Assembly (NCBI RefSeq): GCF_023558375.1
Contig: NZ_CP083761.1
Coordinates: 1,539,001-1,603,000, forward strand
DNA from: Chroococcidiopsis sp. CCMEE 29
GTDB lineage: Bacteria > Cyanobacteriota > Cyanobacteriia > Cyanobacteriales > Chroococcidiopsidaceae
Direction: 5' to 3'
DNA: 64,000 bases
Under the pieces are notes generated by a model, which made no database searches, was not told the DNA's origin, and saw nothing but the letters and a program-made list of their open reading frames with translations. Of this stretch, positions 1 through 64,000 are shown piece after piece. Each line of letters opens with the position of its first letter. Position 1 is the stretch's first letter. The translations under genes were made by a program, and so were the position numbers.

Positions 1-81
1 CATTAATTTTTAGTGGCAGATGAATAAGCACATAGCTTATTAGTAAATAGATAAACAGTCAAGAAAAACCAAGCTGTTAGT

Positions 82-654
82 CTATGTTTTCAGCGCATCA
101 ATCAGCTTTTGAGCGATCGCCTGATACCAGGTGACATCCCCATAGGAGCGAGCTATCAGCATTGCCCCCTGTAGCCCCGCTACAATTAGCTGCGCTTCAA
201 CACAGGCAGATGCCTGGCAGTGAATGACCCCAGCTTTGGCACCCTCAACAAGTACCTTTGTTAACCAGACTACATTGTCATCAAAGAACTGATTTACTTC
301 CTCGCGAACTCTTTCAGGCAGGGTAGTAAAATCTGCTGCCAGCATTCCACACAGACACATCCGCTGCTCCTGCAGCATGTCACCGTAGAGCTGTATGTAC
401 CACTCCAACTTCTGATAAGGATCGTCGGCTACTCGATCAATCTGATCTAGCTTATTGTAGAAGGTCACGCGGAAGCGTGCGACTAACTCCTTGCCTAGGT
501 CACTCTTACTGGGGAAATGGTAGTGGATGCTTGCTTTTCGGATGCCAACCTGTGCAGAGATGTGTGCGTAGCTGAAGGCATTGTAGCCTCGAGTCTGCAC
601 CATCTGTTGGGCTACATCTAGTATCTGCTTAGCTGTGTCTGCTCTGTAATTCAT
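82..654 (-). CDS. TetR/AcrR family transcriptional regulator
   Basis: A 190-residue one-component repressor-type protein. Residues about 8-55 form the TetR helix-turn-helix, with the usual ending of a Tyr/His-Tyr-His-Phe stretch followed by Ser-Lys-Ser-Asp-Leu (IHYHFPSKSDL). The rest is a helical ligand-binding domain with several Cys and Met residues and no recognisable ligand signature. Length is normal for the family. It lies 39 bp downstream of a small membrane-protein gene on the same strand, so the two may be co-transcribed. Its target is unknown: no palindromic operator next to the gene was obvious to me. The family assignment is firm; a role in the glycan locus is not shown. Confidence 0.9.
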   Translation of the reverse strand: MNYRADTAKQILDVAQQMVQTRGYNAFSYAHISAQVGIRKASIHYHFPSKSDLGKELVARFRVTFYNKLDQIDRVADDPYQKLEWYIQLYGDMLQEQRMCLCGMLAADFTTLPERVREEVNQFFDDNVVWLTKVLVEGAKAGVIHCQASACVEAQLIVAGLQGAMLIARSYGDVTWYQAIAQKLIDALKT

Positions 655-693
655 AAAGCCAATTGCCAGGAAACAGTTAAAAGAATGCTTGCA

Positions 694-987
694 TCAAGGT
701 TCGGGCGAAGGCAGGTAACCCAGATAGAGGAGCAGACTAACCAAAAATATCGCTAAGACAACAGGCATAACTATAAACTGCGATTTTCTGGCTTTTATAA
801 GCTCTAGATAAGAGATAGGAACAGCAACAGGCCACAAGATAGTTGCAATGACTAAAATGACAATAGACAGAAACTTATCTTCTGGAGCTAAATTTTGCTT
901 TTGCTTGAAAAAATTTAACCAATTAATGAAGAAATATAAGGATACAAGTAGGTAAAAAACTATTAGAGCAGTGATAGTAGTTTCCAT
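694..987 (-). CDS. small three-helix membrane protein, function unknown
   Basis: A 97-residue protein made almost wholly of hydrophobic segments: roughly residues 5-27, 40-65 and 72-93, with a charged loop after the first (KQKQNLAPEDK) and a short Lys/Arg-rich loop after the second. There is no catalytic motif and I do not recognise the family. The start is the first ATG of the frame. The gene is immediately upstream of the TetR gene on the same strand. It could be a cyanobacterial hypothetical membrane protein; no function is proposed. Confidence 0.65.
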   Translation of the reverse strand: METTITALIVFYLLVSLYFFINWLNFFKQKQNLAPEDKFLSIVILVIATILWPVAVPISYLELIKARKSQFIVMPVVLAIFLVSLLLYLGYLPSPEP

Positions 988-1083
988 ATTAATTAATCTG
1001 TTTTCAAGCCAGAACAGTCATCTTAATTATGACCTGATTAACCGCTTGTGTAAGCAATTTAAGCCCCTACACAACAATGATGG

Positions 1084-1629
1084 TTAAACCCCTATAAGAA
1101 TTGATTCCATTAAAGGCCAGGTTGCATCTTTCTGAGAAATTTCACTAACAGGTAGCGGCCACACAATTTCCAGTAGTGGATCGTTATAGCGTAGACCCCA
1201 TTCCGACTCTGGAGCGTAGAATTCACTAATCTGATAGATAACCTCTGCTCCATCGGTTAAAGTTTGATAGCCGTGGGCAAACATTTCCGGTACATAGAGC
1301 GCTCTCCGGTTTTCAGCGCTTAGCTTCACACCAATGTGTTCTAGATAAGTGGGTGATTCAGGACGCATATCGATTATTACATCGTAAACAGCGCCTCTAA
1401 TACAACGAACTAGCTTTATTTCAGTTGCTGGGGCAGTTTGATAGTGCATTCCTCGCAACGTTCCCTTTTTGTAGTTATAAGATAGATTGCATTGAGCAAT
1501 ATTTGGTCTTAAACCGTACGCTGCAAATTCCTTTGAACAGAAAGTACGAGCAAAAAAGCCCCTGCGATCTTGTTGGGGCTCAAAGTCAATAATGAGTGCT
1601 CCTTTGAGCTTTGTTTCTGTAAATATCAT
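1084..1629 (-). CDS. rfbC: dTDP-4-dehydrorhamnose 3,5-epimerase family protein
   Basis: RmlC-type cupin epimerase of 181 residues, the usual length. It epimerises a dTDP-4-keto-6-deoxyhexose on the way to dTDP-L-rhamnose or a related sugar. The N-terminal pattern DFEPQQDRRGFFAR, the catalytic-His segment LRGMHYQ and the later FAHGYQTL are characteristic. An AGGAGG box lies 6 nt before the ATG. It is followed at 58 bp by a sugar SDR gene in the opposite transcriptional order (SDR first). No rfbA, rfbB or rfbD is in the window, so dTDP-glucose activation must be encoded elsewhere. Family is secure; the exact sugar is inferred. Confidence 0.88.
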   Translation of the reverse strand: MIFTETKLKGALIIDFEPQQDRRGFFARTFCSKEFAAYGLRPNIAQCNLSYNYKKGTLRGMHYQTAPATEIKLVRCIRGAVYDVIIDMRPESPTYLEHIGVKLSAENRRALYVPEMFAHGYQTLTDGAEVIYQISEFYAPESEWGLRYNDPLLEIVWPLPVSEISQKDATWPLMESILIGV

Positions 1630-1688
1630 TACTTCCTCCTAAAAAATTTTGCTTGAATGGCTGATTATTGACAGTGCTCTAGATGCTA

Positions 1689-2687
1689 CTAATTTTTGAT
1701 TTTAGATTTTACCTGCTTAACCGAAAATGGTTGAAAGATAGAGTGTTTGAAAGAAATATCTTTGGGGTTAATTAAGGTGAACAAACTTAATAACTGTTGA
1801 GCACCACGCTGGGCAGTCCATTCGCATTTAAAGCCAGGCATTATCTTATTAATCTTTTCAAAAGAGATACGATAGCTGTGCTGATTAAAAACTTTATTTT
1901 CAAAATTCAATGGGCAATCTTTAAAGACTTCAGCAACAATTTCAGCAATTTCTTTCACTTGATAATTGTGAGCCGTGTCGCCTACATTGAAAGTTTGATT
2001 ATGAACAATGTCGCGCGGAGCTTCAAGTGTGCATAAAATTGCCTTACAGACATCCAAGGCATGGACTAGCGGACACCAGAGGATACCATCGCTGGGAACT
2101 TTGATTTCCTTAGTAGTCCATGCTAGCCCTGCTAAATAGTTGAGAATACTATCGAAGCGCATCCTGGGTGATGCACCAAAGGCATGAGCAATACGCAAAA
2201 AAGTGGGAGAAAAACTGTCATCAGCGATCGCCTTAACATCTTGCTCTACCAACGTTTTGTAAATTGCATAATCTGATTGAGGATTAACAGGGAATTCTTC
2301 AGTGACATAGTCATCAGTATCGATGCCATATACACTGCATGAAGACATATAAATAAACCGACGCACGCCTGCTGTTTTAGCTATGTTTGCTAAACGCACT
2401 GAACCTTTATAGTTAATGTCATAGGCGATAGTTGGATATAGCTGTCCTGTTGGAGCATTGGCAAGATCACCCGTGTAAACAATTGCCTCGATATCAAGCA
2501 GGTCTTCAGTATCGATCTGCCGGATATCTGTATTCAGGGTTTTGGTAGTTAGTTCTGCACCCTTGTTCAGCTGATCGAAACTGTAAAACCCTGTATTTGC
2601 TCCAATAACTGTGTGTCCGCGTTGCATCAAGAAAGGTGTCAGCAATGAACCGATGTACCCTTCAGTCCCAGTGACAAGTATTTTCAT
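1689..2687 (-). CDS. NAD-dependent epimerase/dehydratase (extended SDR)
   Basis: Nucleotide-sugar epimerase/dehydratase type enzyme. The Rossmann glycine motif GTEGYIGS is at the N terminus, the SSCSVYG strand and the catalytic YAIYK (Tyr-X3-Lys) follow in the normal order. I chose the ATG giving MKILVTG; an in-frame TTG three codons upstream gives a longer form. The C terminus ends in KSKIKN, which is encoded by a copy of the AT-rich repeat also seen at 40.04 and 48.7 kb, so the natural end of the protein may have been extended by the repeat. It lies upstream of the rfbC-like gene, probably in one unit, and is divergent from the acyltransferase. Substrate unknown. Confidence 0.85.
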   Translation of the reverse strand: MKILVTGTEGYIGSLLTPFLMQRGHTVIGANTGFYSFDQLNKGAELTTKTLNTDIRQIDTEDLLDIEAIVYTGDLANAPTGQLYPTIAYDINYKGSVRLANIAKTAGVRRFIYMSSCSVYGIDTDDYVTEEFPVNPQSDYAIYKTLVEQDVKAIADDSFSPTFLRIAHAFGASPRMRFDSILNYLAGLAWTTKEIKVPSDGILWCPLVHALDVCKAILCTLEAPRDIVHNQTFNVGDTAHNYQVKEIAEIVAEVFKDCPLNFENKVFNQHSYRISFEKINKIMPGFKCEWTAQRGAQQLLSLFTLINPKDISFKHSIFQPFSVKQVKSKIKN

Positions 2688-2813
2688 AAATGTCAAATCA
2701 TATATGCTAAATGCTGCTTGTAGCAGCGACTACTCAAGAATCTGCTGGTCGTACCCTTGCTAAGAATTGCTCGGTCAATACTTATCTGTCACCTTATCAA
2801 CACGTTATCTGTC

Positions 2814-3650
2814 ATGTTAATTGCGTTATCTCAAGATATCTGGGCTCGTTTTTTGAGAACCTGGCAATCGGCTGGCGTACAGGGTATCTTCCCAGCCGCC
2901 TGGACCTTCTTTTGGATGAAATTTGCAGGGTTAGGCTATTTCGGACGAATTGCCACTTGGCTTGCCACATTATTTGCTCCGCCCTACTATGAACGCCGTC
3001 GCTTGGCTCGTTACAATTCAAAAGGCTATATTGCCCCTAGTGCAACTATCCATCATCCTCGTCTGCAACTGAGCGCGAATGTTTTCATTAGCGATCGCGT
3101 TGTTATATTTCAGGATAGAAACGGTGGTTCAGTAGCGTTGGCCGATCGCGTCCACCTATATCAGGATGTATGTATTCAAACGGGTGATGGCGGTAGCTTA
3201 GAGATTGGTTCTGATACACACATTCAACCTCGCTGCCAGTTGTCAGCCTATAAAGCACCAATTCAAATTGGTCGTGGTGTACAAATTGCACCGAACTGTG
3301 CCTTCTATCCCTACGATCATGGTGTTGCACCTAGTGAACTGATCATGAAGCAACCATTACAAACCAAAGGCGGCATCGTAATTGACGATGATGCTTGGTT
3401 AGGTTTCGGTGTAATTGTGCTGGATGGGGTACGCATTGGCAAGGGTGCCGTAGTTGGCGCAGGTGCTGTCGTCACCCACAATGTACCGGATGGCGCGATC
3501 GCTGTTGGCGTGCCTGCTCGTGTTGTTAACATGCGTAGTAATCTGGCAGGGGGGAACTCAGACAAGTCAACCACCCGCTTAGAAACCAAAAAGCTCTTTG
3601 CAGGTCAAAAGGGTATCGCTTCTCCGCTTCCTGATATCCCAATTCCTTGA
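2814..3650 (+). CDS. hexapeptide-repeat acyltransferase (LbetaH, O-acetyltransferase type)
   Basis: Left-handed beta-helix acyltransferase, likely transferring acetyl or another acyl group to a sugar hydroxyl. Isoleucine-rich hexapeptide turns run from about residue 65 to 215 (IGSDTHIQ, IGRGVQIAPN, IGKGAVVGAGAVV) and end with the standard GVPARVV. The segment before the repeats (residues 1-60) is hydrophobic and helical. I chose ATG at 2814; an ATG at 2757 gives 19 more residues. The last 30 residues beyond GVPARVV are not typical of the family and overlap the convergent gene at 3526 by 125 bp. It is one of few plus-strand genes here, divergent from the SDR. Confidence 0.82.
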   Translation: MLIALSQDIWARFLRTWQSAGVQGIFPAAWTFFWMKFAGLGYFGRIATWLATLFAPPYYERRRLARYNSKGYIAPSATIHHPRLQLSANVFISDRVVIFQDRNGGSVALADRVHLYQDVCIQTGDGGSLEIGSDTHIQPRCQLSAYKAPIQIGRGVQIAPNCAFYPYDHGVAPSELIMKQPLQTKGGIVIDDDAWLGFGVIVLDGVRIGKGAVVGAGAVVTHNVPDGAIAVGVPARVVNMRSNLAGGNSDKSTTRLETKKLFAGQKGIASPLPDIPIP

Positions 3651-4011
3651 GATCATCTGCACTCAAATCCTTGCTTAGCTCAAAGCTTAACTCAAGTATC
3701 GCTAAACACATTTCATTTCCGTCATTCCAACACTCCTGAACAATCTCCTGTATCTGTCTCTCACAGTCCCGAAATCTGAGCTTTAACTCCGGTGGGATGT
3801 TCTCATTACAGCTGCTAAAACGCTGGCAGTATTCATACAGAACGTCTGGGGGTAGATGGCTAAATGGAGCATTACTGTGAGGAATTCCATTTCCTGCTAC
3901 CAAGCACTCTATCTGCACTACTGCTGATTCCACAGCAAACAGCCAGTGTGGAGTCAGATAGATAGCTGGAGAACTGATTTTACTTTGCATATTGCGGATT
4001 TTATTTTTCAT
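3526..4011 (-). CDS. conserved-looking hypothetical protein, first gene after element copy a
   Basis: A 161-residue soluble, acidic, helical protein that I do not recognise. It has several Cys and aromatic residues and a C-terminal LSSPLPDYYAC. The first 12 residues (MKNKIRNMQSKI) resemble the peptide of the AT-rich repeat found elsewhere in the window, so the N terminus may be repeat-derived. Support for a real gene comes from position: element copy a (4171-4206) plus its leader blocks lies 160 bp upstream in the same relation as the other seven copies have to minus-strand genes. Its 3' part overlaps the acyltransferase tail by 125 bp in convergent orientation. Confidence 0.55.
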   Translation of the reverse strand: MKNKIRNMQSKISSPAIYLTPHWLFAVESAVVQIECLVAGNGIPHSNAPFSHLPPDVLYEYCQRFSSCNENIPPELKLRFRDCERQIQEIVQECWNDGNEMCLAILELSFELSKDLSADDLKELGYQEAEKRYPFDLQRAFWFLSGWLTCLSSPLPDYYAC

Positions 4012-4170
4012 ATTTTGGATCGCAAGCAGACGTGGAGTTTGACCACTTATGTTGCTGCCTATTAACTTTCCTTACTTACAAAACTTCTAGCCAGGAGAAC
4101 CAGCCCTGCAGTCAAAGCCTAGATAGCTAGAGTCCTTCTTGAGTTATCAGTATGCTACTCAAAGGGCAGA

Positions 4171-4206
4171 AACTGGACAATACAGATAAGTTCAGAAGTT
4201 TTACAG
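4171..4206 (-). promoter_or_regulatory. conserved intergenic element, copy a
   Basis: One of eight copies of a 36-nt element. In the direction of the minus-strand gene it reads CTGTAAAAC, then TTCTGAACTT, then ATCTGTATTGTCC. It is 160 bp upstream of the hypothetical gene at 3526-4011. Between element and gene are the shared leader blocks: an AGCATA box, AAGGACTCTAGCTATCTAGG, and a GGTTCTCCTGGCTAG block. Copies a and c are the most alike over this leader. Function is inferred: activator or alternative-sigma promoter site. Confidence 0.7.
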
Positions 4207-4285
4207 TGTTTTTCAGTACGAGTCTGGTCATCATTGAGATGTTCAGGTGTACTCTCTCTCCAATTACATGCTCTGTGGCTTTCCC

Positions 4286-4346
4286 TTGAAGAGGACGCGA
4301 GGACACGGGAAATGGAGAAAAACTCTCCGTGTCATTTCTTGTTCAA
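4286..4346. repeat. short palindromic repeat, TTGAAGAGGACGCG type
   Basis: A 61-bp unit bounded by TTGAA and TTCAA and containing the arms GACACGG and CCGTGTC. The same ends, TTGAAGAGGACGCG and GTCATTTCTTGTTCAA, bound a longer copy at 5468-5601. It is probably a miniature mobile or slipped-strand repeat of the cyanobacterial GCGTC family, not a gene. Confidence 0.65.
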
Positions 4347-4455
4347 ACAACAAATTAATAACTAAAGGTTTCTGATAACTGCAACTGCTGTCGTAGGTAT
4401 TAGTTCAACGCTGCAAAAGTGGTATGCACCTAAACATTTAAGAGAGCTATATAAT

Positions 4456-5457
4456 ATGCCAAAAGTTACTGTGTTAATTCCTAACTATAATTATGGTCAC
4501 TTTTTAGAGAAGCGTATTCAAAGTGTGCTTAATCAAACCTACCAAGACTTTGAGGTCATTTACCTCGACAATGGGTCAACTGATATTAGTAACCAAGTGT
4601 TTGCAAAGTTTATGAGTGACAAGCGCATTCGTGCAATTTATAATCAGGTCAACAGTGGTACTCCCTATACGCAATGGAACAAAGGAATGCGCGAGGCTCA
4701 AGGAGAGTATGTCTGGATTGCTGAGTCTGATGATTATGCCGATGAACGCCTACTAGCTGAACTCATTATCAGGTTAGACAAATATCCAACTGTAGGGATA
4801 GCATACTGTCAATCTTGGAAGGTTGATGAAAATGATAATATTCTATCTTGTTTCCAAGAGTGGACAGCAGATTTAGATGAACAACGCTGGAAAAAAGACT
4901 TTGTCAATAACGGCAAAGATGAGTGTAGTCGCTACCTAATTTTTAAGTGTATACTTCCTAATGCAAGTGCAGCTTTGATCAGACGGTCAGTATATGAAAA
5001 AGTAGGAGGAGTTGATGAAAAAATGATAGTTGCTGGAGACTGGATGCTATGGGCAAAAATGTTATTAGTTTCCGACATTTTATTTGTTGCTGAACCACTC
5101 AATTACTATCGAAAACATGGTAGATCTGTAACGAGTAATTGCCATAGAGGCGGGTTACTTCTAGCAGAATATTGTCAAGTGATTCAATATATTTTGCAAA
5201 ATGTGCAAATTTCAGAAGATATTTTGGAAAAAGTTTGTGATAGAACAATTGACTGGTGGTTAAATACTGTATTGCATCAGAATAATGTAGGTTTAAGTAG
5301 AAATCAGAAAATTTACAGAGTTTTGAGTGAGATAGACCCAAGAGTAAATCGTCGATTGATAAATCGTTGGTTACTAAAAAAAATTGTGAAAAGGGAGGAC
5401 AAACTCTCAGTCAAAAAAGGACTGCTGCACTTAGCACAAGGCTTTAAAAATAGATAG
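4456..5457 (+). CDS. GT2 family glycosyltransferase
   Basis: GT-A fold family 2 glycosyltransferase of 333 residues. It starts with the usual VTVLIPNYNYGHFLEKRI, has the nucleotide-sugar Asp segment IYLDNGSTD, and the metal-binding ESDDYAD in place of the common DXD. The C-terminal 100 residues are helical and basic. It is cytoplasmic or membrane-associated and adds one sugar to a lipid-linked oligosaccharide; donor and acceptor are not predictable. It is one of only two glycan-type plus-strand genes in this part. No element copy is in the right orientation to drive it: copy a lies upstream but points the other way. Confidence 0.88.
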   Translation: MPKVTVLIPNYNYGHFLEKRIQSVLNQTYQDFEVIYLDNGSTDISNQVFAKFMSDKRIRAIYNQVNSGTPYTQWNKGMREAQGEYVWIAESDDYADERLLAELIIRLDKYPTVGIAYCQSWKVDENDNILSCFQEWTADLDEQRWKKDFVNNGKDECSRYLIFKCILPNASAALIRRSVYEKVGGVDEKMIVAGDWMLWAKMLLVSDILFVAEPLNYYRKHGRSVTSNCHRGGLLLAEYCQVIQYILQNVQISEDILEKVCDRTIDWWLNTVLHQNNVGLSRNQKIYRVLSEIDPRVNRRLINRWLLKKIVKREDKLSVKKGLLHLAQGFKNR

Positions 5458-5467
5458 ATGCACAACA

Positions 5468-5601
5468 TTGAAGAGGACGCGGGGACGGGGAGACGCGGCA
5501 ACGGGGAGACATTACAGATAGAGATTGCTCATGCTCAACAGAAGTCTTGTCCTGTGAGGTGCAAAGCGCCTCACACCCTCTCCGCGTCATTTCTTGTTCA
5601 A
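5468..5601. repeat. longer copy of the TTGAAGAGGACGCG palindromic repeat
   Basis: It begins with TTGAAGAGGACGCGG, contains a run of GGGGACGGGGAGACGCGG-type tandem units, a separate hairpin with arms TGTGAGG and CCTCACA around 5553-5576, and ends with CTCTCCGCGTCATTTC and TTGTTCAA. It shares both ends with the 61-bp copy at 4286. It sits between two plus-strand genes and could act as a transcript hairpin. Confidence 0.6.
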
Positions 5602-5645
5602 GTGCAGCAGTGAAGTTAAGAACCACCTATTGAGAACTTTTTAGT

Positions 5646-6182
5646 ATGGCGACCATCCTCCAGTTCATAGCTCAGTGTCTTGATCGTCAAGGCTGGAAAT
5701 ACGAAATTGAGGCAGCTAACTTCCGCATCATCACAAGTGTCCAAGCACAGAACGGCGAGGACTTATGGATCGTGTTGCAGCTTTTAGAGGGTGGAAAGTT
5801 CCTCCAGTTCTGCGCTCCACAGATACTCCATGTGAAAGACCATGTTTACAAAGGCGTGCTTTTTCAAACAATGTTAGCCATTAGTTGGGAAGTAAAGATG
5901 TTGCGGTTTGAGTACGATCCAACTGATGGTGAAGTCCGCGCCTCTATTGAACTGCCTCTAGAGGACGCTGAACTGACCTACCAACAGTTTGATCGGTGTC
6001 TGAGTAATCTGAGCAATCTGGTGGAGCACGTAGCTATGCCTAGGCTGAAGGCGGTGCTAGCCACAGGGCAAGACCCAGGTCAAACACTCCTGGCTGAGAG
6101 TTGGCTGGATACCCTGCCAGAGGAATTACTCAACCTCCTAGAACAGGCGATGGCAGCTCGCCAGCAAAGACGAAACATTTAG
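5646..6182 (+). CDS. hypothetical protein, possibly YbjN / secretion-chaperone-like fold
   Basis: A 178-residue soluble protein without signal peptide or membrane segment. The pattern of an N-terminal amphipathic helix (ILQFIAQCLDRQGWKYEI), a beta-rich middle and a C-terminal helix pair with a DRCLSNLSNLVEHVAMPRL segment resembles cyanobacterial YbjN-domain (type III secretion chaperone-like) proteins. That assignment is from overall pattern only. It follows the GT2 gene on the same strand after a 188-bp gap filled mostly by a repeat. No role in glycan synthesis is evident. Confidence 0.6.
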   Translation: MATILQFIAQCLDRQGWKYEIEAANFRIITSVQAQNGEDLWIVLQLLEGGKFLQFCAPQILHVKDHVYKGVLFQTMLAISWEVKMLRFEYDPTDGEVRASIELPLEDAELTYQQFDRCLSNLSNLVEHVAMPRLKAVLATGQDPGQTLLAESWLDTLPEELLNLLEQAMAARQQRRNI

Positions 6183-6237
6183 ACCTTGAGAGTTTCTGTT
6201 GTTATATCAAATTTGCCTAATCGCTCATAACAAAGTT

Positions 6238-6279
6238 TCTCCGCGTCCCCGCGTCTCCCTGTCCCCGCGTCTGCCTCAA
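6238..6279. repeat. GCGTCCCCGCGTC tandem repeat
   Basis: Short degenerate tandem repeats of CCGCGTC and CCCGCGTCTCC lie between the convergent YbjN-like gene and ahcY. They belong to the same repeat family as the units at 4.3, 5.5, 7.66, 32.7, 33.8 and 40.0 kb. Confidence 0.65.
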
Positions 6280-6305
6280 CTATGGATATTCAACCGGACA
6301 TGATA

Positions 6306-7607
<1,302 letters not shown>

Positions 7608-7633
7608 TCAATTTGTTTGAGTGGTTGGTTACC

Positions 7634-8635
7634 TTAAGCTACTGCTGGCTCCTCCCTCTCCGCATCTTTGCGTCCCCGCGTCTTTGCGTCTTCGACCACG
7701 AGCACAGGCTTAGTTAAGGGTAAGACTCCAGCCAGATCGAGGATCTGAGGAATCAGGTCTTCTCGTTTAACCGCCATCATGTGTACCCCTTGACACATTT
7801 GACCGGCTAGCTGAACTTGCTCTGCCGCAATTATCATGCCTTCTTGCAGTGGATCAGCAGCACGTTCTAGCCGATCAATTGTTGCTTGGGGAATACTCAC
7901 ACCTGGAACGCAGCGGTTAATAAATTGAGCATTTTTAGCAGATTTAAGCAAGAAAATCCCAGCCAGAATTGGTTTGCCAAAATTAACCGCAATTTGGCTC
8001 ATAAACTTCTCTAAGCGGTTAAAGTCAACAATCAACTGGCTTTGAAAAAACTGTGCTCCTGCTGCTACTTTATGCTCAAAGCGTCGTTGTAAGCTTGACC
8101 AACTAGACAATTGCGGATCGACTGCCGCTCCCGGAAACAGCACAGTTGCTCCGTCACTCAAGGGTTGGTCATTGCAATCAAAGCCGCGATTAAGTTTTTC
8201 AATCGTCTGCAAGAGCCGAACAGATTCTAAATCAAACACGCCTCGAGCTTTGGGATGATCTCCTGCTTTCACCGGGTCACCTGTGAGAGCTAGGATATTG
8301 TGGATGCCAAGAGCATTAGCCCCCATCAGATCGGCTTGGAGAGCAATAGAATTGCGATCGCGACAAGTCATCTGACAGATTGGTTCAATTCCTTGCTGCA
8401 GCAGAATTACAGAAGCTGCCAATGGACACATTCGCAATACTGCCCGGCTGCCATCAGTAATGTTGACTGCATGAACGCGGTCCTTAAGAGCCAACGCCAT
8501 TTTTGCCATGTGCACCGCGTCTCCTCCTTTGGGGGGAGTCACCTCTGCTGTAATCAGAAATTCACCTGTCTGGGCTGCCGCACGAAAACTATTCTGGTGC
8601 ATGTCTTTGCCAGGTTCAAGAGGTTGCTGAGCCAT
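7634..8635 (-). CDS. metF: methylenetetrahydrofolate reductase
   Basis: It reduces 5,10-methylene-THF to 5-methyl-THF, the methyl donor for homocysteine remethylation. The TIM-barrel family is shown by EFLITAEVTPPKGGD near the N terminus, VNITDGSRA, MTCRDRN and ALTGDP. I chose the ATG at 8635, 2 bp after the metK stop; the longer frame would overlap metK. The last about 17 residues (EDAKTRGRKDAEREEPAVA) are encoded by a copy of the GCGTC tandem repeat, so the C terminus has been rewritten by repeat insertion. It is the second gene of metK-metF-ahcY. Confidence 0.9.
   Translation of the reverse strand: MAQQPLEPGKDMHQNSFRAAAQTGEFLITAEVTPPKGGDAVHMAKMALALKDRVHAVNITDGSRAVLRMCPLAASVILLQQGIEPICQMTCRDRNSIALQADLMGANALGIHNILALTGDPVKAGDHPKARGVFDLESVRLLQTIEKLNRGFDCNDQPLSDGATVLFPGAAVDPQLSSWSSLQRRFEHKVAAGAQFFQSQLIVDFNRLEKFMSQIAVNFGKPILAGIFLLKSAKNAQFINRCVPGVSIPQATIDRLERAADPLQEGMIIAAEQVQLAGQMCQGVHMMAVKREDLIPQILDLAGVLPLTKPVLVVEDAKTRGRKDAEREEPAVA
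7655..7693. repeat. GCGTC tandem repeat inside the metF 3' end
   Basis: CCCTCTCCGCATC, TTTGCGTCCCCGCGTC and TTTGCGTCTTCG follow one another. They translate, on the minus strand, into the charged metF tail. It is a coding copy of the intergenic repeat family. Confidence 0.7.
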
Positions 8636-8637
8636 GC

Positions 8638-9861
8638 TTAATGTGTATAAACCGCAATAGCTTCCTGCAATTGTGCAACTTTGTCCAAACGCTCCCAAGG
8701 CAAATCCAAGTCGGTGCGTCCAAAGTGTCCATAGGCAGCTACATCTTGATAAAAGCGTCCACCTCGCTCCTGAGGTAGACCACGTAAATTGAAGGTGTGA
8801 ATCAAACCAGCGGGTCGCAGCTCAAAATTTTGCTTGACCAAAGCTAGTAATTCCTCTGCAGGTAATCTACCAGTGCCAAAAGTCTCAATAAAAATGCTCA
8901 CGGGTTTGGCTGTTCCAATCGCATAGCTCACTTGCACCTCGCACTTGTCAGCTAAATCAGCAGCCACGATATTTTTAGCTATATAGCGACATGCATAACT
9001 TGCGGAGCGATCTACCTTAGTTGGGTCCTTACCGGAAAAAGCACCACCTCCATGACGAGAATATCCGCCATAAGTATCCACAATGATCTTGCGTCCAGTC
9101 AGCCCAGAATCGCCTTGGGGACCTCCAACAACAAATTTACCGGTGGGATTGACTAAAAAACGAGTTTGCTTGTCAGGCTTAATGTCTATATCAGCAAAGA
9201 TAGGTTCGACGACTTCTAGCCATAAGTCCTGAAAAATTTCAGATTGGGATGCTTCCTCTGAGTGTTGAGTAGAAATTAAAATCGTATCAATTCCCACAGG
9301 GCAACCATCCTCATAAGCCACTGTTACCTGCGTTTTGCCATCTGGTCGCAAGTAGGGTAGCTGTCCTGTTTTACGTACCCTTGCTAGCCGCCTTGCCAGT
9401 CGATGCGCCAGACTAATCGGCAGTGGCATCAGTTCGGGAGTTTCTTTACAGGCATAACCAAACATAATCCCCTGATCGCCAGCGCCAATGGCATCCCAAG
9501 CATCTTCATTGTCCCCTTGGCGGCACTCTAGAGCTTTGTTGACTCCCTGGGCAATGTCTGGTGACTGTTCGTCTAGAGTAACTAAAACTGCACAACTATT
9601 AGCTGAGAAGCCGTTAGTTGCATCTGTATAGCCAATTTCAGCAATTTTTTGTCGTACCAGCTTAGCATAATCTACTTTGGCGTTCGAGGAAATCTCTCCT
9701 GTAACCATCACCAAGCCAGTATTTACCACCACCTCTGCCGCTACTCGGCTGGCAGGATCTTGATTCAGGTGAGCATCCAAAATCGTATCAGAAATCTGAT
9801 CGCAAATTTTATCGGGATGACCCTCAGTTACAGATTCAGATGTAAATAAGTATCTAGTCAA
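8638..9861 (-). CDS. metK: S-adenosylmethionine synthetase (methionine adenosyltransferase)
   Basis: It makes S-adenosylmethionine from methionine and ATP. Signature segments are [18 protein letters not shown] at the N terminus, [12 protein letters not shown] in the middle and [16 protein letters not shown] toward the C terminus. Length is 407 residues. I chose a TTG start at 9861 because it gives [11 protein letters not shown], matching the family N terminus, and has GGCAGGGA 8 nt upstream; the ATG-like frame at 9909 adds 16 atypical residues. Element copy b lies 252 bp upstream, so methyl-donor supply may be co-regulated with the glycan genes. First gene of metK-metF-ahcY. Confidence 0.96.
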
Positions 9862-10112
9862 TTTAGTTCCCTGCCTTTTCTTGCAGATTGTTTTTTTCTG
9901 AACGTACAAGAACTACAAAAGGTATCGTCAAGTTAGCACCAATACTGATACTTTGAGAAAATTAGGAATGTAAAACTTTATTCCTTCGCTAATAATGTTG
10001 GCAAAATGTAATTTTGTTTTCACCAATTTAGCTTTGTATCAGTTAGCTTGACATACTACCTAAATAGTAAACTCCTACTTTAGGCTACATAACAGGTTAT
10101 TTAAAATGCCCA

Positions 10113-10148
10113 AACTTGTCGATACAGAAAAGTTCAGATGTTTTACAG
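10113..10148 (-). promoter_or_regulatory. conserved intergenic element, copy b (upstream of metK)
   Basis: Written on the plus strand it has AACTTGTCGATACAG, then AAAAGTTCAG, then ATGTTTTACAG, almost the consensus of the eight copies. It contains the imperfect dyad AACTTGT and AAAAGTT spaced by 8 nt. The nearest downstream minus-strand gene is metK. The extra leader blocks of copies a, c and e are not evident here. Confidence 0.7.
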
Positions 10149-10350
10149 CATTTTACAGTATTGAAAATTCAACTGAACAATGCGTCGAATTTACAATAAA
10201 ATTCTTTCCGAACAGCTATTGAGCAAAGATCGAGCTAGCCATTAACAGCTAGATTCATATGGAGAGTGCAGTAGGGATTAGAGAACACCCCATGCTTAAT
10301 AGTCCTTTCCCTATAGACAGTGGAAACCCTAGGATTGTAAAAATCTTGAA

Positions 10351-10388
10351 AAATGAGCTAGTAGACGAACAAGTCTACTAGCTCATTT
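10351..10388 (-). terminator. strong hairpin terminator after the methyltransferase gene
   Basis: Perfect 16-bp arms AAATGAGCTAGTAGAC and its complement enclose a 6-nt loop. It begins about 50 bp after the stop of the methyltransferase at 10439. On the minus strand the hairpin is followed by a T-rich tract (TTCAAGATTTTT), consistent with rho-independent termination and with copy b starting a new unit for metK. Confidence 0.8.
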
Positions 10389-10438
10389 ATTGGCAGCCGC
10401 ATCTTCAGGAAGGATCCTGTCGAGGAAAGTTACCCAAA

Positions 10439-11206
10439 CTATCCTATCGTCTTCACCAACTTCCTGGCAGGAGCACCATCTTTAACTACTTTTTGATTCT
10501 TCAGTACAACAATTAAATCTGTAAGTTCTGCATCAACCTTACCAAAACTTAGTACTTTAATTATTAGTTTAACTAATGACCATGCTGGACCAGCTATTCT
10601 GTGGTTTTCTCTAAAGTTTTTCTGATCTACACTTTCATGAAAACCAAAATATTCAACTGAAAATTCATTACTATAGGCAAACGCTTTTATGGATTCTAAA
10701 CCAATAAAAAACCTTAGGAATGTATGAAAAGGAGGATTGTCTTCTATTCCTGCTAGTTTTTTACCTAGAATATATCTGTATACCCAAATATGAAACTGGT
10801 GGGGAGTATACTTTGTTATTAAACCTTTAATTGAATAAACATTAGGAACTGCGACAACTATAATTCCATTCTCTTTGAGAGAGGCTAGGCAATTGGTAAG
10901 AGCTTTTTCTGGGTATTGAAGATGTTCTAAAACCCACCAGCAAACGATTAAGTCAAATTCTGAGTGTGGTAGATTGTAAGTTTGTATATCTCCCAAAATC
11001 TTTTCATTCAAGATGTCATTTCTTTGAAGCTGCTTTTCTGATATATCAATGCCTACCATATAAGTATTTTGTTGCAATTTAATGAAACTAGAAGAGCCAC
11101 AACCCACTTCAAGAACTTTTATGGATTCTCTATTACTCAGTAACTTCTTAACCACTAAACGGACTTGGTCAAGTTCTTCTTTAAATGTATTAGCTGCTTT
11201 ACTCAT
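10439..11206 (-). CDS. class I SAM-dependent methyltransferase
   Basis: Rossmann-fold methyltransferase. Motif I is VLEVGCGSSSF, motif II contains VGIDIS, and the WVLEHLQYPEKAL and VVAVPNVYSI segments fit the ubiquinone/menaquinone-type (Methyltransf_11) group. I chose the ATG giving MSKAANTF because AAGGAA lies 8 nt upstream; an ATG nine codons earlier lacks this. It has its own element copy (c) upstream and a strong terminator downstream, so it looks like a single-gene unit. Probable role: methylating a sugar or a glycan end. The substrate is inferred only from location. Confidence 0.85.
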   Translation of the reverse strand: MSKAANTFKEELDQVRLVVKKLLSNRESIKVLEVGCGSSSFIKLQQNTYMVGIDISEKQLQRNDILNEKILGDIQTYNLPHSEFDLIVCWWVLEHLQYPEKALTNCLASLKENGIIVVAVPNVYSIKGLITKYTPHQFHIWVYRYILGKKLAGIEDNPPFHTFLRFFIGLESIKAFAYSNEFSVEYFGFHESVDQKNFRENHRIAGPAWSLVKLIIKVLSFGKVDAELTDLIVVLKNQKVVKDGAPARKLVKTIG

Positions 11207-11404
11207 AAAATTTTCCTTGCAATGGTAAATCAACAGCAGAGCATAAGCTTATGTTCTTTATGAACTAGATTCTTAGCTATCTGAATTAGCAACTTGCATG
11301 TAACTTTGAATTACAAAATTTCTAGTTAGGAAACTAGCGGTGCAATCAAAGCTTAGACAGCTACATTCCTTCTTGAGTTGGCAATATACTATGCTGAGAG
11401 CAAA

Positions 11405-11440
11405 AATCTGGTCAATACAGATAAGTTCAGAAGTTTTATC
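11405..11440 (-). promoter_or_regulatory. conserved intergenic element, copy c
   Basis: It lies 199 bp upstream of the methyltransferase start. It has the full leader in gene orientation: element, a TATATT box, AAGGAATGTAGCTGTCTAAG, then CTAGTTTCCTAACTAG, which is itself a perfect inverted repeat (CTAGTT and AACTAG). A second half-site, AAGTTCGG, is 63 bp further upstream at 11486. Confidence 0.72.
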
Positions 11441-11526
11441 GTTCAATCTGCTCACAAAGTCAGACGAAGTTGAGCAAGAGCAGAAAAGTTCGGAAAATAG
11501 GTACCCTGTACTTACGACTGCAGACA

Positions 11527-12960
11527 TCACCGTGGAAGAGAACTACCTCCATTACCGGCGTTCGTTACGATGAGCACCACACTCTTTGCTGGCAGTGAAA
11601 CTATTGCCGAACCGCGTACAATTTTGGTGCTGCCTTTGTCGGCCATGTTTTCCGTACTAGTTGTCTGGTACTTGCGTAAATTTGTCCCTGCCAGACGCTT
11701 CACTGTAATTTTCTTGTTAGTCCAGGTATGGTTATTGAACAAGACGACCATAGATTTGGCTCCGTCAAAGGCTACCATATCAATATTTATGTCGTTGTTT
11801 GCTTTCAGATCCGGATCATTTGTTGTCAAATGCTTGACCACGTAACCTGGACGGACACTGTTCCACAACCTCTTGTAAATATCAAACCTCTGGGTTTTGG
11901 TCGGATTAGATGGATTACCATAAAGCAGAGTCTGCTCAGCATTATAAGATCCGGAACCGAGCCACCATCCCATCCACCATACCCAGTAGTTGTTCTTAAT
12001 GATTACCAAATCTCGCGCCAAATGACGCATCTCGTTAAGCGTCTTGTCTATTTGTGTTGACCCTACAGGAGCCGCCCACTCCGTCATCCAGAGATCCTTT
12101 CCCGTGCGGGCTGCAGCGTTGCTATATTGCTTCATGACATTTACGTCTTTCGTTCCCCAGGACCACTGGTGATACGTATGATGCGTAATGAAGCCAATTG
12201 CCTGATTGAGCTCGGCATCATTATAGAGGTCGGGAAGGCCAACTCCACCAAGGCGCTCCCAACTGCCATCCAAGGTAGCGCCTTCTGGACCGTGGATCTT
12301 GACGCTCTTTAATCCGTTGGCGTCGAAAGCGGCTCTCATCTTCTTAACAACCCGTTGAAACTGCTCTTTGGAATAAACGCACCCATCCCAATCCACTGCA
12401 GCGTCAGGCTCATTCTGAATGCTAAAGGCTACGGGTAGCCCGAGCCCTTTACTCTTGAGATATTTGAGAACCTTGACGTTATATCGAATGTAATCATCCT
12501 CTCGCTCGGGCTTGAGGCTGTTGGCGCTTCCGTCAGGACATTTTCCCTTCCATGTATTGCATTTCTTCATTGGTACTGGAGGGCTCCAAGTAGACGTAAA
12601 GTACTGGGCAATACCATTCTTCTTGGCAATCTGTAGATGCTTCACCAAAGTCCTATCGAGAAAGCTTGTATCCAAAGAGCCATTATCCAAAGCGTTATTA
12701 TAAGAGCCGTGAAAGATCCTGACTCGGATTAGCGTTATGCCTAATTCCTTATACAGGGCTTTCTGAATAGCCGGACTCTTAAGAATATCCTCTCCGGCAG
12801 GCCAATCTGGCCAGGCAGGGAAAACACCCCATCCTTTAATGGTTTGTTGAGGCTGGCTTGACACAGTAGCTTGATACTGAGCATTGGCGCGATCGCAGGA
12901 CGCGACAAGGAAAAATAGGACTAGGCACGACTGGAACACAAAGCGGGTTATCTTTCCCAT
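11527..12960 (-). CDS. secreted GH30-type glycoside hydrolase
   Basis: Endo-acting glycosidase of the GH30 clan A type, exported. The N terminus is a signal peptide of about 27 residues ending RANA; VASC inside it could alternatively be a lipoprotein box. The catalytic acid/base is in FSIQNEPD and the nucleophile in WMTEWAAP, in the right order about 125 residues apart. The start is the ATG with GAAGGAG 8 nt upstream; the longer open frame overlaps the upstream GT2. It overlaps that GT2 stop by 13 bp, so the two are translationally linked. In a synthesis operon it may trim or release polymer rather than degrade food glycans. Confidence 0.88.
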   Translation of the reverse strand: MGKITRFVFQSCLVLFFLVASCDRANAQYQATVSSQPQQTIKGWGVFPAWPDWPAGEDILKSPAIQKALYKELGITLIRVRIFHGSYNNALDNGSLDTSFLDRTLVKHLQIAKKNGIAQYFTSTWSPPVPMKKCNTWKGKCPDGSANSLKPEREDDYIRYNVKVLKYLKSKGLGLPVAFSIQNEPDAAVDWDGCVYSKEQFQRVVKKMRAAFDANGLKSVKIHGPEGATLDGSWERLGGVGLPDLYNDAELNQAIGFITHHTYHQWSWGTKDVNVMKQYSNAAARTGKDLWMTEWAAPVGSTQIDKTLNEMRHLARDLVIIKNNYWVWWMGWWLGSGSYNAEQTLLYGNPSNPTKTQRFDIYKRLWNSVRPGYVVKHLTTNDPDLKANNDINIDMVAFDGAKSMVVLFNNHTWTNKKITVKRLAGTNLRKYQTTSTENMADKGSTKIVRGSAIVSLPAKSVVLIVTNAGNGGSSLPR

Positions 12961-13982
12961 AATCTTTTCTCCTTCTGGAGAATCCGGCGCTTTTGGGTAG
13001 CTCCTGTCACTTTTAGAGCCATAGTCTCCATTTGGTAGTAAAGGTTCTGGGGCATGAGCCAGAGCGCATAGGCAGCAGCTAAGGTTAGAAGTGTACGACG
13101 CGGCTCCTCCAGTAGGATGCGCCAGTGGGTAGCTAAGGCTCGATGGATCATTTCTACCGCCATTAAGCCTTCTTTCAGGCTTACTGCCCTGCGGGCTACA
13201 AATCTTAGCTGATAGGCTCTGGCTGGATTTTTCCACTGATCAATTGATTCTGGAGCGTAGGAGCTTACTTTTTCAATTATTTTTTCCGTAGTTTCCAACT
13301 GCTTGAGCATCTTAGCTGATAGCCCTCCTGAGTTCACCCGATATAGAGTCAGGGCTTCAGGAATTCCCTCAATTTGCCATGGAGTCTGAATTGCAATCCG
13401 TAACCAACATTCAGTGTCTTCGGAATGGCGTAACTGCTCATCAAAATAAAAATTTTCTATACTGTCGTAAAGATTACTTTGAAACTTAATGGTCTCAAAA
13501 ACTTCTTTACGTATGACTGGAGTTGAGCCATTGCCAATCGGATTACGGCGGATTATATAGGGGGGAGTAATTCTTGTAATCTTAGCCATCTGATAAATTC
13601 CTAGGGGTTTTCCGGCTTCATCGATAAAAGCAGAGTAGCTAAAACTAACCCCTATAGCGGTTGAATCGTTCAGATGATTAACGTGCTTTTCCAGCTTTTC
13701 TGGCAACCAAAGATCGTCCCCATCTAAAAAAGCCAAATACTCTCCTTGAGCATGGCGAATACCAGTATTTCTAGCTGCAGATGGTCCCCGATTCGTCTGA
13801 CGAATAATCTTAACTCTAGGGTCTGTAAATCCTTGACAAATTTCTATACTCCGATCGGGAGAGCCATCATCAATAATCAGTAGTTCAAAGTTTTCGTAGG
13901 TTTGCTTAAGAACAGACTGCACTGTACCAGCAATATATTTCTCAACTCCATAGACTGGAATGATGACCGAAACTTTTTTCAT
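12948..13982 (-). CDS. GT2 family glycosyltransferase
   Basis: Family 2 glycosyltransferase of 344 residues: VSVIIPVYGVEKYI at the start, LLIIDDGSPDRS, and the DXD-type FLDGDDLWLPEKL. The C-terminal third (from about residue 250) is basic and helical (LLEEPRRTLLTLAAAYALWL) and probably lies on the inner membrane. It is closely similar to its upstream neighbour (14027) including that tail, so the pair probably arose by duplication. It is the middle gene of a GT2-GT2-GH30 unit driven from element copy d. Confidence 0.9.
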   Translation of the reverse strand: MKKVSVIIPVYGVEKYIAGTVQSVLKQTYENFELLIIDDGSPDRSIEICQGFTDPRVKIIRQTNRGPSAARNTGIRHAQGEYLAFLDGDDLWLPEKLEKHVNHLNDSTAIGVSFSYSAFIDEAGKPLGIYQMAKITRITPPYIIRRNPIGNGSTPVIRKEVFETIKFQSNLYDSIENFYFDEQLRHSEDTECWLRIAIQTPWQIEGIPEALTLYRVNSGGLSAKMLKQLETTEKIIEKVSSYAPESIDQWKNPARAYQLRFVARRAVSLKEGLMAVEMIHRALATHWRILLEEPRRTLLTLAAAYALWLMPQNLYYQMETMALKVTGATQKRRILQKEKRLWER

Positions 13983-14026
13983 CTTGCAGTCCGCCTTCTC
14001 AGTTATAGACGCTCTGTAGCTCTGTA

Positions 14027-14998
14027 CTATTGCTTGTTTTGATAAAGTATGTTGATGCTTTTGTTTCTCAAACTTAAGCCTCTGAGTAAATGCCCGCCGT
14101 AAACTGCCATAGCTCTTAGAAGAGTTTGACGCGGTTTCTTAAGAATTAATTTCCAGTCTGATTGCAAGGCACGGGTCATAAAATCTACACCTACTTGTGA
14201 AGGTAAGCCCAGGCGAAAGGCTCGTCTGGCCAGGTATTGTAAATTACTTGCCCGCGCTAGAGAGTAGTGCTGATTGACCAGTTCGGGCGCATATTCTCTA
14301 GCTTTATTAACGAATCGATTCCAACCTTCTTCCATACGGTAAAGGTCTGAAGAGAGCCCTGTTTTGTTAGTGCGATACCACACTAAAACTTGAGCAATAC
14401 CCTCAATTTGCCACTGGGTACTAAACATGACTCGGAAGAGCCACTCAGTGTCTTCTGAGTAGCTCATATCCTCATCAAAAACCCCAACCTGTTCAAAAAC
14501 TTCACGGCGAACGACCCAATTAGAAGTGGTTGAAGTCGGGTCTCCGTAGAAGAAATCTTGGGATGTAAGACCAGTTAAACGAGCAGTAGAGTATTGGCCA
14601 GTGTGCGTCCCATCTTGATTTACGAACTCTACTCGACCAAAGTTCACTCCCACGCTAGAGTGCGAGTTTAAATGCTCAACCTGGGCAGCTAGTTTATCCG
14701 GCAACCATTGATCGTCAGCATCAAGGAAAGCTACTAACTTACCTTGAGTCATCTGAATACCTACATTGCGAGCAGCAGATACACCTTTGTTTGCTTGGGA
14801 AAAGAGTCGTAGCCTACTATCTTGTTGGCAATAACGCTTAGCAATGCTAACAGTACTGTCCGTGGAGCCATCATCAACAATTAGTAGCTCAAAGTCTGTA
14901 AAAGTCTGTGCTAGTACAGATTCAAGTGCTTCAGAAATAAATAAGGAAGCATTGTAAGCTGGAACAATAACTGAGACAATTGGACTTAAATATTTCAT
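14027..14998 (-). CDS. GT2 family glycosyltransferase
   Basis: Family 2 glycosyltransferase, 323 residues, with VSVIVPAYNASLFI, LLIVDDGSTDST and the DXD segment FLDADDQWLPDKL. The C-terminal helix region LQSDWKLILKKPRQTLLRAM matches that of the next gene. It is the first gene after element copy d (206 bp upstream) and precedes another GT2 by 44 bp. Donor sugar unknown; the NEX-type ending of related enzymes cannot fix it from sequence alone. Confidence 0.9.
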   Translation of the reverse strand: MKYLSPIVSVIVPAYNASLFISEALESVLAQTFTDFELLIVDDGSTDSTVSIAKRYCQQDSRLRLFSQANKGVSAARNVGIQMTQGKLVAFLDADDQWLPDKLAAQVEHLNSHSSVGVNFGRVEFVNQDGTHTGQYSTARLTGLTSQDFFYGDPTSTTSNWVVRREVFEQVGVFDEDMSYSEDTEWLFRVMFSTQWQIEGIAQVLVWYRTNKTGLSSDLYRMEEGWNRFVNKAREYAPELVNQHYSLARASNLQYLARRAFRLGLPSQVGVDFMTRALQSDWKLILKKPRQTLLRAMAVYGGHLLRGLSLRNKSINILYQNKQ

Positions 14999-15203
14999 AC
15001 AGTGGCTCAGTTAAGTTTTTAGGGCAATTTGTTTATTTATCTAAGGCAAATTAAATAACCACCTCACTGCTACTTCTAAAATAGAATTGCTATTGGTAAC
15101 TATTTAGCTTTAAAGCCTAAAATCTGTCAGTAAACTAATGAGAAATTAAAACCTAGATAGCTAAATTTAACTTTGGAACTTCAATATGCTCTTTCAAAAA
15201 CCA

Positions 15204-15240
15204 AACGTTGTCGATATAGAAAAGTTCAGAAGTTTTACAG
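15204..15240 (-). promoter_or_regulatory. conserved intergenic element, copy d
   Basis: It is 206 bp upstream of the GT2-GT2-GH30 unit. It has one extra base in the AACGTTGTCG segment compared with the other copies. In gene orientation it is followed by GAGCATATTGAAG and AATTTAGCTATCTAGG, the shared leader blocks. A second half-site AAGTTCAG is at 15266, 44 bp further upstream. Confidence 0.72.
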
Positions 15241-15436
15241 CCACCACCTCAAAAAAGGTCATGCTAAGTTCAGCAACAGTTTAGGTTCCCATGTGAAAAC
15301 CTTGTCTGGTCGCATTTGCCTTAGCGTGCTCTTGACATTCAACGTGCCATCTACTGATAAGCGCTTCCGACTATCCCCTACATTTATCAAACTTATCAAG
15401 ATAGCAACCGGAGTTCTCCTTGAGGAAGACAGTTCG

Positions 15437-16462
15437 CTACCGGGGTAAGTTGTTATTACGCTTATTCAAAAGCCATTTCTGGGTAAATACACCCATAAAG
15501 TTATCGCCACCGAGAAGATTGTAGTTTTTGTCAACCATCACTGGCTGGTAATCCCAATCGTAAATCCACGCAGCCCAGCTAATATTGGGATGAACTTTAT
15601 CAAGGAAGTTTTTTATATTTGCTCCAAATCCGGACGTAGTCCCGTCGTACACAGCCCCAATAGCATTTTTGTCATGTGAGTAGCCCCATTCTGTCATAAA
15701 CACAGGAACCGACTTAGCAGCAGCACCAAAAACACTTTCCCAGGTACGTGGGTGATGTTGAGGATATATGTGGATGGTGTAGACGAGATTTTTACCTTTG
15801 AAGGGACTTTTAGGAGCATATCTTGTAAATCGAGACCATTGAGGAGAGCCTACAAGGATAATATTATTTGGTGCATGAGAGCGAATAAGATCTACCCATG
15901 GCTGAGCCCACACCTTCCAAGTGTTCCAATCATATGGAGTAACCGGCTCGTTAAAAACTTCATATATTACATTTGGAACGTCTTTGAACTTTGGAGTAAC
16001 ATAACTCCAGAAGCTCCGTACCAATGAGTCGACTTCTGCAGTATTATAGACTCCGCCATAATGCCAATCTATAATTACGTACACTCCCTTGGAAATGCAG
16101 TAGTCAACCGCTGGCTTGAGGTATGAGTTGAAGTACTTATCAGGCTCTGCTTTAAAATGAAAGGGATTAGCTGGGATGCGGATTACTTTAGAGTAGAGCC
16201 CCTTCCCTCCGTCAGTCATCTTATTAACGGAAAAAGGGATTCCAGGTCTGGCAGTTACAAGATGAAATGGGTCAGGAGTTGAGACCCCACGTAGTACTAC
16301 CTTGTTCCCCCGAGGATCTTTAAGCCAATTGCCATCTACATGAAGCCATGGAACTGCGTGGGTTGTCTTACCTACTCCCGAGCACAATCCTAGGTATAAA
16401 GCTAGGCATAAAGCTACAAAGAACAAGATCACCCTACTTACACTTACAATTCTTAACTGCAT
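15437..16462 (-). CDS. secreted or membrane-anchored GH5-type glycoside hydrolase
   Basis: Cellulase-superfamily (GH5) endoglycosidase of 341 residues. A hydrophobic segment at residues 9-30 is a signal peptide or anchor. The mature domain starts near WLHVDGNWLKDPRGNKVVLRG, the usual GH5 entry strand. Catalytic acid/base is in VIYEVFNEPV and the nucleophile in VFMTEWGYS. It is the last gene of the unit GT4-Wzz-Wzy-GT2-Wzy-GH5 led by element copy e. Like the GH30, a glycosidase placed in a polymerase operon suggests length control or release of the polymer outside the inner membrane. Confidence 0.88.
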   Translation of the reverse strand: MQLRIVSVSRVILFFVALCLALYLGLCSGVGKTTHAVPWLHVDGNWLKDPRGNKVVLRGVSTPDPFHLVTARPGIPFSVNKMTDGGKGLYSKVIRIPANPFHFKAEPDKYFNSYLKPAVDYCISKGVYVIIDWHYGGVYNTAEVDSLVRSFWSYVTPKFKDVPNVIYEVFNEPVTPYDWNTWKVWAQPWVDLIRSHAPNNIILVGSPQWSRFTRYAPKSPFKGKNLVYTIHIYPQHHPRTWESVFGAAAKSVPVFMTEWGYSHDKNAIGAVYDGTTSGFGANIKNFLDKVHPNISWAAWIYDWDYQPVMVDKNYNLLGGDNFMGVFTQKWLLNKRNNNLPR

Positions 16463-16617
16463 CTTTCTTCACGCTCACAAGTAGCAGAGTGTTAACGGCT
16501 CGAGAACAACAACCCAGCCTATACTGACCCAAAATTAAACTAATGTGAAATAGAGTCAGACGTAGTACTTGGTAACCCTAATTACACGCACAGAAAGGTA
16601 GTAACTATCTTAATTAA

Positions 16618-17949
16618 CTATTCGCTTCTGAGTACGAGGTTTCTCTCATTCGTGACAACAGAGACAGATGCTGGAACTTCTTCTTTAAGTGCAATACCTA
16701 TCATTAATAAACCAGGCCAGTAGATGTAAGCTAGCTGATCTAACTCTTCGACAAAAGAAAAGAAAAAGAAAGCCAATAGTATACTTAAACCCGCCTTAGC
16801 CGTTGGGCTCTTCTGAGCCTTGTTCAGTAAACTCATAAAGCTCCATATAAAAGGAACTGCGAAAGCAATGAAGCCTACCAGTCCTTTAGTGTATAGAAGA
16901 TTAACCCAGGTACCGCAGCCGCCAGTGCCAAGAAAGATTCTTCCAACAAATTCAAGTGACGGTCCTACAAATAATGGCTCTGACAAGTTAGGAGTGCCAT
17001 GTCCCCAGATAGGCGCTTCGTTCCACCACCTGTCCAAGGATATACGAATCGAGGCCAGTCTAACGCTCGAAGAGCTTGCTCTAGTACTGTTGAATAACTC
17101 CGTAGATGTTCCAAGGAGATTGATCAACTGGGTGGCAAAAATACCTGTAAGAAAACATCCAATACTTGATGTGAGATGTAGAACAGGTCGGGTAAAGTTT
17201 GTCAAAATCCATGTTAGTAATATAGTGATAGGGAAGCATAATATTGCTGACCGGGAATATGGGGTGATAACCATGGCAATGGCACCAGCCATGCCCATTA
17301 AGCGCCAATTTCTGTTAGATTCTTGACATACAATGAAGAAATAAATTATTCCTACAAATGCCATATTAGGTGGCCAAGGAGCAAAGAATGGCAGGCGGGG
17401 TATGTTAGGATTTTGATAATCAACCATGTAGAGAACTACATCATAAAGTTGGGGAGAATTACCTCCGAGCTTGTATAGTGGAGACAAATACAAACGGGAA
17501 GGTAAGTTCAAAAAAAATGCTAGGTAACCAATCAGCATATAAACTAAACTCTGCAAGCAAAGAATGCAGGCTGCTCGGTAAAGCAATTGCTTTCGAATAT
17601 TAAGTAAACCAATTAGAGGAAATAATCCCCATAGAGCTATTTCCCTGCTCCATTTTAATATTGACTTAATTAATCTAATTGTACCTAGCTCAAAGTTACC
17701 ATGGGCAACAATTAGAGCAAACAACATAATGATTATGGAACTAATCCACAACCAGGTGGCAAAAGGAATAGTAATTTCTTTGCCAACAAAATTATCTTTT
17801 GTTTGTCCCCAAAGTTGTTTGTACAGGTATAGCACTAGTAGCCAAGCAATCATAGGTAAAACGAACGCTTGCGCTCCAAGAAAATAAAGACCATATGTGG
17901 TAATAATTGAGTACCAAATCAGACGTTCTTCAAAGTTATGAGGTTTCAT
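16618..17949 (-). CDS. O-antigen ligase/polymerase-like membrane protein (Wzy type), paralogue 2
   Basis: Polytopic protein with about ten to twelve hydrophobic helices and one large periplasmic loop (about residues 290-350) containing WWNEAPIWGHGT, typical of the Wzy/WaaL superfamily. It would polymerise lipid-linked repeats on the periplasmic face. It is a paralogue of the gene at 19156: both open with MKP-N/Q-FEER, share GAQ-LVLYL, the WWNEAPIWGH loop and the YIYWPGL/AL C terminus. I used the second of two adjacent ATGs by alignment with that paralogue. Two polymerases in one unit suggest two linkages or two polymers. Confidence 0.85.
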   Translation of the reverse strand: MKPHNFEERLIWYSIITTYGLYFLGAQAFVLPMIAWLLVLYLYKQLWGQTKDNFVGKEITIPFATWLWISSIIIMLFALIVAHGNFELGTIRLIKSILKWSREIALWGLFPLIGLLNIRKQLLYRAACILCLQSLVYMLIGYLAFFLNLPSRLYLSPLYKLGGNSPQLYDVVLYMVDYQNPNIPRLPFFAPWPPNMAFVGIIYFFIVCQESNRNWRLMGMAGAIAMVITPYSRSAILCFPITILLTWILTNFTRPVLHLTSSIGCFLTGIFATQLINLLGTSTELFNSTRASSSSVRLASIRISLDRWWNEAPIWGHGTPNLSEPLFVGPSLEFVGRIFLGTGGCGTWVNLLYTKGLVGFIAFAVPFIWSFMSLLNKAQKSPTAKAGLSILLAFFFFSFVEELDQLAYIYWPGLLMIGIALKEEVPASVSVVTNERNLVLRSE

Positions 17950-18126
17950 CATTTCGGTGCAATTCCACTCCTATAAAGCATCATAAACATTCTAAATAAA
18001 GGCTTTTAAGACTTAGGAAGTGTATCCTAATGTACTCAAGAAGCCATGGTCGCTCATACGATTATGGCAGTAAAGAACCTAGAGCAGGAACACAGATAGA
18101 CAACAGTTTTAATTTAAGCCAGTATT

Positions 18127-19086
18127 TTAAATTGGTACCATGGGGAATTTTCTACCAATAAATCGTATAAAATGCGTGGCTATTTGATATGGAAACAATT
18201 GAATTAATATTACTTTTAAAATTAAACGTTGAGTTTCTTTTTTTAATAAGATTTTTGGATATAACTGAATTGATTTTTTTAGTTTATTAATAGCTTGCTT
18301 AGTCCCCTTACTATTGGTGTCATACTCTAAATACAGCTTTGCAATGAAGCGAAAATAATTCGCCATTGACTGATTCTTAAGAACTTTTAACTCTGTCGGG
18401 GCAGCCTGAAATGCTCTTTCAATTACAGTAAAAATAGCTTTTTCCATTACATTTATTTTGGCTGTCATTGAGTTCTGAGACTTACGGTAGAGGATTTGAT
18501 ACTTAGGAACTACAGCAAAAGGACACAGAGCTGCTAAGCGTATGTTATAATCCCAATCTTCAGCAGATTTAAGTAAAGGATCGAACTCTCCAGCAGATTC
18601 AATAAATTGCCTACGAACGAGAATGTTTGACCCACTAGAAATAAAGTTATTAACTAATAACTGAGGATAGACATCTCCGTCAAAAAATGAGGGTTCTTGT
18701 GCATATATAAGTTGTCCCTTATCGTTGATAAAAGCTGTCCAACTATAGACAACTCCTGCTTCTTGGTGTTGTTGTAAAGCTGCTATTTGTAGCTCTAGCT
18801 TATCTGGCGTCCATAAATCATCTGCATCAATAAATGTAATAAACTCTCCATTAGCATGGGCTATACCGCGGTTACGAGCCACTGGTAGCCCTCCATTTTC
18901 ATATGAAAAAATCTTCAGCCGAGGATCTACAATTGTATTGATTAGTTCTACAGTTTTATCGGTTGAACCATCATTTATGACAATCAATTCAAAATTTGAA
19001 AAAGTTTGTTTTTGAACTGAATGGATTGTTTCTAAAATTGTTTTCTCGGCATTGTATGCAGGAACAATAACAGATATAGCGGTCAT
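18127..19086 (-). CDS. GT2 family glycosyltransferase
   Basis: Family 2 enzyme: ISVIVPAYNAEKTI, LIVINDGSTDKT, and the metal-binding FIDADDLWTPDKLE. The C terminus carries a basic, hydrophobic tail (LLKKETQRLILKVILIQLF). The start is the ATG giving MTAISV; a GTG four codons upstream is possible. It sits between the two Wzy-like genes. The DNA is more AT-rich than that of the flanking metabolic genes. Confidence 0.9.
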   Translation of the reverse strand: MTAISVIVPAYNAEKTILETIHSVQKQTFSNFELIVINDGSTDKTVELINTIVDPRLKIFSYENGGLPVARNRGIAHANGEFITFIDADDLWTPDKLELQIAALQQHQEAGVVYSWTAFINDKGQLIYAQEPSFFDGDVYPQLLVNNFISSGSNILVRRQFIESAGEFDPLLKSAEDWDYNIRLAALCPFAVVPKYQILYRKSQNSMTAKINVMEKAIFTVIERAFQAAPTELKVLKNQSMANYFRFIAKLYLEYDTNSKGTKQAINKLKKSIQLYPKILLKKETQRLILKVILIQLFPYQIATHFIRFIGRKFPMVPI

Positions 19087-19155
19087 AAAAATACCCACAA
19101 AAAAATTGTTAAACCCTAGTTTAGAAACTATATTTATTCTAATTAACTAAGTGTT

Positions 19156-20388
19156 TTATTCTTTAAGCGCAATTCCTAATATTACCAAGGCAGGCCAATA
19201 TATATAGGCAACGTAGTCCAGTTTTTCAACAAAACAGAAGGTAAATAGAACTAAGATTATACCCAATCCTACCCAGGAAACTGCGCTCTTCTGAGCCTTA
19301 ATTAAAAGCTCCATAAAGCTCCAGCACATCGGAAATGCAAATGCGATCGCACCCACTATTCCATGCAGGAATAGAAGGCTATACCAGGTATGGTGACTGC
19401 CAACGGGATAATGTTCTACAACTGCAGGTCCTCGCAACTCAACAACTGCATGACCCCAGATAGGCGCTTCGTTCCACCAGCGGTGTAGGGCAATGTTTCC
19501 CAGCATTTCTCTCGTTCGTGAAGATTTAGCTCTTTGAGCATGGAAATTATCTTTAAAAGATATAAACCAATCAAGCAATTGGGTACTGATAAGACCTGCA
19601 CAGAAGACACCTATTGCTGCTGATATTTGTATAGTAGATTTCGCCAGGTTAGCTAATAACCAACTTAGGCATGGAACAGCAAGCAGGCATACAACGGCCG
19701 CTCGTGAACCTGATGCCAAAGCCATAGCAACAGCAGCAATGATACCGATCAACTGCCACTTTTTATCCTTTTCTAAGCAGGCGATGAAGAAGTACAGACA
19801 TGCCACTAACCCTAAAACAGGTCCCCAGGGAGCAAACAAAAATATGCGAGCCTTACCATAATCGAAGGCGTAGAGATTTACAGTGTAAAGCAGTGGAGTA
19901 CCGCCAAACCTGCTTAATGGAGAAACGTATAGAGGGGTGGTTAGCTCTAACATCTTTGCCAGATAGCAGATTGGAAGAAAAACTAAACTTTGTACGCCAA
20001 GGATACAAATTGCTCGGGAAATTAATTCAGGTCTTATCTTCAGGCAGCCAATAAGCGGAAATAGAGCAAAAAGAGCCCATGCCTTGCCAAACTTAATCGA
20101 TGATTTTATAGCTTCAAAAATACTTAAATCATAATCATAATGACCCATAATTATAGCAAATTCTATAACTAGCATGGAAACAATCCATATCCACACTCCC
20201 ACAGGAATCATAATTCTTTCTTCAAATGGAGTCTCGTCTGTTTGGTTCCAGAGCTTTTTCAGTAAGTACAGCACTAAGAGCCAAGCCATTACGGGCGCTA
20301 CGACAAATTGAGCTCCAAGGAAATATAATACGTAAGTTCCTATTATGTAACACCAAACTACTCTCTCTTCAAAGTTTTGAGGTTTCAT
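19156..20388 (-). CDS. O-antigen ligase/polymerase-like membrane protein (Wzy type), paralogue 1
   Basis: A 410-residue polytopic membrane protein with about eleven hydrophobic segments and a periplasmic loop with RWWNEAPIWGHA. Same family as the gene at 16618. It lies 110 bp after the Wzz-like gene, the classic Wzz/Wzy pairing. A hairpin at 20467-20495 lies between them, so its transcription may be attenuated or start separately. No Wzx flippase is visible in the window, which leaves the export step of this polymer unassigned. Confidence 0.86.
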   Translation of the reverse strand: MKPQNFEERVVWCYIIGTYVLYFLGAQFVVAPVMAWLLVLYLLKKLWNQTDETPFEERIMIPVGVWIWIVSMLVIEFAIIMGHYDYDLSIFEAIKSSIKFGKAWALFALFPLIGCLKIRPELISRAICILGVQSLVFLPICYLAKMLELTTPLYVSPLSRFGGTPLLYTVNLYAFDYGKARIFLFAPWGPVLGLVACLYFFIACLEKDKKWQLIGIIAAVAMALASGSRAAVVCLLAVPCLSWLLANLAKSTIQISAAIGVFCAGLISTQLLDWFISFKDNFHAQRAKSSRTREMLGNIALHRWWNEAPIWGHAVVELRGPAVVEHYPVGSHHTWYSLLFLHGIVGAIAFAFPMCWSFMELLIKAQKSAVSWVGLGIILVLFTFCFVEKLDYVAYIYWPALVILGIALKE

Positions 20389-20466
20389 TAGAGTTTAATC
20401 TGAGTACTACTTCTTGCCGTAAAATACATTGGAGAAAGAATGTTGCGGCCTTAATTACACATAAGG

Positions 20467-20495
20467 AAAGCATTCAGTCAATTACTGAATGCTTT
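20467..20495 (-). terminator. hairpin between Wzz-like and Wzy-like genes
   Basis: Perfect 12-bp arms AAAGCATTCAGT and its complement enclose a 5-nt loop, starting 4 bp after the stop of the Wzz-like gene. It is not followed by a clear T run, so it could be an mRNA-stabilising or partial terminator hairpin rather than a full stop. Confidence 0.6.
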
Positions 20496-20498
20496 GGT

Positions 20499-21908
20499 TT
20501 AACCCTCAGTGATTATCCGCTTAAACCGCTTAGGGATCAAAGTTATGCGTTTGCGCAGCCAGAATGTTGTAAGTCCACTGGTTAAAAAGAAGGAGCCTAA
20601 GGCTGAACCTAGCAAAACATAAAGCACTTTAGGCGAACTGGGAGTTCCGGGCAAGCTAGCCGTTGTGAGCTTTTGAAGATGAGGATAAGAACTGACGTAA
20701 TTTGACCTGATCACATTCAATTTGCCCAGAGCAGACGCAAAGACTGCTTCATCAGCTGTCACTTCCCGCTGGAGTTGATCGAGTGTGGTCTGCTGCTGTA
20801 ATAGTTTTGTAAGTCTAGCCTCAAGCTGAGAACGGAGTTGTTCTTGCTCCTGAAGCCGAGTCTCGAGTACCCGTTGCTCTTCCTGACCTGAAACCAGTTT
20901 GTTGAAAAACTCTGCGTTAACAAGACTGTTTCGCTCTAGGTCTTCAAGACTGACTGAGTGACCTAAAAGATACTGACTCCGGGTAATCAGGGCTGTTCGA
21001 GCAGTATCTCTCCTCTCCTTCTGATTAATTAACGAAGGATTGTTAGGTGTAAACTTGGAGCTAAAGCTAGCCAGAGCAGCACTAGCTTCATTGTATTCCT
21101 TTAAATGCTGCATAAACTGCAAGTCTGCCCTGAGGGCGAAGGCATCTAAAGCTTGCGGAGTCGATAAGTTTAAATTGTCAGATAGCAGCCTTAGACGGGC
21201 ATTAGATTCTTCCAACTGAATTTGGATTTGATCACGCTGATTCCGTAGAGCTTGAATATTGTTTACAACCTGGCCTACTTGAGCGTTAGAGACCAAACCC
21301 GATCTAGCCTGGTAATCAGCAAGGCGTTTTTTAGAAGCTTCAAGCTTTACCTGAGAAGCACGAAGACCCTGTTGAAGCTCCGCCTCCCTTTGAGCAGCTT
21401 CTTGAACTCTTAACCGAGCTAGCCTTGCTTCAAGAGCATTGTAAAACGCAATATTTTTTTTCTGAGCTTCCTCTGGAGTGGCCCCCTGAACTTCAAATTC
21501 TATCAATGTATTGGCTTCTACGGCCTTAACCCGAGGCATGCGGGGTTCGGCAAACTCTGCCAGGGACATGTTAAGTTGCTTAGCAGCCGACCTCAGAACA
21601 GGCTCAGTTGAAGTAAGAAATATATAAAGTGATCTGGGATCGAAGGGGGTACTACTATAGGGAGACACTTCCTGAGAGCTGGCTGCTCCACTACCAGGCA
21701 GGCCTACCTGAATGGGTGGGGGTGCTCCGGGCAAACTAACATATAACTTACTAGAGTAAGTTTTTGGCGCAAATGTCAGATAAAGGAAAGCTGTGATCCA
21801 AAGGGCTGCATTGCCAACTATACCCAGGAATAAGTAAAGATTCCCAGTAGAGCCTTGCTCTACTGCTGATTCTGCAGGTTTGCGGCGATAATTGATAACC
21901 TCAGTCAT
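20499..21908 (-). CDS. Wzz/GumC-like polysaccharide co-polymerase without kinase domain
   Basis: Chain-length determinant type protein. Membrane helix 1 is about residues 25-47, followed by a periplasmic region with long coiled coils (about 150-220 and 305-385, rich in Gln, Glu and Leu), and membrane helix 2 near residues 425-448 preceded by the PSSPK motif typical of the family (TPSSPKVLYVL). It ends in a short basic tail with no Walker A, so no BY-kinase is fused and none is in the window. The start is the ATG with GGAGG 6 nt upstream. It is the second gene of the copy-e unit. Confidence 0.86.
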   Translation of the reverse strand: MTEVINYRRKPAESAVEQGSTGNLYLFLGIVGNAALWITAFLYLTFAPKTYSSKLYVSLPGAPPPIQVGLPGSGAASSQEVSPYSSTPFDPRSLYIFLTSTEPVLRSAAKQLNMSLAEFAEPRMPRVKAVEANTLIEFEVQGATPEEAQKKNIAFYNALEARLARLRVQEAAQREAELQQGLRASQVKLEASKKRLADYQARSGLVSNAQVGQVVNNIQALRNQRDQIQIQLEESNARLRLLSDNLNLSTPQALDAFALRADLQFMQHLKEYNEASAALASFSSKFTPNNPSLINQKERRDTARTALITRSQYLLGHSVSLEDLERNSLVNAEFFNKLVSGQEEQRVLETRLQEQEQLRSQLEARLTKLLQQQTTLDQLQREVTADEAVFASALGKLNVIRSNYVSSYPHLQKLTTASLPGTPSSPKVLYVLLGSALGSFFLTSGLTTFWLRKRITLIPKRFKRIITEG

Positions 21909-21981
21909 TGTTACCTCCATTAGTGGGAGCTGTTAAATTGGACAGGAATATTAAGGCTTCTAATTAAAATCGGGTTTCACA

Positions 21982-23006
21982 CCTTCAGCAGTGGATGAGG
22001 CTGCTCCGTGAAATACTCCGATAGATTGCTGCTATATCTGCAACCTCTGTAGTGATAGAACGCACCGGTCTAATTCCTTGGCGCAGCCGTTCGAGTAAGT
22101 TGGCATCCACTGCTAGCCGGGTAATAGCGTCAGTCCACGCTCTGACATCATTGGGTGGAATGAGTAATCCATCTACACCATGTCTGACCAGCTCAGCAAT
22201 ACCCCCGAGATTTGACCCCAACACCGGGGTAGCTGCAGCATGAGCTTCTAGCACTACCAGTGGTCCCGTTTCAAGCCATTGTGATGGCACAGCTAGTACG
22301 TCAAACCTTGCTAATGCTGAGGGCAAGTCTTCTCGTGATAAGGGCTGAGCTACATGAATGCGATTGTCATTGGCGATGCTTGCTAGGATTTGCTTTCGGT
22401 ATTGCTCGTCATCCCCTACTGCGTGGATCGTCAATTCGATGGAAACATCAGTAGGTAAACACTTTAATGCTTCTACCAGAATGTGAATGCCTTTATCTTG
22501 ACTCCAGCGCCCCAGAAAACCAACCCGCAAAGGTTCGCTCGGCTGTTTTAACTTGGGTGCTGCCTTCTGAAAAGAATCAGGAATCCCATATCGACACAGC
22601 ACAAGCTTTTCTCTCGGTATCCCGTTAGCTAACAGGGCTTCATACAGCCACTCACATACCACCACTATCCGGTCTGCAAATTTAGCCATCTCTTGCAAGC
22701 CGTATTGACGCGCAGCTACAAAGGTCGGCACAACAAAAGGACTAAGCAACTTTTCGGCAATTACGCCTCCTGTCCCAGGTGTGGAGGTGAAGCGACGAAG
22801 TAATCCCCTTGCCATCTGGCTGATAGGTATCGGCGTATGGCTCAAGTTGTTAATCGCTGCTGCCGATAGACTCTTGGGTACGCCACAACATTGGCTGCAC
22901 CGCACTTGCTCGATCTTGCCATCACATGCCTGTTGTCCGTAGAGCATCAGTGTATGCCGCTGGCAAATTGGTATCGGTAGGTGTAGTGTCACCACCGTCG
23001 CCATAT
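21982..23006. repeat. 1,025-bp duplicated segment, copy 1 (intact gene)
   Basis: This stretch is, as far as I can compare by eye, identical base for base to 29892-30916, in the same orientation and at a constant offset of 7,910 bp. It covers codons from an internal Met (ATGGCGACGG) to just after the stop of the GT4 gene. A few further bases (TTCAC) match on the left with one mismatch. Confidence 0.9.
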
Positions 23007-23352
23007 TTAGTTCTTTTGCTAGTCGCAGATGGGGCAAACCACACTTCGGCGTCCACTGGTGCTGGTTGTATATCTCTGCTTTCTGCTGCTTGAGCCAACT
23101 GGCAAATCGCTCAAAGCCACCGTGAGGAACTTGCCCATAATTCGGTTCGGGTTTTGGTTCGGGAAATACGGGATAGCGATAAACTTCTACTCCCTTGTAT
23201 TCATAGGTATCTTCTTGAGGACTATCCTGAGATGCAGCCATCTTGCTTTCTACTCCATGCTTGAGCATCTCTGGCATGAGTTCGCTCAGATGGACTTGGA
23301 TGCCTCCACACTTATCTGGGAAATATCGAGCAACAGATTGGATTGCCTTCAT
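21985..23352 (-). CDS. GT4 family glycosyltransferase (full-length copy)
   Basis: GT-B fold family 4 enzyme. The N-terminal domain starts YFPDKCGGIQVHLSEL; the C-terminal Rossmann domain has RVGFLGRWSQDKGIHIL and the nucleotide-binding VLEAHAAATPVLGS with an acid loop. A cysteine cluster (CSQCCG) near residue 160 is unusual. I chose the ATG giving MKAIQSVARYFP; a TTG 20 codons upstream is weaker. It is the first gene after element copy e and heads the unit that runs through Wzz, Wzy, GT2, Wzy and GH5. Its last 339 codons are duplicated exactly at 29895. Confidence 0.9.
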   Translation of the reverse strand: MKAIQSVARYFPDKCGGIQVHLSELMPEMLKHGVESKMAASQDSPQEDTYEYKGVEVYRYPVFPEPKPEPNYGQVPHGGFERFASWLKQQKAEIYNQHQWTPKCGLPHLRLAKELNMATVVTLHLPIPICQRHTLMLYGQQACDGKIEQVRCSQCCGVPKSLSAAAINNLSHTPIPISQMARGLLRRFTSTPGTGGVIAEKLLSPFVVPTFVAARQYGLQEMAKFADRIVVVCEWLYEALLANGIPREKLVLCRYGIPDSFQKAAPKLKQPSEPLRVGFLGRWSQDKGIHILVEALKCLPTDVSIELTIHAVGDDEQYRKQILASIANDNRIHVAQPLSREDLPSALARFDVLAVPSQWLETGPLVVLEAHAAATPVLGSNLGGIAELVRHGVDGLLIPPNDVRAWTDAITRLAVDANLLERLRQGIRPVRSITTEVADIAAIYRSISRSSLIHC

Positions 23353-23507
23353 TATTTTTATGACTTGACTCCATCCAGACCAATTCCAATTACAGGTTTC
23401 TTCATCTAGCAACCCGAATCACAATTTTACTTTTCAGGAAACTAGAACTGTGTTTTTACGCCTAGACAGCTAAATTCCTTCTTCGATTATCCTCTTCCAA
23501 GAGCGAG

Positions 23508-23543
23508 AACTTGTCGATACAGACAAGTTCAGTTGTTTTACCG
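23508..23543 (-). promoter_or_regulatory. conserved intergenic element, copy e
   Basis: This copy has a perfect inverted repeat, AACTTGT and ACAAGTT around CGATACAG, the best dyad of the eight. It lies 156 bp upstream of the GT4 start. The leader blocks AAGGAATTTAGCTGTCTAGG and CTAGTTTCCTG follow in gene orientation. A second half-site AAGTTCAG at 23567 is 42 bp further upstream. Confidence 0.75.
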
Positions 23544-23700
23544 CCTGATCTAGGCTCAATTAAAAAAAGTTCAGTTTTTCCCAAGCTCTAGAGAAGCCAG
23601 GTTTAAACTTAAGAGCTTCATCAAAGGCTTGCTAATAGAAACCATAGAGTTACTCCATAAGCCACCCCAAACCTTAACTTTTCCACGAATGAGAATGAGT

Positions 23701-24393
23701 TTAGCTAGAAAACCTTAACTTCAACTTCAGGCTTTGGTAAATTAGCTGAATTACCTTTTCAATATTCGAAGTTTTTAGCTGTCTCATCCGCTCTTCCCAG
23801 GTTTTATTATTTACATCTTGACAGTACTGTGCAACAGTTGCCCTGGCAAAAATAGGCACAGCAATAGTAACATCTTCGATAATTACTACATATCTATGGC
23901 TTTTGCCCGATTGAAGTGCATTAATCACTGCAGTAATATCTGGCCATTGTTCTACCTTATGAGAACCTGGTGGAGGAGATGTAAACAATCTAGCATCATC
24001 AATAAAAATGAAATTTTCAAATTTTGAGCGATTGAGGATTTCAATCTCTTCAATTAATGGGCATTCATCATTATCTCCATAAGTTGAACCTCCACACCAA
24101 TGAGCATCCAACCAAAAAATACTCGAACCCTCTAATCGCTCTAGCAACTTACTAAGTTCTGTTTTTGAATCTCCAAAGATGAATTCTATGTTGCTTATAT
24201 GACGAAACTCATCAGTTACCTTTTCATAAAGCTCCTCAGAATATTCAATGGTTAAAACATTTTTGAAATACCGAGATGCCCAAACAGCAGTGCTTCCTTT
24301 ATAAGTACCTGTCTCCACTAGGTTTTCAATCGGAAACTCTGTTAGTAATTTGGTAATTAATTCCGTCGGTGGACCCCATCGTGTGATACCCAT
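23701..24393 (-). CDS. class I methyltransferase-like protein
   Basis: A 230-residue protein with a Rossmann-type start NLVETGTYKGSTAVWA, the acidic strand LTIEYSEELYE, FIFGDSKTEL, and IFWLDAHWCGG, as in class I methyltransferases related to the TylF/FkbM group. It lacks the usual glycine-rich motif I in full (ETGTYKGST in place of D-X-G-X-G), but that variant occurs in the family. It follows the FkbM gene by 52 bp on the same strand, so the two are probably co-transcribed. Likely a sugar or glycan modifying enzyme; the substrate is unknown. Confidence 0.7.
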   Translation of the reverse strand: MGITRWGPPTELITKLLTEFPIENLVETGTYKGSTAVWASRYFKNVLTIEYSEELYEKVTDEFRHISNIEFIFGDSKTELSKLLERLEGSSIFWLDAHWCGGSTYGDNDECPLIEEIEILNRSKFENFIFIDDARLFTSPPPGSHKVEQWPDITAVINALQSGKSHRYVVIIEDVTIAVPIFARATVAQYCQDVNNKTWEERMRQLKTSNIEKVIQLIYQSLKLKLRFSS

Positions 24394-24445
24394 GTAACTT
24401 TACTCTCTCCAAAACTACAAGTTGAGAAATTCTACTGAGCCAAAA

Positions 24446-25237
24446 CTATCGCTTAATAAAGATACTATCTTCTTGACAAGGAGACCCATCAATCGGGCTT
24501 TTTATTTGGCTCCAACTACCTAAATAGATAAAGTCTAATTTAGTAAGGATATGGTAAATATCTGAGAATAGAGGTTGACTTTTATACAACTCTTTAAAAG
24601 ATGTCTCTATAATAATTAACTTAACATCGCTTAAAGTGCTTAAACTGCCAGCAATAACTTTATCTTCAAAACCTTGAACGTCTATTTTTAAAAGGATATT
24701 CTTCGGCAGATTAAGTTTTTGAGCAAAACTATCAAGAGTATCAACTTGAATGATTTCTTTAGTTGAACCTTGTGTAAATGGAAAATGATCTTTATGTTCT
24801 CCAAGTTTCAATAACGATGAGCTTGGAGAAAAATCATTATGATGTATTTCTGTTTCTTGCAACTTTTCGCCTAAAGCTACATTAAAACATTGAAAATTTG
24901 TGATATTTTTTAAATTTTTATTTAGTTTTTCAAAACAATCTTTTAATGGCTCAAACGAATATATCCTTGCATCTGGTAGTATTTTGTGAATCTTTAAAGC
25001 AAATTCTCCAGTATGAGCTCCAACATCAATAACTGTTTTAATATTCATGTTTTGGAGCCACTTAAATTTATCTTCCTCTGAAGGTAAAATTTTTAAAGGA
25101 AAACCTTTTATATGTGTAGGAAAACCTGTTAAGTAGGTAGATCTTCTTGTAGAAACAAACTTTCCTAATAAACCTTTTCCAGTCCTTTTCAGTTCTAAAC
25201 CTATTAAGTTAAGGGGTGTATTTACCAAAGCTTTCAT
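24446..25237 (-). CDS. FkbM family methyltransferase
   Basis: 263 residues. SAM-binding motif I is VIDVGAHTGEFALKI, followed by YSFEPLKDCFEKL, FNVALGEK and the FkbM-specific LLKIDVQGFEDKVIAGS. These features place it firmly in the FkbM group, which O-methylates sugars or small molecules. The N-terminal 45 residues are basic. In the ancestral arrangement it followed the GT2 at 26525 by about 50 bp; an ISKra4-type element now separates them and may cut the transcript. Confidence 0.9.
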   Translation of the reverse strand: MKALVNTPLNLIGLELKRTGKGLLGKFVSTRRSTYLTGFPTHIKGFPLKILPSEEDKFKWLQNMNIKTVIDVGAHTGEFALKIHKILPDARIYSFEPLKDCFEKLNKNLKNITNFQCFNVALGEKLQETEIHHNDFSPSSSLLKLGEHKDHFPFTQGSTKEIIQVDTLDSFAQKLNLPKNILLKIDVQGFEDKVIAGSLSTLSDVKLIIIETSFKELYKSQPLFSDIYHILTKLDFIYLGSWSQIKSPIDGSPCQEDSIFIKR

Positions 25238-25354
25238 TATTGAGTTACCTTCTTTCTATTTCTGAAATTTTTAAAAAATCCTACTAAGTTAAGTAAAACT
25301 TGATGTACGCTCAATTTCTTGAGGTATTTGAGATAACATCACTTTGTTTTTAGA

Positions 25355-25363
25355 CATGTCAAC
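25355..25363. repeat. 9-bp target duplication, left copy
   Basis: CATGTCAAC flanks the ISKra4-type element on both sides; the other copy is at 26546-26554. It lies in frame within the GT2 coding sequence (Val-Asp-Met on the minus strand). Confidence 0.9.
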
Positions 25364-25387
25364 GAGTGCATCCCAGTTTTGTAGGTC

Positions 25388-26221
25388 TTACTTTGAGAAC
25401 TGTCCATTGAGGTAGGCGCAGCGCTGCTTCAGCACCTGCGGCACATTGTGTTTGCTCCATTGTGCCCCCGATATCTTAATTCGCCGTCCTATCTGTTTGA
25501 CCGTTGATTCAATCGCACCTGAACCAATTGAAATGCCTTCCGCTTGATAATAGCCATAGTTGACAATCCGGTGCCGATGCTTGTTGAGATAGGCAATAAA
25601 GGTCGTGACTCGCTCGTGTTGCCAATCATTAAACTGTGCAATCGCCCCATCAACATCCCCTTGCCATAGACAGGCTTGTGCCGCATCTAAGCGTTGCTGA
25701 GAACCTCCTACCTTGCCCAAATTTTCGACCAGGTGATACCAGTCTAAAATCTCACGCCTTTGAGCGGAGATGCCAATCTGTGCGTAAAGATTCCAAATGC
25801 CATCATGACCATCTCCCAAGCAAGTCAACGGGTCAGAAAAAGGTTGGGCATTAACCCAGTTCACTAAACGTTCATTGTCCTGAAAAAACGCACCGACGCA
25901 GCCCTCGTGCAGATTCACCCCTTTGTAGTCTCGCCATTCACTGGGCTGTCCTTGGGGAGTTCGCAGTCGTACCTTGCCCCCGTCTATACTGATTTCATCC
26001 ACCGCTTGCTCTATCTGTAGTTGCTCCAAGGTTTGACGATGCACCAACCGCTGTTGGGTGCTATGAGAAACCTTGACCCCAGTCAGGATCTCGATGTCTT
26101 CCGCTGTCCGCTCATAGGACTCATTGGCGCTCACCAACAAACAGCACCTCTCCAGGTAAGGACTCCAGCGGCTGTAGGCTTTGACCTCCAGAATTTGGGC
26201 TTGTTTCTCACTGACTCTCAA
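25388..26221 (-). CDS. ISKra4-family transposase, catalytic ORF
   Basis: DDE-type transposase of 277 residues: ISIDGGKVRLR, then LGDGHDGIWNLY, then the acidic IGSGAIESTVKQIGRR. It begins with TTG overlapping the stop of orfA (GATTGAG), so it is made by re-initiation or by a frameshift that fuses it to orfA; related elements are known in one- and two-ORF forms. No internal stop is seen, so the element may be active. Confidence 0.88.
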   Translation of the reverse strand: MRVSEKQAQILEVKAYSRWSPYLERCCLLVSANESYERTAEDIEILTGVKVSHSTQQRLVHRQTLEQLQIEQAVDEISIDGGKVRLRTPQGQPSEWRDYKGVNLHEGCVGAFFQDNERLVNWVNAQPFSDPLTCLGDGHDGIWNLYAQIGISAQRREILDWYHLVENLGKVGGSQQRLDAAQACLWQGDVDGAIAQFNDWQHERVTTFIAYLNKHRHRIVNYGYYQAEGISIGSGAIESTVKQIGRRIKISGAQWSKHNVPQVLKQRCAYLNGQFSK

Positions 26222-26448
26222 TCGTCCGAGGATGCTCTCAAGGCTGCGCTGTCGTCCGCTCGTTGTACCGCTGCTTGTTGCGATAAAAAATTTCCCATCT
26301 CTGGAGTGACATGTTCTAGCAGATGTCTCCGCACCGCCGTCTCAATCCCTGCGAGTGTTTTCACCTGCTCTGGGTCGGTTTCTTCGTATAGCAGGGCGGC
26401 AATAGCACGAGCGTGAGCTTGAATTTGGGCTTTTTTGTCAGCTTCCAT
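26218..26448 (-). CDS. ISKra4-family transposase, N-terminal ORF
   Basis: A 76-residue ORF with LLYEETDPEQVKTLAGIE and VRRHLLEHVTPEMGNFLS, the usual N-terminal region of ISKra4 transposases. It overlaps the downstream ORF by 4 bp. Confidence 0.82.
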   Translation of the reverse strand: MEADKKAQIQAHARAIAALLYEETDPEQVKTLAGIETAVRRHLLEHVTPEMGNFLSQQAAVQRADDSAALRASSDD

Positions 26449-26524
26449 CTGTCTTATTGGCTAAAGGAGCAATGCTCAAAGTTTAGCGCTGTCTTCAAAA
26501 CATACGCCTAAGCACTTATACTCA

Positions 26525-27601
26525 CTACAAAATTGAGATGCACTCCATGTCAACTTTAACAGGAGGCCATTCCAAGTCGTACTTGTTAATGAGGTTGTAG
26601 GCAAGCACCTTTTTCTGGTAATAAGTGTAGAGCCGGTTTCTGCTTAGTTTTCTAATAGATTTCTTGATAAAATAAAAAGGATCAGACTTTAGGAATAAGT
26701 ATAGATACTCTATGTTGCTAAATAAGGATTTTGAAAAACGAATTTGTTTATATAGGCAATGGGTATAGCTATTTACTAAATCTGATAGTAGGTATTGTTT
26801 ATTTAGAGGGTTTGTAAGTAGTTTTACTTTGTCAGAAATGGCAAAGAAATCAAGATTAACCTCAGCAATCCTTAACCAATTTTTATGTAGATGAGGAGAG
26901 GAATATAAGTTGTATGTAGATTGTTCTTCATGCTTTCGCCATGTTGCTAGTAATTCTGGAATATAAAGCAGATCGGTAAATAAACCCAATCTCATTGTCC
27001 AATCGTAGTCACCCATAAAACCATGTATGGTTGAGAATCCCTTCATTTTTTCTATCAGGTTACGTCGAAAGACTAATGATGTAATAGTTACGTATAAAGT
27101 GCGATAGACAAAATGCATCATAAACTCGCATAAACCCGAGCGGCGGTGTGCATACTTATTGACATCACAGTACAAATCCAAACGCTCTTCAACGATTTTT
27201 TCAAATGGAGTAATAATGTTTCCGTCCTGATCTATGAAGGCAAATTGAAAATGGCACACATCAATGTCAGGGTGCGCGTCTAGTGCTTTTACCGTAGTTG
27301 AAATCAATTTTGGGTAACACGTATCATCACTCGTTAGGAAGTAAAAGTAGTCAGTATCAACATACTTCAAGCATTCATTCCAGTCTACATACATTCCTTG
27401 CTGTCGCCCTCGCACCAGAATGAAACGAGGATCTGATGCAAATTGTTGCATGTATTCCCAGCTTCCATCTGTAGAATGACCATCCACAAATACGCACTTC
27501 CAATCTCCACAATCCTGATTCAAAATACTTTGAATACAAGCGGGTAGGTACTTAATTTTATTGAGATTAGGAATGCAGAATGTGAATCTTGGTCTGTTCA
27601 T
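26525..27601 (-). CDS. GT2 family glycosyltransferase with IS-derived C terminus
   Basis: Family 2 enzyme: FCIPNLNKIKYLPACI, CVFVDGHSTDGSW and the metal site LTSDDTCYPKL. The catalytic domain is intact. The last six residues (ECISIL) and stop are encoded by the right end of the ISKra4 element. On the other side of the element, after the in-frame duplication, the original frame continues for 21 codons (SKNKVMLSQIP and so on) to TAA at 25289-25291. The ancestral protein was therefore about 373 residues rather than 358. Loss of the extreme tail may be tolerated; activity is uncertain. Confidence 0.88.
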   Translation of the reverse strand: MNRPRFTFCIPNLNKIKYLPACIQSILNQDCGDWKCVFVDGHSTDGSWEYMQQFASDPRFILVRGRQQGMYVDWNECLKYVDTDYFYFLTSDDTCYPKLISTTVKALDAHPDIDVCHFQFAFIDQDGNIITPFEKIVEERLDLYCDVNKYAHRRSGLCEFMMHFVYRTLYVTITSLVFRRNLIEKMKGFSTIHGFMGDYDWTMRLGLFTDLLYIPELLATWRKHEEQSTYNLYSSPHLHKNWLRIAEVNLDFFAISDKVKLLTNPLNKQYLLSDLVNSYTHCLYKQIRFSKSLFSNIEYLYLFLKSDPFYFIKKSIRKLSRNRLYTYYQKKVLAYNLINKYDLEWPPVKVDMECISIL

Positions 27602-27826
27602 AACACTAAACCTACTAAAATTAATTCAATTACTATCACGAAGGCAAGCTTTATTTAAGCAGCAGTAATTTTTTTATCAAGTTGCCAGATGTTTACTAGT
27701 AGTCACTGAATAATCAAGCTTTATCCAAGTCCCACCCTATATGTCCTGTCTTAAGCTTATAGCCGTCAAAAACAATAAAGTTGTCAATCGTTGGTATCTT
27801 TGTTGTATCAAAAATTCTGTAGAGAG

Positions 27827-28996
27827 TAGGACTGTGGAGTTGATAGATATGGAAATAGTTGATTAGAGATATTATCTACTGACTGCACCCTTTAACTTTC
27901 AGCAAATAGTTTTACTTCCCAGGGATATTCGACCATCAGAGAGATTACAAAACCATCTACAGCCAAATGCAACCTCGACACTTATACCTTATTCCTGTTA
28001 GCTGAACCTAAGTACGCAGGCTGCAACCGCTTGTCAGAAATTCTTAAGCACGTCTCACACGACAGCGTCAATCGCTTCTTGTTAAGGGAAAGATATCAAC
28101 CTAAAGACTTGTTTGAAGAGATAAAACCACACATTCAATTGGTGGGCGGCACTTTAAGCTGTGACGATACCGTTATTGATAAACCTTATAGTGAGCCAAA
28201 TTTAGCTGAACTAATTGGATACTTTTGGTCAGGAAAACATCATCGAATTGTTAAAGGGCTTCACCTCATTACCCTGTATTACACCGACGCATCAGCTAAG
28301 TCTATCCCAGTTAATTATCGGATCTACGATAAGCGGGAGGGTTTGACAAAAAACGATTACTTTCGAGTAATGATTACGGAGGTTTTGGCTTGGGGCTTGC
28401 AGCCAGAAACGGTAACTGGTGATGCTTGGTATTCAGCCCTTGAAAATCTGAAATTCTTGAAAAACCGGGAAGTAGGATTTCTCATGGGTATTGCCAAAAA
28501 TCGAAAAGTCTCAACTGATGGTAAAAATTACACCCAGGTACAAAATTTGGAAATTCCTGACCAAGGTTTGGTAATACATCTGAAAAACTTTGGGCGCGTC
28601 AAAGTATTTCGGAGGATATTCAAAAACGAAGCCGAGAGATACTACATTACATACCTACCTAATTCAGATGCTACCGAACAAGTTAGCCGACAGGAATTCA
28701 ATGAGTCGCACTCAATCCATTGGGGAATTGAATGCTATCACCGAGCCTTGAAACAACTGTGTGGAGTTTCGCGGTTTATGGTCAGAACAAGTGAGGCTAT
28801 TAAAACTCACATTTTTTGTTCAATCCGAGCCTTTACTAAGTTAGAGTTAATGCGAGCTGAAGAACTAATTGAAAACTGGTACGAATTACAAAAGAATTTG
28901 TACCTACAGGTGGCAAGGGAATTCATTCTAGAACACCTCCAGCAGAAACTTGAAGTGAATTTACATAATCAGTCTTTTGTCAATGCGTAAGTCCTA
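27827..28996 (+). mobile_element. IS4/IS701-superfamily insertion sequence, 1,170 bp, in the GT11 gene
   Basis: The ends are TAGGACTGTGGAGTTGATA and, inverted, TAGGACTTACGCATTGACA: 7 perfect terminal bases and 13 of 19 matching overall. The flanking duplication is AGAGAG (27821-27826 and 28997-29002). Removing the element and one duplication restores the GT11 reading frame across the junction (KVPLYRIF), confirming the boundaries. Confidence 0.86.
28031..28990 (+). CDS. DDE transposase of the IS4/IS701 type, N terminus without a clear start
   Basis: Catalytic residues sit in LSCDDTVIDKP, VTGDAWYSALE and HWGIECYHRALKQ. The coordinates begin at a TTG, but the same frame continues upstream (CNLDTYTLFLLAEPKYAGCNRL) to a stop at 27893 without any ATG, GTG or TTG in that part. 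The family normally has those extra residues. Either an unusual start is used or the 5' end is mutated and the element is dead. Confidence 0.82.
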   Translation: MSEILKHVSHDSVNRFLLRERYQPKDLFEEIKPHIQLVGGTLSCDDTVIDKPYSEPNLAELIGYFWSGKHHRIVKGLHLITLYYTDASAKSIPVNYRIYDKREGLTKNDYFRVMITEVLAWGLQPETVTGDAWYSALENLKFLKNREVGFLMGIAKNRKVSTDGKNYTQVQNLEIPDQGLVIHLKNFGRVKVFRRIFKNEAERYYITYLPNSDATEQVSRQEFNESHSIHWGIECYHRALKQLCGVSRFMVRTSEAIKTHIFCSIRAFTKLELMRAEELIENWYELQKNLYLQVAREFILEHLQQKLEVNLHNQSFVNA

Positions 28997-29891
28997 AGAG
29001 AGGAACTTTACCATAAAAAGAAGCCCACATAGTATAAGTGCTGGGAGGTCCAATAATATAGTCACATTGAGCAAGCAAATATAAGTCTTCTATTAAATGA
29101 CCAGTACCAAAGAAAGAATGGATCCAGAAAAATCTTCCTCGCTTTGTTTAACATTAGATAATATTAAAAATGCTATGTTTTTATCATGAAACAAATTTTG
29201 AATTCTTTTCATTATTTGCATATATGTTTCTGTATTATAGAAATATTTTCCACTCAAAAAAGTTTTGTAATCTCCTTGTCAAATGTGAATTCCTATCAAG
29301 ATATCAGCTTCTTTCCTGACCTTTTTAACTATTTTAATAACATTGTTTTGGAATGTATCCAATGGCTCGAAAAAACTTCTTACTGTATCAGCATGTTTTC
29401 CAAGGTTTGAGTAGTCGCGAAACAACCAACCATGAACAAAAGTAATTTGTTTGGGATTAATAGTTTTAACAAAACTAGGATTGTCTAAACAAAATACTTG
29501 TTCTCCAAAGTCTAGTTCTAAGTTAAGGTTTTCTAGTTTAATAACCCTTAAAAAAGGATTATTAATTTGATTTTTCGCAATCTGCTTTGTTAATTCTTGA
29601 GTAAGTTTAAGAGAAAACTTCCGTGCTAATTTGTTTTTATATAAGAGAGACTTGCTTTGAGGATATCTACAAAAGATATCTTTGCTAGTTGTTTTAAAAA
29701 AAGCAGCGTACTCATCAAAGCTAGGGTTTACCACAGTAAAATTGTTTTCTATAGCACAAGCAATAAAATGAGAGAAAAGAAATAACCTATTTCCTAATTG
29801 TCCAGTTTTATTTGCAATGATAAACATGAGCCATCATCCGCAGTATGAGTATTGAAAACTACTATTTTTTAATAATTTAGGAGGCTTCACG

Positions 29892-30916
29892 CCTTCAGCA
29901 GTGGATGAGGCTGCTCCGTGAAATACTCCGATAGATTGCTGCTATATCTGCAACCTCTGTAGTGATAGAACGCACCGGTCTAATTCCTTGGCGCAGCCGT
30001 TCGAGTAAGTTGGCATCCACTGCTAGCCGGGTAATAGCGTCAGTCCACGCTCTGACATCATTGGGTGGAATGAGTAATCCATCTACACCATGTCTGACCA
30101 GCTCAGCAATACCCCCGAGATTTGACCCCAACACCGGGGTAGCTGCAGCATGAGCTTCTAGCACTACCAGTGGTCCCGTTTCAAGCCATTGTGATGGCAC
30201 AGCTAGTACGTCAAACCTTGCTAATGCTGAGGGCAAGTCTTCTCGTGATAAGGGCTGAGCTACATGAATGCGATTGTCATTGGCGATGCTTGCTAGGATT
30301 TGCTTTCGGTATTGCTCGTCATCCCCTACTGCGTGGATCGTCAATTCGATGGAAACATCAGTAGGTAAACACTTTAATGCTTCTACCAGAATGTGAATGC
30401 CTTTATCTTGACTCCAGCGCCCCAGAAAACCAACCCGCAAAGGTTCGCTCGGCTGTTTTAACTTGGGTGCTGCCTTCTGAAAAGAATCAGGAATCCCATA
30501 TCGACACAGCACAAGCTTTTCTCTCGGTATCCCGTTAGCTAACAGGGCTTCATACAGCCACTCACATACCACCACTATCCGGTCTGCAAATTTAGCCATC
30601 TCTTGCAAGCCGTATTGACGCGCAGCTACAAAGGTCGGCACAACAAAAGGACTAAGCAACTTTTCGGCAATTACGCCTCCTGTCCCAGGTGTGGAGGTGA
30701 AGCGACGAAGTAATCCCCTTGCCATCTGGCTGATAGGTATCGGCGTATGGCTCAAGTTGTTAATCGCTGCTGCCGATAGACTCTTGGGTACGCCACAACA
30801 TTGGCTGCACCGCACTTGCTCGATCTTGCCATCACATGCCTGTTGTCCGTAGAGCATCAGTGTATGCCGCTGGCAAATTGGTATCGGTAGGTGTAGTGTC
30901 ACCACCGTCGCCATAT
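29892..30916. repeat. 1,025-bp duplicated segment, copy 2
   Basis: Identical to 21982-23006. Its right border lies directly next to GCGTCCTCTTCAA, which is the end sequence of the TTGAAGAGGACGC repeat seen at 4.3 and 5.5 kb. The left border is TTCACGCCTTC against TTCACACCTTC in copy 1. Confidence 0.9.
29895..30914 (-). pseudogene. 5'-truncated exact copy of the GT4 glycosyltransferase
   Basis: The open frame encodes 339 residues identical to the last 339 of the GT4 at 21985. It lacks the first about 116 residues, i.e. most of the acceptor-binding domain, and starts at what is an internal Met in the full copy. It lies 12 bp after the stop of the phosphodiesterase gene and could be translated, but a GT-B enzyme without this half is unlikely to work. 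The absence of any base change means the duplication is recent or the copies are kept alike by gene conversion. Confidence 0.8.
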
Positions 30917-30926
30917 AGCGTCCTCT

Positions 30927-32603
30927 TCAATACGCTGGCTGTAATTGAGATGCTGGCACCTCCAATAGCGGCTTACCCTCACAGTACTCAGGAATTGGTG
31001 CATCCATCAACTTTAAGATTGTGGGGGCTAAGTCTAGAGCATGACCGACTGGTAAGCTAGAACCAGGAGCAATGCCTGACCCCTGAGCCATGAAAAATCC
31101 TTGGGAGCGATGGCTGCCTGTCCGATGATGTGGAACTGGACCAATACGTCCGAGGTCAGGGCTATCTACAACATCAGTGGCATGTTCCTCTTGCCAAATA
31201 ACTACTAGGTCAGCATCAGGCAACTTGGGGTCCCGATCCGTTGCATGTTGCCGTGTCCGAATAATTTTCTGAACCATTGGTTTGCCCGTTCGACCATCTC
31301 TAAGGCAATAAAGTTGTTGGCTCAGCTCATCACAAAAGGCATCATACTCCGATGGCGCCACAATTCCCTCAGGCTCCCGTTCTTGCAGATTAATCCGAAT
31401 ATAACCTTCCGAAAAGCTAGGCAATGCAAATGCTTTCATTTGAGACCAGAATGGTTTGTACCAGATTGCTGGCTGATAGAACAACGAATCTGACTGCTTT
31501 TGTAGTTGGTGAAAAGAAACAAGATCCGGTTGTGGTGCAGCACCGAACAAAGGCTCTAGGCGATTGAAAAGTTTAGTCGGTGTATTTCGCCTCAAGAATC
31601 CTTTAACCGGATTAGATTCATGTTTCAAGCCCCAAACCGTTCCAAGCCAGCCTCCCCATCTTGCACGTCCCTCAGTCATTGGCTGTTTAGGAGTTGTCCC
31701 CATTTTTCCAGGTGCAATCCCAAATTTTCCTGGAAAATTAAATCGATAGAGCAGCTCTGGTAAAAACAGCATACTGGGGAGGTCCATAATATTGGAGCCC
31801 ATGCCGTGGGTAGCAAAAACTAGGACATAAGCATCTTCTGGTGCTTTTGCCAGGATTTCCCCAATCGCTTGATCTACAGCTTCGAAGACTTCAAGCAGGG
31901 CGTCACCAGGGGAGCGAACTCCTAATATCGGATAGAGGGGATGGTCAGGCTGACTTAGATGCCACAGGTAATGCGCTGCAGAATGCGTTTCGCCAAAGAG
32001 TGTCAAAAACAGGTCCCATGGCTCTCGTTGCAGTAGGTCTTGACAAATGGCAGAGCGACGGGAGATTCCCGTCTCAAGGGCTTTCTGAAGCTTCGCTAAG
32101 TCAGTTAAGTTTAGACAATTTGCATAGTCCTTGTTAAGTGCAGGATGCTCACCGTGCTGGCTAATTAGCTCCTGCAAGAGTTGTGTAGGCCGAGAATGGC
32201 TGGGAGTTAGGGGAGCGTGCGCTCCCCAAGCTAGAACCTGTACACCATTTACTTGCTCAGAAAGTGTAGAATGCGGCATGTCAAATACCGCTACTCGGTA
32301 GTCATCCCCTAAGGCATAGAACGGTGGGTACTCGGTAAAGTCATAGGCTTCAATTTCTTCTATGTCATAGGTGCCTTCAAGCAGTTTTACGGGCGCCCAG
32401 TAACCTGTCTTCTCAGGCAAGCAACCTGTCAAAAAAGTCGTTAATGGCGTCTCTGCCCTGTAGTAGTCAAGGTTGTTAAGGCGAGTATAAGCTCCCTGCG
32501 CGCGTAGACGACGCAGATTCTTCAGGTGTCCTTGAGACATCCATGTCTCAAGTAATGAGGGATCGGCTGCATCCAGACCAATCGCAATCACAGGTTTCTT
32601 CAT
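30927..32603 (-). CDS. alkaline phosphatase superfamily / type I phosphodiesterase-nucleotide pyrophosphatase-like enzyme
   Basis: A 558-residue cytoplasmic-type protein. AIGLDAADPSLLETWM is the first metal-binding strand, TPLTTFLTG holds the likely nucleophile Thr, and FATHGMGSN and PVPHHRTGSHR supply later metal ligands, as in the type I phosphodiesterase/nucleotide pyrophosphatase family. Such enzymes recur in cyanobacterial glycan clusters; they may cleave a phosphodiester or remove a phospho-group from a glycan intermediate, but the substrate is not known. It starts 263 bp downstream of element copy f (about 160 without an inserted repeat) and heads the unit that runs into the broken GT4 and GT11 genes. 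Confidence 0.82.
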   Translation of the reverse strand: MKKPVIAIGLDAADPSLLETWMSQGHLKNLRRLRAQGAYTRLNNLDYYRAETPLTTFLTGCLPEKTGYWAPVKLLEGTYDIEEIEAYDFTEYPPFYALGDDYRVAVFDMPHSTLSEQVNGVQVLAWGAHAPLTPSHSRPTQLLQELISQHGEHPALNKDYANCLNLTDLAKLQKALETGISRRSAICQDLLQREPWDLFLTLFGETHSAAHYLWHLSQPDHPLYPILGVRSPGDALLEVFEAVDQAIGEILAKAPEDAYVLVFATHGMGSNIMDLPSMLFLPELLYRFNFPGKFGIAPGKMGTTPKQPMTEGRARWGGWLGTVWGLKHESNPVKGFLRRNTPTKLFNRLEPLFGAAPQPDLVSFHQLQKQSDSLFYQPAIWYKPFWSQMKAFALPSFSEGYIRINLQEREPEGIVAPSEYDAFCDELSQQLYCLRDGRTGKPMVQKIIRTRQHATDRDPKLPDADLVVIWQEEHATDVVDSPDLGRIGPVPHHRTGSHRSQGFFMAQGSGIAPGSSLPVGHALDLAPTILKLMDAPIPEYCEGKPLLEVPASQLQPAY

Positions 32604-32691
32604 TTAGTCACGTACCTGAACTACAAAATTACTTGGCAGGGAACTAGTACTACGGAATGGCTAAGCTGTTAAACATCTAATATTGCCTGTT

Positions 32692-32792
32692 AGGGCAAGC
32701 AGGGGGAGCAGGGGAGGCAGGGGGAGAAATTCCCCGCGTCACCGCGTCACCGTGTCCTCTTCCCCCGAGTCTCCGCGTCCTCTTCTTTCCCT
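32692..32792. repeat. GCGTC / GGGGGAGCAGGGG tandem repeat block
   Basis: Purine-rich GGGGGAGCAGGGGAGGCAG units are followed by CCGCGTCACCGCGTCACCG and GTGTCCTCTTCCCCC units. They lie inside the leader of element copy f. Confidence 0.7.
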
Positions 32793-32865
32793 TGTCAGCT
32801 TACTCTTCATACCATTTCAGTACTGCGCTCTTAGGCGGCTACCCTTATACTCCTTCAAGGATCAA

Positions 32866-32901
32866 AACTTGTCGATTCAGATAAGGTCAGGTGTTTTACA
32901 G
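32866..32901 (-). promoter_or_regulatory. conserved intergenic element, copy f
   Basis: It has AACTTGTCGATTCAG, ATAAGGTCAG and GTGTTTTACAG on the plus strand. Both this half-site and the second one 46 bp further upstream (32929) carry the same variant, AAGGTCAG instead of AAGTTCAG. It precedes the phosphodiesterase-like unit. Confidence 0.7.
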
Positions 32902-32997
32902 CCTTATCTGTGTTGAGTAAGCCCGGAAAAGGTCAGGAAAGTTTAGGTTAGTGACAACTTGCGCTTCAAGCTGCACAGATAAGCTTTAATCACAAGT

Positions 32998-33945
32998 TCA
33001 CTCTAGGTTCCCCAAAACTAAAAGCTGAATCTTGGCAAGCTGCGATCGCATGGAAGCCCAAGCTCGTCCTGTAGCAGCTTTGCTTCGGTCAAGATTTGCT
33101 AGTTGACCTAAGTATGTTACCGAGTTGCTGTCTCCTAAGCGGTACTCAAAGTCTGCAAGCTGCATACTTTGCGCTTCCCGCTGGGAAATTTTCTGCGCCA
33201 TCTGAAATTCACGTCTGGATGTATCAAAGTCGAAAACGGCTAGGGCAACTTTTTCTTTGATCTGATTCCCTAGTTCAGCCCGTCCGCGCTGGATTTCCGC
33301 TAGCTTCACCTGTAAGTCACTGATGGCGATCGCTCGCTCTTGCTTCTGGTTGCTGCTGTCTAATAAGCTGTCGAACAGAGGAATACCTACTGCTCTAAGC
33401 ACTTCATTGATAATTTTTACGGGTGAGGTGAAGATTTGAGCGATTTTCTCTAGGGGTCCGAACTGCCGTTGACCCGAGTTGGGCTGAGTCGCATAGCTTG
33501 GCTCTAGAAACACCCTGACTGCGGGACGCAGGACGGAGAGGTCAATCGATTTTTTATTAGCAGCTTTTGCCTCTGCCATTTTGGTACTGATTTCCTTGAT
33601 GCGAATGTCTATCTCTTGCAAAAGGGGATTTTGCTGGTCAGCCATGGCTTGAAGCTGAGCAATGCATTCTGTGGTAGCATCCAAGCACGGTAGCTTACCT
33701 TTCATTTGCTGCCACAAGTCAGCATTAATACTCTGCTGAATCAAGTTGTCTAGCGAATCCTCAGTTAGACTCAGTTGATGCGGAGACGTGGGGGAAGAGG
33801 ACACGGAGAACTTCTCCGTGTCTTTGACTGGTGGGAGCGAGGACGAAGTTGCCTGAGCCTGGAGTGGGTACAGATGTAGGAATGCCAGCGACAGCAAGAG
33901 TAATTTCAATAGTAAGGTCGTTGTTAGTCTGGTCTTGAATTTCAA
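32998..33945 (-). CDS. exported coiled-coil protein, possible outer-membrane partner of the HlyD-like adaptor
   Basis: About 315 residues. A strong signal peptide (LTTTLLLKLLLLSLAFLHLY ending LQAQA) is seen only if translation starts at a TTG (33945) or nearby GTG; the much longer open frame upstream runs through the HlyD gene and reads as nonsense. The mature part has two long helices (about 165-215 and 215-290 of the chain) of TolC-like character and no beta-barrel I can trace. It overlaps the adaptor gene by about 185 bp. Probable role: periplasmic or outer-membrane component of an export machine. Start uncertain. Confidence 0.68.
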   Translation of the reverse strand: MKFKTRLTTTLLLKLLLLSLAFLHLYPLQAQATSSSLPPVKDTEKFSVSSSPTSPHQLSLTEDSLDNLIQQSINADLWQQMKGKLPCLDATTECIAQLQAMADQQNPLLQEIDIRIKEISTKMAEAKAANKKSIDLSVLRPAVRVFLEPSYATQPNSGQRQFGPLEKIAQIFTSPVKIINEVLRAVGIPLFDSLLDSSNQKQERAIAISDLQVKLAEIQRGRAELGNQIKEKVALAVFDFDTSRREFQMAQKISQREAQSMQLADFEYRLGDSNSVTYLGQLANLDRSKAATGRAWASMRSQLAKIQLLVLGNLE

Positions 33946-35002
33946 GGCGTTGGACAACGCCACTGTAAGGGCTGGCAATAACTGATAGGGATGAGAGCTG
34001 CTTGTCAACCTCGGCGATTTTAGTTTGAATTTGAGCCAGATGGAACCAGCGATCGCGCTGTTGCTGTTTTGCCTCCAACAGCTGGCGGTAATAGTTCTGA
34101 GCTGCCTGATTTTTCTCCTGTGCACTTCGAGTTGCGGTAACTGATGCCTCATACTCGGTGTAAGCTCTTTGGTCTTTTTTCGTCTGTAGTTTGGCGATCG
34201 CCAACTGGTGATCCGCTTTAGCTTTTTGCACTGATGCCGACAAGCTAGAGAGTTTTTCAGTTTCCGACGCTTTGCGCCCACTCAATTTTGCTTGAGCCTT
34301 TTGGTACTCAACCTGAGCCTGTTGCAGTTCTGCAGAGCGCTGCTTTAAAACTTCTTGCTCGTGGACGGAGACACTAGGCGGTAATTCCTTCAGTGTTGCC
34401 ACTACGTCAATCTTCCGTTGCTGCTTTTCCAAAAGGCGCTGACGGTTCTGAACCTCGATAGCGGCTGAGGCTACCGTGCTTGATTCTTCTAATGGTTCAG
34501 TCTTAAGGTTTTCCTGCTGCAGCTGCAAGGCCTTTTCTGCCTGCTGTACATTCATAGCAGCGGCACGGATTGCTGCTTCTTCCTCAACATAAGAAATCGG
34601 CGGCAGGCTTTTAATTTCGGGAACGCTCACTGGTGTCGGTGGGATAGTAACCGTCTTGGCCTGGATTTGCTTGAATGACAACTCCAAACCTTGGCGCTGG
34701 GTAGTAAGGTGCGATCGCTCCTCCACCTGCTCCGCCAGTACTTCACCAACTGTTACTATATCTCCCTGCTTGACCTTCAGGTCTTTAGGTGAGGAAACTG
34801 ACAAATTGAACTTAAGTAACTGGGGTGAATTAGAGCTACTCACAACCGGTGGCGCTGAGGCAGATGGTAGAACCCAGGCAGTAGTTTGGGTCTGAATATA
34901 ATTACCATAGCCCCTAGGCAGTCTCTGCCCGATCAAAAGCAGCCCTACAGAAGAGGATAATCCTAAAAAAATCAGGATTTGTCGTAATCCAGAACTGTAC
35001 AC
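33761..35002 (-). CDS. HlyD-family periplasmic adaptor (membrane fusion protein)
   Basis: 413 residues with a GTG start. One N-terminal membrane helix (about 8-26), a lipoyl-like half (DLKVKQGDIVTVGEVLAEQ), long coiled coils (about 125-310) and the second half ASPYSGVVQRLEIQ. This is the MFP layout linking an inner-membrane pump to an outer-membrane channel. The last 30 residues come from a GCGTC-type repeat and overlap the next gene. No transporter ATPase or permease is adjacent, so the inner-membrane partner must be elsewhere or be the ABC pair at 50 kb. Confidence 0.82.
   Translation of the reverse strand: MYSSGLRQILIFLGLSSSVGLLLIGQRLPRGYGNYIQTQTTAWVLPSASAPPVVSSSNSPQLLKFNLSVSSPKDLKVKQGDIVTVGEVLAEQVEERSHLTTQRQGLELSFKQIQAKTVTIPPTPVSVPEIKSLPPISYVEEEAAIRAAAMNVQQAEKALQLQQENLKTEPLEESSTVASAAIEVQNRQRLLEKQQRKIDVVATLKELPPSVSVHEQEVLKQRSAELQQAQVEYQKAQAKLSGRKASETEKLSSLSASVQKAKADHQLAIAKLQTKKDQRAYTEYEASVTATRSAQEKNQAAQNYYRQLLEAKQQQRDRWFHLAQIQTKIAEVDKQLSSLSVIASPYSGVVQRLEIQDQTNNDLTIEITLAVAGIPTSVPTPGSGNFVLAPTSQRHGEVLRVLFPHVSASTESN
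33781..33823. repeat. palindromic GCGTC-family repeat inside two overlapping coding frames
   Basis: It contains a perfect 11-bp inverted repeat, GACACGGAGAA and TTCTCCGTGTC, with one base between (33800-33822), preceded by GGAGACGTGGGGGAAGAGG. It is read in both the HlyD C terminus and the start of the exported partner. Confidence 0.75.
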
Positions 35003-35078
35003 GTTTTCAGGGGTAGTTCTAGTAAACTTCCGCTAAATAAACATTAAGATACTTGTGCTGCCCTAGGGAAGACAGGAT

Positions 35079-35123
35079 GCCTACCCCACTGGCTAAGATA
35101 AATTAGTAGATTGTGGGGTGGGC
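35079..35123. terminator. inverted repeat GCCTACCCCAC / GTGGGGTGGGC
   Basis: Arms of 11 bp with one mismatch, 23 nt apart, between the HlyD gene and the small coiled-coil gene. It may terminate the sigma-factor unit; a T run follows only on the plus strand, so direction is unclear. The motif also resembles a dispersed cyanobacterial palindrome. Confidence 0.45.
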
Positions 35124-35179
35124 TTCTAGCCTGCCCTGTTTTCAGTTTTTTTATGTCTACCTACTTATTCCGTCTTGTA

Positions 35180-35359
35180 TTATTCAGTTCTTTGTTGGTT
35201 AAGGTATTCTTCTACTGCCTGGCTAAGATTCTGCAAATTTTGACCAACACTGGTAATTCTGGCTTCTAGTTGTGCCAGTAATAAAACCGCTGTTTGCAAT
35301 TGGTTAAGATTTTCCTCAATTGCTTGCTTATACTGGGCTTCAAACTCGTCCAACTCCAT
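35180..35359 (-). CDS. small coiled-coil protein downstream of the sigma factor gene
   Basis: A 59-codon ORF below common length cut-offs: it starts MELDEFEAQYKQAIEENL and ends EEYLNQQRTE. It is almost entirely one heptad helix with Leu, Ile and Val at a and d positions. It lies 68 bp after the sigma factor stop on the same strand. No Cys or His metal site is present. It could oligomerise or bind a partner, and its position next to a group 3 sigma gene makes a regulatory partner worth testing. Function unknown. Confidence 0.6.
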   Translation of the reverse strand: MELDEFEAQYKQAIEENLNQLQTAVLLLAQLEARITSVGQNLQNLSQAVEEYLNQQRTE

Positions 35360-35427
35360 AGCCTATATCCACTATTACTAAACTTGATATTTGCTGTTTA
35401 TCAACATCTATAAAGACTTGGAAAATC

Positions 35428-36213
35428 TCATGCCCCAGATTGCCAAACTTGCGACTGCAACAGGAATAACAATTGTTCCTTTCCTCTTTTTAAGTATCGT
35501 GTTACTGTCACCGGACTGGTGCCAATCTGCTTAGCAGTTTCTTTACAAGAAAGTTGCTTCAAAAACACAAACTCAACTGCTATCCTAACTTTTTCTTCCA
35601 ACTGGCTTATAGCCCCTTGCAGTTGTTGTCGCTCTTCTTCTTGTTGCTGGAGAATATTAGAGTGCGGATCGGGTAACACTTCAGCTAAAGTTATTGGGCA
35701 ATCAATATGCTGAATCATGGTGGTATCCAAACTCAGAGTTATGCGATTTTGTGCAGCTAAGTTGCTATTTTGCCATTCTTCAGCGGATACCTGAAGTTTC
35801 TGCACAATTTCACTATCCTTTGGAGGGCGTCCCAAGGTTGAAGTCAATTCTTGACGAACTTTTTGCCCTTGTTTATAGATTTCTTGCCATCGACGGGGAA
35901 TTTTTACTATACCAGTGCGGTCGCGTAAAAAATGTAGGAGCTCGCCCCGAATGTAGGCAACTGCAAAGGAACTAAAAGCATATCCTCGATTGGGGTTGAA
36001 ACGCTCAATGGCATGAATCAAACCCAAATAACCAATTTGTTCCAAATCTTCAAAAGGTTCAGTACATTGATAACTGAATTGACGAGCCATCTTCCGCACT
36101 AAACCAGCATGTAATTCTACCAGTTGATTCCGAAGTTTAATTGAGGGATTTCGATAGTATAAAATTAATAGCTCTAATCTATCAGAATAAATACAAGACT
36201 GAGTCACAGACAT
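35428..36213 (-). CDS. group 3 RNA polymerase sigma factor (SigF/SigJ type)
   Basis: 261 residues. Region 2 is clear (FEDLEQIGYLGLIHAIERFN and FSSFAVAYIRGELLHFLRD), followed by region 3 (GRPPKDSEIVQKLQV) and a region 4 helix-turn-helix (CKETAKQIGTSPVTVTRYLK). There is no region 1.1. The start is the ATG with AAGGAC 7 nt upstream, 30 bp after the stop of the HAD-UPF0104 gene, so it is probably the last gene of the DprE-like operon under element copy g. Group 3 sigmas in cyanobacteria are linked to pili, hormogonia and exopolysaccharide. It is the best local candidate for reading the eight-copy element, which is inference. Confidence 0.9.
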   Translation of the reverse strand: MSVTQSCIYSDRLELLILYYRNPSIKLRNQLVELHAGLVRKMARQFSYQCTEPFEDLEQIGYLGLIHAIERFNPNRGYAFSSFAVAYIRGELLHFLRDRTGIVKIPRRWQEIYKQGQKVRQELTSTLGRPPKDSEIVQKLQVSAEEWQNSNLAAQNRITLSLDTTMIQHIDCPITLAEVLPDPHSNILQQQEEERQQLQGAISQLEEKVRIAVEFVFLKQLSCKETAKQIGTSPVTVTRYLKRGKEQLLFLLQSQVWQSGA

Positions 36214-36242
36214 AAAAGTCCTTACTTTATAATCATTGAAGA

Positions 36243-37820
36243 TCAGCAAAGCCTCTTTTGCTCCCAGAGCAAAGCTGAAATTCCAATTGCAACCGCGAAC
36301 CATAGAGTAACTAAACGAATTAGGAGCGTTGCGGTGAGACTCGCAGTCTGACTTGCTCCATAAAACAAAGATAAGCTGATCATCAGCGCCTCAGTCCCAC
36401 CAATACCACCTGGCAGCAAAGATAGTGCCCCCATTAAACTTGATGCTGTGTGAATTAGTACAGCCTGATAGAGGGTAATACTCCCAGCTCCTAGATAGTG
36501 AAATATCAAATAAAGTCCTATTCCTTCCAAACCCCACGCTAGCAAAGCGAGTAATGTACTACCGATCAAAACATTAAGCTTGAGTAGAGTACTAGTACTA
36601 TCTATCAAGTTTTCTATGTTTTCAATAATCCTGTGAAGTCTACGCCATCTAGTAAAGGGCTTCAAAATTTGTTTAATTAACTTAGGCTGCTGTAGTGCAA
36701 TGATGATAGCTAGTTGCACTAAGCCAACTGCTACAACAGCTCGTCCTTGAACAACTGAGAACAGGCTTAAACAAATCAGTAACAGAACAGACAGTGCATC
36801 TGTAAACCGTTCGCAAAATAACCCAGCTAGTGTTGGTGCGACGGGAATGTTGTGACGGCGCTTGAGTAACAGCGACTTGATAGATTCTCCTGCCTTGCCT
36901 GGAGATGCAGTTAAAGCAAAGCTAGCCAAAAAGATCCGCAAGCTACTGCCTATAGGCACTTGATAGCCAACCTGTTGCAGATACCACTGCCACCGTACAA
37001 ACCTCAGACAGTAGCCAATCAAGACAAGCGACAGCAAAGCTGGAGTTAACCAAAAGGGCAATAAGTTTAATGCTGCCAAGAATTGATCGGCTCCACTAAA
37101 CAGCACAATTCCTAAATAGAGAGCCGACGCCACAACAACAGATAAAATCAATCCCCCAACCCATCTAGGAGGCAATCCTCTAGGTTCGACTGTTACAGCG
37201 TCTTGAAAGGTACGGTAATAGGGATAATTGACACAGGCAAGCAATTCCCGATCTCCTCGACTATCACCGTAGGCATATACGCAGTAACCGCTTAGATCTC
37301 CTAGTAAGGCTCTCAGTCGGCCAACTTTTTCTCTGCCATAGCAGTTCTTTTGCAGAATTCGCCCCGTCAAGAGACCAGCTCGGGCTTCTAGTTGAGTGCC
37401 AATTACCTGGTCAAACCCCATCGTTTGCGCCCAAGGGAGTAAGTAAGCTTCCAAAGAAGCACTAACAAGTACAATCTGATGTCCTTGTTCCTGATGCCAA
37501 CCTAGACGCTGCAAAGCCTCAGGACGAAGCAATTTAGGTATTTTCTGAGCTGCAAAGCGTTGCCCTAGCTGTTGCAGTTTCTCCTCTGACAAACCTGAAA
37601 GGAAATAGGCTAATACCGTTTCCTTTGCTCGCCAGTTCTGCACCAAGTGCAGGGCATATCCCACCAAAACGGGACTGAGGATAAACAGTCCCCACCAAAA
37701 CCGGGATGGTCCTACAACCACCTTGAGAAACGGGAAGAACGAGTCCCGATCGGTCAAAGTACCATCAAAATCAAATATTGCTATGGTGGGCAGTGATTGT
37801 AAACTAGGTGGATCTTTCAT
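36243..37820 (-). CDS. HAD-IB phosphatase fused to UPF0104 (LPG-synthase/AglD-type) membrane domain
   Basis: 525 residues. Residues 1-210 are a HAD-IB phosphatase with the catalytic IFDFDGTLTD, LVSASLEAY and YAYGDSRGDRE. From about 220 to the end there are eight or more membrane helices with TASPGKAGESIKSLLLKRR and SLLPGGIGGTEALM, signatures of the UPF0104 flippase-like family. Its start overlaps the preceding DprE2-like gene by 4 bp (ATGA), indicating translational coupling. A soluble phosphatase joined to a lipid-handling membrane domain suggests dephosphorylation and flipping or transfer of a polyprenyl-linked sugar. The fusion was not familiar to me. Confidence 0.86.
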   Translation of the reverse strand: MKDPPSLQSLPTIAIFDFDGTLTDRDSFFPFLKVVVGPSRFWWGLFILSPVLVGYALHLVQNWRAKETVLAYFLSGLSEEKLQQLGQRFAAQKIPKLLRPEALQRLGWHQEQGHQIVLVSASLEAYLLPWAQTMGFDQVIGTQLEARAGLLTGRILQKNCYGREKVGRLRALLGDLSGYCVYAYGDSRGDRELLACVNYPYYRTFQDAVTVEPRGLPPRWVGGLILSVVVASALYLGIVLFSGADQFLAALNLLPFWLTPALLSLVLIGYCLRFVRWQWYLQQVGYQVPIGSSLRIFLASFALTASPGKAGESIKSLLLKRRHNIPVAPTLAGLFCERFTDALSVLLLICLSLFSVVQGRAVVAVGLVQLAIIIALQQPKLIKQILKPFTRWRRLHRIIENIENLIDSTSTLLKLNVLIGSTLLALLAWGLEGIGLYLIFHYLGAGSITLYQAVLIHTASSLMGALSLLPGGIGGTEALMISLSLFYGASQTASLTATLLIRLVTLWFAVAIGISALLWEQKRLC

Positions 37821-38560
37821 AGCTTCAACCGCTTAAACAAAGGCTCAGGGATGAAGCGAATGATCAGCATAATCCAGAACCAGAACCAGGGAACATAGAC
37901 AATGTTCTTCTGCTTCTGTAAAGCTTTCATGACAGCGATCGCTACTTGCTCAGGACTAGCCACTAAAAACATCCCTGGCTTGCCAAAGGTCATTTTGGTA
38001 TCTACGAAGCCCGGTTTGACGGTCAACACGCGTACATTAGATTTAGACAGACGATTGCGTAGTCCTTGAAGAAACAAATGTAGAGCACCTTTAGCAGACC
38101 CATAGACGTAATTGCTTTGACGCCCTCGGTCTCCAGCTACAGAAGCTAAGCCAATGATAAAACCATGTTTCTGTTGTTCCAGGTGGTTTGCTACGTGAGT
38201 TAAAATAGATACAACTCCTGTGTAGTTGGAGTGGATGATGCCCTGGGCATGGTCAAAGTCTGTCTGAGCCTTGTGCTGGTCACCCAACTCTCCTAAAGCT
38301 ACAACGACGCCATCTAAACGACCTAACTTATAGGTAACCTTTTGAAGCAAGTCAATGTGAGATTGATAATCTTCTGCCTCAAAAGCACTCCAAGACACGG
38401 GAGACGAATAGCGGAGGGCTATGTCCCTAGCAACCCGCTCGGCTTCGAAGACATCACGAGCCGTTAGATGTAATGTCGCTCCCTGCTGGACCATTTTGCT
38501 TGCGAGAGCCCGGGCAATACTGGAAGTAGCTCCTACCACGAGAACAGCTTTTCCTTTCAT
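37817..38560 (-). CDS. SDR family reductase, DprE2-like
   Basis: 248 residues. GATSSIARALA is the NAD(P) motif, YVYGSAKGAL the active-site Tyr-X3-Lys, and TVKPGFVDTKMT the segment after it. By sequence pattern and by its position it resembles DprE2, which completes the 2-epimerisation of decaprenyl-phosphoryl ribose to arabinose with DprE1. The start ATG overlaps the DprE1-like stop (ATGA). Substrate lipid in a cyanobacterium is unknown. Confidence 0.8.
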   Translation of the reverse strand: MKGKAVLVVGATSSIARALASKMVQQGATLHLTARDVFEAERVARDIALRYSSPVSWSAFEAEDYQSHIDLLQKVTYKLGRLDGVVVALGELGDQHKAQTDFDHAQGIIHSNYTGVVSILTHVANHLEQQKHGFIIGLASVAGDRGRQSNYVYGSAKGALHLFLQGLRNRLSKSNVRVLTVKPGFVDTKMTFGKPGMFLVASPEQVAIAVMKALQKQKNIVYVPWFWFWIMLIIRFIPEPLFKRLKL

Positions 38561-39933
38561 ATTGACTGGATCTGCAAACGCTTGGACAAAGCAGAGGAGA
38601 ACAGGTTGTGTGGGTCTAGTTTGGACTTCACCTCTAGCCACTTGGGAAAGTTAGGATACATCTTGCGGAAGGATTCCGCACTTAAGCGAGCATCTTTAGC
38701 AAGATATACTCGACCACCATAATGAATAACGATTTGGTCAAGCTCATCCAAAAATTTCCATAATCCGGGCTTGAGGGGCATATCTAAAGCTAGGGTATAG
38801 CCAGACATGGGAAAAGATAGCCATCCTTCTTGCTGACCTAAGCGTTTTAGCACTCCTAAGAAAGAGCCCCAACCTTTCTGGCTACAAAGCTTTAAGACTT
38901 TCACCAATGCTTCTCGACTGACCTCAGTAGGCAATACGCATTGATACTGGATAAATCCTCCTCTGCCATAAAGTCGGTTCCAATTCCACAAAAAGTCTAA
39001 TGGGTAGAAGAAGGAGTCGTAATCAACAACTGAGTAGGCAAATCGAGAGCACTGGCGATTATAGTAAAATGCATTGAAGCGATTCATGGTGTAGCGGTTA
39101 AGCAGTCCAGTCGGTAGGTCAAACCCAACCGTGAATCGGCGTTTGGGTTTTACATCTAAAGGCTTTGCTTGCTGCTCGCGATCGAGATTTTTGCTCTCAG
39201 CATGATTGCCGAACGTCAAAATACTCCGACCTAATGATTCTCCTGATGCTAGACAGTCAATCCAAGCTGCAGAATACTGGTATTGCTGTTCGTACTGGTG
39301 GAAAAGGGCGATCGCCTCATCTAAGTTCTTTGCTTTGATGCTGAGGGATCTGATATACGCTGTTTGAATTGGGCGTAAGGAAAACTCTACCTCAGTAATG
39401 ATTCCTGTGAGTCCCATCCCTCCGACTGTTGCCCAGAATAGCTCGCTGTTGTAATTGCGGGAACAGTGTACAGTTTCTCCAGATGCCAGAATCAGTTTTA
39501 AGCTCTGCACATAATGGGAAAAAGAACCATCTCGATGATGGTTTTTGCCATGAACGTCAAAGGCAACAGCGCCACCAACTGTGACAAATTTCGTCCCTGG
39601 AGTTACCGCTGGAAACCAGCCCCTGGGTACGAAAACTTCTAAAATCTCTTCAATCGTGACTCCCGCCTCACAGCAGAGAACTCCTGTCTGCTGGTCGAAG
39701 GCCAGCATGCGGTTCAAACGTTCAGTTAGTACAGTCTGACCTTTTGGGGTGAGTGCTGCATCTCCGTAGCTACGACCTGCACCTTTAGGCAGAACAGTCT
39801 GAGATTCTTGAATTATGTTCTTTAAGGATGAAATTTTTTCCGGCCGCTGCAGGTAGCTTTTAACAACAGGATATCTGCCCCAGCCTGACAGGGCTACCTC
39901 ACGGGCTGAATTCTGACAACGAGCTTTTGGCAC
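38557..39933 (-). CDS. FAD-dependent oxidoreductase, DprE1-like
   Basis: 458 residues with a GTG start. FAD-binding LPKGAGRSYGDAAL and GGAVAFDVHGKNHHRDGSF, then FWATVGGMGLTGI, closely follow mycobacterial DprE1 as I remember it, including GGRVYLAKDAR with the catalytic Lys. At the position of the Cys targeted by covalent inhibitors in the mycobacterial enzyme (WNICVDFP) this protein has YTLALDMP, i.e. Ala. With the next two genes it forms a coupled operon. It would oxidise the 2-OH of a polyprenyl-phosphoryl pentose. Element copy g is 307 bp upstream, with repeats inserted between. Confidence 0.87.
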   Translation of the reverse strand: MPKARCQNSAREVALSGWGRYPVVKSYLQRPEKISSLKNIIQESQTVLPKGAGRSYGDAALTPKGQTVLTERLNRMLAFDQQTGVLCCEAGVTIEEILEVFVPRGWFPAVTPGTKFVTVGGAVAFDVHGKNHHRDGSFSHYVQSLKLILASGETVHCSRNYNSELFWATVGGMGLTGIITEVEFSLRPIQTAYIRSLSIKAKNLDEAIALFHQYEQQYQYSAAWIDCLASGESLGRSILTFGNHAESKNLDREQQAKPLDVKPKRRFTVGFDLPTGLLNRYTMNRFNAFYYNRQCSRFAYSVVDYDSFFYPLDFLWNWNRLYGRGGFIQYQCVLPTEVSREALVKVLKLCSQKGWGSFLGVLKRLGQQEGWLSFPMSGYTLALDMPLKPGLWKFLDELDQIVIHYGGRVYLAKDARLSAESFRKMYPNFPKWLEVKSKLDPHNLFSSALSKRLQIQSI

Positions 39934-40036
39934 TATCGATAAGTAGGAGGTTTTGAGGGAATTGCTAGGACTTTTGACAAGATAATGACGCGGGGACGCG
40001 GAGAACCATCAGAAGGGGATTCGTACCCCTCATACC

Positions 40037-40066
40037 ATTTTGGATTTTAGATTTTGGATTGTGAAA
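40037..40066. repeat. AT-rich tandem repeat (TTTTGGATTTTAGA type)
   Basis: Two units of ATTTTGGATTTTAG with variations. The same repeat is found in coding sequence at 48723-48756, where it encodes KIQNLKSKI, and at the end of the SDR gene (1689-1712). Confidence 0.65.
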
Positions 40067-40239
40067 TCCCTATGGATAGGTAGTTTCGGCGATTCAAATG
40101 TTGCAACAATAAAACAAAATGGGATCAGTAATGGGCAGAGAACCAAATTGCTGCGATCGAGAAACATCGGCTCCTTTCCGGGTCTTCTTTGGTCAAGTAG
40201 TATTCTCAATAAGTACGAGTATGATCTGCTAACAAGCCA

Positions 40240-40275
40240 AATTTGTCGATACAGAAAAGTTCAGCAGTTTTCTAG
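40240..40275 (-). promoter_or_regulatory. conserved intergenic element, copy g
   Basis: It has AATTTGTCGATACAG, AAAAGTTCAG and CAGTTTTCTAG on the plus strand. It precedes the DprE1-DprE2-HAD/UPF0104-sigma factor unit. The leader blocks of copies a, c and e are not visible, but two repeats lie between element and gene. Confidence 0.68.
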
Positions 40276-40339
40276 CCTCGTCGGGTAGAATGAGTAATTG
40301 ACAATACCCTACAACACAAACTCAAATACCATTAAACTA

Positions 40340-40640
40340 GAGTGGCTATCAGGATGGCTATCAGAGGTACGATACACAGCAGGCAGAGAGTCCCACAAGG
40401 CTGCTTGTTGGCTTATGCGATTTCCGATCTAGCGCCCAACAATCTCACGGGTTACAACATTAATTGCTAACCAGACCCATTATTCATTGTTTTTGTTTTT
40501 GACAGATGATCAAAGTTCATTCCTCTGAACGACAGGTGCGATCGCTTTTGACCACAGCATCGGAGTTGACAGGTTGGACAAGATGGCAGGTCTTCGGGCA
40601 TGAGTCAACGCTCAAACGATAGTCTCTACTATTCTCATTC
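40340..40640 (-). mobile_element. IS1-family transposase remnant
   Basis: On the minus strand, with stops and substitutions, the fragment reads VKNKNNE, stop, WVWLAINVVTREIVGR, stop, IGNRISQQAALWDSLPAVYR. This is the conserved core of cyanobacterial IS1-type transposases (WVWLA then REIVG then LWQSLP). Two in-frame stops and missing ends show it is dead. Boundaries are approximate. Confidence 0.7.
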
Positions 40641-40767
40641 TTATCCTTTCTTTTTGAGGACTACCCAAATGTGAAATCTCATAATAATAAATCTGACCTC
40701 AAATCTTAGTGACCAGGAGACTTTTCAAGCAAGGCAATTGCTAATCCACTAATACTTGAAGGAATAT

Positions 40768-42777
40768 TCAATTTTGCTGAATTGCAATTTTGTGAAAGTA
40801 ATCAAGTGTTTCCCGTGCTTCTTTCTTATGGCAGTAGCCCTTTGCAGTTATGAATCCATTTTCCACTAAGGAAGACTTGAGATTTTCATCACTCAAAATT
40901 TCAGTTATAGCTTTGGCAAATAACTTCGGTTGCTTTGGTGGGACTAAAAGACAGTTTTTCTTGTCTACAGCGTATTCAGTCACACCACCTAGACTTGTCA
41001 AAACACAGGCAGTACCACATGCCATTGCTTCTAAAGCTGGACGACCAAAACCCTGGAACTCGGAGCCGTCTAGAAATACATCTGCAATTGAGTAGAGTTC
41101 TGCAAGCTTGTCCTGATCTAAAACTATTCCTTCATTGCGAAACTCAAACGGAATATTATATACTTTTAAATGTTCGTCGCCAAATAGAATAATCTCCACT
41201 TCTGGTATTGCTTCCTTAACTAACTGTAAAGCCTCAATTGTATGAGAAAAGCCTCGTCTCGTTATCCTTGGACGAGTTATTGCAATAACAGTTGGATGTT
41301 TAGGTTTACAAATCTCTCTTGGATAGAATAGGCTCAAGTCCATCCCCAAAGGAATTTTTGTTACTTCATAGCCGTCTTGTGCTAATAATCGTGCCAGCCA
41401 GTCAGATTTCACAATTTTGTTAGGAATTAGTTCATAAGTTGCCTTAACTTGTGCACGTTTGCTTGGGTCACTTTCAGGATAAAACCAACTTTCATAGTCT
41501 TGGATAAAGTAAACTCCTGTCTTGACCCGACCAGTTTTTACAATGTCAGTAACCCAAGGAGCTGTTGTCCAGAAAGTGGCAATTGCAATATCAGATTCGG
41601 GAAAATTATTTAATAATTCTGGCAAGCCATGGAAGATAATTGGCTGAGTAAAAAATTTCCATTCATCTACTTGGGGATTAAATGATGGAGCAACGATGCG
41701 TGCTTCAACACCGAGGAGAATCAACTCGTTCACGAGTTGAATGACTGAAAAAATGCCACCTGATATATTAAAGCCTGGTAGTACGTAGGTCACTCGCAGA
41801 CTTCTAGGTCGTGTCACTTTTGCAACAAAGCTTGGCGTAACAACATCATGCTTCGCATTTGGTAATTGGCGAAGACCTTTTACTGCTTCTTTTGCCAAGC
41901 AGAACCACTGACGTTGATGCCAGTGGTGGTGTATAACATGTTTGGCTTCTTGCATTAACTGAATCGGCTCCCATTGCTGTTTGGTTGGTTGAAATAAGTC
42001 CCGAACAGGTTTCAAGGGATTTGCGCTTAGGAATGCACGAAACTGTTGTTTGTATTCTTCAGACCAACGAGCAGAAAAAATTTGCCAATTCTTGTGATAG
42101 CTAACATCTCGCTCTTGTTTGAATGAGGCTCGCCCTTTGTGGTATACATAGACGTTATCTGCAACAACTGTGCGATAGCCTCTTGTAGTTAGGCGCATAC
42201 AGAGGTCGGATTCTTCGCAGTAGCCGCAACCGTAAATTTCATCAAATAGGCCAACGTCTTCAAGTGCTGAGCGTCGCAGCAGTATGCAGAAGCCGACACC
42301 TGTGACGACATCTGGATAATTACGAGGTAAATGTTGAGCAAGCACCATATCCATGCCGTAGAAGTTGGCACCTGGCGCGATAGGGATGCTTATGCTAGAG
42401 GCATAGTTTGTTAATGGATTAACTGAGGCAATCTGGGGATCTGATTCAGCACATTTAAGTAGACGGGAAAGCCAGTTAGGTGTAACAATAACATCGCTAT
42501 TAATTAGAACTACATAAGGCGCACTACCGAGCGAAATGCCAAGATTACTTGACCGGAGAAAACCTAGGTTTCTAAGGTTACGGTGAAGGGTAATTTGGGG
42601 ATAACTTGTGTCTACCTGTTTAAGGAAAGTATGGGTAAAATTATCACTAAAATCATCAATTATATACAAATGATATGAGCTCTTTTCGAGAGTACTTAGA
42701 ATAGAATCAATGCAATCTTTAACGTATGTGAGTTGATTATAAACGGGTAATACTATATCACAGACTTTTTCTTCCAT
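40768..42777 (-). CDS. bifunctional GT2-GT4 glycosyltransferase
   Basis: 669 residues. Residues 1-260 are a family 2 domain (CDIVLPVYNQLTYVKDCI, YIIDDFSDN and GFLRSSNLGISLG, with the CEESDLCMRL acceptor motif). Residues about 330-665 are a family 4 GT-B domain (VTYVLPGFNISGGIFSVI, then FQGFGRPALEAMACGTACVL). Two transferase activities in one chain would add two sugars in sequence. ATG at 42777 is chosen; a TTG six codons earlier is possible. No element copy is seen directly upstream; 42778-43099 shows nothing I recognise apart from a weak hairpin. Confidence 0.88.
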   Translation of the reverse strand: MEEKVCDIVLPVYNQLTYVKDCIDSILSTLEKSSYHLYIIDDFSDNFTHTFLKQVDTSYPQITLHRNLRNLGFLRSSNLGISLGSAPYVVLINSDVIVTPNWLSRLLKCAESDPQIASVNPLTNYASSISIPIAPGANFYGMDMVLAQHLPRNYPDVVTGVGFCILLRRSALEDVGLFDEIYGCGYCEESDLCMRLTTRGYRTVVADNVYVYHKGRASFKQERDVSYHKNWQIFSARWSEEYKQQFRAFLSANPLKPVRDLFQPTKQQWEPIQLMQEAKHVIHHHWHQRQWFCLAKEAVKGLRQLPNAKHDVVTPSFVAKVTRPRSLRVTYVLPGFNISGGIFSVIQLVNELILLGVEARIVAPSFNPQVDEWKFFTQPIIFHGLPELLNNFPESDIAIATFWTTAPWVTDIVKTGRVKTGVYFIQDYESWFYPESDPSKRAQVKATYELIPNKIVKSDWLARLLAQDGYEVTKIPLGMDLSLFYPREICKPKHPTVIAITRPRITRRGFSHTIEALQLVKEAIPEVEIILFGDEHLKVYNIPFEFRNEGIVLDQDKLAELYSIADVFLDGSEFQGFGRPALEAMACGTACVLTSLGGVTEYAVDKKNCLLVPPKQPKLFAKAITEILSDENLKSSLVENGFITAKGYCHKKEARETLDYFHKIAIQQN

Positions 42778-43099
42778 CTTGACTAACAAGTACAATACTT
42801 AAGGATATAGGTGAGTTTTGCCAGCTGAAGTGAACCACTACATTAGCAAAGTCTTGACGCAACGGTTGGAGAAAACCAGCGGTATCCTATGGCAACAGAA
42901 AGGTGCAACGACAAAAAAAATTCCACCTGTAAAAAATCCGTTGATGAGGTTGTGTGAGGAGGGAACTAGGGTTAGTGCCACAGCTGATTAAGTATGGAGA
43001 CTATAAGCAGACTCTAAGCCTTACTACCGCAGGTTTTCTAACTCGTCATTCTTTAGTGAGGCTAATTACTAAAGCCCCTGTCCGCTACATCTGTCAATT
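42778..43099. other. 322-bp intergenic region
   Basis: It has a weak inverted repeat CTTTAGT / ACTAAAG at 43051-43074, 26 bp past the stop of the methyltransferase-propeller gene, which may terminate it. Otherwise I see nothing, and no copy of the eight-copy element. Confidence 0.45.
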
Positions 43100-45193
43100 C
43101 TAATGCTTTGAGCAAATCAACGAAAAATTTACAGCAGGATTACCTTTTATAGCTTGGAGGGGCCACTCAGCAACGATGGCTTCTGCAGGGGCTGGGTTAC
43201 CTGCATGACCATCTGCTCTGAAGCCGCAGAACTGAAGGTATAGAGAAAGAACTCCTCGCTCCACAAGCGCCGAAGTATCAATAACCGGCTCATAGTAACC
43301 AAGGTCTTCATTCCACAGTTTGCAGAAACCTCCAGTTTCAAAAGCGTAATCGGGAGGGAAAAGAATGTATGCCATGAGAGCTCCAGAATGTTCATGAGAA
43401 CGGAACAGCAGGTAAAGACAGTCATCTTTGTCACATACGACTATAGGTCTGCTGAGCGGTATCGGTAGGGTACCTCTCCCCGAGAGATGGAAGCGCGTGG
43501 TATTGCAGTATGATTGCTGGACGCGCCAAGTGCGTCCAGTATAGAAAATAATGCCGATCTGGGGAACTCCATCCAGATCGTTCCAGTACCCAGCATAAAC
43601 AGGCCAACCTTGGCGTGTAAAACAGGCTCCAGTTTGATTGATAAGATTACCATCAAACGGAACTGCATGCACCGTTTCTGAAGTCTGTGGGGTAACGGGA
43701 CGTGCCAGCGAAAAGCCACCTATTGTCTCTAACGTTTGCAGACCATCGTGGCTTTCTGCATAGTAGACGCCCGCGTTAATGACACGCTCTTCTGGTCCAG
43801 CACCCCTGAGAAGTCGCCATACATAGAAGAGGCCAACACAGCCGTCTTCTCCAACTACCGGAACATTAATATATGGCGTTGCTCCCCCTGGCTGATTGAG
43901 AGGGCCGGTCAGTAAGGGTAAGCTGTCGGCTATCCAGCAATCCTTATCAATGTCATAACGCTTAATAGACAGGTCACCACCAGGCAAACCGCCCACGCGG
44001 TGAAGTAGTAAGAGATCGCCATTCCTCAAAGAAACAAAGGTCGGATAGGTGAGCTTTTCATCGTCTTCCCTCTGCTCGTCGAGTGGCTTGATCTCAAACT
44101 GTTCCACAGAATACGGTTCGACCGATCTTGCATAAATCATTTTTGAGATGTGCCCACCAAGAGCAACGTGGAGCCGCCCGGTTCGGTCTGCAGCCATGCT
44201 TATGATATTGTGGGCATCAAAGGGCTTCTTAGAATTGGGGATCTTTCCCCATCGCAGCCTATTATCTTTCAAATCACGGGCAAAAAAGACAGCATCTCCT
44301 GACGGGTCATAGAAGCCGCCAAACTGGATACCAGCATGCGTGAACAATCCTTTACTTCGGAATGGAGTGCAGTTGACCGAATTGCACCCCCAAGCCTTAC
44401 CTAGATTGTACAAAGAAGATGGCTGGATGATTGAAATCGCATGTTCCTTGGTCTCGCTCTTGCCATTGTTGTGTAGCCTGCTGGAAGCCCAGCTCACAGT
44501 TTGGGACTTGACCCGATAGAAAATTGTATTATAGTCGAGCTTGCTCCAGGAGTCAGAAGGGAGCCCAATCGCCTCGAGCTGTTCTTTACTGAACCAGTCT
44601 GTAGGAAAAATGTAGGGCTGGTCACTTCCCCAAACCTTTCTGAGTAGGTTGAGAATGTCACGCTGACCGAAAATTCGAACATGGTCGTGCTGGCCGAAAA
44701 GGCGTGCTCGATCTATATCTGTTAAATTTGGCGAAAGATCCTCGAGCGTTTCTTCTCCTCGGATCGGGACAGAGAAGAATTGTTGCCCTCCATAGGCGAG
44801 AATTCGATCAAGCTCAGTGAGCACATCTTCCACAGAGCAACATACATGCTCAAGGACATGATTGTGAATAATTACGTCGAAAGATTGGCAAGGAAGTTTT
44901 CTCAGGTCGTGGCACATATCAACCTGATAGATTCGTGTGTAGGAGCTCTTGTAGCGTGTCAGGTCAAGATCGCAAGGGGTGTAGAGTTCACCAGAGAGTT
45001 CAGAAAACTTCTTAACCAAACCCCACTCAGGCGCAAAGTGAAGCACACGTAGTCCGGGTCTTAACAGGCGGAGACGATTGAGTACCATCCAAAGTAACCG
45101 CGTACGCTCGACTGATAGACAACCAGTACAACGCGCATGCAGCCGACCATTGAACTCGACAAATTCTAGAGAGCCGCAGATAGGACAGTGCAT
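43100..45193 (-). CDS. zinc-ribbon methyltransferase fused to a BNR_4-type beta-propeller
   Basis: 697 residues. Residues 1-25 hold two Cys-X2-Cys pairs (HCPICG and CTGC), a small zinc ribbon. A class I methyltransferase follows (about 30-205), with VLHFAPEWGL in place of the usual glycine motif and IHNHVLEHV after it. From about 285 to 695 there is a beta-rich domain with DAHNIISMAADRTGRLHVAL and a run of similar strands, the pattern of BNR_4 propellers found in sialidase- and ulvan-lyase-like proteins. I know of neither half fused to the other. It could bind or cut the glycan that its methyltransferase half modifies. No signal peptide is present. Confidence 0.72.
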   Translation of the reverse strand: MHCPICGSLEFVEFNGRLHARCTGCLSVERTRLLWMVLNRLRLLRPGLRVLHFAPEWGLVKKFSELSGELYTPCDLDLTRYKSSYTRIYQVDMCHDLRKLPCQSFDVIIHNHVLEHVCCSVEDVLTELDRILAYGGQQFFSVPIRGEETLEDLSPNLTDIDRARLFGQHDHVRIFGQRDILNLLRKVWGSDQPYIFPTDWFSKEQLEAIGLPSDSWSKLDYNTIFYRVKSQTVSWASSRLHNNGKSETKEHAISIIQPSSLYNLGKAWGCNSVNCTPFRSKGLFTHAGIQFGGFYDPSGDAVFFARDLKDNRLRWGKIPNSKKPFDAHNIISMAADRTGRLHVALGGHISKMIYARSVEPYSVEQFEIKPLDEQREDDEKLTYPTFVSLRNGDLLLLHRVGGLPGGDLSIKRYDIDKDCWIADSLPLLTGPLNQPGGATPYINVPVVGEDGCVGLFYVWRLLRGAGPEERVINAGVYYAESHDGLQTLETIGGFSLARPVTPQTSETVHAVPFDGNLINQTGACFTRQGWPVYAGYWNDLDGVPQIGIIFYTGRTWRVQQSYCNTTRFHLSGRGTLPIPLSRPIVVCDKDDCLYLLFRSHEHSGALMAYILFPPDYAFETGGFCKLWNEDLGYYEPVIDTSALVERGVLSLYLQFCGFRADGHAGNPAPAEAIVAEWPLQAIKGNPAVNFSLICSKH

Positions 45194-45290
45194 AGGACTT
45201 CATTTCAATTTGAGAAAATCTAGGTAATGACAAGGACTTGAGTCCCTGGCTCTTTGATTTCAAGGTAGGTCTATTGAACGTCTCCAACCT

Positions 45291-46097
45291 TTAGCGTTTA
45301 CCCACGGAATAAGACTTCAGATCACTAGATGCAACATATGAGGTTGATAAACTGTTGCCCATCTTTCGGCTTATGAAGGTAGCATTGACGTAGCAGACGT
45401 CTAGTCCCGAATGACGACGCACTACTTGAGTCTTACAGCCAAAGCTATCGAGAATGTCAATCAGATCAGCCCCGTAGTCATGGTAAACAATACAGCGATC
45501 CCCGTCTCCGGCATTATGATAACGCGGTGGCTTCAGAAAATGTTCTACGCCGTCAATCACCGCAACTCTTGATTCTGTGTTCTTTGGTAGCGGCCACTGG
45601 TTAGGAATAGTGAAAATATGGACGCCACCTGGCTTAAGCACTCTGTTAATTTCTGCGAATGCTTTCTTAAAATCGTAAACGTGTTCCATCACGTCACTAG
45701 TGATGACTAAGTCGAAAAGATTGTCTGAGAAGGTAAGCTGCGTAAGGTCTTCACACCGAACCCCGTCTTGATCTACATCGCCCAAAGACCGGTCCTCCCA
45801 TAAATAAGAACGGTAGTAGTTCGGCAGTTTCTTGAACAAATGGACAAAGGGACCTCGTAGGGCTGTTTCGTATATCCACACATTGTCTAGCAAATTTTGC
45901 CCAACCATGTGTTGGAGAAATATACTCTGACCCTTGCCAAATTCATCGATGATCAGAGCTGCCTGATCTCGATAACGGAGGCTTGCTCTACAAGACGGAC
46001 AATTATAGGACTCCCTCAGAAAAGAACCAGACAACGAAAATTCACCTTTGTACCCGCAGATATTGCAGATACCGAAATAGGAATGCACTTTTGTCAT
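45291..46097 (-). CDS. zinc-ribbon class I methyltransferase
   Basis: 268 residues. A four-Cys zinc ribbon (CNICG and CPSC) starts the protein, as in the neighbouring fusion. The methyltransferase core has FDLVITSDVMEHVYDF and INRVLKPGGVHIFTIP. Related zinc-ribbon methyltransferases occur in glycan gene clusters. It lies upstream of the fusion gene (97 bp) and just after the large glycosyltransferase (24 bp), so the three are probably one unit. Substrate unknown. Confidence 0.82.
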   Translation of the reverse strand: MTKVHSYFGICNICGYKGEFSLSGSFLRESYNCPSCRASLRYRDQAALIIDEFGKGQSIFLQHMVGQNLLDNVWIYETALRGPFVHLFKKLPNYYRSYLWEDRSLGDVDQDGVRCEDLTQLTFSDNLFDLVITSDVMEHVYDFKKAFAEINRVLKPGGVHIFTIPNQWPLPKNTESRVAVIDGVEHFLKPPRYHNAGDGDRCIVYHDYGADLIDILDSFGCKTQVVRRHSGLDVCYVNATFISRKMGNSLSTSYVASSDLKSYSVGKR

Positions 46098-46121
46098 TTT
46101 TTTGCCTTTGTTGAACAGAGA

Positions 46122-49100
46122 CTAATGGTTAGTAGCTATCGCCTCAAATCGACGCTCAATAGCAGAAAGCATTGTAGCCACTCGTGATTCCCAGGAGAAC
46201 TGTTGCATTGAATCAGGGTTAGAGCAGACCCGTCCTCCGCTTGTCTTCTCTTGCAGAGCTTCTTTTACCTTTGTAATGAAGTCGCTGTGATCTTTACCGA
46301 CGCGGATGTGGTCTTGCAGGTCGCTGATGTTCTTTACACTTGTCGACACAACTGGTATGCCCAGCCCACAATAGACATAAAGTTTTAAGGGATTCATGCT
46401 AGAGGTCAGGGAGTTGCACTCGTGAGGTATAAGAGCAACGTCGAAGGCAGCCATGTAGTGCAGGGCTTCTTGATAAGGCACCACTCCGAGGAAATGCACG
46501 TTGGAATAGCACCTTAGCTTCATGATGCTTTGATTGTTGTGCGCAGAGCCGATGAGGACGATGTTCCAGTCTGGTTGTTCGCTTGCCAATCGGGCAAGCA
46601 GAGCGACGTCAATCCGATCACTCAAATTGCCAACATAGCCGATGATTGGGCGGGAGAGTTGTGAAATTGATGGAGGAGTTTTCCAAGTGTTGACGTCGGT
46701 GAAGCTCTCCATGCCGTTCGGAACCAAACTTACGTTTGGTGAAAAGACTGACATGCTGTCGGCAACTGGCTGACAGTTGCTGAAGATGATGTCTGATGCT
46801 CCCAATATCTCTTGATAGTTATGTGTCAGCTGCTCAGCATAATTGGAGGAAATCGACCAGTTCCGCTGATCATCAATCACGTCTGCCACAGTGAAAGAAA
46901 AGCCAATATGCTTCTGCACTGCAGGAAATTCAAAACAAACGGGACAGACCCATGCGAGCACATTGTCGTTGATGCCTACCTCACGAAGACATTCCTCCAC
47001 AAAGAAAGGAAAATCCTCCTTTGCCGGCAAGGATTGCCCAAGGAAGCGCTCTTCTCCATAGATAAACGTCCTACGGAAAATACCGTTTTCATCTTGGAGA
47101 TGAAGGAACCGCTCTACTGTGTTTAGAACAACCCGATTACCCTGATCAGCTTGGGCATTCTCTCCCGTTTTGACATAGCTGTAGAGCTTTCTCACATCTA
47201 TTGGAGCGTCAAAATGAAGAATCTTATCAACACGACCGGATTGCTTGAGGTACTTAACCAGCATATCCTGTCGACGACCATAAATGCCTGAGTCATTTTG
47301 CTTCCAGAAGAAAACAATGTTGATACTCGACTTTACATTATGAAGAGAACCAATGCGCCCTCTGTAGCGAGAGAAAGAACCTAGAATAACGCCGCGGTCA
47401 CAAGTATCAAAGGTACCTGGCAATTTAACGTCGATGAGACGAACGAGGCGAGCATACTGCTCAGGCAGCTGTATATTACTGCGCAAAGCTGTTTCAACAG
47501 CTAGTTTTGCACGGGCAGAGTTTACCTGATAGCTCAGTTCCGATAAGAAATACTGTCTGCCAAGTTGCCCTTGTAGATGCAGGCTACCAGGATCAGCCAA
47601 CACTTCACGCAGTGTATCGGTGAATGAGTGATCATCCACACCAAGCACCGCCTTTGCCGCAATTACGTCAGCGAGTGGTGGAACATGGGTAGCCAGCACG
47701 GGCACCTTCATAGCGAGAGCATCAGTCAACTTAGCAGGGATCTGGTGTTGAGAAATGGCGTCATCAGAATTCTGAAGGATACAAATGAGATCAGCCATGT
47801 TTACCAATTCGGCAATGCGATCAAAAGGTTGATCGTTATGACATACAATTCTTGCCTTTTGGTGCTGCTTAAGAGCGTTTACCAAACGCTGGTCGCGTAT
47901 TGTTCCTATAATACAGAGAACAGCATCAGGGTCATTGATCTCATCAAGAGCTGCAGCTATTCTTAGGAATCCCTTATGAGGTCGTGGGGTACCCAGGAAA
48001 AGCACCACCTTATCACGAGCAGAAAAGCCAAACTCCTTGCGAACACGAGAGCGATCATAGATAGCCGGATTGAAAACATTTTCATCTCTAGCATGCCGAA
48101 CGATTACCCCTCCAAATTTGTGAAGTAAGGTGGGATTGGATACGGTAACGCTGTCAGCAATATCCATCATGCTTTCGCCGAGCCGAGTCCATGCCTCACC
48201 ATAGGGGGTTTCCCAATCAGTGCCACCAATAGTGGCTATGAACTCATCCAGAGCCATAGCCTTATCTGTATGGAAAAATGAAAGTTCATAGTCATCGACG
48301 TCCACGATGATTTTCGAACCCCAAAATATTTTGTAAAGCAAGCCGATGAAAAGGCTGGGGAACCTCGGCTTGCTGACATACACTAAGTCGTAGGGCTTTT
48401 CCTTCACCGTTTCGATTGCTTGACGAACAAAGTCTTGGAAACTAGTGACCAGGAATGACCGAACAGGGAGATTCACTTTTTGGAGCGGTGACCACAGATG
48501 TTTGCCGTAAAAAGGAAAAATGGGACCCAAAAGTTCAACGTTATTAAAACTACGGCGGAGCAGGTCAGCCAGTAGATATGCCCGTCCAGCAGGGTTATGG
48601 CTAAGATCCCATCCGATCACTCCAATGCTTGTTGTCGTGTTAACTTCGGGTAGAGAAGTCAGCAGCTTAGCTTGCCGAGATGCAGGTAGTTCCGCAACTG
48701 CCTGCTGCTTTCTAGCACCGTTATAGATTTTAGATTTTAGATTTTGGATTTTGAAAGTTTTACTCTCAGCAACTTTCAGAAATTGAAGTGTAGCAGCAAT
48801 CAAACTAAATGGTACGGATTTCATCTCCTGCTCAATAACCGTTGTTTTGGCAGGTAGGCAGCCCCCAACGTTCTTAGTGCTATTTTTTTCAGCACTTTTT
48901 CTCCACGCCAGGAATTTTTCTCTAAGGTTCCTTTGGTACTCTTGTGGCAGAGGGTCGAGCGGCTTGAATAGAATTTTTTTATGCAGCTTGTAGAGCAAAC
49001 TACCAACTCTCCAGCGTTTTGAATTCAGCGTGGAGGTAATTAAAAAATCTAGTTGGTCGATCCAGCGAACTAGCTTCTCTATATCTTGAGAGTATTGCTT

Positions 49101-49343
49101 CAGCTTAATGTCTTTACCGATAAGTGCATGTTTAGTCTCTGCCAAATGCTGCTGGAGATCTGAAGTACGTGCTTGCAAAAGCTCGATTTCATCTCTTTGT
49201 CTAGCTTCTCGCTGGGTGAATTCCGTCTGCAACTGCTGAAGGGTTGAAATTTCCTCTTGCAAAAGCTCAACTTTACCTCTGTGTCTAGCTTCTACATTCT
49301 TTTTAATAGCTATATTGCTTTCTTGGGGGTTGACTTCTGCCAT
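46122..49343 (-). CDS. very large coiled-coil glycosyltransferase with two GT4-type domains
   Basis: 1,073 residues. Residues about 20-110 are a coiled coil rich in Gln, Glu and Leu. A first GT-B region (about 235-650) starts SIGVIGWDLSHNPAGRAYLL and has VVLFLGTPRPHKGFLRIAAA and AKLTDALAMKVPVLAT. A second (about 680-1060) has PIIGYVGNLSDRIDV and SSMNPLKLYVYCGLGIPVVS. The linker contains KIQNLKSKI, encoded by the AT-rich repeat at 48723-48756. It is probably membrane-associated through its coiled coil and may build a repeat unit in one complex. Substrates unknown. Confidence 0.84.
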   Translation of the reverse strand: MAEVNPQESNIAIKKNVEARHRGKVELLQEEISTLQQLQTEFTQREARQRDEIELLQARTSDLQQHLAETKHALIGKDIKLKQYSQDIEKLVRWIDQLDFLITSTLNSKRWRVGSLLYKLHKKILFKPLDPLPQEYQRNLREKFLAWRKSAEKNSTKNVGGCLPAKTTVIEQEMKSVPFSLIAATLQFLKVAESKTFKIQNLKSKIYNGARKQQAVAELPASRQAKLLTSLPEVNTTTSIGVIGWDLSHNPAGRAYLLADLLRRSFNNVELLGPIFPFYGKHLWSPLQKVNLPVRSFLVTSFQDFVRQAIETVKEKPYDLVYVSKPRFPSLFIGLLYKIFWGSKIIVDVDDYELSFFHTDKAMALDEFIATIGGTDWETPYGEAWTRLGESMMDIADSVTVSNPTLLHKFGGVIVRHARDENVFNPAIYDRSRVRKEFGFSARDKVVLFLGTPRPHKGFLRIAAALDEINDPDAVLCIIGTIRDQRLVNALKQHQKARIVCHNDQPFDRIAELVNMADLICILQNSDDAISQHQIPAKLTDALAMKVPVLATHVPPLADVIAAKAVLGVDDHSFTDTLREVLADPGSLHLQGQLGRQYFLSELSYQVNSARAKLAVETALRSNIQLPEQYARLVRLIDVKLPGTFDTCDRGVILGSFSRYRGRIGSLHNVKSSINIVFFWKQNDSGIYGRRQDMLVKYLKQSGRVDKILHFDAPIDVRKLYSYVKTGENAQADQGNRVVLNTVERFLHLQDENGIFRRTFIYGEERFLGQSLPAKEDFPFFVEECLREVGINDNVLAWVCPVCFEFPAVQKHIGFSFTVADVIDDQRNWSISSNYAEQLTHNYQEILGASDIIFSNCQPVADSMSVFSPNVSLVPNGMESFTDVNTWKTPPSISQLSRPIIGYVGNLSDRIDVALLARLASEQPDWNIVLIGSAHNNQSIMKLRCYSNVHFLGVVPYQEALHYMAAFDVALIPHECNSLTSSMNPLKLYVYCGLGIPVVSTSVKNISDLQDHIRVGKDHSDFITKVKEALQEKTSGGRVCSNPDSMQQFSWESRVATMLSAIERRFEAIATNH
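48723..48756. repeat. AT-rich tandem repeat inside the large glycosyltransferase gene
   Basis: TAGATTTTAGATTTTAG and ATTTTGGATTTTG translate on the minus strand into KIQNLKSKI within an interdomain linker. The same repeat occurs between genes at 40037. Confidence 0.75.
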
Positions 49344-49731
49344 TAGCCGCGCCTCTTCAATCGGTAGTGCGTTAGTTAAATGTGGGATTAAATTATGTGA
49401 AAAGAATTAATCAACTTCTAACAAGCTATGCTGTGTCCACTACGAGATCACAATAAAAGCTTATTGGTAGTGCTTGGTCGAAGTGTGGGACTGCTAAACT
49501 TAATCTATAGACTGGATGTTGGTATCGAACAGTAGAACAAACTCAGCAAGCCATGGGAACAGATTAAGGTAACCATGCTGTTATTCATCACTTATTTCAA
49601 TTGGATATGGCGGCATTCGTGCTTGGAAACTACGGTTGCTCAACGAGCAGAGTTGACCGTATGTCCTTAGACTTGGAATAACTTAGCTGTCTATCCAACG
49701 CTTCGTTAGCGCACAATTGAGTACAATCCGC
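49344..49731. other. 388-bp intergenic region
   Basis: I see no gene, no copy of the eight-copy element and no clear terminator. It should hold the promoter of the large glycosyltransferase unit. A short stretch at 49668 resembles a leader block in the wrong orientation (see rejected items). Confidence 0.4.
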
Positions 49732-50541
49732 TTACGACGCTTGACTTTTTTCAGATACATTGTCTTTCATTAGGTAAGCTTTGCTAGCAGTCTCAACATC
49801 CGAATCTAAAACTAACTTGCCATGTTTTATAAGCAATGCCCGCCTACAGAGAGCTTTAACTGTTGGCATAGTGTGACTAACAAAAATAATTGTTCTTCCA
49901 TGTTCGCTGACATCTTTCATCTTTTCTAAAGACTTATTTCGAAACTCCACATCCCCTACTGCCAGCACTTCATCTACAAGCAAAATTTCTGACTCTAAAT
50001 GTGCAGATACCGCAAAGGCAAGACGTGCATACATTCCAGTAGAATAACGCTTAACAGGAGTATCTAAAAACTGCTCTACCTCGGCAAATGCTACAATTTC
50101 ATCAAACTTATTTTTAAGCTCAGCCCTACTCATTCCCAGGATGGCACCATGGAGATAGATATTCTCCCGTCCTGTCAACTCTGAGTGAAAACCTATTCCT
50201 GCCTGTAACAAACTGGCTATTCGCCCTTTAATAGAAATGTACCCAGTAGTCGGTTCAGTAATGCGGCTCAAAATCTTTAACAGTGTCGATTTACCAGCTC
50301 CATTGCTACCTAAAATTCCGATGCGCTCACCTTGCTTAATCTCAAAAGAAATATCCTTCAACGCCCAAAACTCCTCAACTACTGATTCAGGTGTTCCTTT
50401 TTCAAAAGGCTTCATTAACTTGAATCCGAAAGACTTGGCTGCATCAGCCAGTACGTCCTGGAGTAGTGTGTAGCGCTCACGCTTATGATGCTGAATTAGG
50501 TATTTTTTGCTCAGGTTTTCTACTCGAATTACTGTGTCCAT
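49732..50541 (-). CDS. ABC transporter ATPase for polysaccharide export (Wzt/KpsT type)
   Basis: 269 residues. Walker A GSNGAGKST, the signature YSTGMYARLAF and Walker B EILLVDEVLAVGD are in order, and ISHT-like FVSHTMPTVK follows. It belongs to the glycan/teichoic-acid exporter group with an N-terminal extension (SKKYLIQHHKRERYTLL). It lacks the C-terminal carbohydrate-binding domain of longer Wzt proteins, so it resembles KpsT. It pairs with the permease 20 bp upstream. It would drive export of a finished polymer. Confidence 0.92.
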   Translation of the reverse strand: MDTVIRVENLSKKYLIQHHKRERYTLLQDVLADAAKSFGFKLMKPFEKGTPESVVEEFWALKDISFEIKQGERIGILGSNGAGKSTLLKILSRITEPTTGYISIKGRIASLLQAGIGFHSELTGRENIYLHGAILGMSRAELKNKFDEIVAFAEVEQFLDTPVKRYSTGMYARLAFAVSAHLESEILLVDEVLAVGDVEFRNKSLEKMKDVSEHGRTIIFVSHTMPTVKALCRRALLIKHGKLVLDSDVETASKAYLMKDNVSEKSQAS

Positions 50542-50560
50542 TATTTTTTAGAGATATTAC

Positions 50561-51394
50561 TTAAATTACGTCTGCCAGTGAGCGTTCCATTTTGCGGAAG
50601 TACCAAATACCACCAGCAAACAATAGCACTACCATTCCCATAGATAACGCGAATCCTGGCCAGGAGATATTTGCTTCTCCACCTAAAGTGGCCCAACGAA
50701 AAATATCAATTACTCCCACCATTGGATTCAAAGAATATAGCAAGCGCCACCTTTGCGGTACAAGACTACTACTAAAACCAACTGGGGAGAGATACCAGCC
50801 CAATTGAGTCATAACGGGCACGATATACTTAAAATCCCGGTATTTCACATTTAGCACTGCCAGCCACAACCCTACTCCCATTGCCGTGATTAACGCAATC
50901 AAAACGATCAGCGGCAGCGTCAGGATGCGCCAATTAGGAACAAAGTCATACCACGCCATCAGCGCTAATAAAATCATTCCCGAAAACAGAAAATCCACAA
51001 AGCTGCCAATTACCGCACTAACAGGTATAATCAGTCGAGGAAAATAGACTTTAGAAATTAAATTGGCATTACTAACTAAGCTATTGCTGCATCTTGAAAG
51101 CGCATCTGCAAATAACTGCCAGGGTAGTATGCCTGCAAATACCAAAATTGGATAAGGCGCATCCTCAGAAGGTAGCTTAGCCAAGTGTCTAAACACAAAG
51201 GTAAATATCAGCATCGTTATAAACGGTCGAACCAGCGCCCAGGCAATGCCAATTAAAGTTTGCTTGTAGCGCACTAGAATATCGCGCCATGATAGGAAGT
51301 AGAATAACTCTCGGTAGCGCCACAAATCATGCCAATACTGGCGATCTATTCTACCATTCGCAATCAATAAATCAGCTTGGTTGTGTTTTACCAT
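50561..51394 (-). CDS. ABC-2 type polysaccharide export permease (Wzm/KpsM type)
   Basis: 277 residues with six membrane helices and the family segments YFLSWRDILVRYKQTLIGIAW near the N terminus and MTQLGWYLSPVGF later. The ATG giving MVKHNQ is chosen; an earlier GTG adds eight residues. It is the first gene of the exporter pair. Because an ABC exporter and Wzy/Wzz polymerases are both present, at least two export routes may coexist in this region. Confidence 0.91.
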   Translation of the reverse strand: MVKHNQADLLIANGRIDRQYWHDLWRYRELFYFLSWRDILVRYKQTLIGIAWALVRPFITMLIFTFVFRHLAKLPSEDAPYPILVFAGILPWQLFADALSRCSNSLVSNANLISKVYFPRLIIPVSAVIGSFVDFLFSGMILLALMAWYDFVPNWRILTLPLIVLIALITAMGVGLWLAVLNVKYRDFKYIVPVMTQLGWYLSPVGFSSSLVPQRWRLLYSLNPMVGVIDIFRWATLGGEANISWPGFALSMGMVVLLFAGGIWYFRKMERSLADVI

Positions 51395-51850
51395 AATTTT
51401 AGAATCCTTAATTAGCACCTGGCTTATTGTACTTGGACATCACAGTTACGAAGCTAAAGCAAAATAACTAAAAACTTAGTGATCCCAAACCAGTATTGGT
51501 TTAGTATTCTGGTATAGCAATTACTCAAAAAGCCAGTTTCACATCAGGTGAAGATTTACGTATTGCCTTCTGAATTTTATTGACTGCTCTAATTGCACAA
51601 TTGCTAAATCATCTCAGGGCAAGTATTCGGGTTACCCACTGACAAGCGGTGATCACTTAATGTCTATCCAGATGCACTAGCAACTTGCATGAAAGGAAAG
51701 TTGGTAACCATATTAAGTAGGTTAGTGGTAACTACTAAATTTTCCCTACATTCTGCCCTTCTATAAGTGCAAAATCGAAATAAGTTCATCTTCCAGATAG
51801 CTGTCAGAGGGGCATTTGAGCAAATATATTTAAGTACACTTACTGCCCAC
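51395..51850. other. 456-bp intergenic region upstream of the ABC exporter
   Basis: No gene. It shares GCAACTTGCATG with the leader of copy c and has a degenerate stretch near 51771-51796 that vaguely resembles the eight-copy element, too weak to call. Confidence 0.4.
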
Positions 51851-53791
51851 TTACTTCAGCTTGCCAACGGAAACCCACTCCTCAAGTGGTTCTAGCTTTG
51901 GGATTGAAACTGGCCTACCAGGAGTGAGCAGAACTGCAATGCGAACATCCTTAATCTTCTTTGGCAAGCGAACGCGCAAATTGCACACATCTGGCTGTTG
52001 CGCCTGCGGTGGTGGAGCTGGATTGCCTGAAATAACTTCGAAGTGAGCACCTTGTGGTGAGAGAATGCGTGCTTCAAATTGCATCTTGTTTTGCGTAAGT
52101 ATTGCCTGGTTATCTCGCGCTTCAACCCTAGCGCGGGTATGAAAGTTCCAAACAATATCCACCAGTTCGCGTGCTTTTATTTCGTCCTGCACAAGCACTT
52201 GCCGTCGATCAAGCAGCGCAATGCCACGCCAAGCTTGAGTCAGTTTAGACTTGTAGCCGTCTGTCAGATCGGCCACAGCGAAAGCGCGAGGTGTGGTTGA
52301 GAGGTATGCGATAAGTGGCGCGCGACCAGATGGCTTCTGAGCCTCGTTATCGATAATCAGTGTGTTATGGCTTTCAGTACGCACTCGGTAATAGGTCCAG
52401 CGTTTCTGTTTGCTGAAGTAACCAGGTAGATTGTAATCATCTGGTCCGAGGTCTAGTGCCCAGCGCTCACCCAAACCGTCCAACACAAATGTCCCAAGAT
52501 CAAGATGGCTGTGATTTACCTTGTTGTCCCCGCCTTTGAAGCCAATGTAAATAGCTTTTGCGTCCTCCCAAGCGCTACGAAACAACGCGACGTCAACGTT
52601 GCGAAAGATGTAATCGAGAGATAAATTCAATTTTGCGGTTGCTCGGCTTTTCTCCTCGCTAGACCAGAGAAGATGAAAGATGTCTGGGCGAGTGCCTGTG
52701 ACTAAGCGTTCATGCACATTATAAATTGGGCGGTCGAGCGTACGGGCAAGCCAAAGCATCTGGGAAGCGCTTTCGGCATTTGCTTTGCTGTCCGAATAGT
52801 TAAAAGTTTGTCCAAGCGGTCCAATAGTGTGCATACGGAACAAGCCAGTGTCAGCAAACCCCGGCATCTTTGTTAAACTGAAGTCGGTGCCAAGTGCCAA
52901 CTGAATGGCAGCAAGGAAAAACACGTTGTAGCGCGTGCCGTAGTTCCAGTAATCAGGACCTTCCTGATATCCGCCATCAGGGACATACTTACGCATCGGC
53001 TTCACAATAGACTTACGCGCTTCATTAATAATTGCTACGGCCAGCTCCGGCTCTTCATCCGCAATAGCCAACGTGCCCACAACCATTCCTCCGTTGCAAA
53101 CTTGATTCCAGTTGTGGTTGACCTTATTCCACGCGACGCCATGATTCGCCATAGTCCACTGAGGCTCACGGGTGTAAGCATTTAGTCCTTGCTTCAAGCC
53201 TTTCTCAACAAGCGCACGGCGAATTGTCGCTCGATCCTTCACGGATAGACGATCATAAAGCCAGTCATAGCCGATGGCGACTGCCGTCGTCATCTCAGCA
53301 GTGTCGAGAAAATGTGCTGGGTTCCAATCGGGAAAAGCAGCGACAGTGAGCATTTCGCTGCGAGCACGTGTACTCCAGCGTGAATCTCTGTCTAAGCGAT
53401 ACAGACCAGCGAGAGTGCTGATCCGGTGTAACGCAGCCCGGCTCTGTTTCAGTAGAGCCGCGCTACCGTAGAGTTTATACTCAACAGGTGGCTCAGTGAG
53501 CATCTGCTGTGCTTCCTCCCTCAGCTGGTTGTACCACTGCTGGACCAGCAAATCCTTTTTGATTGCATCTTTGATGCGCGGCAGTTCCTCATCCGTGAAG
53601 AATAAACGCGGGTGAGTTGGTCGCAACGTTTTCAATACGCCGTCAGTTGATGAAGGCATCTTTGCCGCCAATATGGGTGAAGCAAGCGGAGGAGAGTTTA
53701 ACTTTGTGTTGACACTACTGGCACTACTGAAGTTAAGTGCAGCTATAATAAGCACGAGAAACAGGAGTAATCCTTGAAGCAGTCTAAGCAT
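51851..53791 (-). CDS. secreted heparinase II/III-like polysaccharide lyase
   Basis: 646 residues. A signal peptide (LLQGLLLFLVLIIAALNF) starts the protein. The N-terminal half is an alpha/alpha barrel with WTMANHGVAWNKVNHNW and GGYQEGPDYWNYG, the second half a beta-sandwich with NKVNHSHLDLGTFVLDGLG and VRTESHNTLIIDN, which carry the catalytic and metal His residues of heparinase II/III and alginate-lyase-like enzymes. It should cut an acidic polymer outside the cytoplasm. Element copy h is 178 bp upstream, so it is a single-gene unit of the proposed regulon. Confidence 0.86.
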   Translation of the reverse strand: MLRLLQGLLLFLVLIIAALNFSSASSVNTKLNSPPLASPILAAKMPSSTDGVLKTLRPTHPRLFFTDEELPRIKDAIKKDLLVQQWYNQLREEAQQMLTEPPVEYKLYGSAALLKQSRAALHRISTLAGLYRLDRDSRWSTRARSEMLTVAAFPDWNPAHFLDTAEMTTAVAIGYDWLYDRLSVKDRATIRRALVEKGLKQGLNAYTREPQWTMANHGVAWNKVNHNWNQVCNGGMVVGTLAIADEEPELAVAIINEARKSIVKPMRKYVPDGGYQEGPDYWNYGTRYNVFFLAAIQLALGTDFSLTKMPGFADTGLFRMHTIGPLGQTFNYSDSKANAESASQMLWLARTLDRPIYNVHERLVTGTRPDIFHLLWSSEEKSRATAKLNLSLDYIFRNVDVALFRSAWEDAKAIYIGFKGGDNKVNHSHLDLGTFVLDGLGERWALDLGPDDYNLPGYFSKQKRWTYYRVRTESHNTLIIDNEAQKPSGRAPLIAYLSTTPRAFAVADLTDGYKSKLTQAWRGIALLDRRQVLVQDEIKARELVDIVWNFHTRARVEARDNQAILTQNKMQFEARILSPQGAHFEVISGNPAPPPQAQQPDVCNLRVRLPKKIKDVRIAVLLTPGRPVSIPKLEPLEEWVSVGKLK

Positions 53792-54094
53792 GCATGCCAG
53801 TACTTTTAGATGTCAAGTGCTCTATTGGCAGCTAGGTCAAGACATGATACATGTTAAGTCTAGGTTGATTGGTTAATCAGAGCGAAATTGTGTGTTACGG
53901 AACCTAACTGAGAGATTTACGCCCCATTTTAAGCATCATGCTGGGATAATTATAATCGTAAATGTCAAAATTGGTCGATACAGAAAAGTTCAGATGTTTT
54001 ACCGAGTTAGTGTTATCTTTTTCCCCAACAGAGAATTGCTCTGCCTTTAGAGGATTCCAGGGCAGTGATTTTTGATTTTACTTTTTTTGTCACT
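53792..54094. other. 303-bp intergenic region with element copy h
   Basis: It contains element copy h (53969-54004) and an AT-rich piece near 54068-54080 similar to the KIQNLKSKI repeat. No gene is seen. Confidence 0.55.
53969..54004 (-). promoter_or_regulatory. conserved intergenic element, copy h
   Basis: It has AATTGGTCGATACAG, AAAAGTTCAG and ATGTTTTACCG on the plus strand. It lies 178 bp upstream of the lyase gene. The longer leader blocks are not evident. Confidence 0.7.
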
Positions 54095-55132
54095 CTAGGC
54101 AGAGGAAAAATAGAAATCATCCCAAATACGAGACAAGGAACGGAGGCAATCAAATTGATTCATCAAAGTCAAGAGACGAGAAAAACCGAAAGATAGTTGA
54201 GGAATAGGAAAAATTTTTAACCAAGGTTTGAGTAAGTTAAAGCAGATAGATGGTTGGATGATTAAGCGAAGATTATTCAACAGATTTTTCCATCCACTAC
54301 CCTGATTCCACTGCTGATGAGACTGGAATACATCCGAAACGGGAGCTAAAATTGATTCAGGTTTGCCGAGTGAAGACTAACTAGGAGGTAGGCACTCATA
54401 ACTAATTCCCACCACTTCTCTATCTGGGCATAATCAGTGACGCGAAAATCAGCCCACCCTAGCTCATTTTTGCTTTGCTTCAACCCGTACTCTACCCAAG
54501 TTCTAATGCCATAAATATTTCCAATTTCGTGGTATTTTATTCCTGGCACTTGTGTCATCAAATACCAGGTTGAATTGCTGGGTAACTTCTCAGTGTCAGT
54601 AGTAACAAGCCAAAACTGCTGGGAACGACGTTTACCGAAAATGATTTCTCGTATGGATCTAACTTGCTTGTTTTCATCAGTAAAAACTCGCTCGAATTTC
54701 TGCCATCTATTGGCTCTAACTTTCTGTCCTTGGGGCAGCCAGACTGCATGGTTACTACGGATAGCAACGACGAAGTTGAGTTTTAATTCCTAGAGAACAT
54801 CTATAAAATTAGTTCCACTTTCTCCATATAGACTATCCGCTAACACGCTCCTCAATCTTCAGCCCCATTCCTTGTAGTTTTCTAATCATGGCAGCTGCTA
54901 TTTCTGGTTTAGTTAAATACTTATTCTCCTGTTTCAGCCTTTCTTTTGGTTTATAAACTTCAAAGGTGAGCGGTAAAGTTATCCCCTCTACATATCCATA
55001 AGCAGTAACTGCTACTATTCCATTTTCGGTCTTTCCTAAATTTCCAATATATTGTCGCTTGACGTAATGAGTCGTCTGGCCTTGTTTTTGATCTCCCGTG
55101 TCATCAATAATGAGGATATAGGCTTAATATTT
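54095..55132 (-). pseudogene. IS701-family transposase remnant
   Basis: Reading three frames on the minus strand gives, in order, ILIIDDTGDQKQGQTTHY, LADSLYGESGTNFIDVL, VWLPQGQKV, IRTWVEYGLKQSKNELGWAD and NNLRLIIQPSICF, the usual order of IS701 catalytic segments (D, D, E). There is a frameshift near 54835, a TAG near 54790 and a frameshift near 54360. The N terminus is missing: the fragment begins directly at the end of the dehydratase gene. I found no inverted repeats. Confidence 0.82.
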
Positions 55133-55141
55133 TGAGCGATT

Positions 55142-56173
55142 CTAGAAAGCTGTAGCTAGGCCTGAATACTTAACTTTTTCCTTAGCGTACATTTCTGTTC
55201 CGTTACTATTCAAAGGTCTAGCCTGTGCTTGCATCATCATGCGCACGACATCATTATCAGTCAGTTTATATTGCGCTTGCCATCCCAACTTTATCCTCGC
55301 TTTGGCTGGGTTCCCTCTGCTGATAGCAATATCTAGTGGTCGGAATAGGCTGGCATCTATTACAACATGTTCGCGCCAGTCTAACCCAACATAGGCAAAG
55401 GCCGCTGCTACAAAATCCTCTAATTTTTGACTTTCCCCCGTCGCAATTACGTAATCATCTGGTTGCTCTTGCTGCAGCATTAAGTACATTGCCTTAACGT
55501 ATTCTGGAGCCCAACCCCAGTCGCACTGAATGGAAATATTGCCTAAATAAAGCTTTTCTTGGCTGCCTTTAGCGATCCGGCAAGCTGCTGAGATAATCTT
55601 TTGAATCACAAAACGTTCTGGTCGTAGGGGAGACTCGTGATTGAATAGAATACCAGAACAAGCAAATAGACCATAAGCTTCACGATAATTGGCAACGTGC
55701 CAAAAAGCAGATGCCTTAGCTACAGCGTAAGGGCTCCTAGGGCGAAATGGTGTAGTTTCATCCGCTGCCTTGCCTTGAGTATCCCCAAAGCATTCGCTAG
55801 AAGCAGCATTATAAAATTTGATCGGCTGATTAACAAAACGTATGGCTTCGAGAATATTTAAAGTGCCAATTGTCAAACTTTCAAAGGTTTCCACTGGTTG
55901 CTCAAAGGAGATGCCAACGGAGCTGTGTCCTGCTAAGTTATAAACTTCATCAGGTCGGATTTTGTTCAATACATGCAAGACACTGCGAAAGTCGTTAAGA
56001 GCAACAGATTGTAAACTTACCTGTTCGCGGATTCCAAGGTGTACTAAATTTTGAAAAGAAGATATTTGTGCATCTCGTGAGGTGCCGCAGACAAAATAGC
56101 CCTTGTTGAGGAGTAACTGTGCTAGATAGGCTCCATCTTGACCCGATACTCCAAAAATTAGTGCTTTTTTCAC
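55142..56173 (-). CDS. gmd: GDP-mannose 4,6-dehydratase family protein
   Basis: 343 residues. ALIFGVSGQDGAYLAQLL is the NADP motif, NAASSECFGD and the catalytic SPYAVAKASAF (Tyr-X3-Lys) follow, then FNHESPLRPERFV. These are GMD hallmarks. It makes GDP-4-keto-6-deoxymannose, precursor of GDP-fucose or GDP-rhamnose. No GDP-fucose synthase is in the window, and the GT11 fucosyltransferase-like gene is broken. Its 3' end borders the IS701 remnant directly, within 10 bp. Confidence 0.9.
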   Translation of the reverse strand: MKKALIFGVSGQDGAYLAQLLLNKGYFVCGTSRDAQISSFQNLVHLGIREQVSLQSVALNDFRSVLHVLNKIRPDEVYNLAGHSSVGISFEQPVETFESLTIGTLNILEAIRFVNQPIKFYNAASSECFGDTQGKAADETTPFRPRSPYAVAKASAFWHVANYREAYGLFACSGILFNHESPLRPERFVIQKIISAACRIAKGSQEKLYLGNISIQCDWGWAPEYVKAMYLMLQQEQPDDYVIATGESQKLEDFVAAAFAYVGLDWREHVVIDASLFRPLDIAISRGNPAKARIKLGWQAQYKLTDNDVVRMMMQAQARPLNSNGTEMYAKEKVKYSGLATAF

Positions 56174-57469
56174 AAATGACCTACCATCTCATATTTTGTC
56201 AAATTAGAAACTAGTAATTAGCTTGACAGAGTAGTTTTGTAAGCCGTTTGATGTAGTACCGCTGCCTGCTAGGCCATTTTGCCTGCAATAGCTTGGGTAA
56301 TGGCTGTGGCTGTGAGGCAAGCAGACCTTAGTAAACAACTTTACATCCACCTACGATACACCGCTCAACTTGTTTTAAATATCCCACTAAGTTGGGGCTT
56401 GTTGCGAAGTGACCCTCAGGATTGTTGTAATAAGGTATGAATTCAGTCCCTTTATAGAACCCCTGGTTGACTGCCAAATATGAGTTCCTACACGTGGCTA
56501 ATGGTGCTAAGGGGTAGGTTGCAATGTAGATGGGTCCAACATCTTTTGCAAACCACCATTCCTCGCACATAGCTTTTCCCGTAGGACCAGTTGCACTATC
56601 AAATCCTTCACTGAAGCCAACGTATAGAACTGGTTTGCCTTCCCAGGTCATGCTGGTTTTGCGTATGAACATAGACCATGCAATAGAGTATGGGTTTGGG
56701 GGGTTTGTTTTAGATTCATAGCCAGGTCCACCATTACGTTGACCGTTCCAGTTGTCTGGAAGATAGCGGTAATAGCTAAGGCTGCCGACAAGTGCGGAAC
56801 TAGCCGATGGGGGATTGCGTGAAACTATCACATCAGCATCAATCATTCTATTCGGGAGTACTGCATAGTTGGGTAAAGGTGTGTTGTCTGCGTGGTTGTT
56901 TGAATATTTGTAGCCGCCAAGATAAGTAGACTTCAGCCCTTTGCCGTCACGCTTGTCAATGTTTACCGCGTACCTACCATTCATCCGATAAGTTGGAGAG
57001 CTGCTGTTCGGAGGGTAAAAGTCAGTCGTAGTCCGCCCTGGATCGCTAACATCCGTTCTCCATGCGGTGGTTCGGTAGGGGATCCATTCACTGTGACCGC
57101 GAAACGACAAAAATTGGTCTGCATAGTTCCCTGCTACGGTTATGTCGTTTATTCGGGTAGGCGAATTAACAAACTTCTTTGAATACCAACGCAAGAGTTC
57201 ATCTTGCCCTGGAAACCAGTAGGTACATGGATGAGCCTTAAAAAAGCTAAGCGAGAGCAAACTTGGATCTTGGAATGCTCCGTCATTTAAGTAATCTGCT
57301 ACAATACCCACTGCTGAGGGAGGACAAGCACCTCGAGGTCCATTTTTCCACGTATAGACCCACCAGAATTGATTACCATTCCCTTGAATAGGTAGTGGCC
57401 AGAGAGTAATAGTTGGTCGCAACGTAGTAGCGTTCGCTAAACCAAAAGTAGGTAGTTTTCTCGCTCTTA

Positions 57470-58382
57470 GAGGATGTTTTAAAAGTCGGTTAGGTAGTAA
57501 AAAAGCTCACCCAGTGTAAGCTGCGAATAGTAAAGAACACAGCACCGAGTGAGTACAATGAGTAAAGCTTACCCTAGTAATCTGACTCTTGCCCAGTATG
57601 AATTGCTCAGTGACCTGATTCCAGAACCAAAACCTGGTGGTCGTCCCCGTGAAGCCAAGATGTGGGCAGTTCTCAACGCTATATTTTATGTTCTAGTGGA
57701 GGGGGTGCGCTGGCGATCTTTACCGAGTGACTTCCCAGCATGGCAAACAGTGTACACATACTTTCGCAACTGGCGTCTTGATGGAACTTGGCTCAGGATA
57801 CATGAGCGTCTGCGGCAGTGGATGAGAGTGGCTCAGGAGCGACAACCAAGCCCATCCGAAGCAATCATTGACAGTCAAAGTGTCAAAAGCGCGGCAATGG
57901 TCAGCAAGGCAGTCGGCTTTGATGCAGGTAAATTAACTAAGGGACGCAAACGGTTTTTGACAGTGGATACGTTGGGCTTAGTGCTGCGAGTGTTAGTGAG
58001 TGCGGCGAACGTTGGAGAGCGTGAGGGCGGCAAACAAGTACTCAAGCGAGTTAAAAAGATGGCTCCAGCAGTGTCTCGTCTGCATACAATTTGGGTTGAT
58101 GCAGGCTTTGACGGTGAGCCATTCATGCAATGGGTGATGAACGTTTGTCGTTGGATTGTGCAGGTAGTGCTGCGACCAGAACAAACCAAAGGGTTCGTGT
58201 TGTTGAAAAAGCGGTGGGTAGTGGAGCGAACTTTTGGCTGGCTAATGGGCTGTCGCCGATTGGTCAGAGACTATGAGTTATTGCCCCAAACATCGGAGAC
58301 ATTTATCTACCTTGCCATGATCCGGATCATGGTGAGGCGACTGGCATAAAATTTAACCCTTCAAAACTTTTCAAACATCCTC
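57470..58382 (+). mobile_element. IS5-family insertion sequence, complete, 913 bp
   Basis: The inverted ends are GAGGATGTTTTAAAAGT and GAGGATGTTTGAAAAGT (16 of 17). The 3-bp duplication TTA flanks it (57467-57469 and 58383-58385), typical of the IS1031-like subgroup. It contains a single transposase gene with no internal stop. Confidence 0.9.
57558..58349 (+). CDS. IS5-family transposase
   Basis: 263 residues from the ATG at 57558; a GTG three codons earlier is an alternative. The domain has the N-terminal YELLSDLIPEPKPGGRPRE and catalytic residues in AIIDSQSVKSA, IWVDAGFDGEP and WVVERTFGWLMGCRRL. It is intact, so the element may be mobile. Confidence 0.9.
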   Translation: MSKAYPSNLTLAQYELLSDLIPEPKPGGRPREAKMWAVLNAIFYVLVEGVRWRSLPSDFPAWQTVYTYFRNWRLDGTWLRIHERLRQWMRVAQERQPSPSEAIIDSQSVKSAAMVSKAVGFDAGKLTKGRKRFLTVDTLGLVLRVLVSAANVGEREGGKQVLKRVKKMAPAVSRLHTIWVDAGFDGEPFMQWVMNVCRWIVQVVLRPEQTKGFVLLKKRWVVERTFGWLMGCRRLVRDYELLPQTSETFIYLAMIRIMVRRLA

Positions 58383-58612
58383 TTAAAATCCAATAAAAAA
58401 TAGAGGCTAGAATTAGGATAGTTACAACTGAACCAGCAATAAAAGCAGGCTGTGTCTTTTTCATAAAGGTGTTATATAAATTGTGATTTAATGACGTTTG
58501 GGTTGAATAGGTCAAGCGGTTACAGAAGTGGAACAAGAGAATCAATCTGAGTCGGTCAAGCTTCTTCTTTCTTGCTGATTTATTAGCGCTCGGGAGACAT
58601 CAGGCTAAGAAT

Positions 58613-59140
58613 TCAAGATGTTGAAAAGCGGGGCAGCCACCATTTATACCAGTCAAACCACACCTGCTCTAGAGTATGGTAGGCAGCCTCAGGTGCAGAA
58701 GTGTTGGCAGGCATAGACAAGTGCGTCCATAAACAGTGGGTATCGCGCACAGTTCCTTGCCCAAGTAACCAAGCAAACAGACGACTCAACTTGAGGTCGT
58801 AGAGGTAGCGATTGCGCTGGAATTGGGCTTCAGTTACCGTAGTGCCACCACGAGATTTAATGCAACTGCTCAGATAGGCTCGTCCCCCAAACGCAAACAG
58901 ATAATAGAAGCCCACCCCTGGTTGGACCTTCTGATGTAAACTCTTAGCCAGTTGACCTGAGGACGGTGGTGTCGAAGAGTAAAGTTGGATGAATAACTTA
59001 ACATTTAACCCGTTTCCCGGCAATCCCCAATTGACTGCATAACGCATCTCAATATCTAAAGGTAGGCGATCGCGCAGATATTGATAGTGGCTAACTGCCA
59101 TTGAGTACTTGGGCATTAGATGGTTCGGCGACCAACCCAA
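58613..59140 (-). CDS. cyanoexosortase A system-associated protein, N-terminally truncated
   Basis: 175 residues. The C-terminal segments GVGFYYLFAFGGRAYLSSC, TVTEAQFQRNRYLYDL and DTHCLWTHLSMPANTS match, by my memory of the family, proteins encoded next to cyanoexosortase A. The family normally begins with a membrane helix, which is absent here: a stop precedes the only possible start (TTG or ATG near 59140). No exosortase gene is in the window. It is best seen as a remnant, possibly of a protein-sorting system that once served this locus. Confidence 0.62.
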   Translation of the reverse strand: MGWSPNHLMPKYSMAVSHYQYLRDRLPLDIEMRYAVNWGLPGNGLNVKLFIQLYSSTPPSSGQLAKSLHQKVQPGVGFYYLFAFGGRAYLSSCIKSRGGTTVTEAQFQRNRYLYDLKLSRLFAWLLGQGTVRDTHCLWTHLSMPANTSAPEAAYHTLEQVWFDWYKWWLPRFSTS

Positions 59141-59192
59141 CTAACAAACCGAGCAAGCTGAATAAAGTAGCTGTCCGAGTTGAGCAGTGCAT
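59091..59192 (-). pseudogene. 33-codon signal-peptide remnant upstream of the truncated exosortase-associated gene
   Basis: The ORF starts MHCSTRTATLFSLLGLL and ends EPSNAQVLNGS before a stop, a typical signal peptide with cleavage after SNA. It overlaps the truncated gene in a different frame. It is probably the leader of a lost secreted protein whose body has been deleted, or the real N terminus displaced by a frameshift. Confidence 0.45.
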
Positions 59193-59335
59193 AACAAAAG
59201 AATTGAACATGGAAATTTACTTCTTAAATGCTTTTGAGAGCCAGCTAAAAACCGAGTTCCTAAATTTTTACTTAGAGGAGGAAAATTAACTCCAGAGGTG
59301 TTTTCAACCTGTTGCTTTTAAGAATGTAATCGCAC

Positions 59336-60115
59336 TCAGTGAGAAGATGAACTAGCTGCAGTGGTTTTACTCAGGACAACAATGAATTCCATCCCATTTT
59401 TCTGTAATAACTCAATCTCAATTGGAAAAGACAGGTTATTTTGACAATATAGGAGTAGTTCTAAAAACTCTACTTGAGTCCAGACATGAAAATGAATACT
59501 GTAGTTGAGGTCAATGAGACTTTTAGCGTGTGCTGCAACATCAGTTTCAGGAATTTTGCCAACTAGATGAACCCATTCCTCAAAGTGGGACTTCATGGAC
59601 CATTCAGGTCCTTCGGTGTAGTCTTGTATCAAATGTTCTAGGGATGTTAAAGGGCGATCGCAATCAAAGGTGTATCGCTTATCTGGCACAGCCATATACA
59701 AAACTCCGCCAGGCTTCAAACCCCTCAACCAATTTTCAATAGTAAAGATTGGATTCTGACAATGCTCAATCATGTGATTGGCAATAATAAAATCTAGTGA
59801 ACCATCTGATGTAGAGGCCAGGGTTTCACCATCATCTACGATATCGACTTCCACTAAATTGGATTCTGATAATTCTGGATATTGTTGCCTCAATTGACTA
59901 GTAGGCATTCGATCTACATACCGAACTGTCAGCCCAGAAGGAACTTCAAGGGGTGAATGTAGTGCCCCAATCTCAACGCCATTACCAGCTAAGTATCGAG
60001 AAGCAATTTGTTTACGCAATGAAGTTTTTGAGAAAGCGGTATCTGCAACATCTAAGTTTTTTTGTTCACCTAAAAAATTGAGTCGACGCGTTAAGTTATT
60101 TAGGATAGATGCCAT
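59336..60115 (-). CDS. class I SAM-dependent methyltransferase
   Basis: 259 residues. The SAM region is YLAGNGVEIGALHSPLEVP, followed by VEVDIVDDGE, FIIANHMIEH and LRGLKPGGVLYMAVPDKRY. Zinc ribbon absent. It lies 137 bp after the double-domain GT2 on the same strand. The likely role is sugar or glycan methylation. Methyl groups would come from the metK unit. Confidence 0.84.
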   Translation of the reverse strand: MASILNNLTRRLNFLGEQKNLDVADTAFSKTSLRKQIASRYLAGNGVEIGALHSPLEVPSGLTVRYVDRMPTSQLRQQYPELSESNLVEVDIVDDGETLASTSDGSLDFIIANHMIEHCQNPIFTIENWLRGLKPGGVLYMAVPDKRYTFDCDRPLTSLEHLIQDYTEGPEWSMKSHFEEWVHLVGKIPETDVAAHAKSLIDLNYSIHFHVWTQVEFLELLLYCQNNLSFPIEIELLQKNGMEFIVVLSKTTAASSSSH

Positions 60116-60252
60116 GGTTAAAGCTCTCTACGATCAGTATTGATTATGCAGTGAATATGTAAAACTAGTAAGCGACAGAATTGTATGCAAATTGGCATAT
60201 TCATACAAGAAATATGAATATCTTTGCTCCTGTAACTCTCATTGCCAATTGC

Positions 60253-62145
60253 TTATATATCTATGTTGTAATCAGCAGTATTTCTGGTTAAGTTTGGATT
60301 ATAGTAAGGGTCATTTTTGAGAATTTGCTTCCACTTATTTTGCATATACTCTGCCTCTTTTGCTAATAAAGTTAGCTGTTTATGTGTATCCTCACCACCT
60401 CGGCTAGTTAACTCATGATGATATAAAACTATATGAGGAAGATAAACGTTTCTATATCCTTTTTTAACTAGTTTTAGACAAAAATCTACATCATTATAGG
60501 CAACAGCTAGTTCCTCTTCAAATCCTTTAACGCTCTCGTACACTTCACGCCTGCACATTAAACAAGCTCCTGTAACAGCTGAACAATTCTTGATAGATAC
60601 CACCTGACCGAAGTAACCCAATGTATAGGGAAAGTGCTTATAGCTATGACTGGCAACACCATCAATACCCAATACAATTCCCGCATGTTGAATCGTGTTA
60701 TCTGGATATAACAAGAGAGCGCCAACCGCTCCAATAGATGGTCTTTGAGCTTGCTCTACCATAGCGTCAATCCAGTCGTATGTAATGACTTCTATATCAC
60801 TACTTAAAAACAGCAAATATTCTCCTTTTGCTTTGCTAACTGCGTAGTTATTAATTTTGGAGAAGTTGAAGGGAGTATCAATTTGGTAGCATCTAAACCG
60901 ATGTGGCTCTTTTGTATTCCACTTATTAATGACTTGAGCTGTATATTCTTCTGTGCTGCCATTATCTATGACAACAACTTCGTAGTTTGGGTATACGCTC
61001 TTTGTAAAAATAGATTGTAAGCATTTATCTAAAGCTTTTCCTAAATTTTTTGAGGAAATAATGATACTTACAAGTTGATAATTTTCTATTTTATATCGAA
61101 CACTATATAGTCCTGAGAATCTTGGAACTCCGGAAATTATTCCATTCTCGCCTCTTCTACAAAGTGCATCTGCAAGAGCTTTCTCCGCAGCTATGTAAGC
61201 ATAAGGTTTGACCTCAGAGCTACTGGAAGCAGATTGGGAATGAATTCTCCAGTGGTAGAGAATTTTGGGTATGTGAAAGATTTTTTCAGTTTTTTCGGTA
61301 AACCTCAAAGCAAAGTCATAATCCTGACTTCCCTCATACCCAGCTCTAAATCCTCCTATGGCGGTTACTAGTGAGCGACGATAGGTGCCAAGATGACAAG
61401 TGTACATCTGAGACAAGAACGAGTCAGGGCTCCAATCTGGTTTAAAGCATGGATCTCGGAATCGATGATGCTCATCCACCTTATCTTCATCGGAATAAAT
61501 CATGTCTGCATCCGGATGTCGGTTGAGCAACAAGGCTACTTCATACAAAGCATCTGGTGTGAGCAGATCGTCATGATCTAATAAGGCAACAAACTCCCCA
61601 CTTGCTAGTTCTAGAGCAGAGTTAGAGGCGCGGGAAATATGCCCATTCTCGGTTCGAAAAACAACTTTGACCCGAGCATCTTTTGAAATATACTCTTCTA
61701 ATACTGACCTAACATCAGGTTGGGTGGAAGCATCATCAGCAATGCATAGCTCCCAGTAGGGATACACCTGACTAAGGACTGATTCAATCGCTTCGCGTAA
61801 GAAACGCTCCGGCGGATTGAACACTGGCATAATTACGCTAATCACAGGCTGATAAGCAAATATTTCTACCGTTTCAGCCATCTTTTCCAGGTCTGCTTTC
61901 CTGGGAAACTTCTTGCTCAACCACCTGGAATATAGCTCATCATTCTGGGAAAATGTTGTTAGTATCCCAGTGGGTGACGGCGAATTGTCAAGCTTGTGAT
62001 AGAGTTTCTTCAATAATTTAGCTAGTGCATACCGCATACCTTTATCGTAGAAAACGATAAACAGGTATTTTAGCCGTGAAAATAAATGGCTGAATCGTGA
62101 ACTGTAACTTGGAAACTTCAGTAATTTTTGTTGCTGTGGAGCCAT
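60253..62145 (-). CDS. two-domain GT2 glycosyltransferase
   Basis: 630 residues. A first family 2 domain (about 95-320) has VISVIMPVFNPPERFLREAI and LLDHDDLLTPDAL, the second (about 360-600) has VSIIISSKNLGKALDKCL and VVIDNGSTEEYT followed by FLSSDIEVITYDW. It would add two sugars. The N-terminal 90 residues are basic and helical. ATG at 62145 is chosen; a TTG at 62178 directly follows the upstream stop. Confidence 0.88.
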   Translation of the reverse strand: MAPQQQKLLKFPSYSSRFSHLFSRLKYLFIVFYDKGMRYALAKLLKKLYHKLDNSPSPTGILTTFSQNDELYSRWLSKKFPRKADLEKMAETVEIFAYQPVISVIMPVFNPPERFLREAIESVLSQVYPYWELCIADDASTQPDVRSVLEEYISKDARVKVVFRTENGHISRASNSALELASGEFVALLDHDDLLTPDALYEVALLLNRHPDADMIYSDEDKVDEHHRFRDPCFKPDWSPDSFLSQMYTCHLGTYRRSLVTAIGGFRAGYEGSQDYDFALRFTEKTEKIFHIPKILYHWRIHSQSASSSSEVKPYAYIAAEKALADALCRRGENGIISGVPRFSGLYSVRYKIENYQLVSIIISSKNLGKALDKCLQSIFTKSVYPNYEVVVIDNGSTEEYTAQVINKWNTKEPHRFRCYQIDTPFNFSKINNYAVSKAKGEYLLFLSSDIEVITYDWIDAMVEQAQRPSIGAVGALLLYPDNTIQHAGIVLGIDGVASHSYKHFPYTLGYFGQVVSIKNCSAVTGACLMCRREVYESVKGFEEELAVAYNDVDFCLKLVKKGYRNVYLPHIVLYHHELTSRGGEDTHKQLTLLAKEAEYMQNKWKQILKNDPYYNPNLTRNTADYNIDI

Positions 62146-62181
62146 GATTACATCAAGAAAATTGTTCAATAGTCTCAATCT

Positions 62182-63126
62182 TCATTGCCAGGTTTTACCC
62201 AGCTTGCCACGAAAGCCGTCGAAAGTTCCAAGTATACAAGCCCATATTTTAAGTAAAACCAAATCGGGTTCGTAATGTACAATCCTCTCTATCATTCTTA
62301 TTAAGAACTTTAGTCTATATATAAATGTTCGGTATAGTATTCTTTTAGGTGAAGTGCGAGTTTCAAAAAAAGTATGATTTCTACATGCATAGTAGTAACG
62401 AGATGGTGAACAAATAAAAGTTATAACCTCTTTTATGTCTTTAATTAGTCTAACTTTAACCTTAGAATAGTTAGCTAGACGATGTTTCATCATCGTATTC
62501 TTTACAACAACTATTTCATATCCCTTCTTCCTAAAGTTCATGCAGTAGGCGTAGTCTACTGCATCTAAAAAAAAATCTTCTCTTGGAAGTTCCACATCTT
62601 TAGCTATACTTAAATCAACCAAGGAGCCTGATGTAATTACACCATCACACCGATAAAAATCTTGTCTTTCGCGATGGCTTGCAATAGGTACAAATTTGTA
62701 GTTTTTAAATACACAACCAGGAATCTCTTGATTCGTATTTATATCAAATATTACAGGAGCAATAACTCCTACTTTGGCTTCTGTCTTAGACAATTCTTGG
62801 TGTTTAAATAATAAATTTTCTAGGATATCATAACAAGGTTCACTATCTTGATCAAATAGCCAAAGAAAATCATATCCTTTTTCTATGGCCCAACAAATAC
62901 CTATTTTTAATCCTCCAGCTACTCCTATATTTTCGGGATGGAACTCTACTACTGTGTTTTTATATCTAGTTTGAGAGAATAACTCAGTTATAGAGTTATC
63001 TACTATAAATATTTCTTGAACAGGGTAGGACTGTCTCTCTATGGCTGTAATACACTTATCAAGTGCTTCTAAATCTTGATATGCAGTGATATAAGCCGCC
63101 ACTCTATAGGCTATTGTTTCACACAT
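62182..63126 (-). CDS. GT2 glycosyltransferase, rhamnosyltransferase-like
   Basis: 314 residues. VAAYITAYQDLEALDKCI, IFIVDNSIT and NIGVAGGLKIG are followed by FLWLFDQDSEP, the pattern of the RfbN/WbbL-like group, many of which transfer rhamnose. It lies immediately upstream of the two-domain GT2 (spacing of a few bases). Donor is inferred from group only; an RmlC-like gene at 1084 fits rhamnose use. Confidence 0.84.
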   Translation of the reverse strand: MCETIAYRVAAYITAYQDLEALDKCITAIERQSYPVQEIFIVDNSITELFSQTRYKNTVVEFHPENIGVAGGLKIGICWAIEKGYDFLWLFDQDSEPCYDILENLLFKHQELSKTEAKVGVIAPVIFDINTNQEIPGCVFKNYKFVPIASHRERQDFYRCDGVITSGSLVDLSIAKDVELPREDFFLDAVDYAYCMNFRKKGYEIVVVKNTMMKHRLANYSKVKVRLIKDIKEVITFICSPSRYYYACRNHTFFETRTSPKRILYRTFIYRLKFLIRMIERIVHYEPDLVLLKIWACILGTFDGFRGKLGKTWQ

Positions 63127-63268
63127 AAAATTCAGCTTTCTACTTAAAGTTATAGCTTAATTGACTGACAAAACCAAGCTAGCGTAGCTGTATAACTTCA
63201 CAGGAAACTCGCGTATATATTGACTGGAAGCCATTGAATTTATTATCAAGGAAGTTTCTTTGCTTAGG

Positions 63269-64000
63269 TTATAAGTCTGACCACTGAGTTTTAGCTAGGC
63301 TAAAAAACTTTTTCAACTTAAACCACTGATTCCTCAACTTCCCGAATTTGCTCGATTGCTTTTTACTACGCGGAACTCCAAACAACATATCTAATTTATT
63401 GTATTCTTTGACGATATCAGAAAACTTTTTACTAAAATATATAGCAAAATTAAGCCTATATTTATCTGTAATATTAATCATGGATGAAGAATGAACTCTG
63501 TAAGAACTAAGAACTTCAGGAACTAACTTACAGGAGTAGTTAAGCTGAGCTAATTTCAACCAAAGGTCATAATCTTCCCATCCAAACCAGCCATACTCAA
63601 TTAATTCTGTAGAGTAACCCCCTACTTTGAGAACTATATCTTTATTAATCATTGCCATAGCGTCTATGTATGGAGCCTTGACTAATCGTTGTACATTCCA
63701 TTCCTCACATGAAACTAGACTAACTTCTTTTTTGGTTTGGTTGTCAAACTTTCTAATTATGCCATAAACAGCTGCATAACTAGAAAATTTAATTTTGTTA
63801 TAAAGAACAGACAAACAATTGGGATAAATCCAATTATCAGCATCTAGTATAAAAACATAGGAAGAACGAGCAGCTTTTAAACCAATATTCCTTGCATCTG
63901 CTAAACCTGTATTAAAGCATTTTTTGATTAAACAAATTGGTGTACTAGATATGCTCAGATATCCCTCAACCATACTTGCTGATCTATCGGTTGAGCAGTC
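63269..64000 (-). CDS. GT2 glycosyltransferase, 5' end beyond the window
   Basis: The frame is open through the window edge. Visible segments include DCSTDRSASM at the edge, GLADARNIGLKAARSSY, and the metal site FILDADNWIYPNCL. The start of the catalytic domain (the usual IIPTYN) is missing, so the true start is outside. 243 codons are visible. It lies 142 bp upstream of the rhamnosyltransferase-like gene. Confidence 0.85.
   Translation of the reverse strand, partial: DCSTDRSASMVEGYLSISSTPICLIKKCFNTGLADARNIGLKAARSSYVFILDADNWIYPNCLSVLYNKIKFSSYAAVYGIIRKFDNQTKKEVSLVSCEEWNVQRLVKAPYIDAMAMINKDIVLKVGGYSTELIEYGWFGWEDYDLWLKLAQLNYSCKLVPEVLSSYRVHSSSMINITDKYRLNFAIYFSKKFSDIVKEYNKLDMLFGVPRSKKQSSKFGKLRNQWFKLKKFFSLAKTQWSDL

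Follow-up and report, generated by a model that had tools for sequence, protein, structure and literature searches.

A repeated 20-bp element heading a sigma-factor operon is probably read by a protein other than this sigma factor, namely an ATP-dependent switch protein whose head is a putative DNA-binding domain and which seems to govern a large sugar-coat gene region. We put the probability at roughly two in three that the predicted head of a large STAND protein recognizes the element beside RNA polymerase carrying a primary-type sigma factor, the gene for the operon's own sigma factor, a SigJ paralogue, being an output of this circuit.

A SigJ-type sigma gene closes an operon behind the element

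Within the window, i.e. the whole 64-kb stretch of DNA analysed, the element core AAAACNNCTGAACTTWTCTGTATCGAC occurs in eight copies (Table 1), compared to a mean of 0.00 expected from shuffles (n = 100). Copies of the element also head numerous genes across an extensive surface-polysaccharide region. The own-genome set comprised 23 copies (25 matches, from which two with 4 mismatches were left out), and the element was found in 59 of 388 genomes of the order. It holds CTG half-sites (CTGAACTT) 10-11 bp apart, and in several copies the repeat period is 10 bp. The 91-codon ORF spanning copy d is probably not a gene.

Table 1 Features of the window (positions are those of the window).
Feature	Position	Strand	Remark
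Copy a	4176..4202	-	
Copy b	10118..10144	-	
Copy c	11411..11437	-	
Copy d	15210..15236	-	within opposite-strand 91-codon ORF
Copy e	23513..23539	-	
Copy f	32871..32897	-	ahead of gene for 558 aa at 30927-32603
Copy g	40245..40271	-	20-bp core CTGAACTTTTCTGTATCGAC after AAAACTG; proposed activator site
Copy h	53974..54000	-	
Putative -35 hexamer TCGACA	40244..40249	-	overlaps end of element
Putative -10 hexamer GATCAT	40221..40226	-	17 bp from TCGACA
Alternative -10 CATACT	40218-40223	-	3 bp beyond GATCAT
dprE1-like gene	38557..39933	-	FAD-linked oxidoreductase
dprE2-like gene	37817..38560	-	short-chain dehydrogenase; overlaps dprE1-like gene
HAD/UPF0104 gene	36243..37820	-	HAD-IB phosphatase fused to UPF0104/LPG_synthase_TM flippase-like domain; overlaps dprE2-like gene
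Sigma gene	35428..36213	-	ATG start, MSVTQ...; SigJ-type, group 3
59-codon ORF	35180..35359	-	coiled-coil-like; 68 bp beyond sigma gene

The gene order described earlier (copy g, dprE1-like, dprE2-like, HAD/UPF0104 and sigma gene, all on the minus strand) was confirmed, as were the 4-bp overlaps, two of which were found, both ATGA. The HAD-sigma spacing is indeed tight, measuring 29 bp after the HAD stop codon instead of the 30 bp given before, and a group 3 (SigJ-type) sigma gene is the last of this tight gene run under copy g. Between the HAD and sigma genes, no site resembling a terminator was listed by a consensus scan. The layout was computed directly; co-transcription we infer. Copy g lies 312 nt before the listed start of the dprE1-like gene, and a conserved leader was seen between element and start codon; for dprE2-like, the listed ORF begins further upstream, at a GTG. 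As the scores with the DprE1 (459.6 bits, cut-off 500) and DprE2 (199.7 bits, cut-off 250) family models fall below the cut-offs, the sequences justify these names as '-like' only. The 59-codon ORF had been suggested as a partner of the sigma factor, for which its position is the sole argument: apart from copies at its own locus, it had no homologues among the compared loci, and its sole Pfam match, Sec10_N, stayed at 21.2 bits under the cut-off of 27.4.

The sigma factor scored 355.3 bits with the SigF subfamily model PRK07408 (cut-off 261). We took regions 2 and 4_2 with a weak or missing region 3 as SigJ-type, and regions 2, 3 and 4 as SigF; here, regions 2 and 4_2 were above cut-off while region 3 reached 23.3 (cut-off 25.3), i.e. 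a SigJ-type architecture. Region 3 is borderline across its clade (27.3, 26.9 and 22.2 in three members), and two scanned members of a second group, at 45% identity, scored 46.8-49.2 for region 3 and had a strong region 4. In a tree that held no named SigJ or SigF rows and no sequences shorter than 230 aa (L067, L098; L069 gave no match), the sigma factor fell into a 55-row clade with the genome's own SigJ-type copy, to which it is 71% identical, separate from the 45% group. The genome's own member of the latter has two same-strand genes directly behind it; two same-strand genes have been reported behind sigF of N. punctiforme. Judged by clade and architecture, the sigma factor of the window appears to be a divergent, extra and fast-changing SigJ paralogue, seen once.

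The sigma factor and the element can occur apart

The sequence-only reading held that the sigma factor reads the element and autoregulates its operon. This model fails the refuting test that had been named with it, as the element and the sigma orthologue occur apart: in nine genomes of the family, several with similar-looking promoters, the element is present but the window's sigma factor has no orthologue. The comparison across genomes that had been proposed as a check also went against it: a SigJ-type sigma was found in 211 genomes, of which 173 lacked the element, and among the 59 with the element, 21 had no such sigma. SigJ-type sigma factors (presence taken as E up to 1e-75, counts made by hand from two lists) were found in 38/59 element genomes versus 173/329 element-free ones, which is no significant association (p = 0.12, n = 388).

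We consider it very improbable that the SigJ paralogue is the element's own reader and master of an autoregulated regulon. Its position would suit this role, as 11 sigma-like places were found in the genome and only the window's sigma lies within C1:1.500-1.681 Mb; SigJ, according to the accessible part of PMC2758279, increases extracellular polysaccharide in Anabaena 7120. In addition, 10 clade-conserved columns are changed in the paralogue, five of them within residues 220-242 of region 4. Because half of the changes are in region 4, its specificity may have shifted. The -10 surroundings of the own copies (GAGCATACT-like) resemble the J-Box consensus GGGaAtacT, matching on average 4.00 of 9 positions at 21 nt, the best spacing tried. 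However, the GGG of the extended J-Box -10 was absent from all 23 own copies by a strict pattern (80 nt after the core) and present in 1/23 by a loose one (60 nt after the core). An unbroken block of 20 bp that repeats every 10 bp is hardly what one would expect of a sigma promoter, and the STAND protein described below tracks the element better. As the element's reader, the sigma factor was thus rejected as best model by distribution, J-Box content and tree. The paralogue itself perhaps reads promoters of the SigJ (J-Box) type.

The element resembles an activator site, with a putative -35 box, TCGACA, at its 3' end. Scored as a sigma-70-type promoter, TCGACA-17-GATCAT matched 9 of 12 positions. 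Among copies found outside the family (n = 21), TATAAT-like sequences matched best 18 nt after GAC, i.e. at the same 17-bp spacing, compared to 21 nt in the own-genome copies. An ECF or FliA-type promoter was dismissed as the element's identity, the spacing being unsuitable. In principle, the conserved SigJ holoenzyme rather than the paralogue could initiate at these promoters together with a STAND activator, which we regard as quite unlikely: the -10 region in family f1 does resemble a J-Box minus its middle G, and a SigJ-type sigma is present in each of the 10 f1 genomes that bear the element, but none was found in the 21 element genomes mentioned above, although distant ones may have escaped the cut-off there, and a primary-type promoter fits TCGACA-17-GATCAT. 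In about 12 of these 21 genomes, the element is a variant with two mismatches.

A STAND protein follows the element

The best candidate reader is a 1196-aa protein with an HTH-like head followed by NB-ARC and WD40 parts, whose gene shares one 140-kb polysaccharide region with the element copies. Its NB-ARC domain scored 51 bits (cut-off 23.5) and WD40 repeats were present, as in a STAND NTPase. Across 15 members, the head did not reach the Pfam cut-off for any family; below threshold, four matched Sigma70_r4_2 and four Sigma70_r4 (E 0.025 and 0.043 at best) and two HTH_AraC (E 0.0021 at best). The head is conserved and HTH-like, and we consider it a candidate DNA-binding domain. A PDB profile search with the head returned no useful match (best 8vd6, 'cap repeat', E 0.00055), PADLOC matched the protein in the WD40 region only, and the label 'vMAP' for the head found no support in the accessible part of the literature. 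Literature searches on cyanobacterial activators of the NB-ARC/WD40 or STAND kind yielded nothing on this STAND family, and a search by element sequence gave none relevant among the matches listed.

STAND head and element match in both distribution and position. The head was present at 75-77% identity in 9/9 element-bearing relatives and in 0/9 element-free ones, where the best matches were at most 56%; including the own genome, the orthologue occurred in 10/10 versus 0/9 (Fisher p = 1e-5), a pattern that amounts to 4 genera versus 3 and in which 5/9 element-free genomes are less than 90% complete. Head and element were 2.0-5.7 kb apart in eight relatives and 19 kb in one (chance 0.003-0.03 each). 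The own genome has a second STAND copy (head 91% identical), separated by about 21 kb from a lone element.

This was extended to 80 upstream regions of head-domain genes (30 within the family, 50 outside it), allowing up to 4 mismatches. An element-like site was found in 19, compared to 0.44% of shuffles (0.35 expected), and 61 had none. All 19 sites were on the divergent strand, and 18 began 97-292 nt before the head-coding match. The set was chosen mostly by rank, skipping near-duplicates; three of the last 16 (L308, L309, L316) were already known to adjoin an element, the presence of elements had been the reason for picking 20 of the 40 non-family genomes, and two regions spanned only 894 and 440 nt instead of about 1060. 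The strict-by-rank subset gave 5/34. Seven of the 19 sites appear to come from one orthologous group, and 10 belong to genomes that are element-free by the strict pattern. In all 10 members of the 75-91% clade, the supposed readers of the present element, no upstream site was found (6-7 mismatches).

The site variants track protein subfamilies, TATCGAC and TAACGAC going with different head-domain groups. A recognition code, in which a helix L goes with TATCGAC, met two exceptions (L326, L329) among 13 TAACGAC rows, and its column ranked only ninth by mutual information; as eight other columns separate the groups better, this residue reflects subfamilies, not a code. L338 (site TTTCTAC, residue I) is in neither covariation table; the wider table alone includes L339, at 6 mismatches, as well as G000 and L230, which lack an adjacent site.

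Since the STAND gene and the elements share polysaccharide loci, the head may merely hitch-hike. As a control, one target gene occurred in 7/19 genomes and was absent from g3, which has both elements and STAND gene. Outside the family, among the matches listed, a STAND gene was on an element contig in 13/20 element genomes, and none in the other 7/20. Hitch-hiking would leave the reading to another regulator of the same loci, of the XssQ-type STAND or OmpR/PhoB kind, which we hold to be unlikely. CTG repeats spaced 10-11 bp resemble OmpR/PhoB sites, L182 has an XssQ-like head near its elements, and an AAGTT core is common to XssQ sites and the element. Against this, no XssQ-type head was found across the own region of 181 kb, the STAND head occurs there and in 7/18 other element-cluster slices, and the divergent sites go with the NB-ARC/WD40-type head.

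Discussion

Our preferred model is a circuit in which the WD40/NB-ARC part of the STAND protein would sense a signal, and binding of the head to the CTGAACTTTTCTGTA repeats beside the TCGACA -35 box would follow. We infer direct binding, activation and the sigma class at the element; the bound head would help RNA polymerase with a primary-type sigma factor. The dprE1-like/dprE2-like/HAD-UPF0104 operon would be one of about 20 targets. With the STAND protein as the element's reader, the sigma gene becomes a target of the STAND regulon: the divergent SigJ paralogue, last gene of the operon, would be carried along as output and may relay the signal to J-Box-type promoters elsewhere.

In cyanobacteria, the genes for surface polysaccharides are many and scattered. 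Tentatively, we propose that the protein belongs to an undescribed large cyanobacterial family of HTH-NB-ARC-WD40 (or shorter) switches, in which subfamilies may be paired with 20-bp operator variants, often divergent beside the gene; here, it would serve about 20 promoters of the 140-kb sugar-coat region, with a captured SigJ paralogue as relay. If true, this would be a second STAND family with a defined operator, unrelated to XssQ and present in 59/388 genomes of the order, and surface-polysaccharide regulons would become predictable from sequence. It would also mean that a sigma gene within a regulon need not encode that regulon's reader.

STAND activators of the MalT/AfsR type join an NTPase switch to a DNA-binding head. 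The protein here has a similar layout, with a candidate DNA-binding head, but its sensor is WD40, and its match to the AfsR NCBIfam model was weak (22.8 bits, cut-off 1430). Compared to cyanobacterial SigJ with its J-Box regulon, the window's sigma factor is alike in architecture and probably belongs to the same clade by the tree, but differs as an extra, fast-changing copy, and the element lacks the J-Box GGGaAtacT.

XssQ, the one STAND activator characterized in the literature we found, as far as this was accessible, is a STAND protein with an HTH that activates sulfated-polysaccharide (synechan) genes of Synechocystis PCC 6803 via a short repeat (accessible part of PMC8205485). Homology of the STAND protein to XssQ was rejected, as blastp gave no match at E 1e-3; XssQ, scanned over its first 423 residues, has a NACHT-type NTPase, in contrast to NB-ARC and WD40 here. 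Its site is AAGTTNNAC, whereas inspection of the element shows AAGTTCAG or, on the other strand, AAGTTAAG. XssQ acts with XssR/XssS, and by eye no such pair was seen near the STAND gene. Finally, the accessible part of PMC11119718 lists SigR-type r4_2-NB-ARC-TPR proteins among cyanobacterial sigma factors. As described there, they resemble our STAND protein in combining NB-ARC with a head similar to sigma region 4; ours, however, has WD40 in place of TPR, and its head scores below the Pfam cut-off for region 4.

The dprE operon and its terminal sigma gene

The window was placed at G000:C1:1539001-1603000, in a cyanobacterial genome of 6.39 Mb. The operon layout claimed by the sequence-only reading was borne out: of the four minus-strand genes, the first and second and the second and third overlap by ATGA, and a gap of 29 bp precedes the sigma gene. 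Downstream of the following 59-codon ORF lie a 413-aa ORF that is HlyD-like by eye, for which a Pfam match was sought and none found, and a 427-aa ORF matching an outer-membrane-channel (OEP) domain; both may be part of the same gene run.

A search of the 18 remaining family genomes (E up to 1e-40) did not find the HAD/UPF0104 partner gene. At 1e-60, a match occurred in 13 of the 388 order genomes, our own included, and was full length in five besides our own; no sigma gene was found in the 1.5-kb flanks of these five. Within this sample, the position of the sigma gene in the operon is thus peculiar to our genome.

Features of the genome under study. Coordinates are those of the window unless prefixed by C1.
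Feature	Coordinates	Strand	Remark
dprE1-like	38557-39933	-	Operon gene
dprE2-like	37817-38560	-	ATGA overlap at junction with dprE1-like
HAD/UPF0104	36243-37820	-	ATGA overlap at junction with dprE2-like
Sigma	35428-36213	-	Start 29 bp after HAD/UPF0104
HlyD-like ORF and OEP-matching ORF	32998-35002	-	Same strand as operon
Conserved leader stretches	4117-4140, 11351-11374, 23460-23483
Conserved leader stretches	11308-11337, 23416-23445, 32618-32647
300-nt direct repeat	21973-22272, 29883-30182
319-aa ORF	28031-28990
STAND protein, 1196 aa	C1:1633507-1637097		Nearest element 6.6 kb off
Second STAND copy (L240)	C1:3363007-3364067		Head 91%

Elsewhere in the window, a 300-nt direct repeat (99% identical) covers the ends of two ORFs. 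A 319-aa ORF looks like a mobile-element gene; it matches an ORF of equal length at C1:1503128-1504087 at both ends (first 38 and last 12 residues).

The sigma factor as a diverged SigJ-type paralogue

The genome encodes three SigF/SigJ-like sigmas, namely that of the window, a 71% identical copy and a 45% identical copy. By domain pattern (for cyanobacterial sigma architectures, see excerpts of PMC11119718), the clade of the 71% copy is SigJ-type, with a borderline region 3, and the 45% group is SigF-type. In a 64-row tree, the window sigma formed a solitary long branch (0.33) within the clade of the 71% copy, which itself has a counterpart in 17 of the 19 family genomes (E up to 1e-75); another extra sigma copy, of separate origin, appeared in the genus g3. 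Among columns at least 95% conserved in the clade, 10 are changed in the window protein versus one in the 71% copy.

It had been suggested that this sigma factor reads the element, so that the operon would be autoregulated. This was not borne out. The element is present in 10 family genomes and absent from nine, and an orthologue of the sigma factor occurred in none of the nine other element-bearing ones. The strict J-Box, the SigJ promoter motif (PMC6495340, in excerpt), was found in 0 of 23 element promoters. Nor were SigJ-type sigmas significantly associated with the element across the 388 order genomes: counted by hand, and with a cut-off (E up to 1e-75) that may overlook distant SigJ, such a sigma was present in 38 of the 59 genomes with the element and in 173 of the 329 without it (p = 0.12). 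As all five strict J-Box matches in the 181-kb stretch around the window lie within ORFs, J-Box targets of the sigma factor, if any, would be outside this stretch.

The element as part of a putative promoter

The window holds eight element copies, compared to a mean of 0.00 expected, and the genome 22 by the 27-base pattern (up to 3 mismatches) or 25 by the 20-base core (up to 2). For 18 of the 19 copies in the 181-kb stretch (20-base core, up to 3 mismatches), the next ORF of at least 90 codons lies on the element's own strand at a distance of 101-819 nt; many of the neighbouring genes are polysaccharide-type as judged by eye. The information content of the element spans about -11 to +34 relative to the core. 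Its CTGAACTTTT half is repeated each 10 bp at L078, L079 and L152, and inverted AAAAGTTAAG-like halves are located upstream of the element in other families (L137-L139, L161-L163).

The element ends in TCGACA at its 3' side, and an independent promoter scan scored TCGACA-17-GATCAT at copy g, which heads the operon. As the sequence covered by that scan gave 11 promoter-like sites versus 6.9 in shuffles, this single match is weak evidence taken alone. The top TATAAT match lay 18 nt past GAC in 21 copies from other families (3.43 of 6) and at 21 nt in 23 own copies (3.17, versus 2.26 at 18 nt). A at position 2 together with T at position 6 occurred in 14/23 own copies at 18 nt versus 12/23 at 21 nt, and in 20/26 versus 10/26 copies from other family genomes.

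Leader stretches conserved between element and start codon, such as GCCTAGACAGCTAAATTCCTTCTT, are common to several copies and possibly have a leader RNA function. In genomes of another family (L152, L153), element-like sites are found between small proteins arranged in tandem; judged by eye, these proteins look like precursor peptides with a leader. A further genome outside the family (G230; L230, L175-L178) carries the element in 18 copies (up to 3 mismatches), a STAND head at 63% on an element-bearing contig and a HAD/UPF0104 gene at 71% with no sigma gene in its flanks; we regard it as a distant instance of the same regulon type.

A STAND protein as candidate reader of the element

Among the genes listed for 18 slices of other genomes, large NTPase-type proteins with a common N-terminal domain were noticed near elements. 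The region around the window encodes one of these, the 1196-aa STAND protein. With its first 106 residues as query, matches of 75-77% came from precisely those nine relatives that bear the element, and the nine others gave none above 56%. Because this agreement was found post hoc, it was then tested on the regions upstream of 80 head-domain genes (30 from the family and 50 from outside, mostly in rank order). An element-like site with up to 4 mismatches occurred in 19 of the 80, compared to 0.44% of shuffles: 9/30 in the family, 5/34 in the top-ranked set outside it and 5/16 in the lower-ranked set, three loci of which were known beforehand to adjoin an element. In all 19 cases, the site is on the divergent strand; it begins 97-292 nt ahead of the head-coding match in 18 of them and 483 nt ahead in the other.

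Seven of these sites (L250, L251, L253-L257) apparently belong to one orthologous STAND group with heads 49-56% identical, where the operator variant CAGAGATTTTCTGTAACGAC, or a sequence near it, occupies the same divergent place. Five of the seven sit in genomes scoring element-free, and an eighth member at similar head identity (L252) has no site in its upstream region. The site forms TATCGAC and TAACGAC go with different head-domain groups; since many columns separate these groups, the split reflects subfamilies and does not point to any particular contact. Outside the family, at least 13 of 20 element genomes have the head domain on an element contig within about 15 kb, as read off by hand, and in four places only 78-90 bp separate head match and element. 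The second STAND copy of our genome has a solitary element roughly 21 kb away, at C1:3383663.

Proposed mechanism and known systems

As the most probable mechanism, we propose that a signal would act on the WD40/NB-ARC part of the STAND protein, which would change state and bind the element repeats through its head. The bound head may then aid polymerase carrying a primary-type sigma in starting from a weak -10. One output of this switch would be the dprE operon, whose last product, the SigJ paralogue, would form a one-way relay in place of autoregulation. In Anabaena 7120, SigJ increases the output of polysaccharide (PMC2758279, in excerpt), so it would be biologically sensible for one polysaccharide switch to feed into the SigJ regulon through such a relay.

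No paper on the element or the STAND family was found among the open-licence papers searched. Although the STAND protein and XssQ are unrelated by blastp, the mode of action proposed here is like that of XssQ, as described in excerpts of PMC8205485 and PMC13125312.
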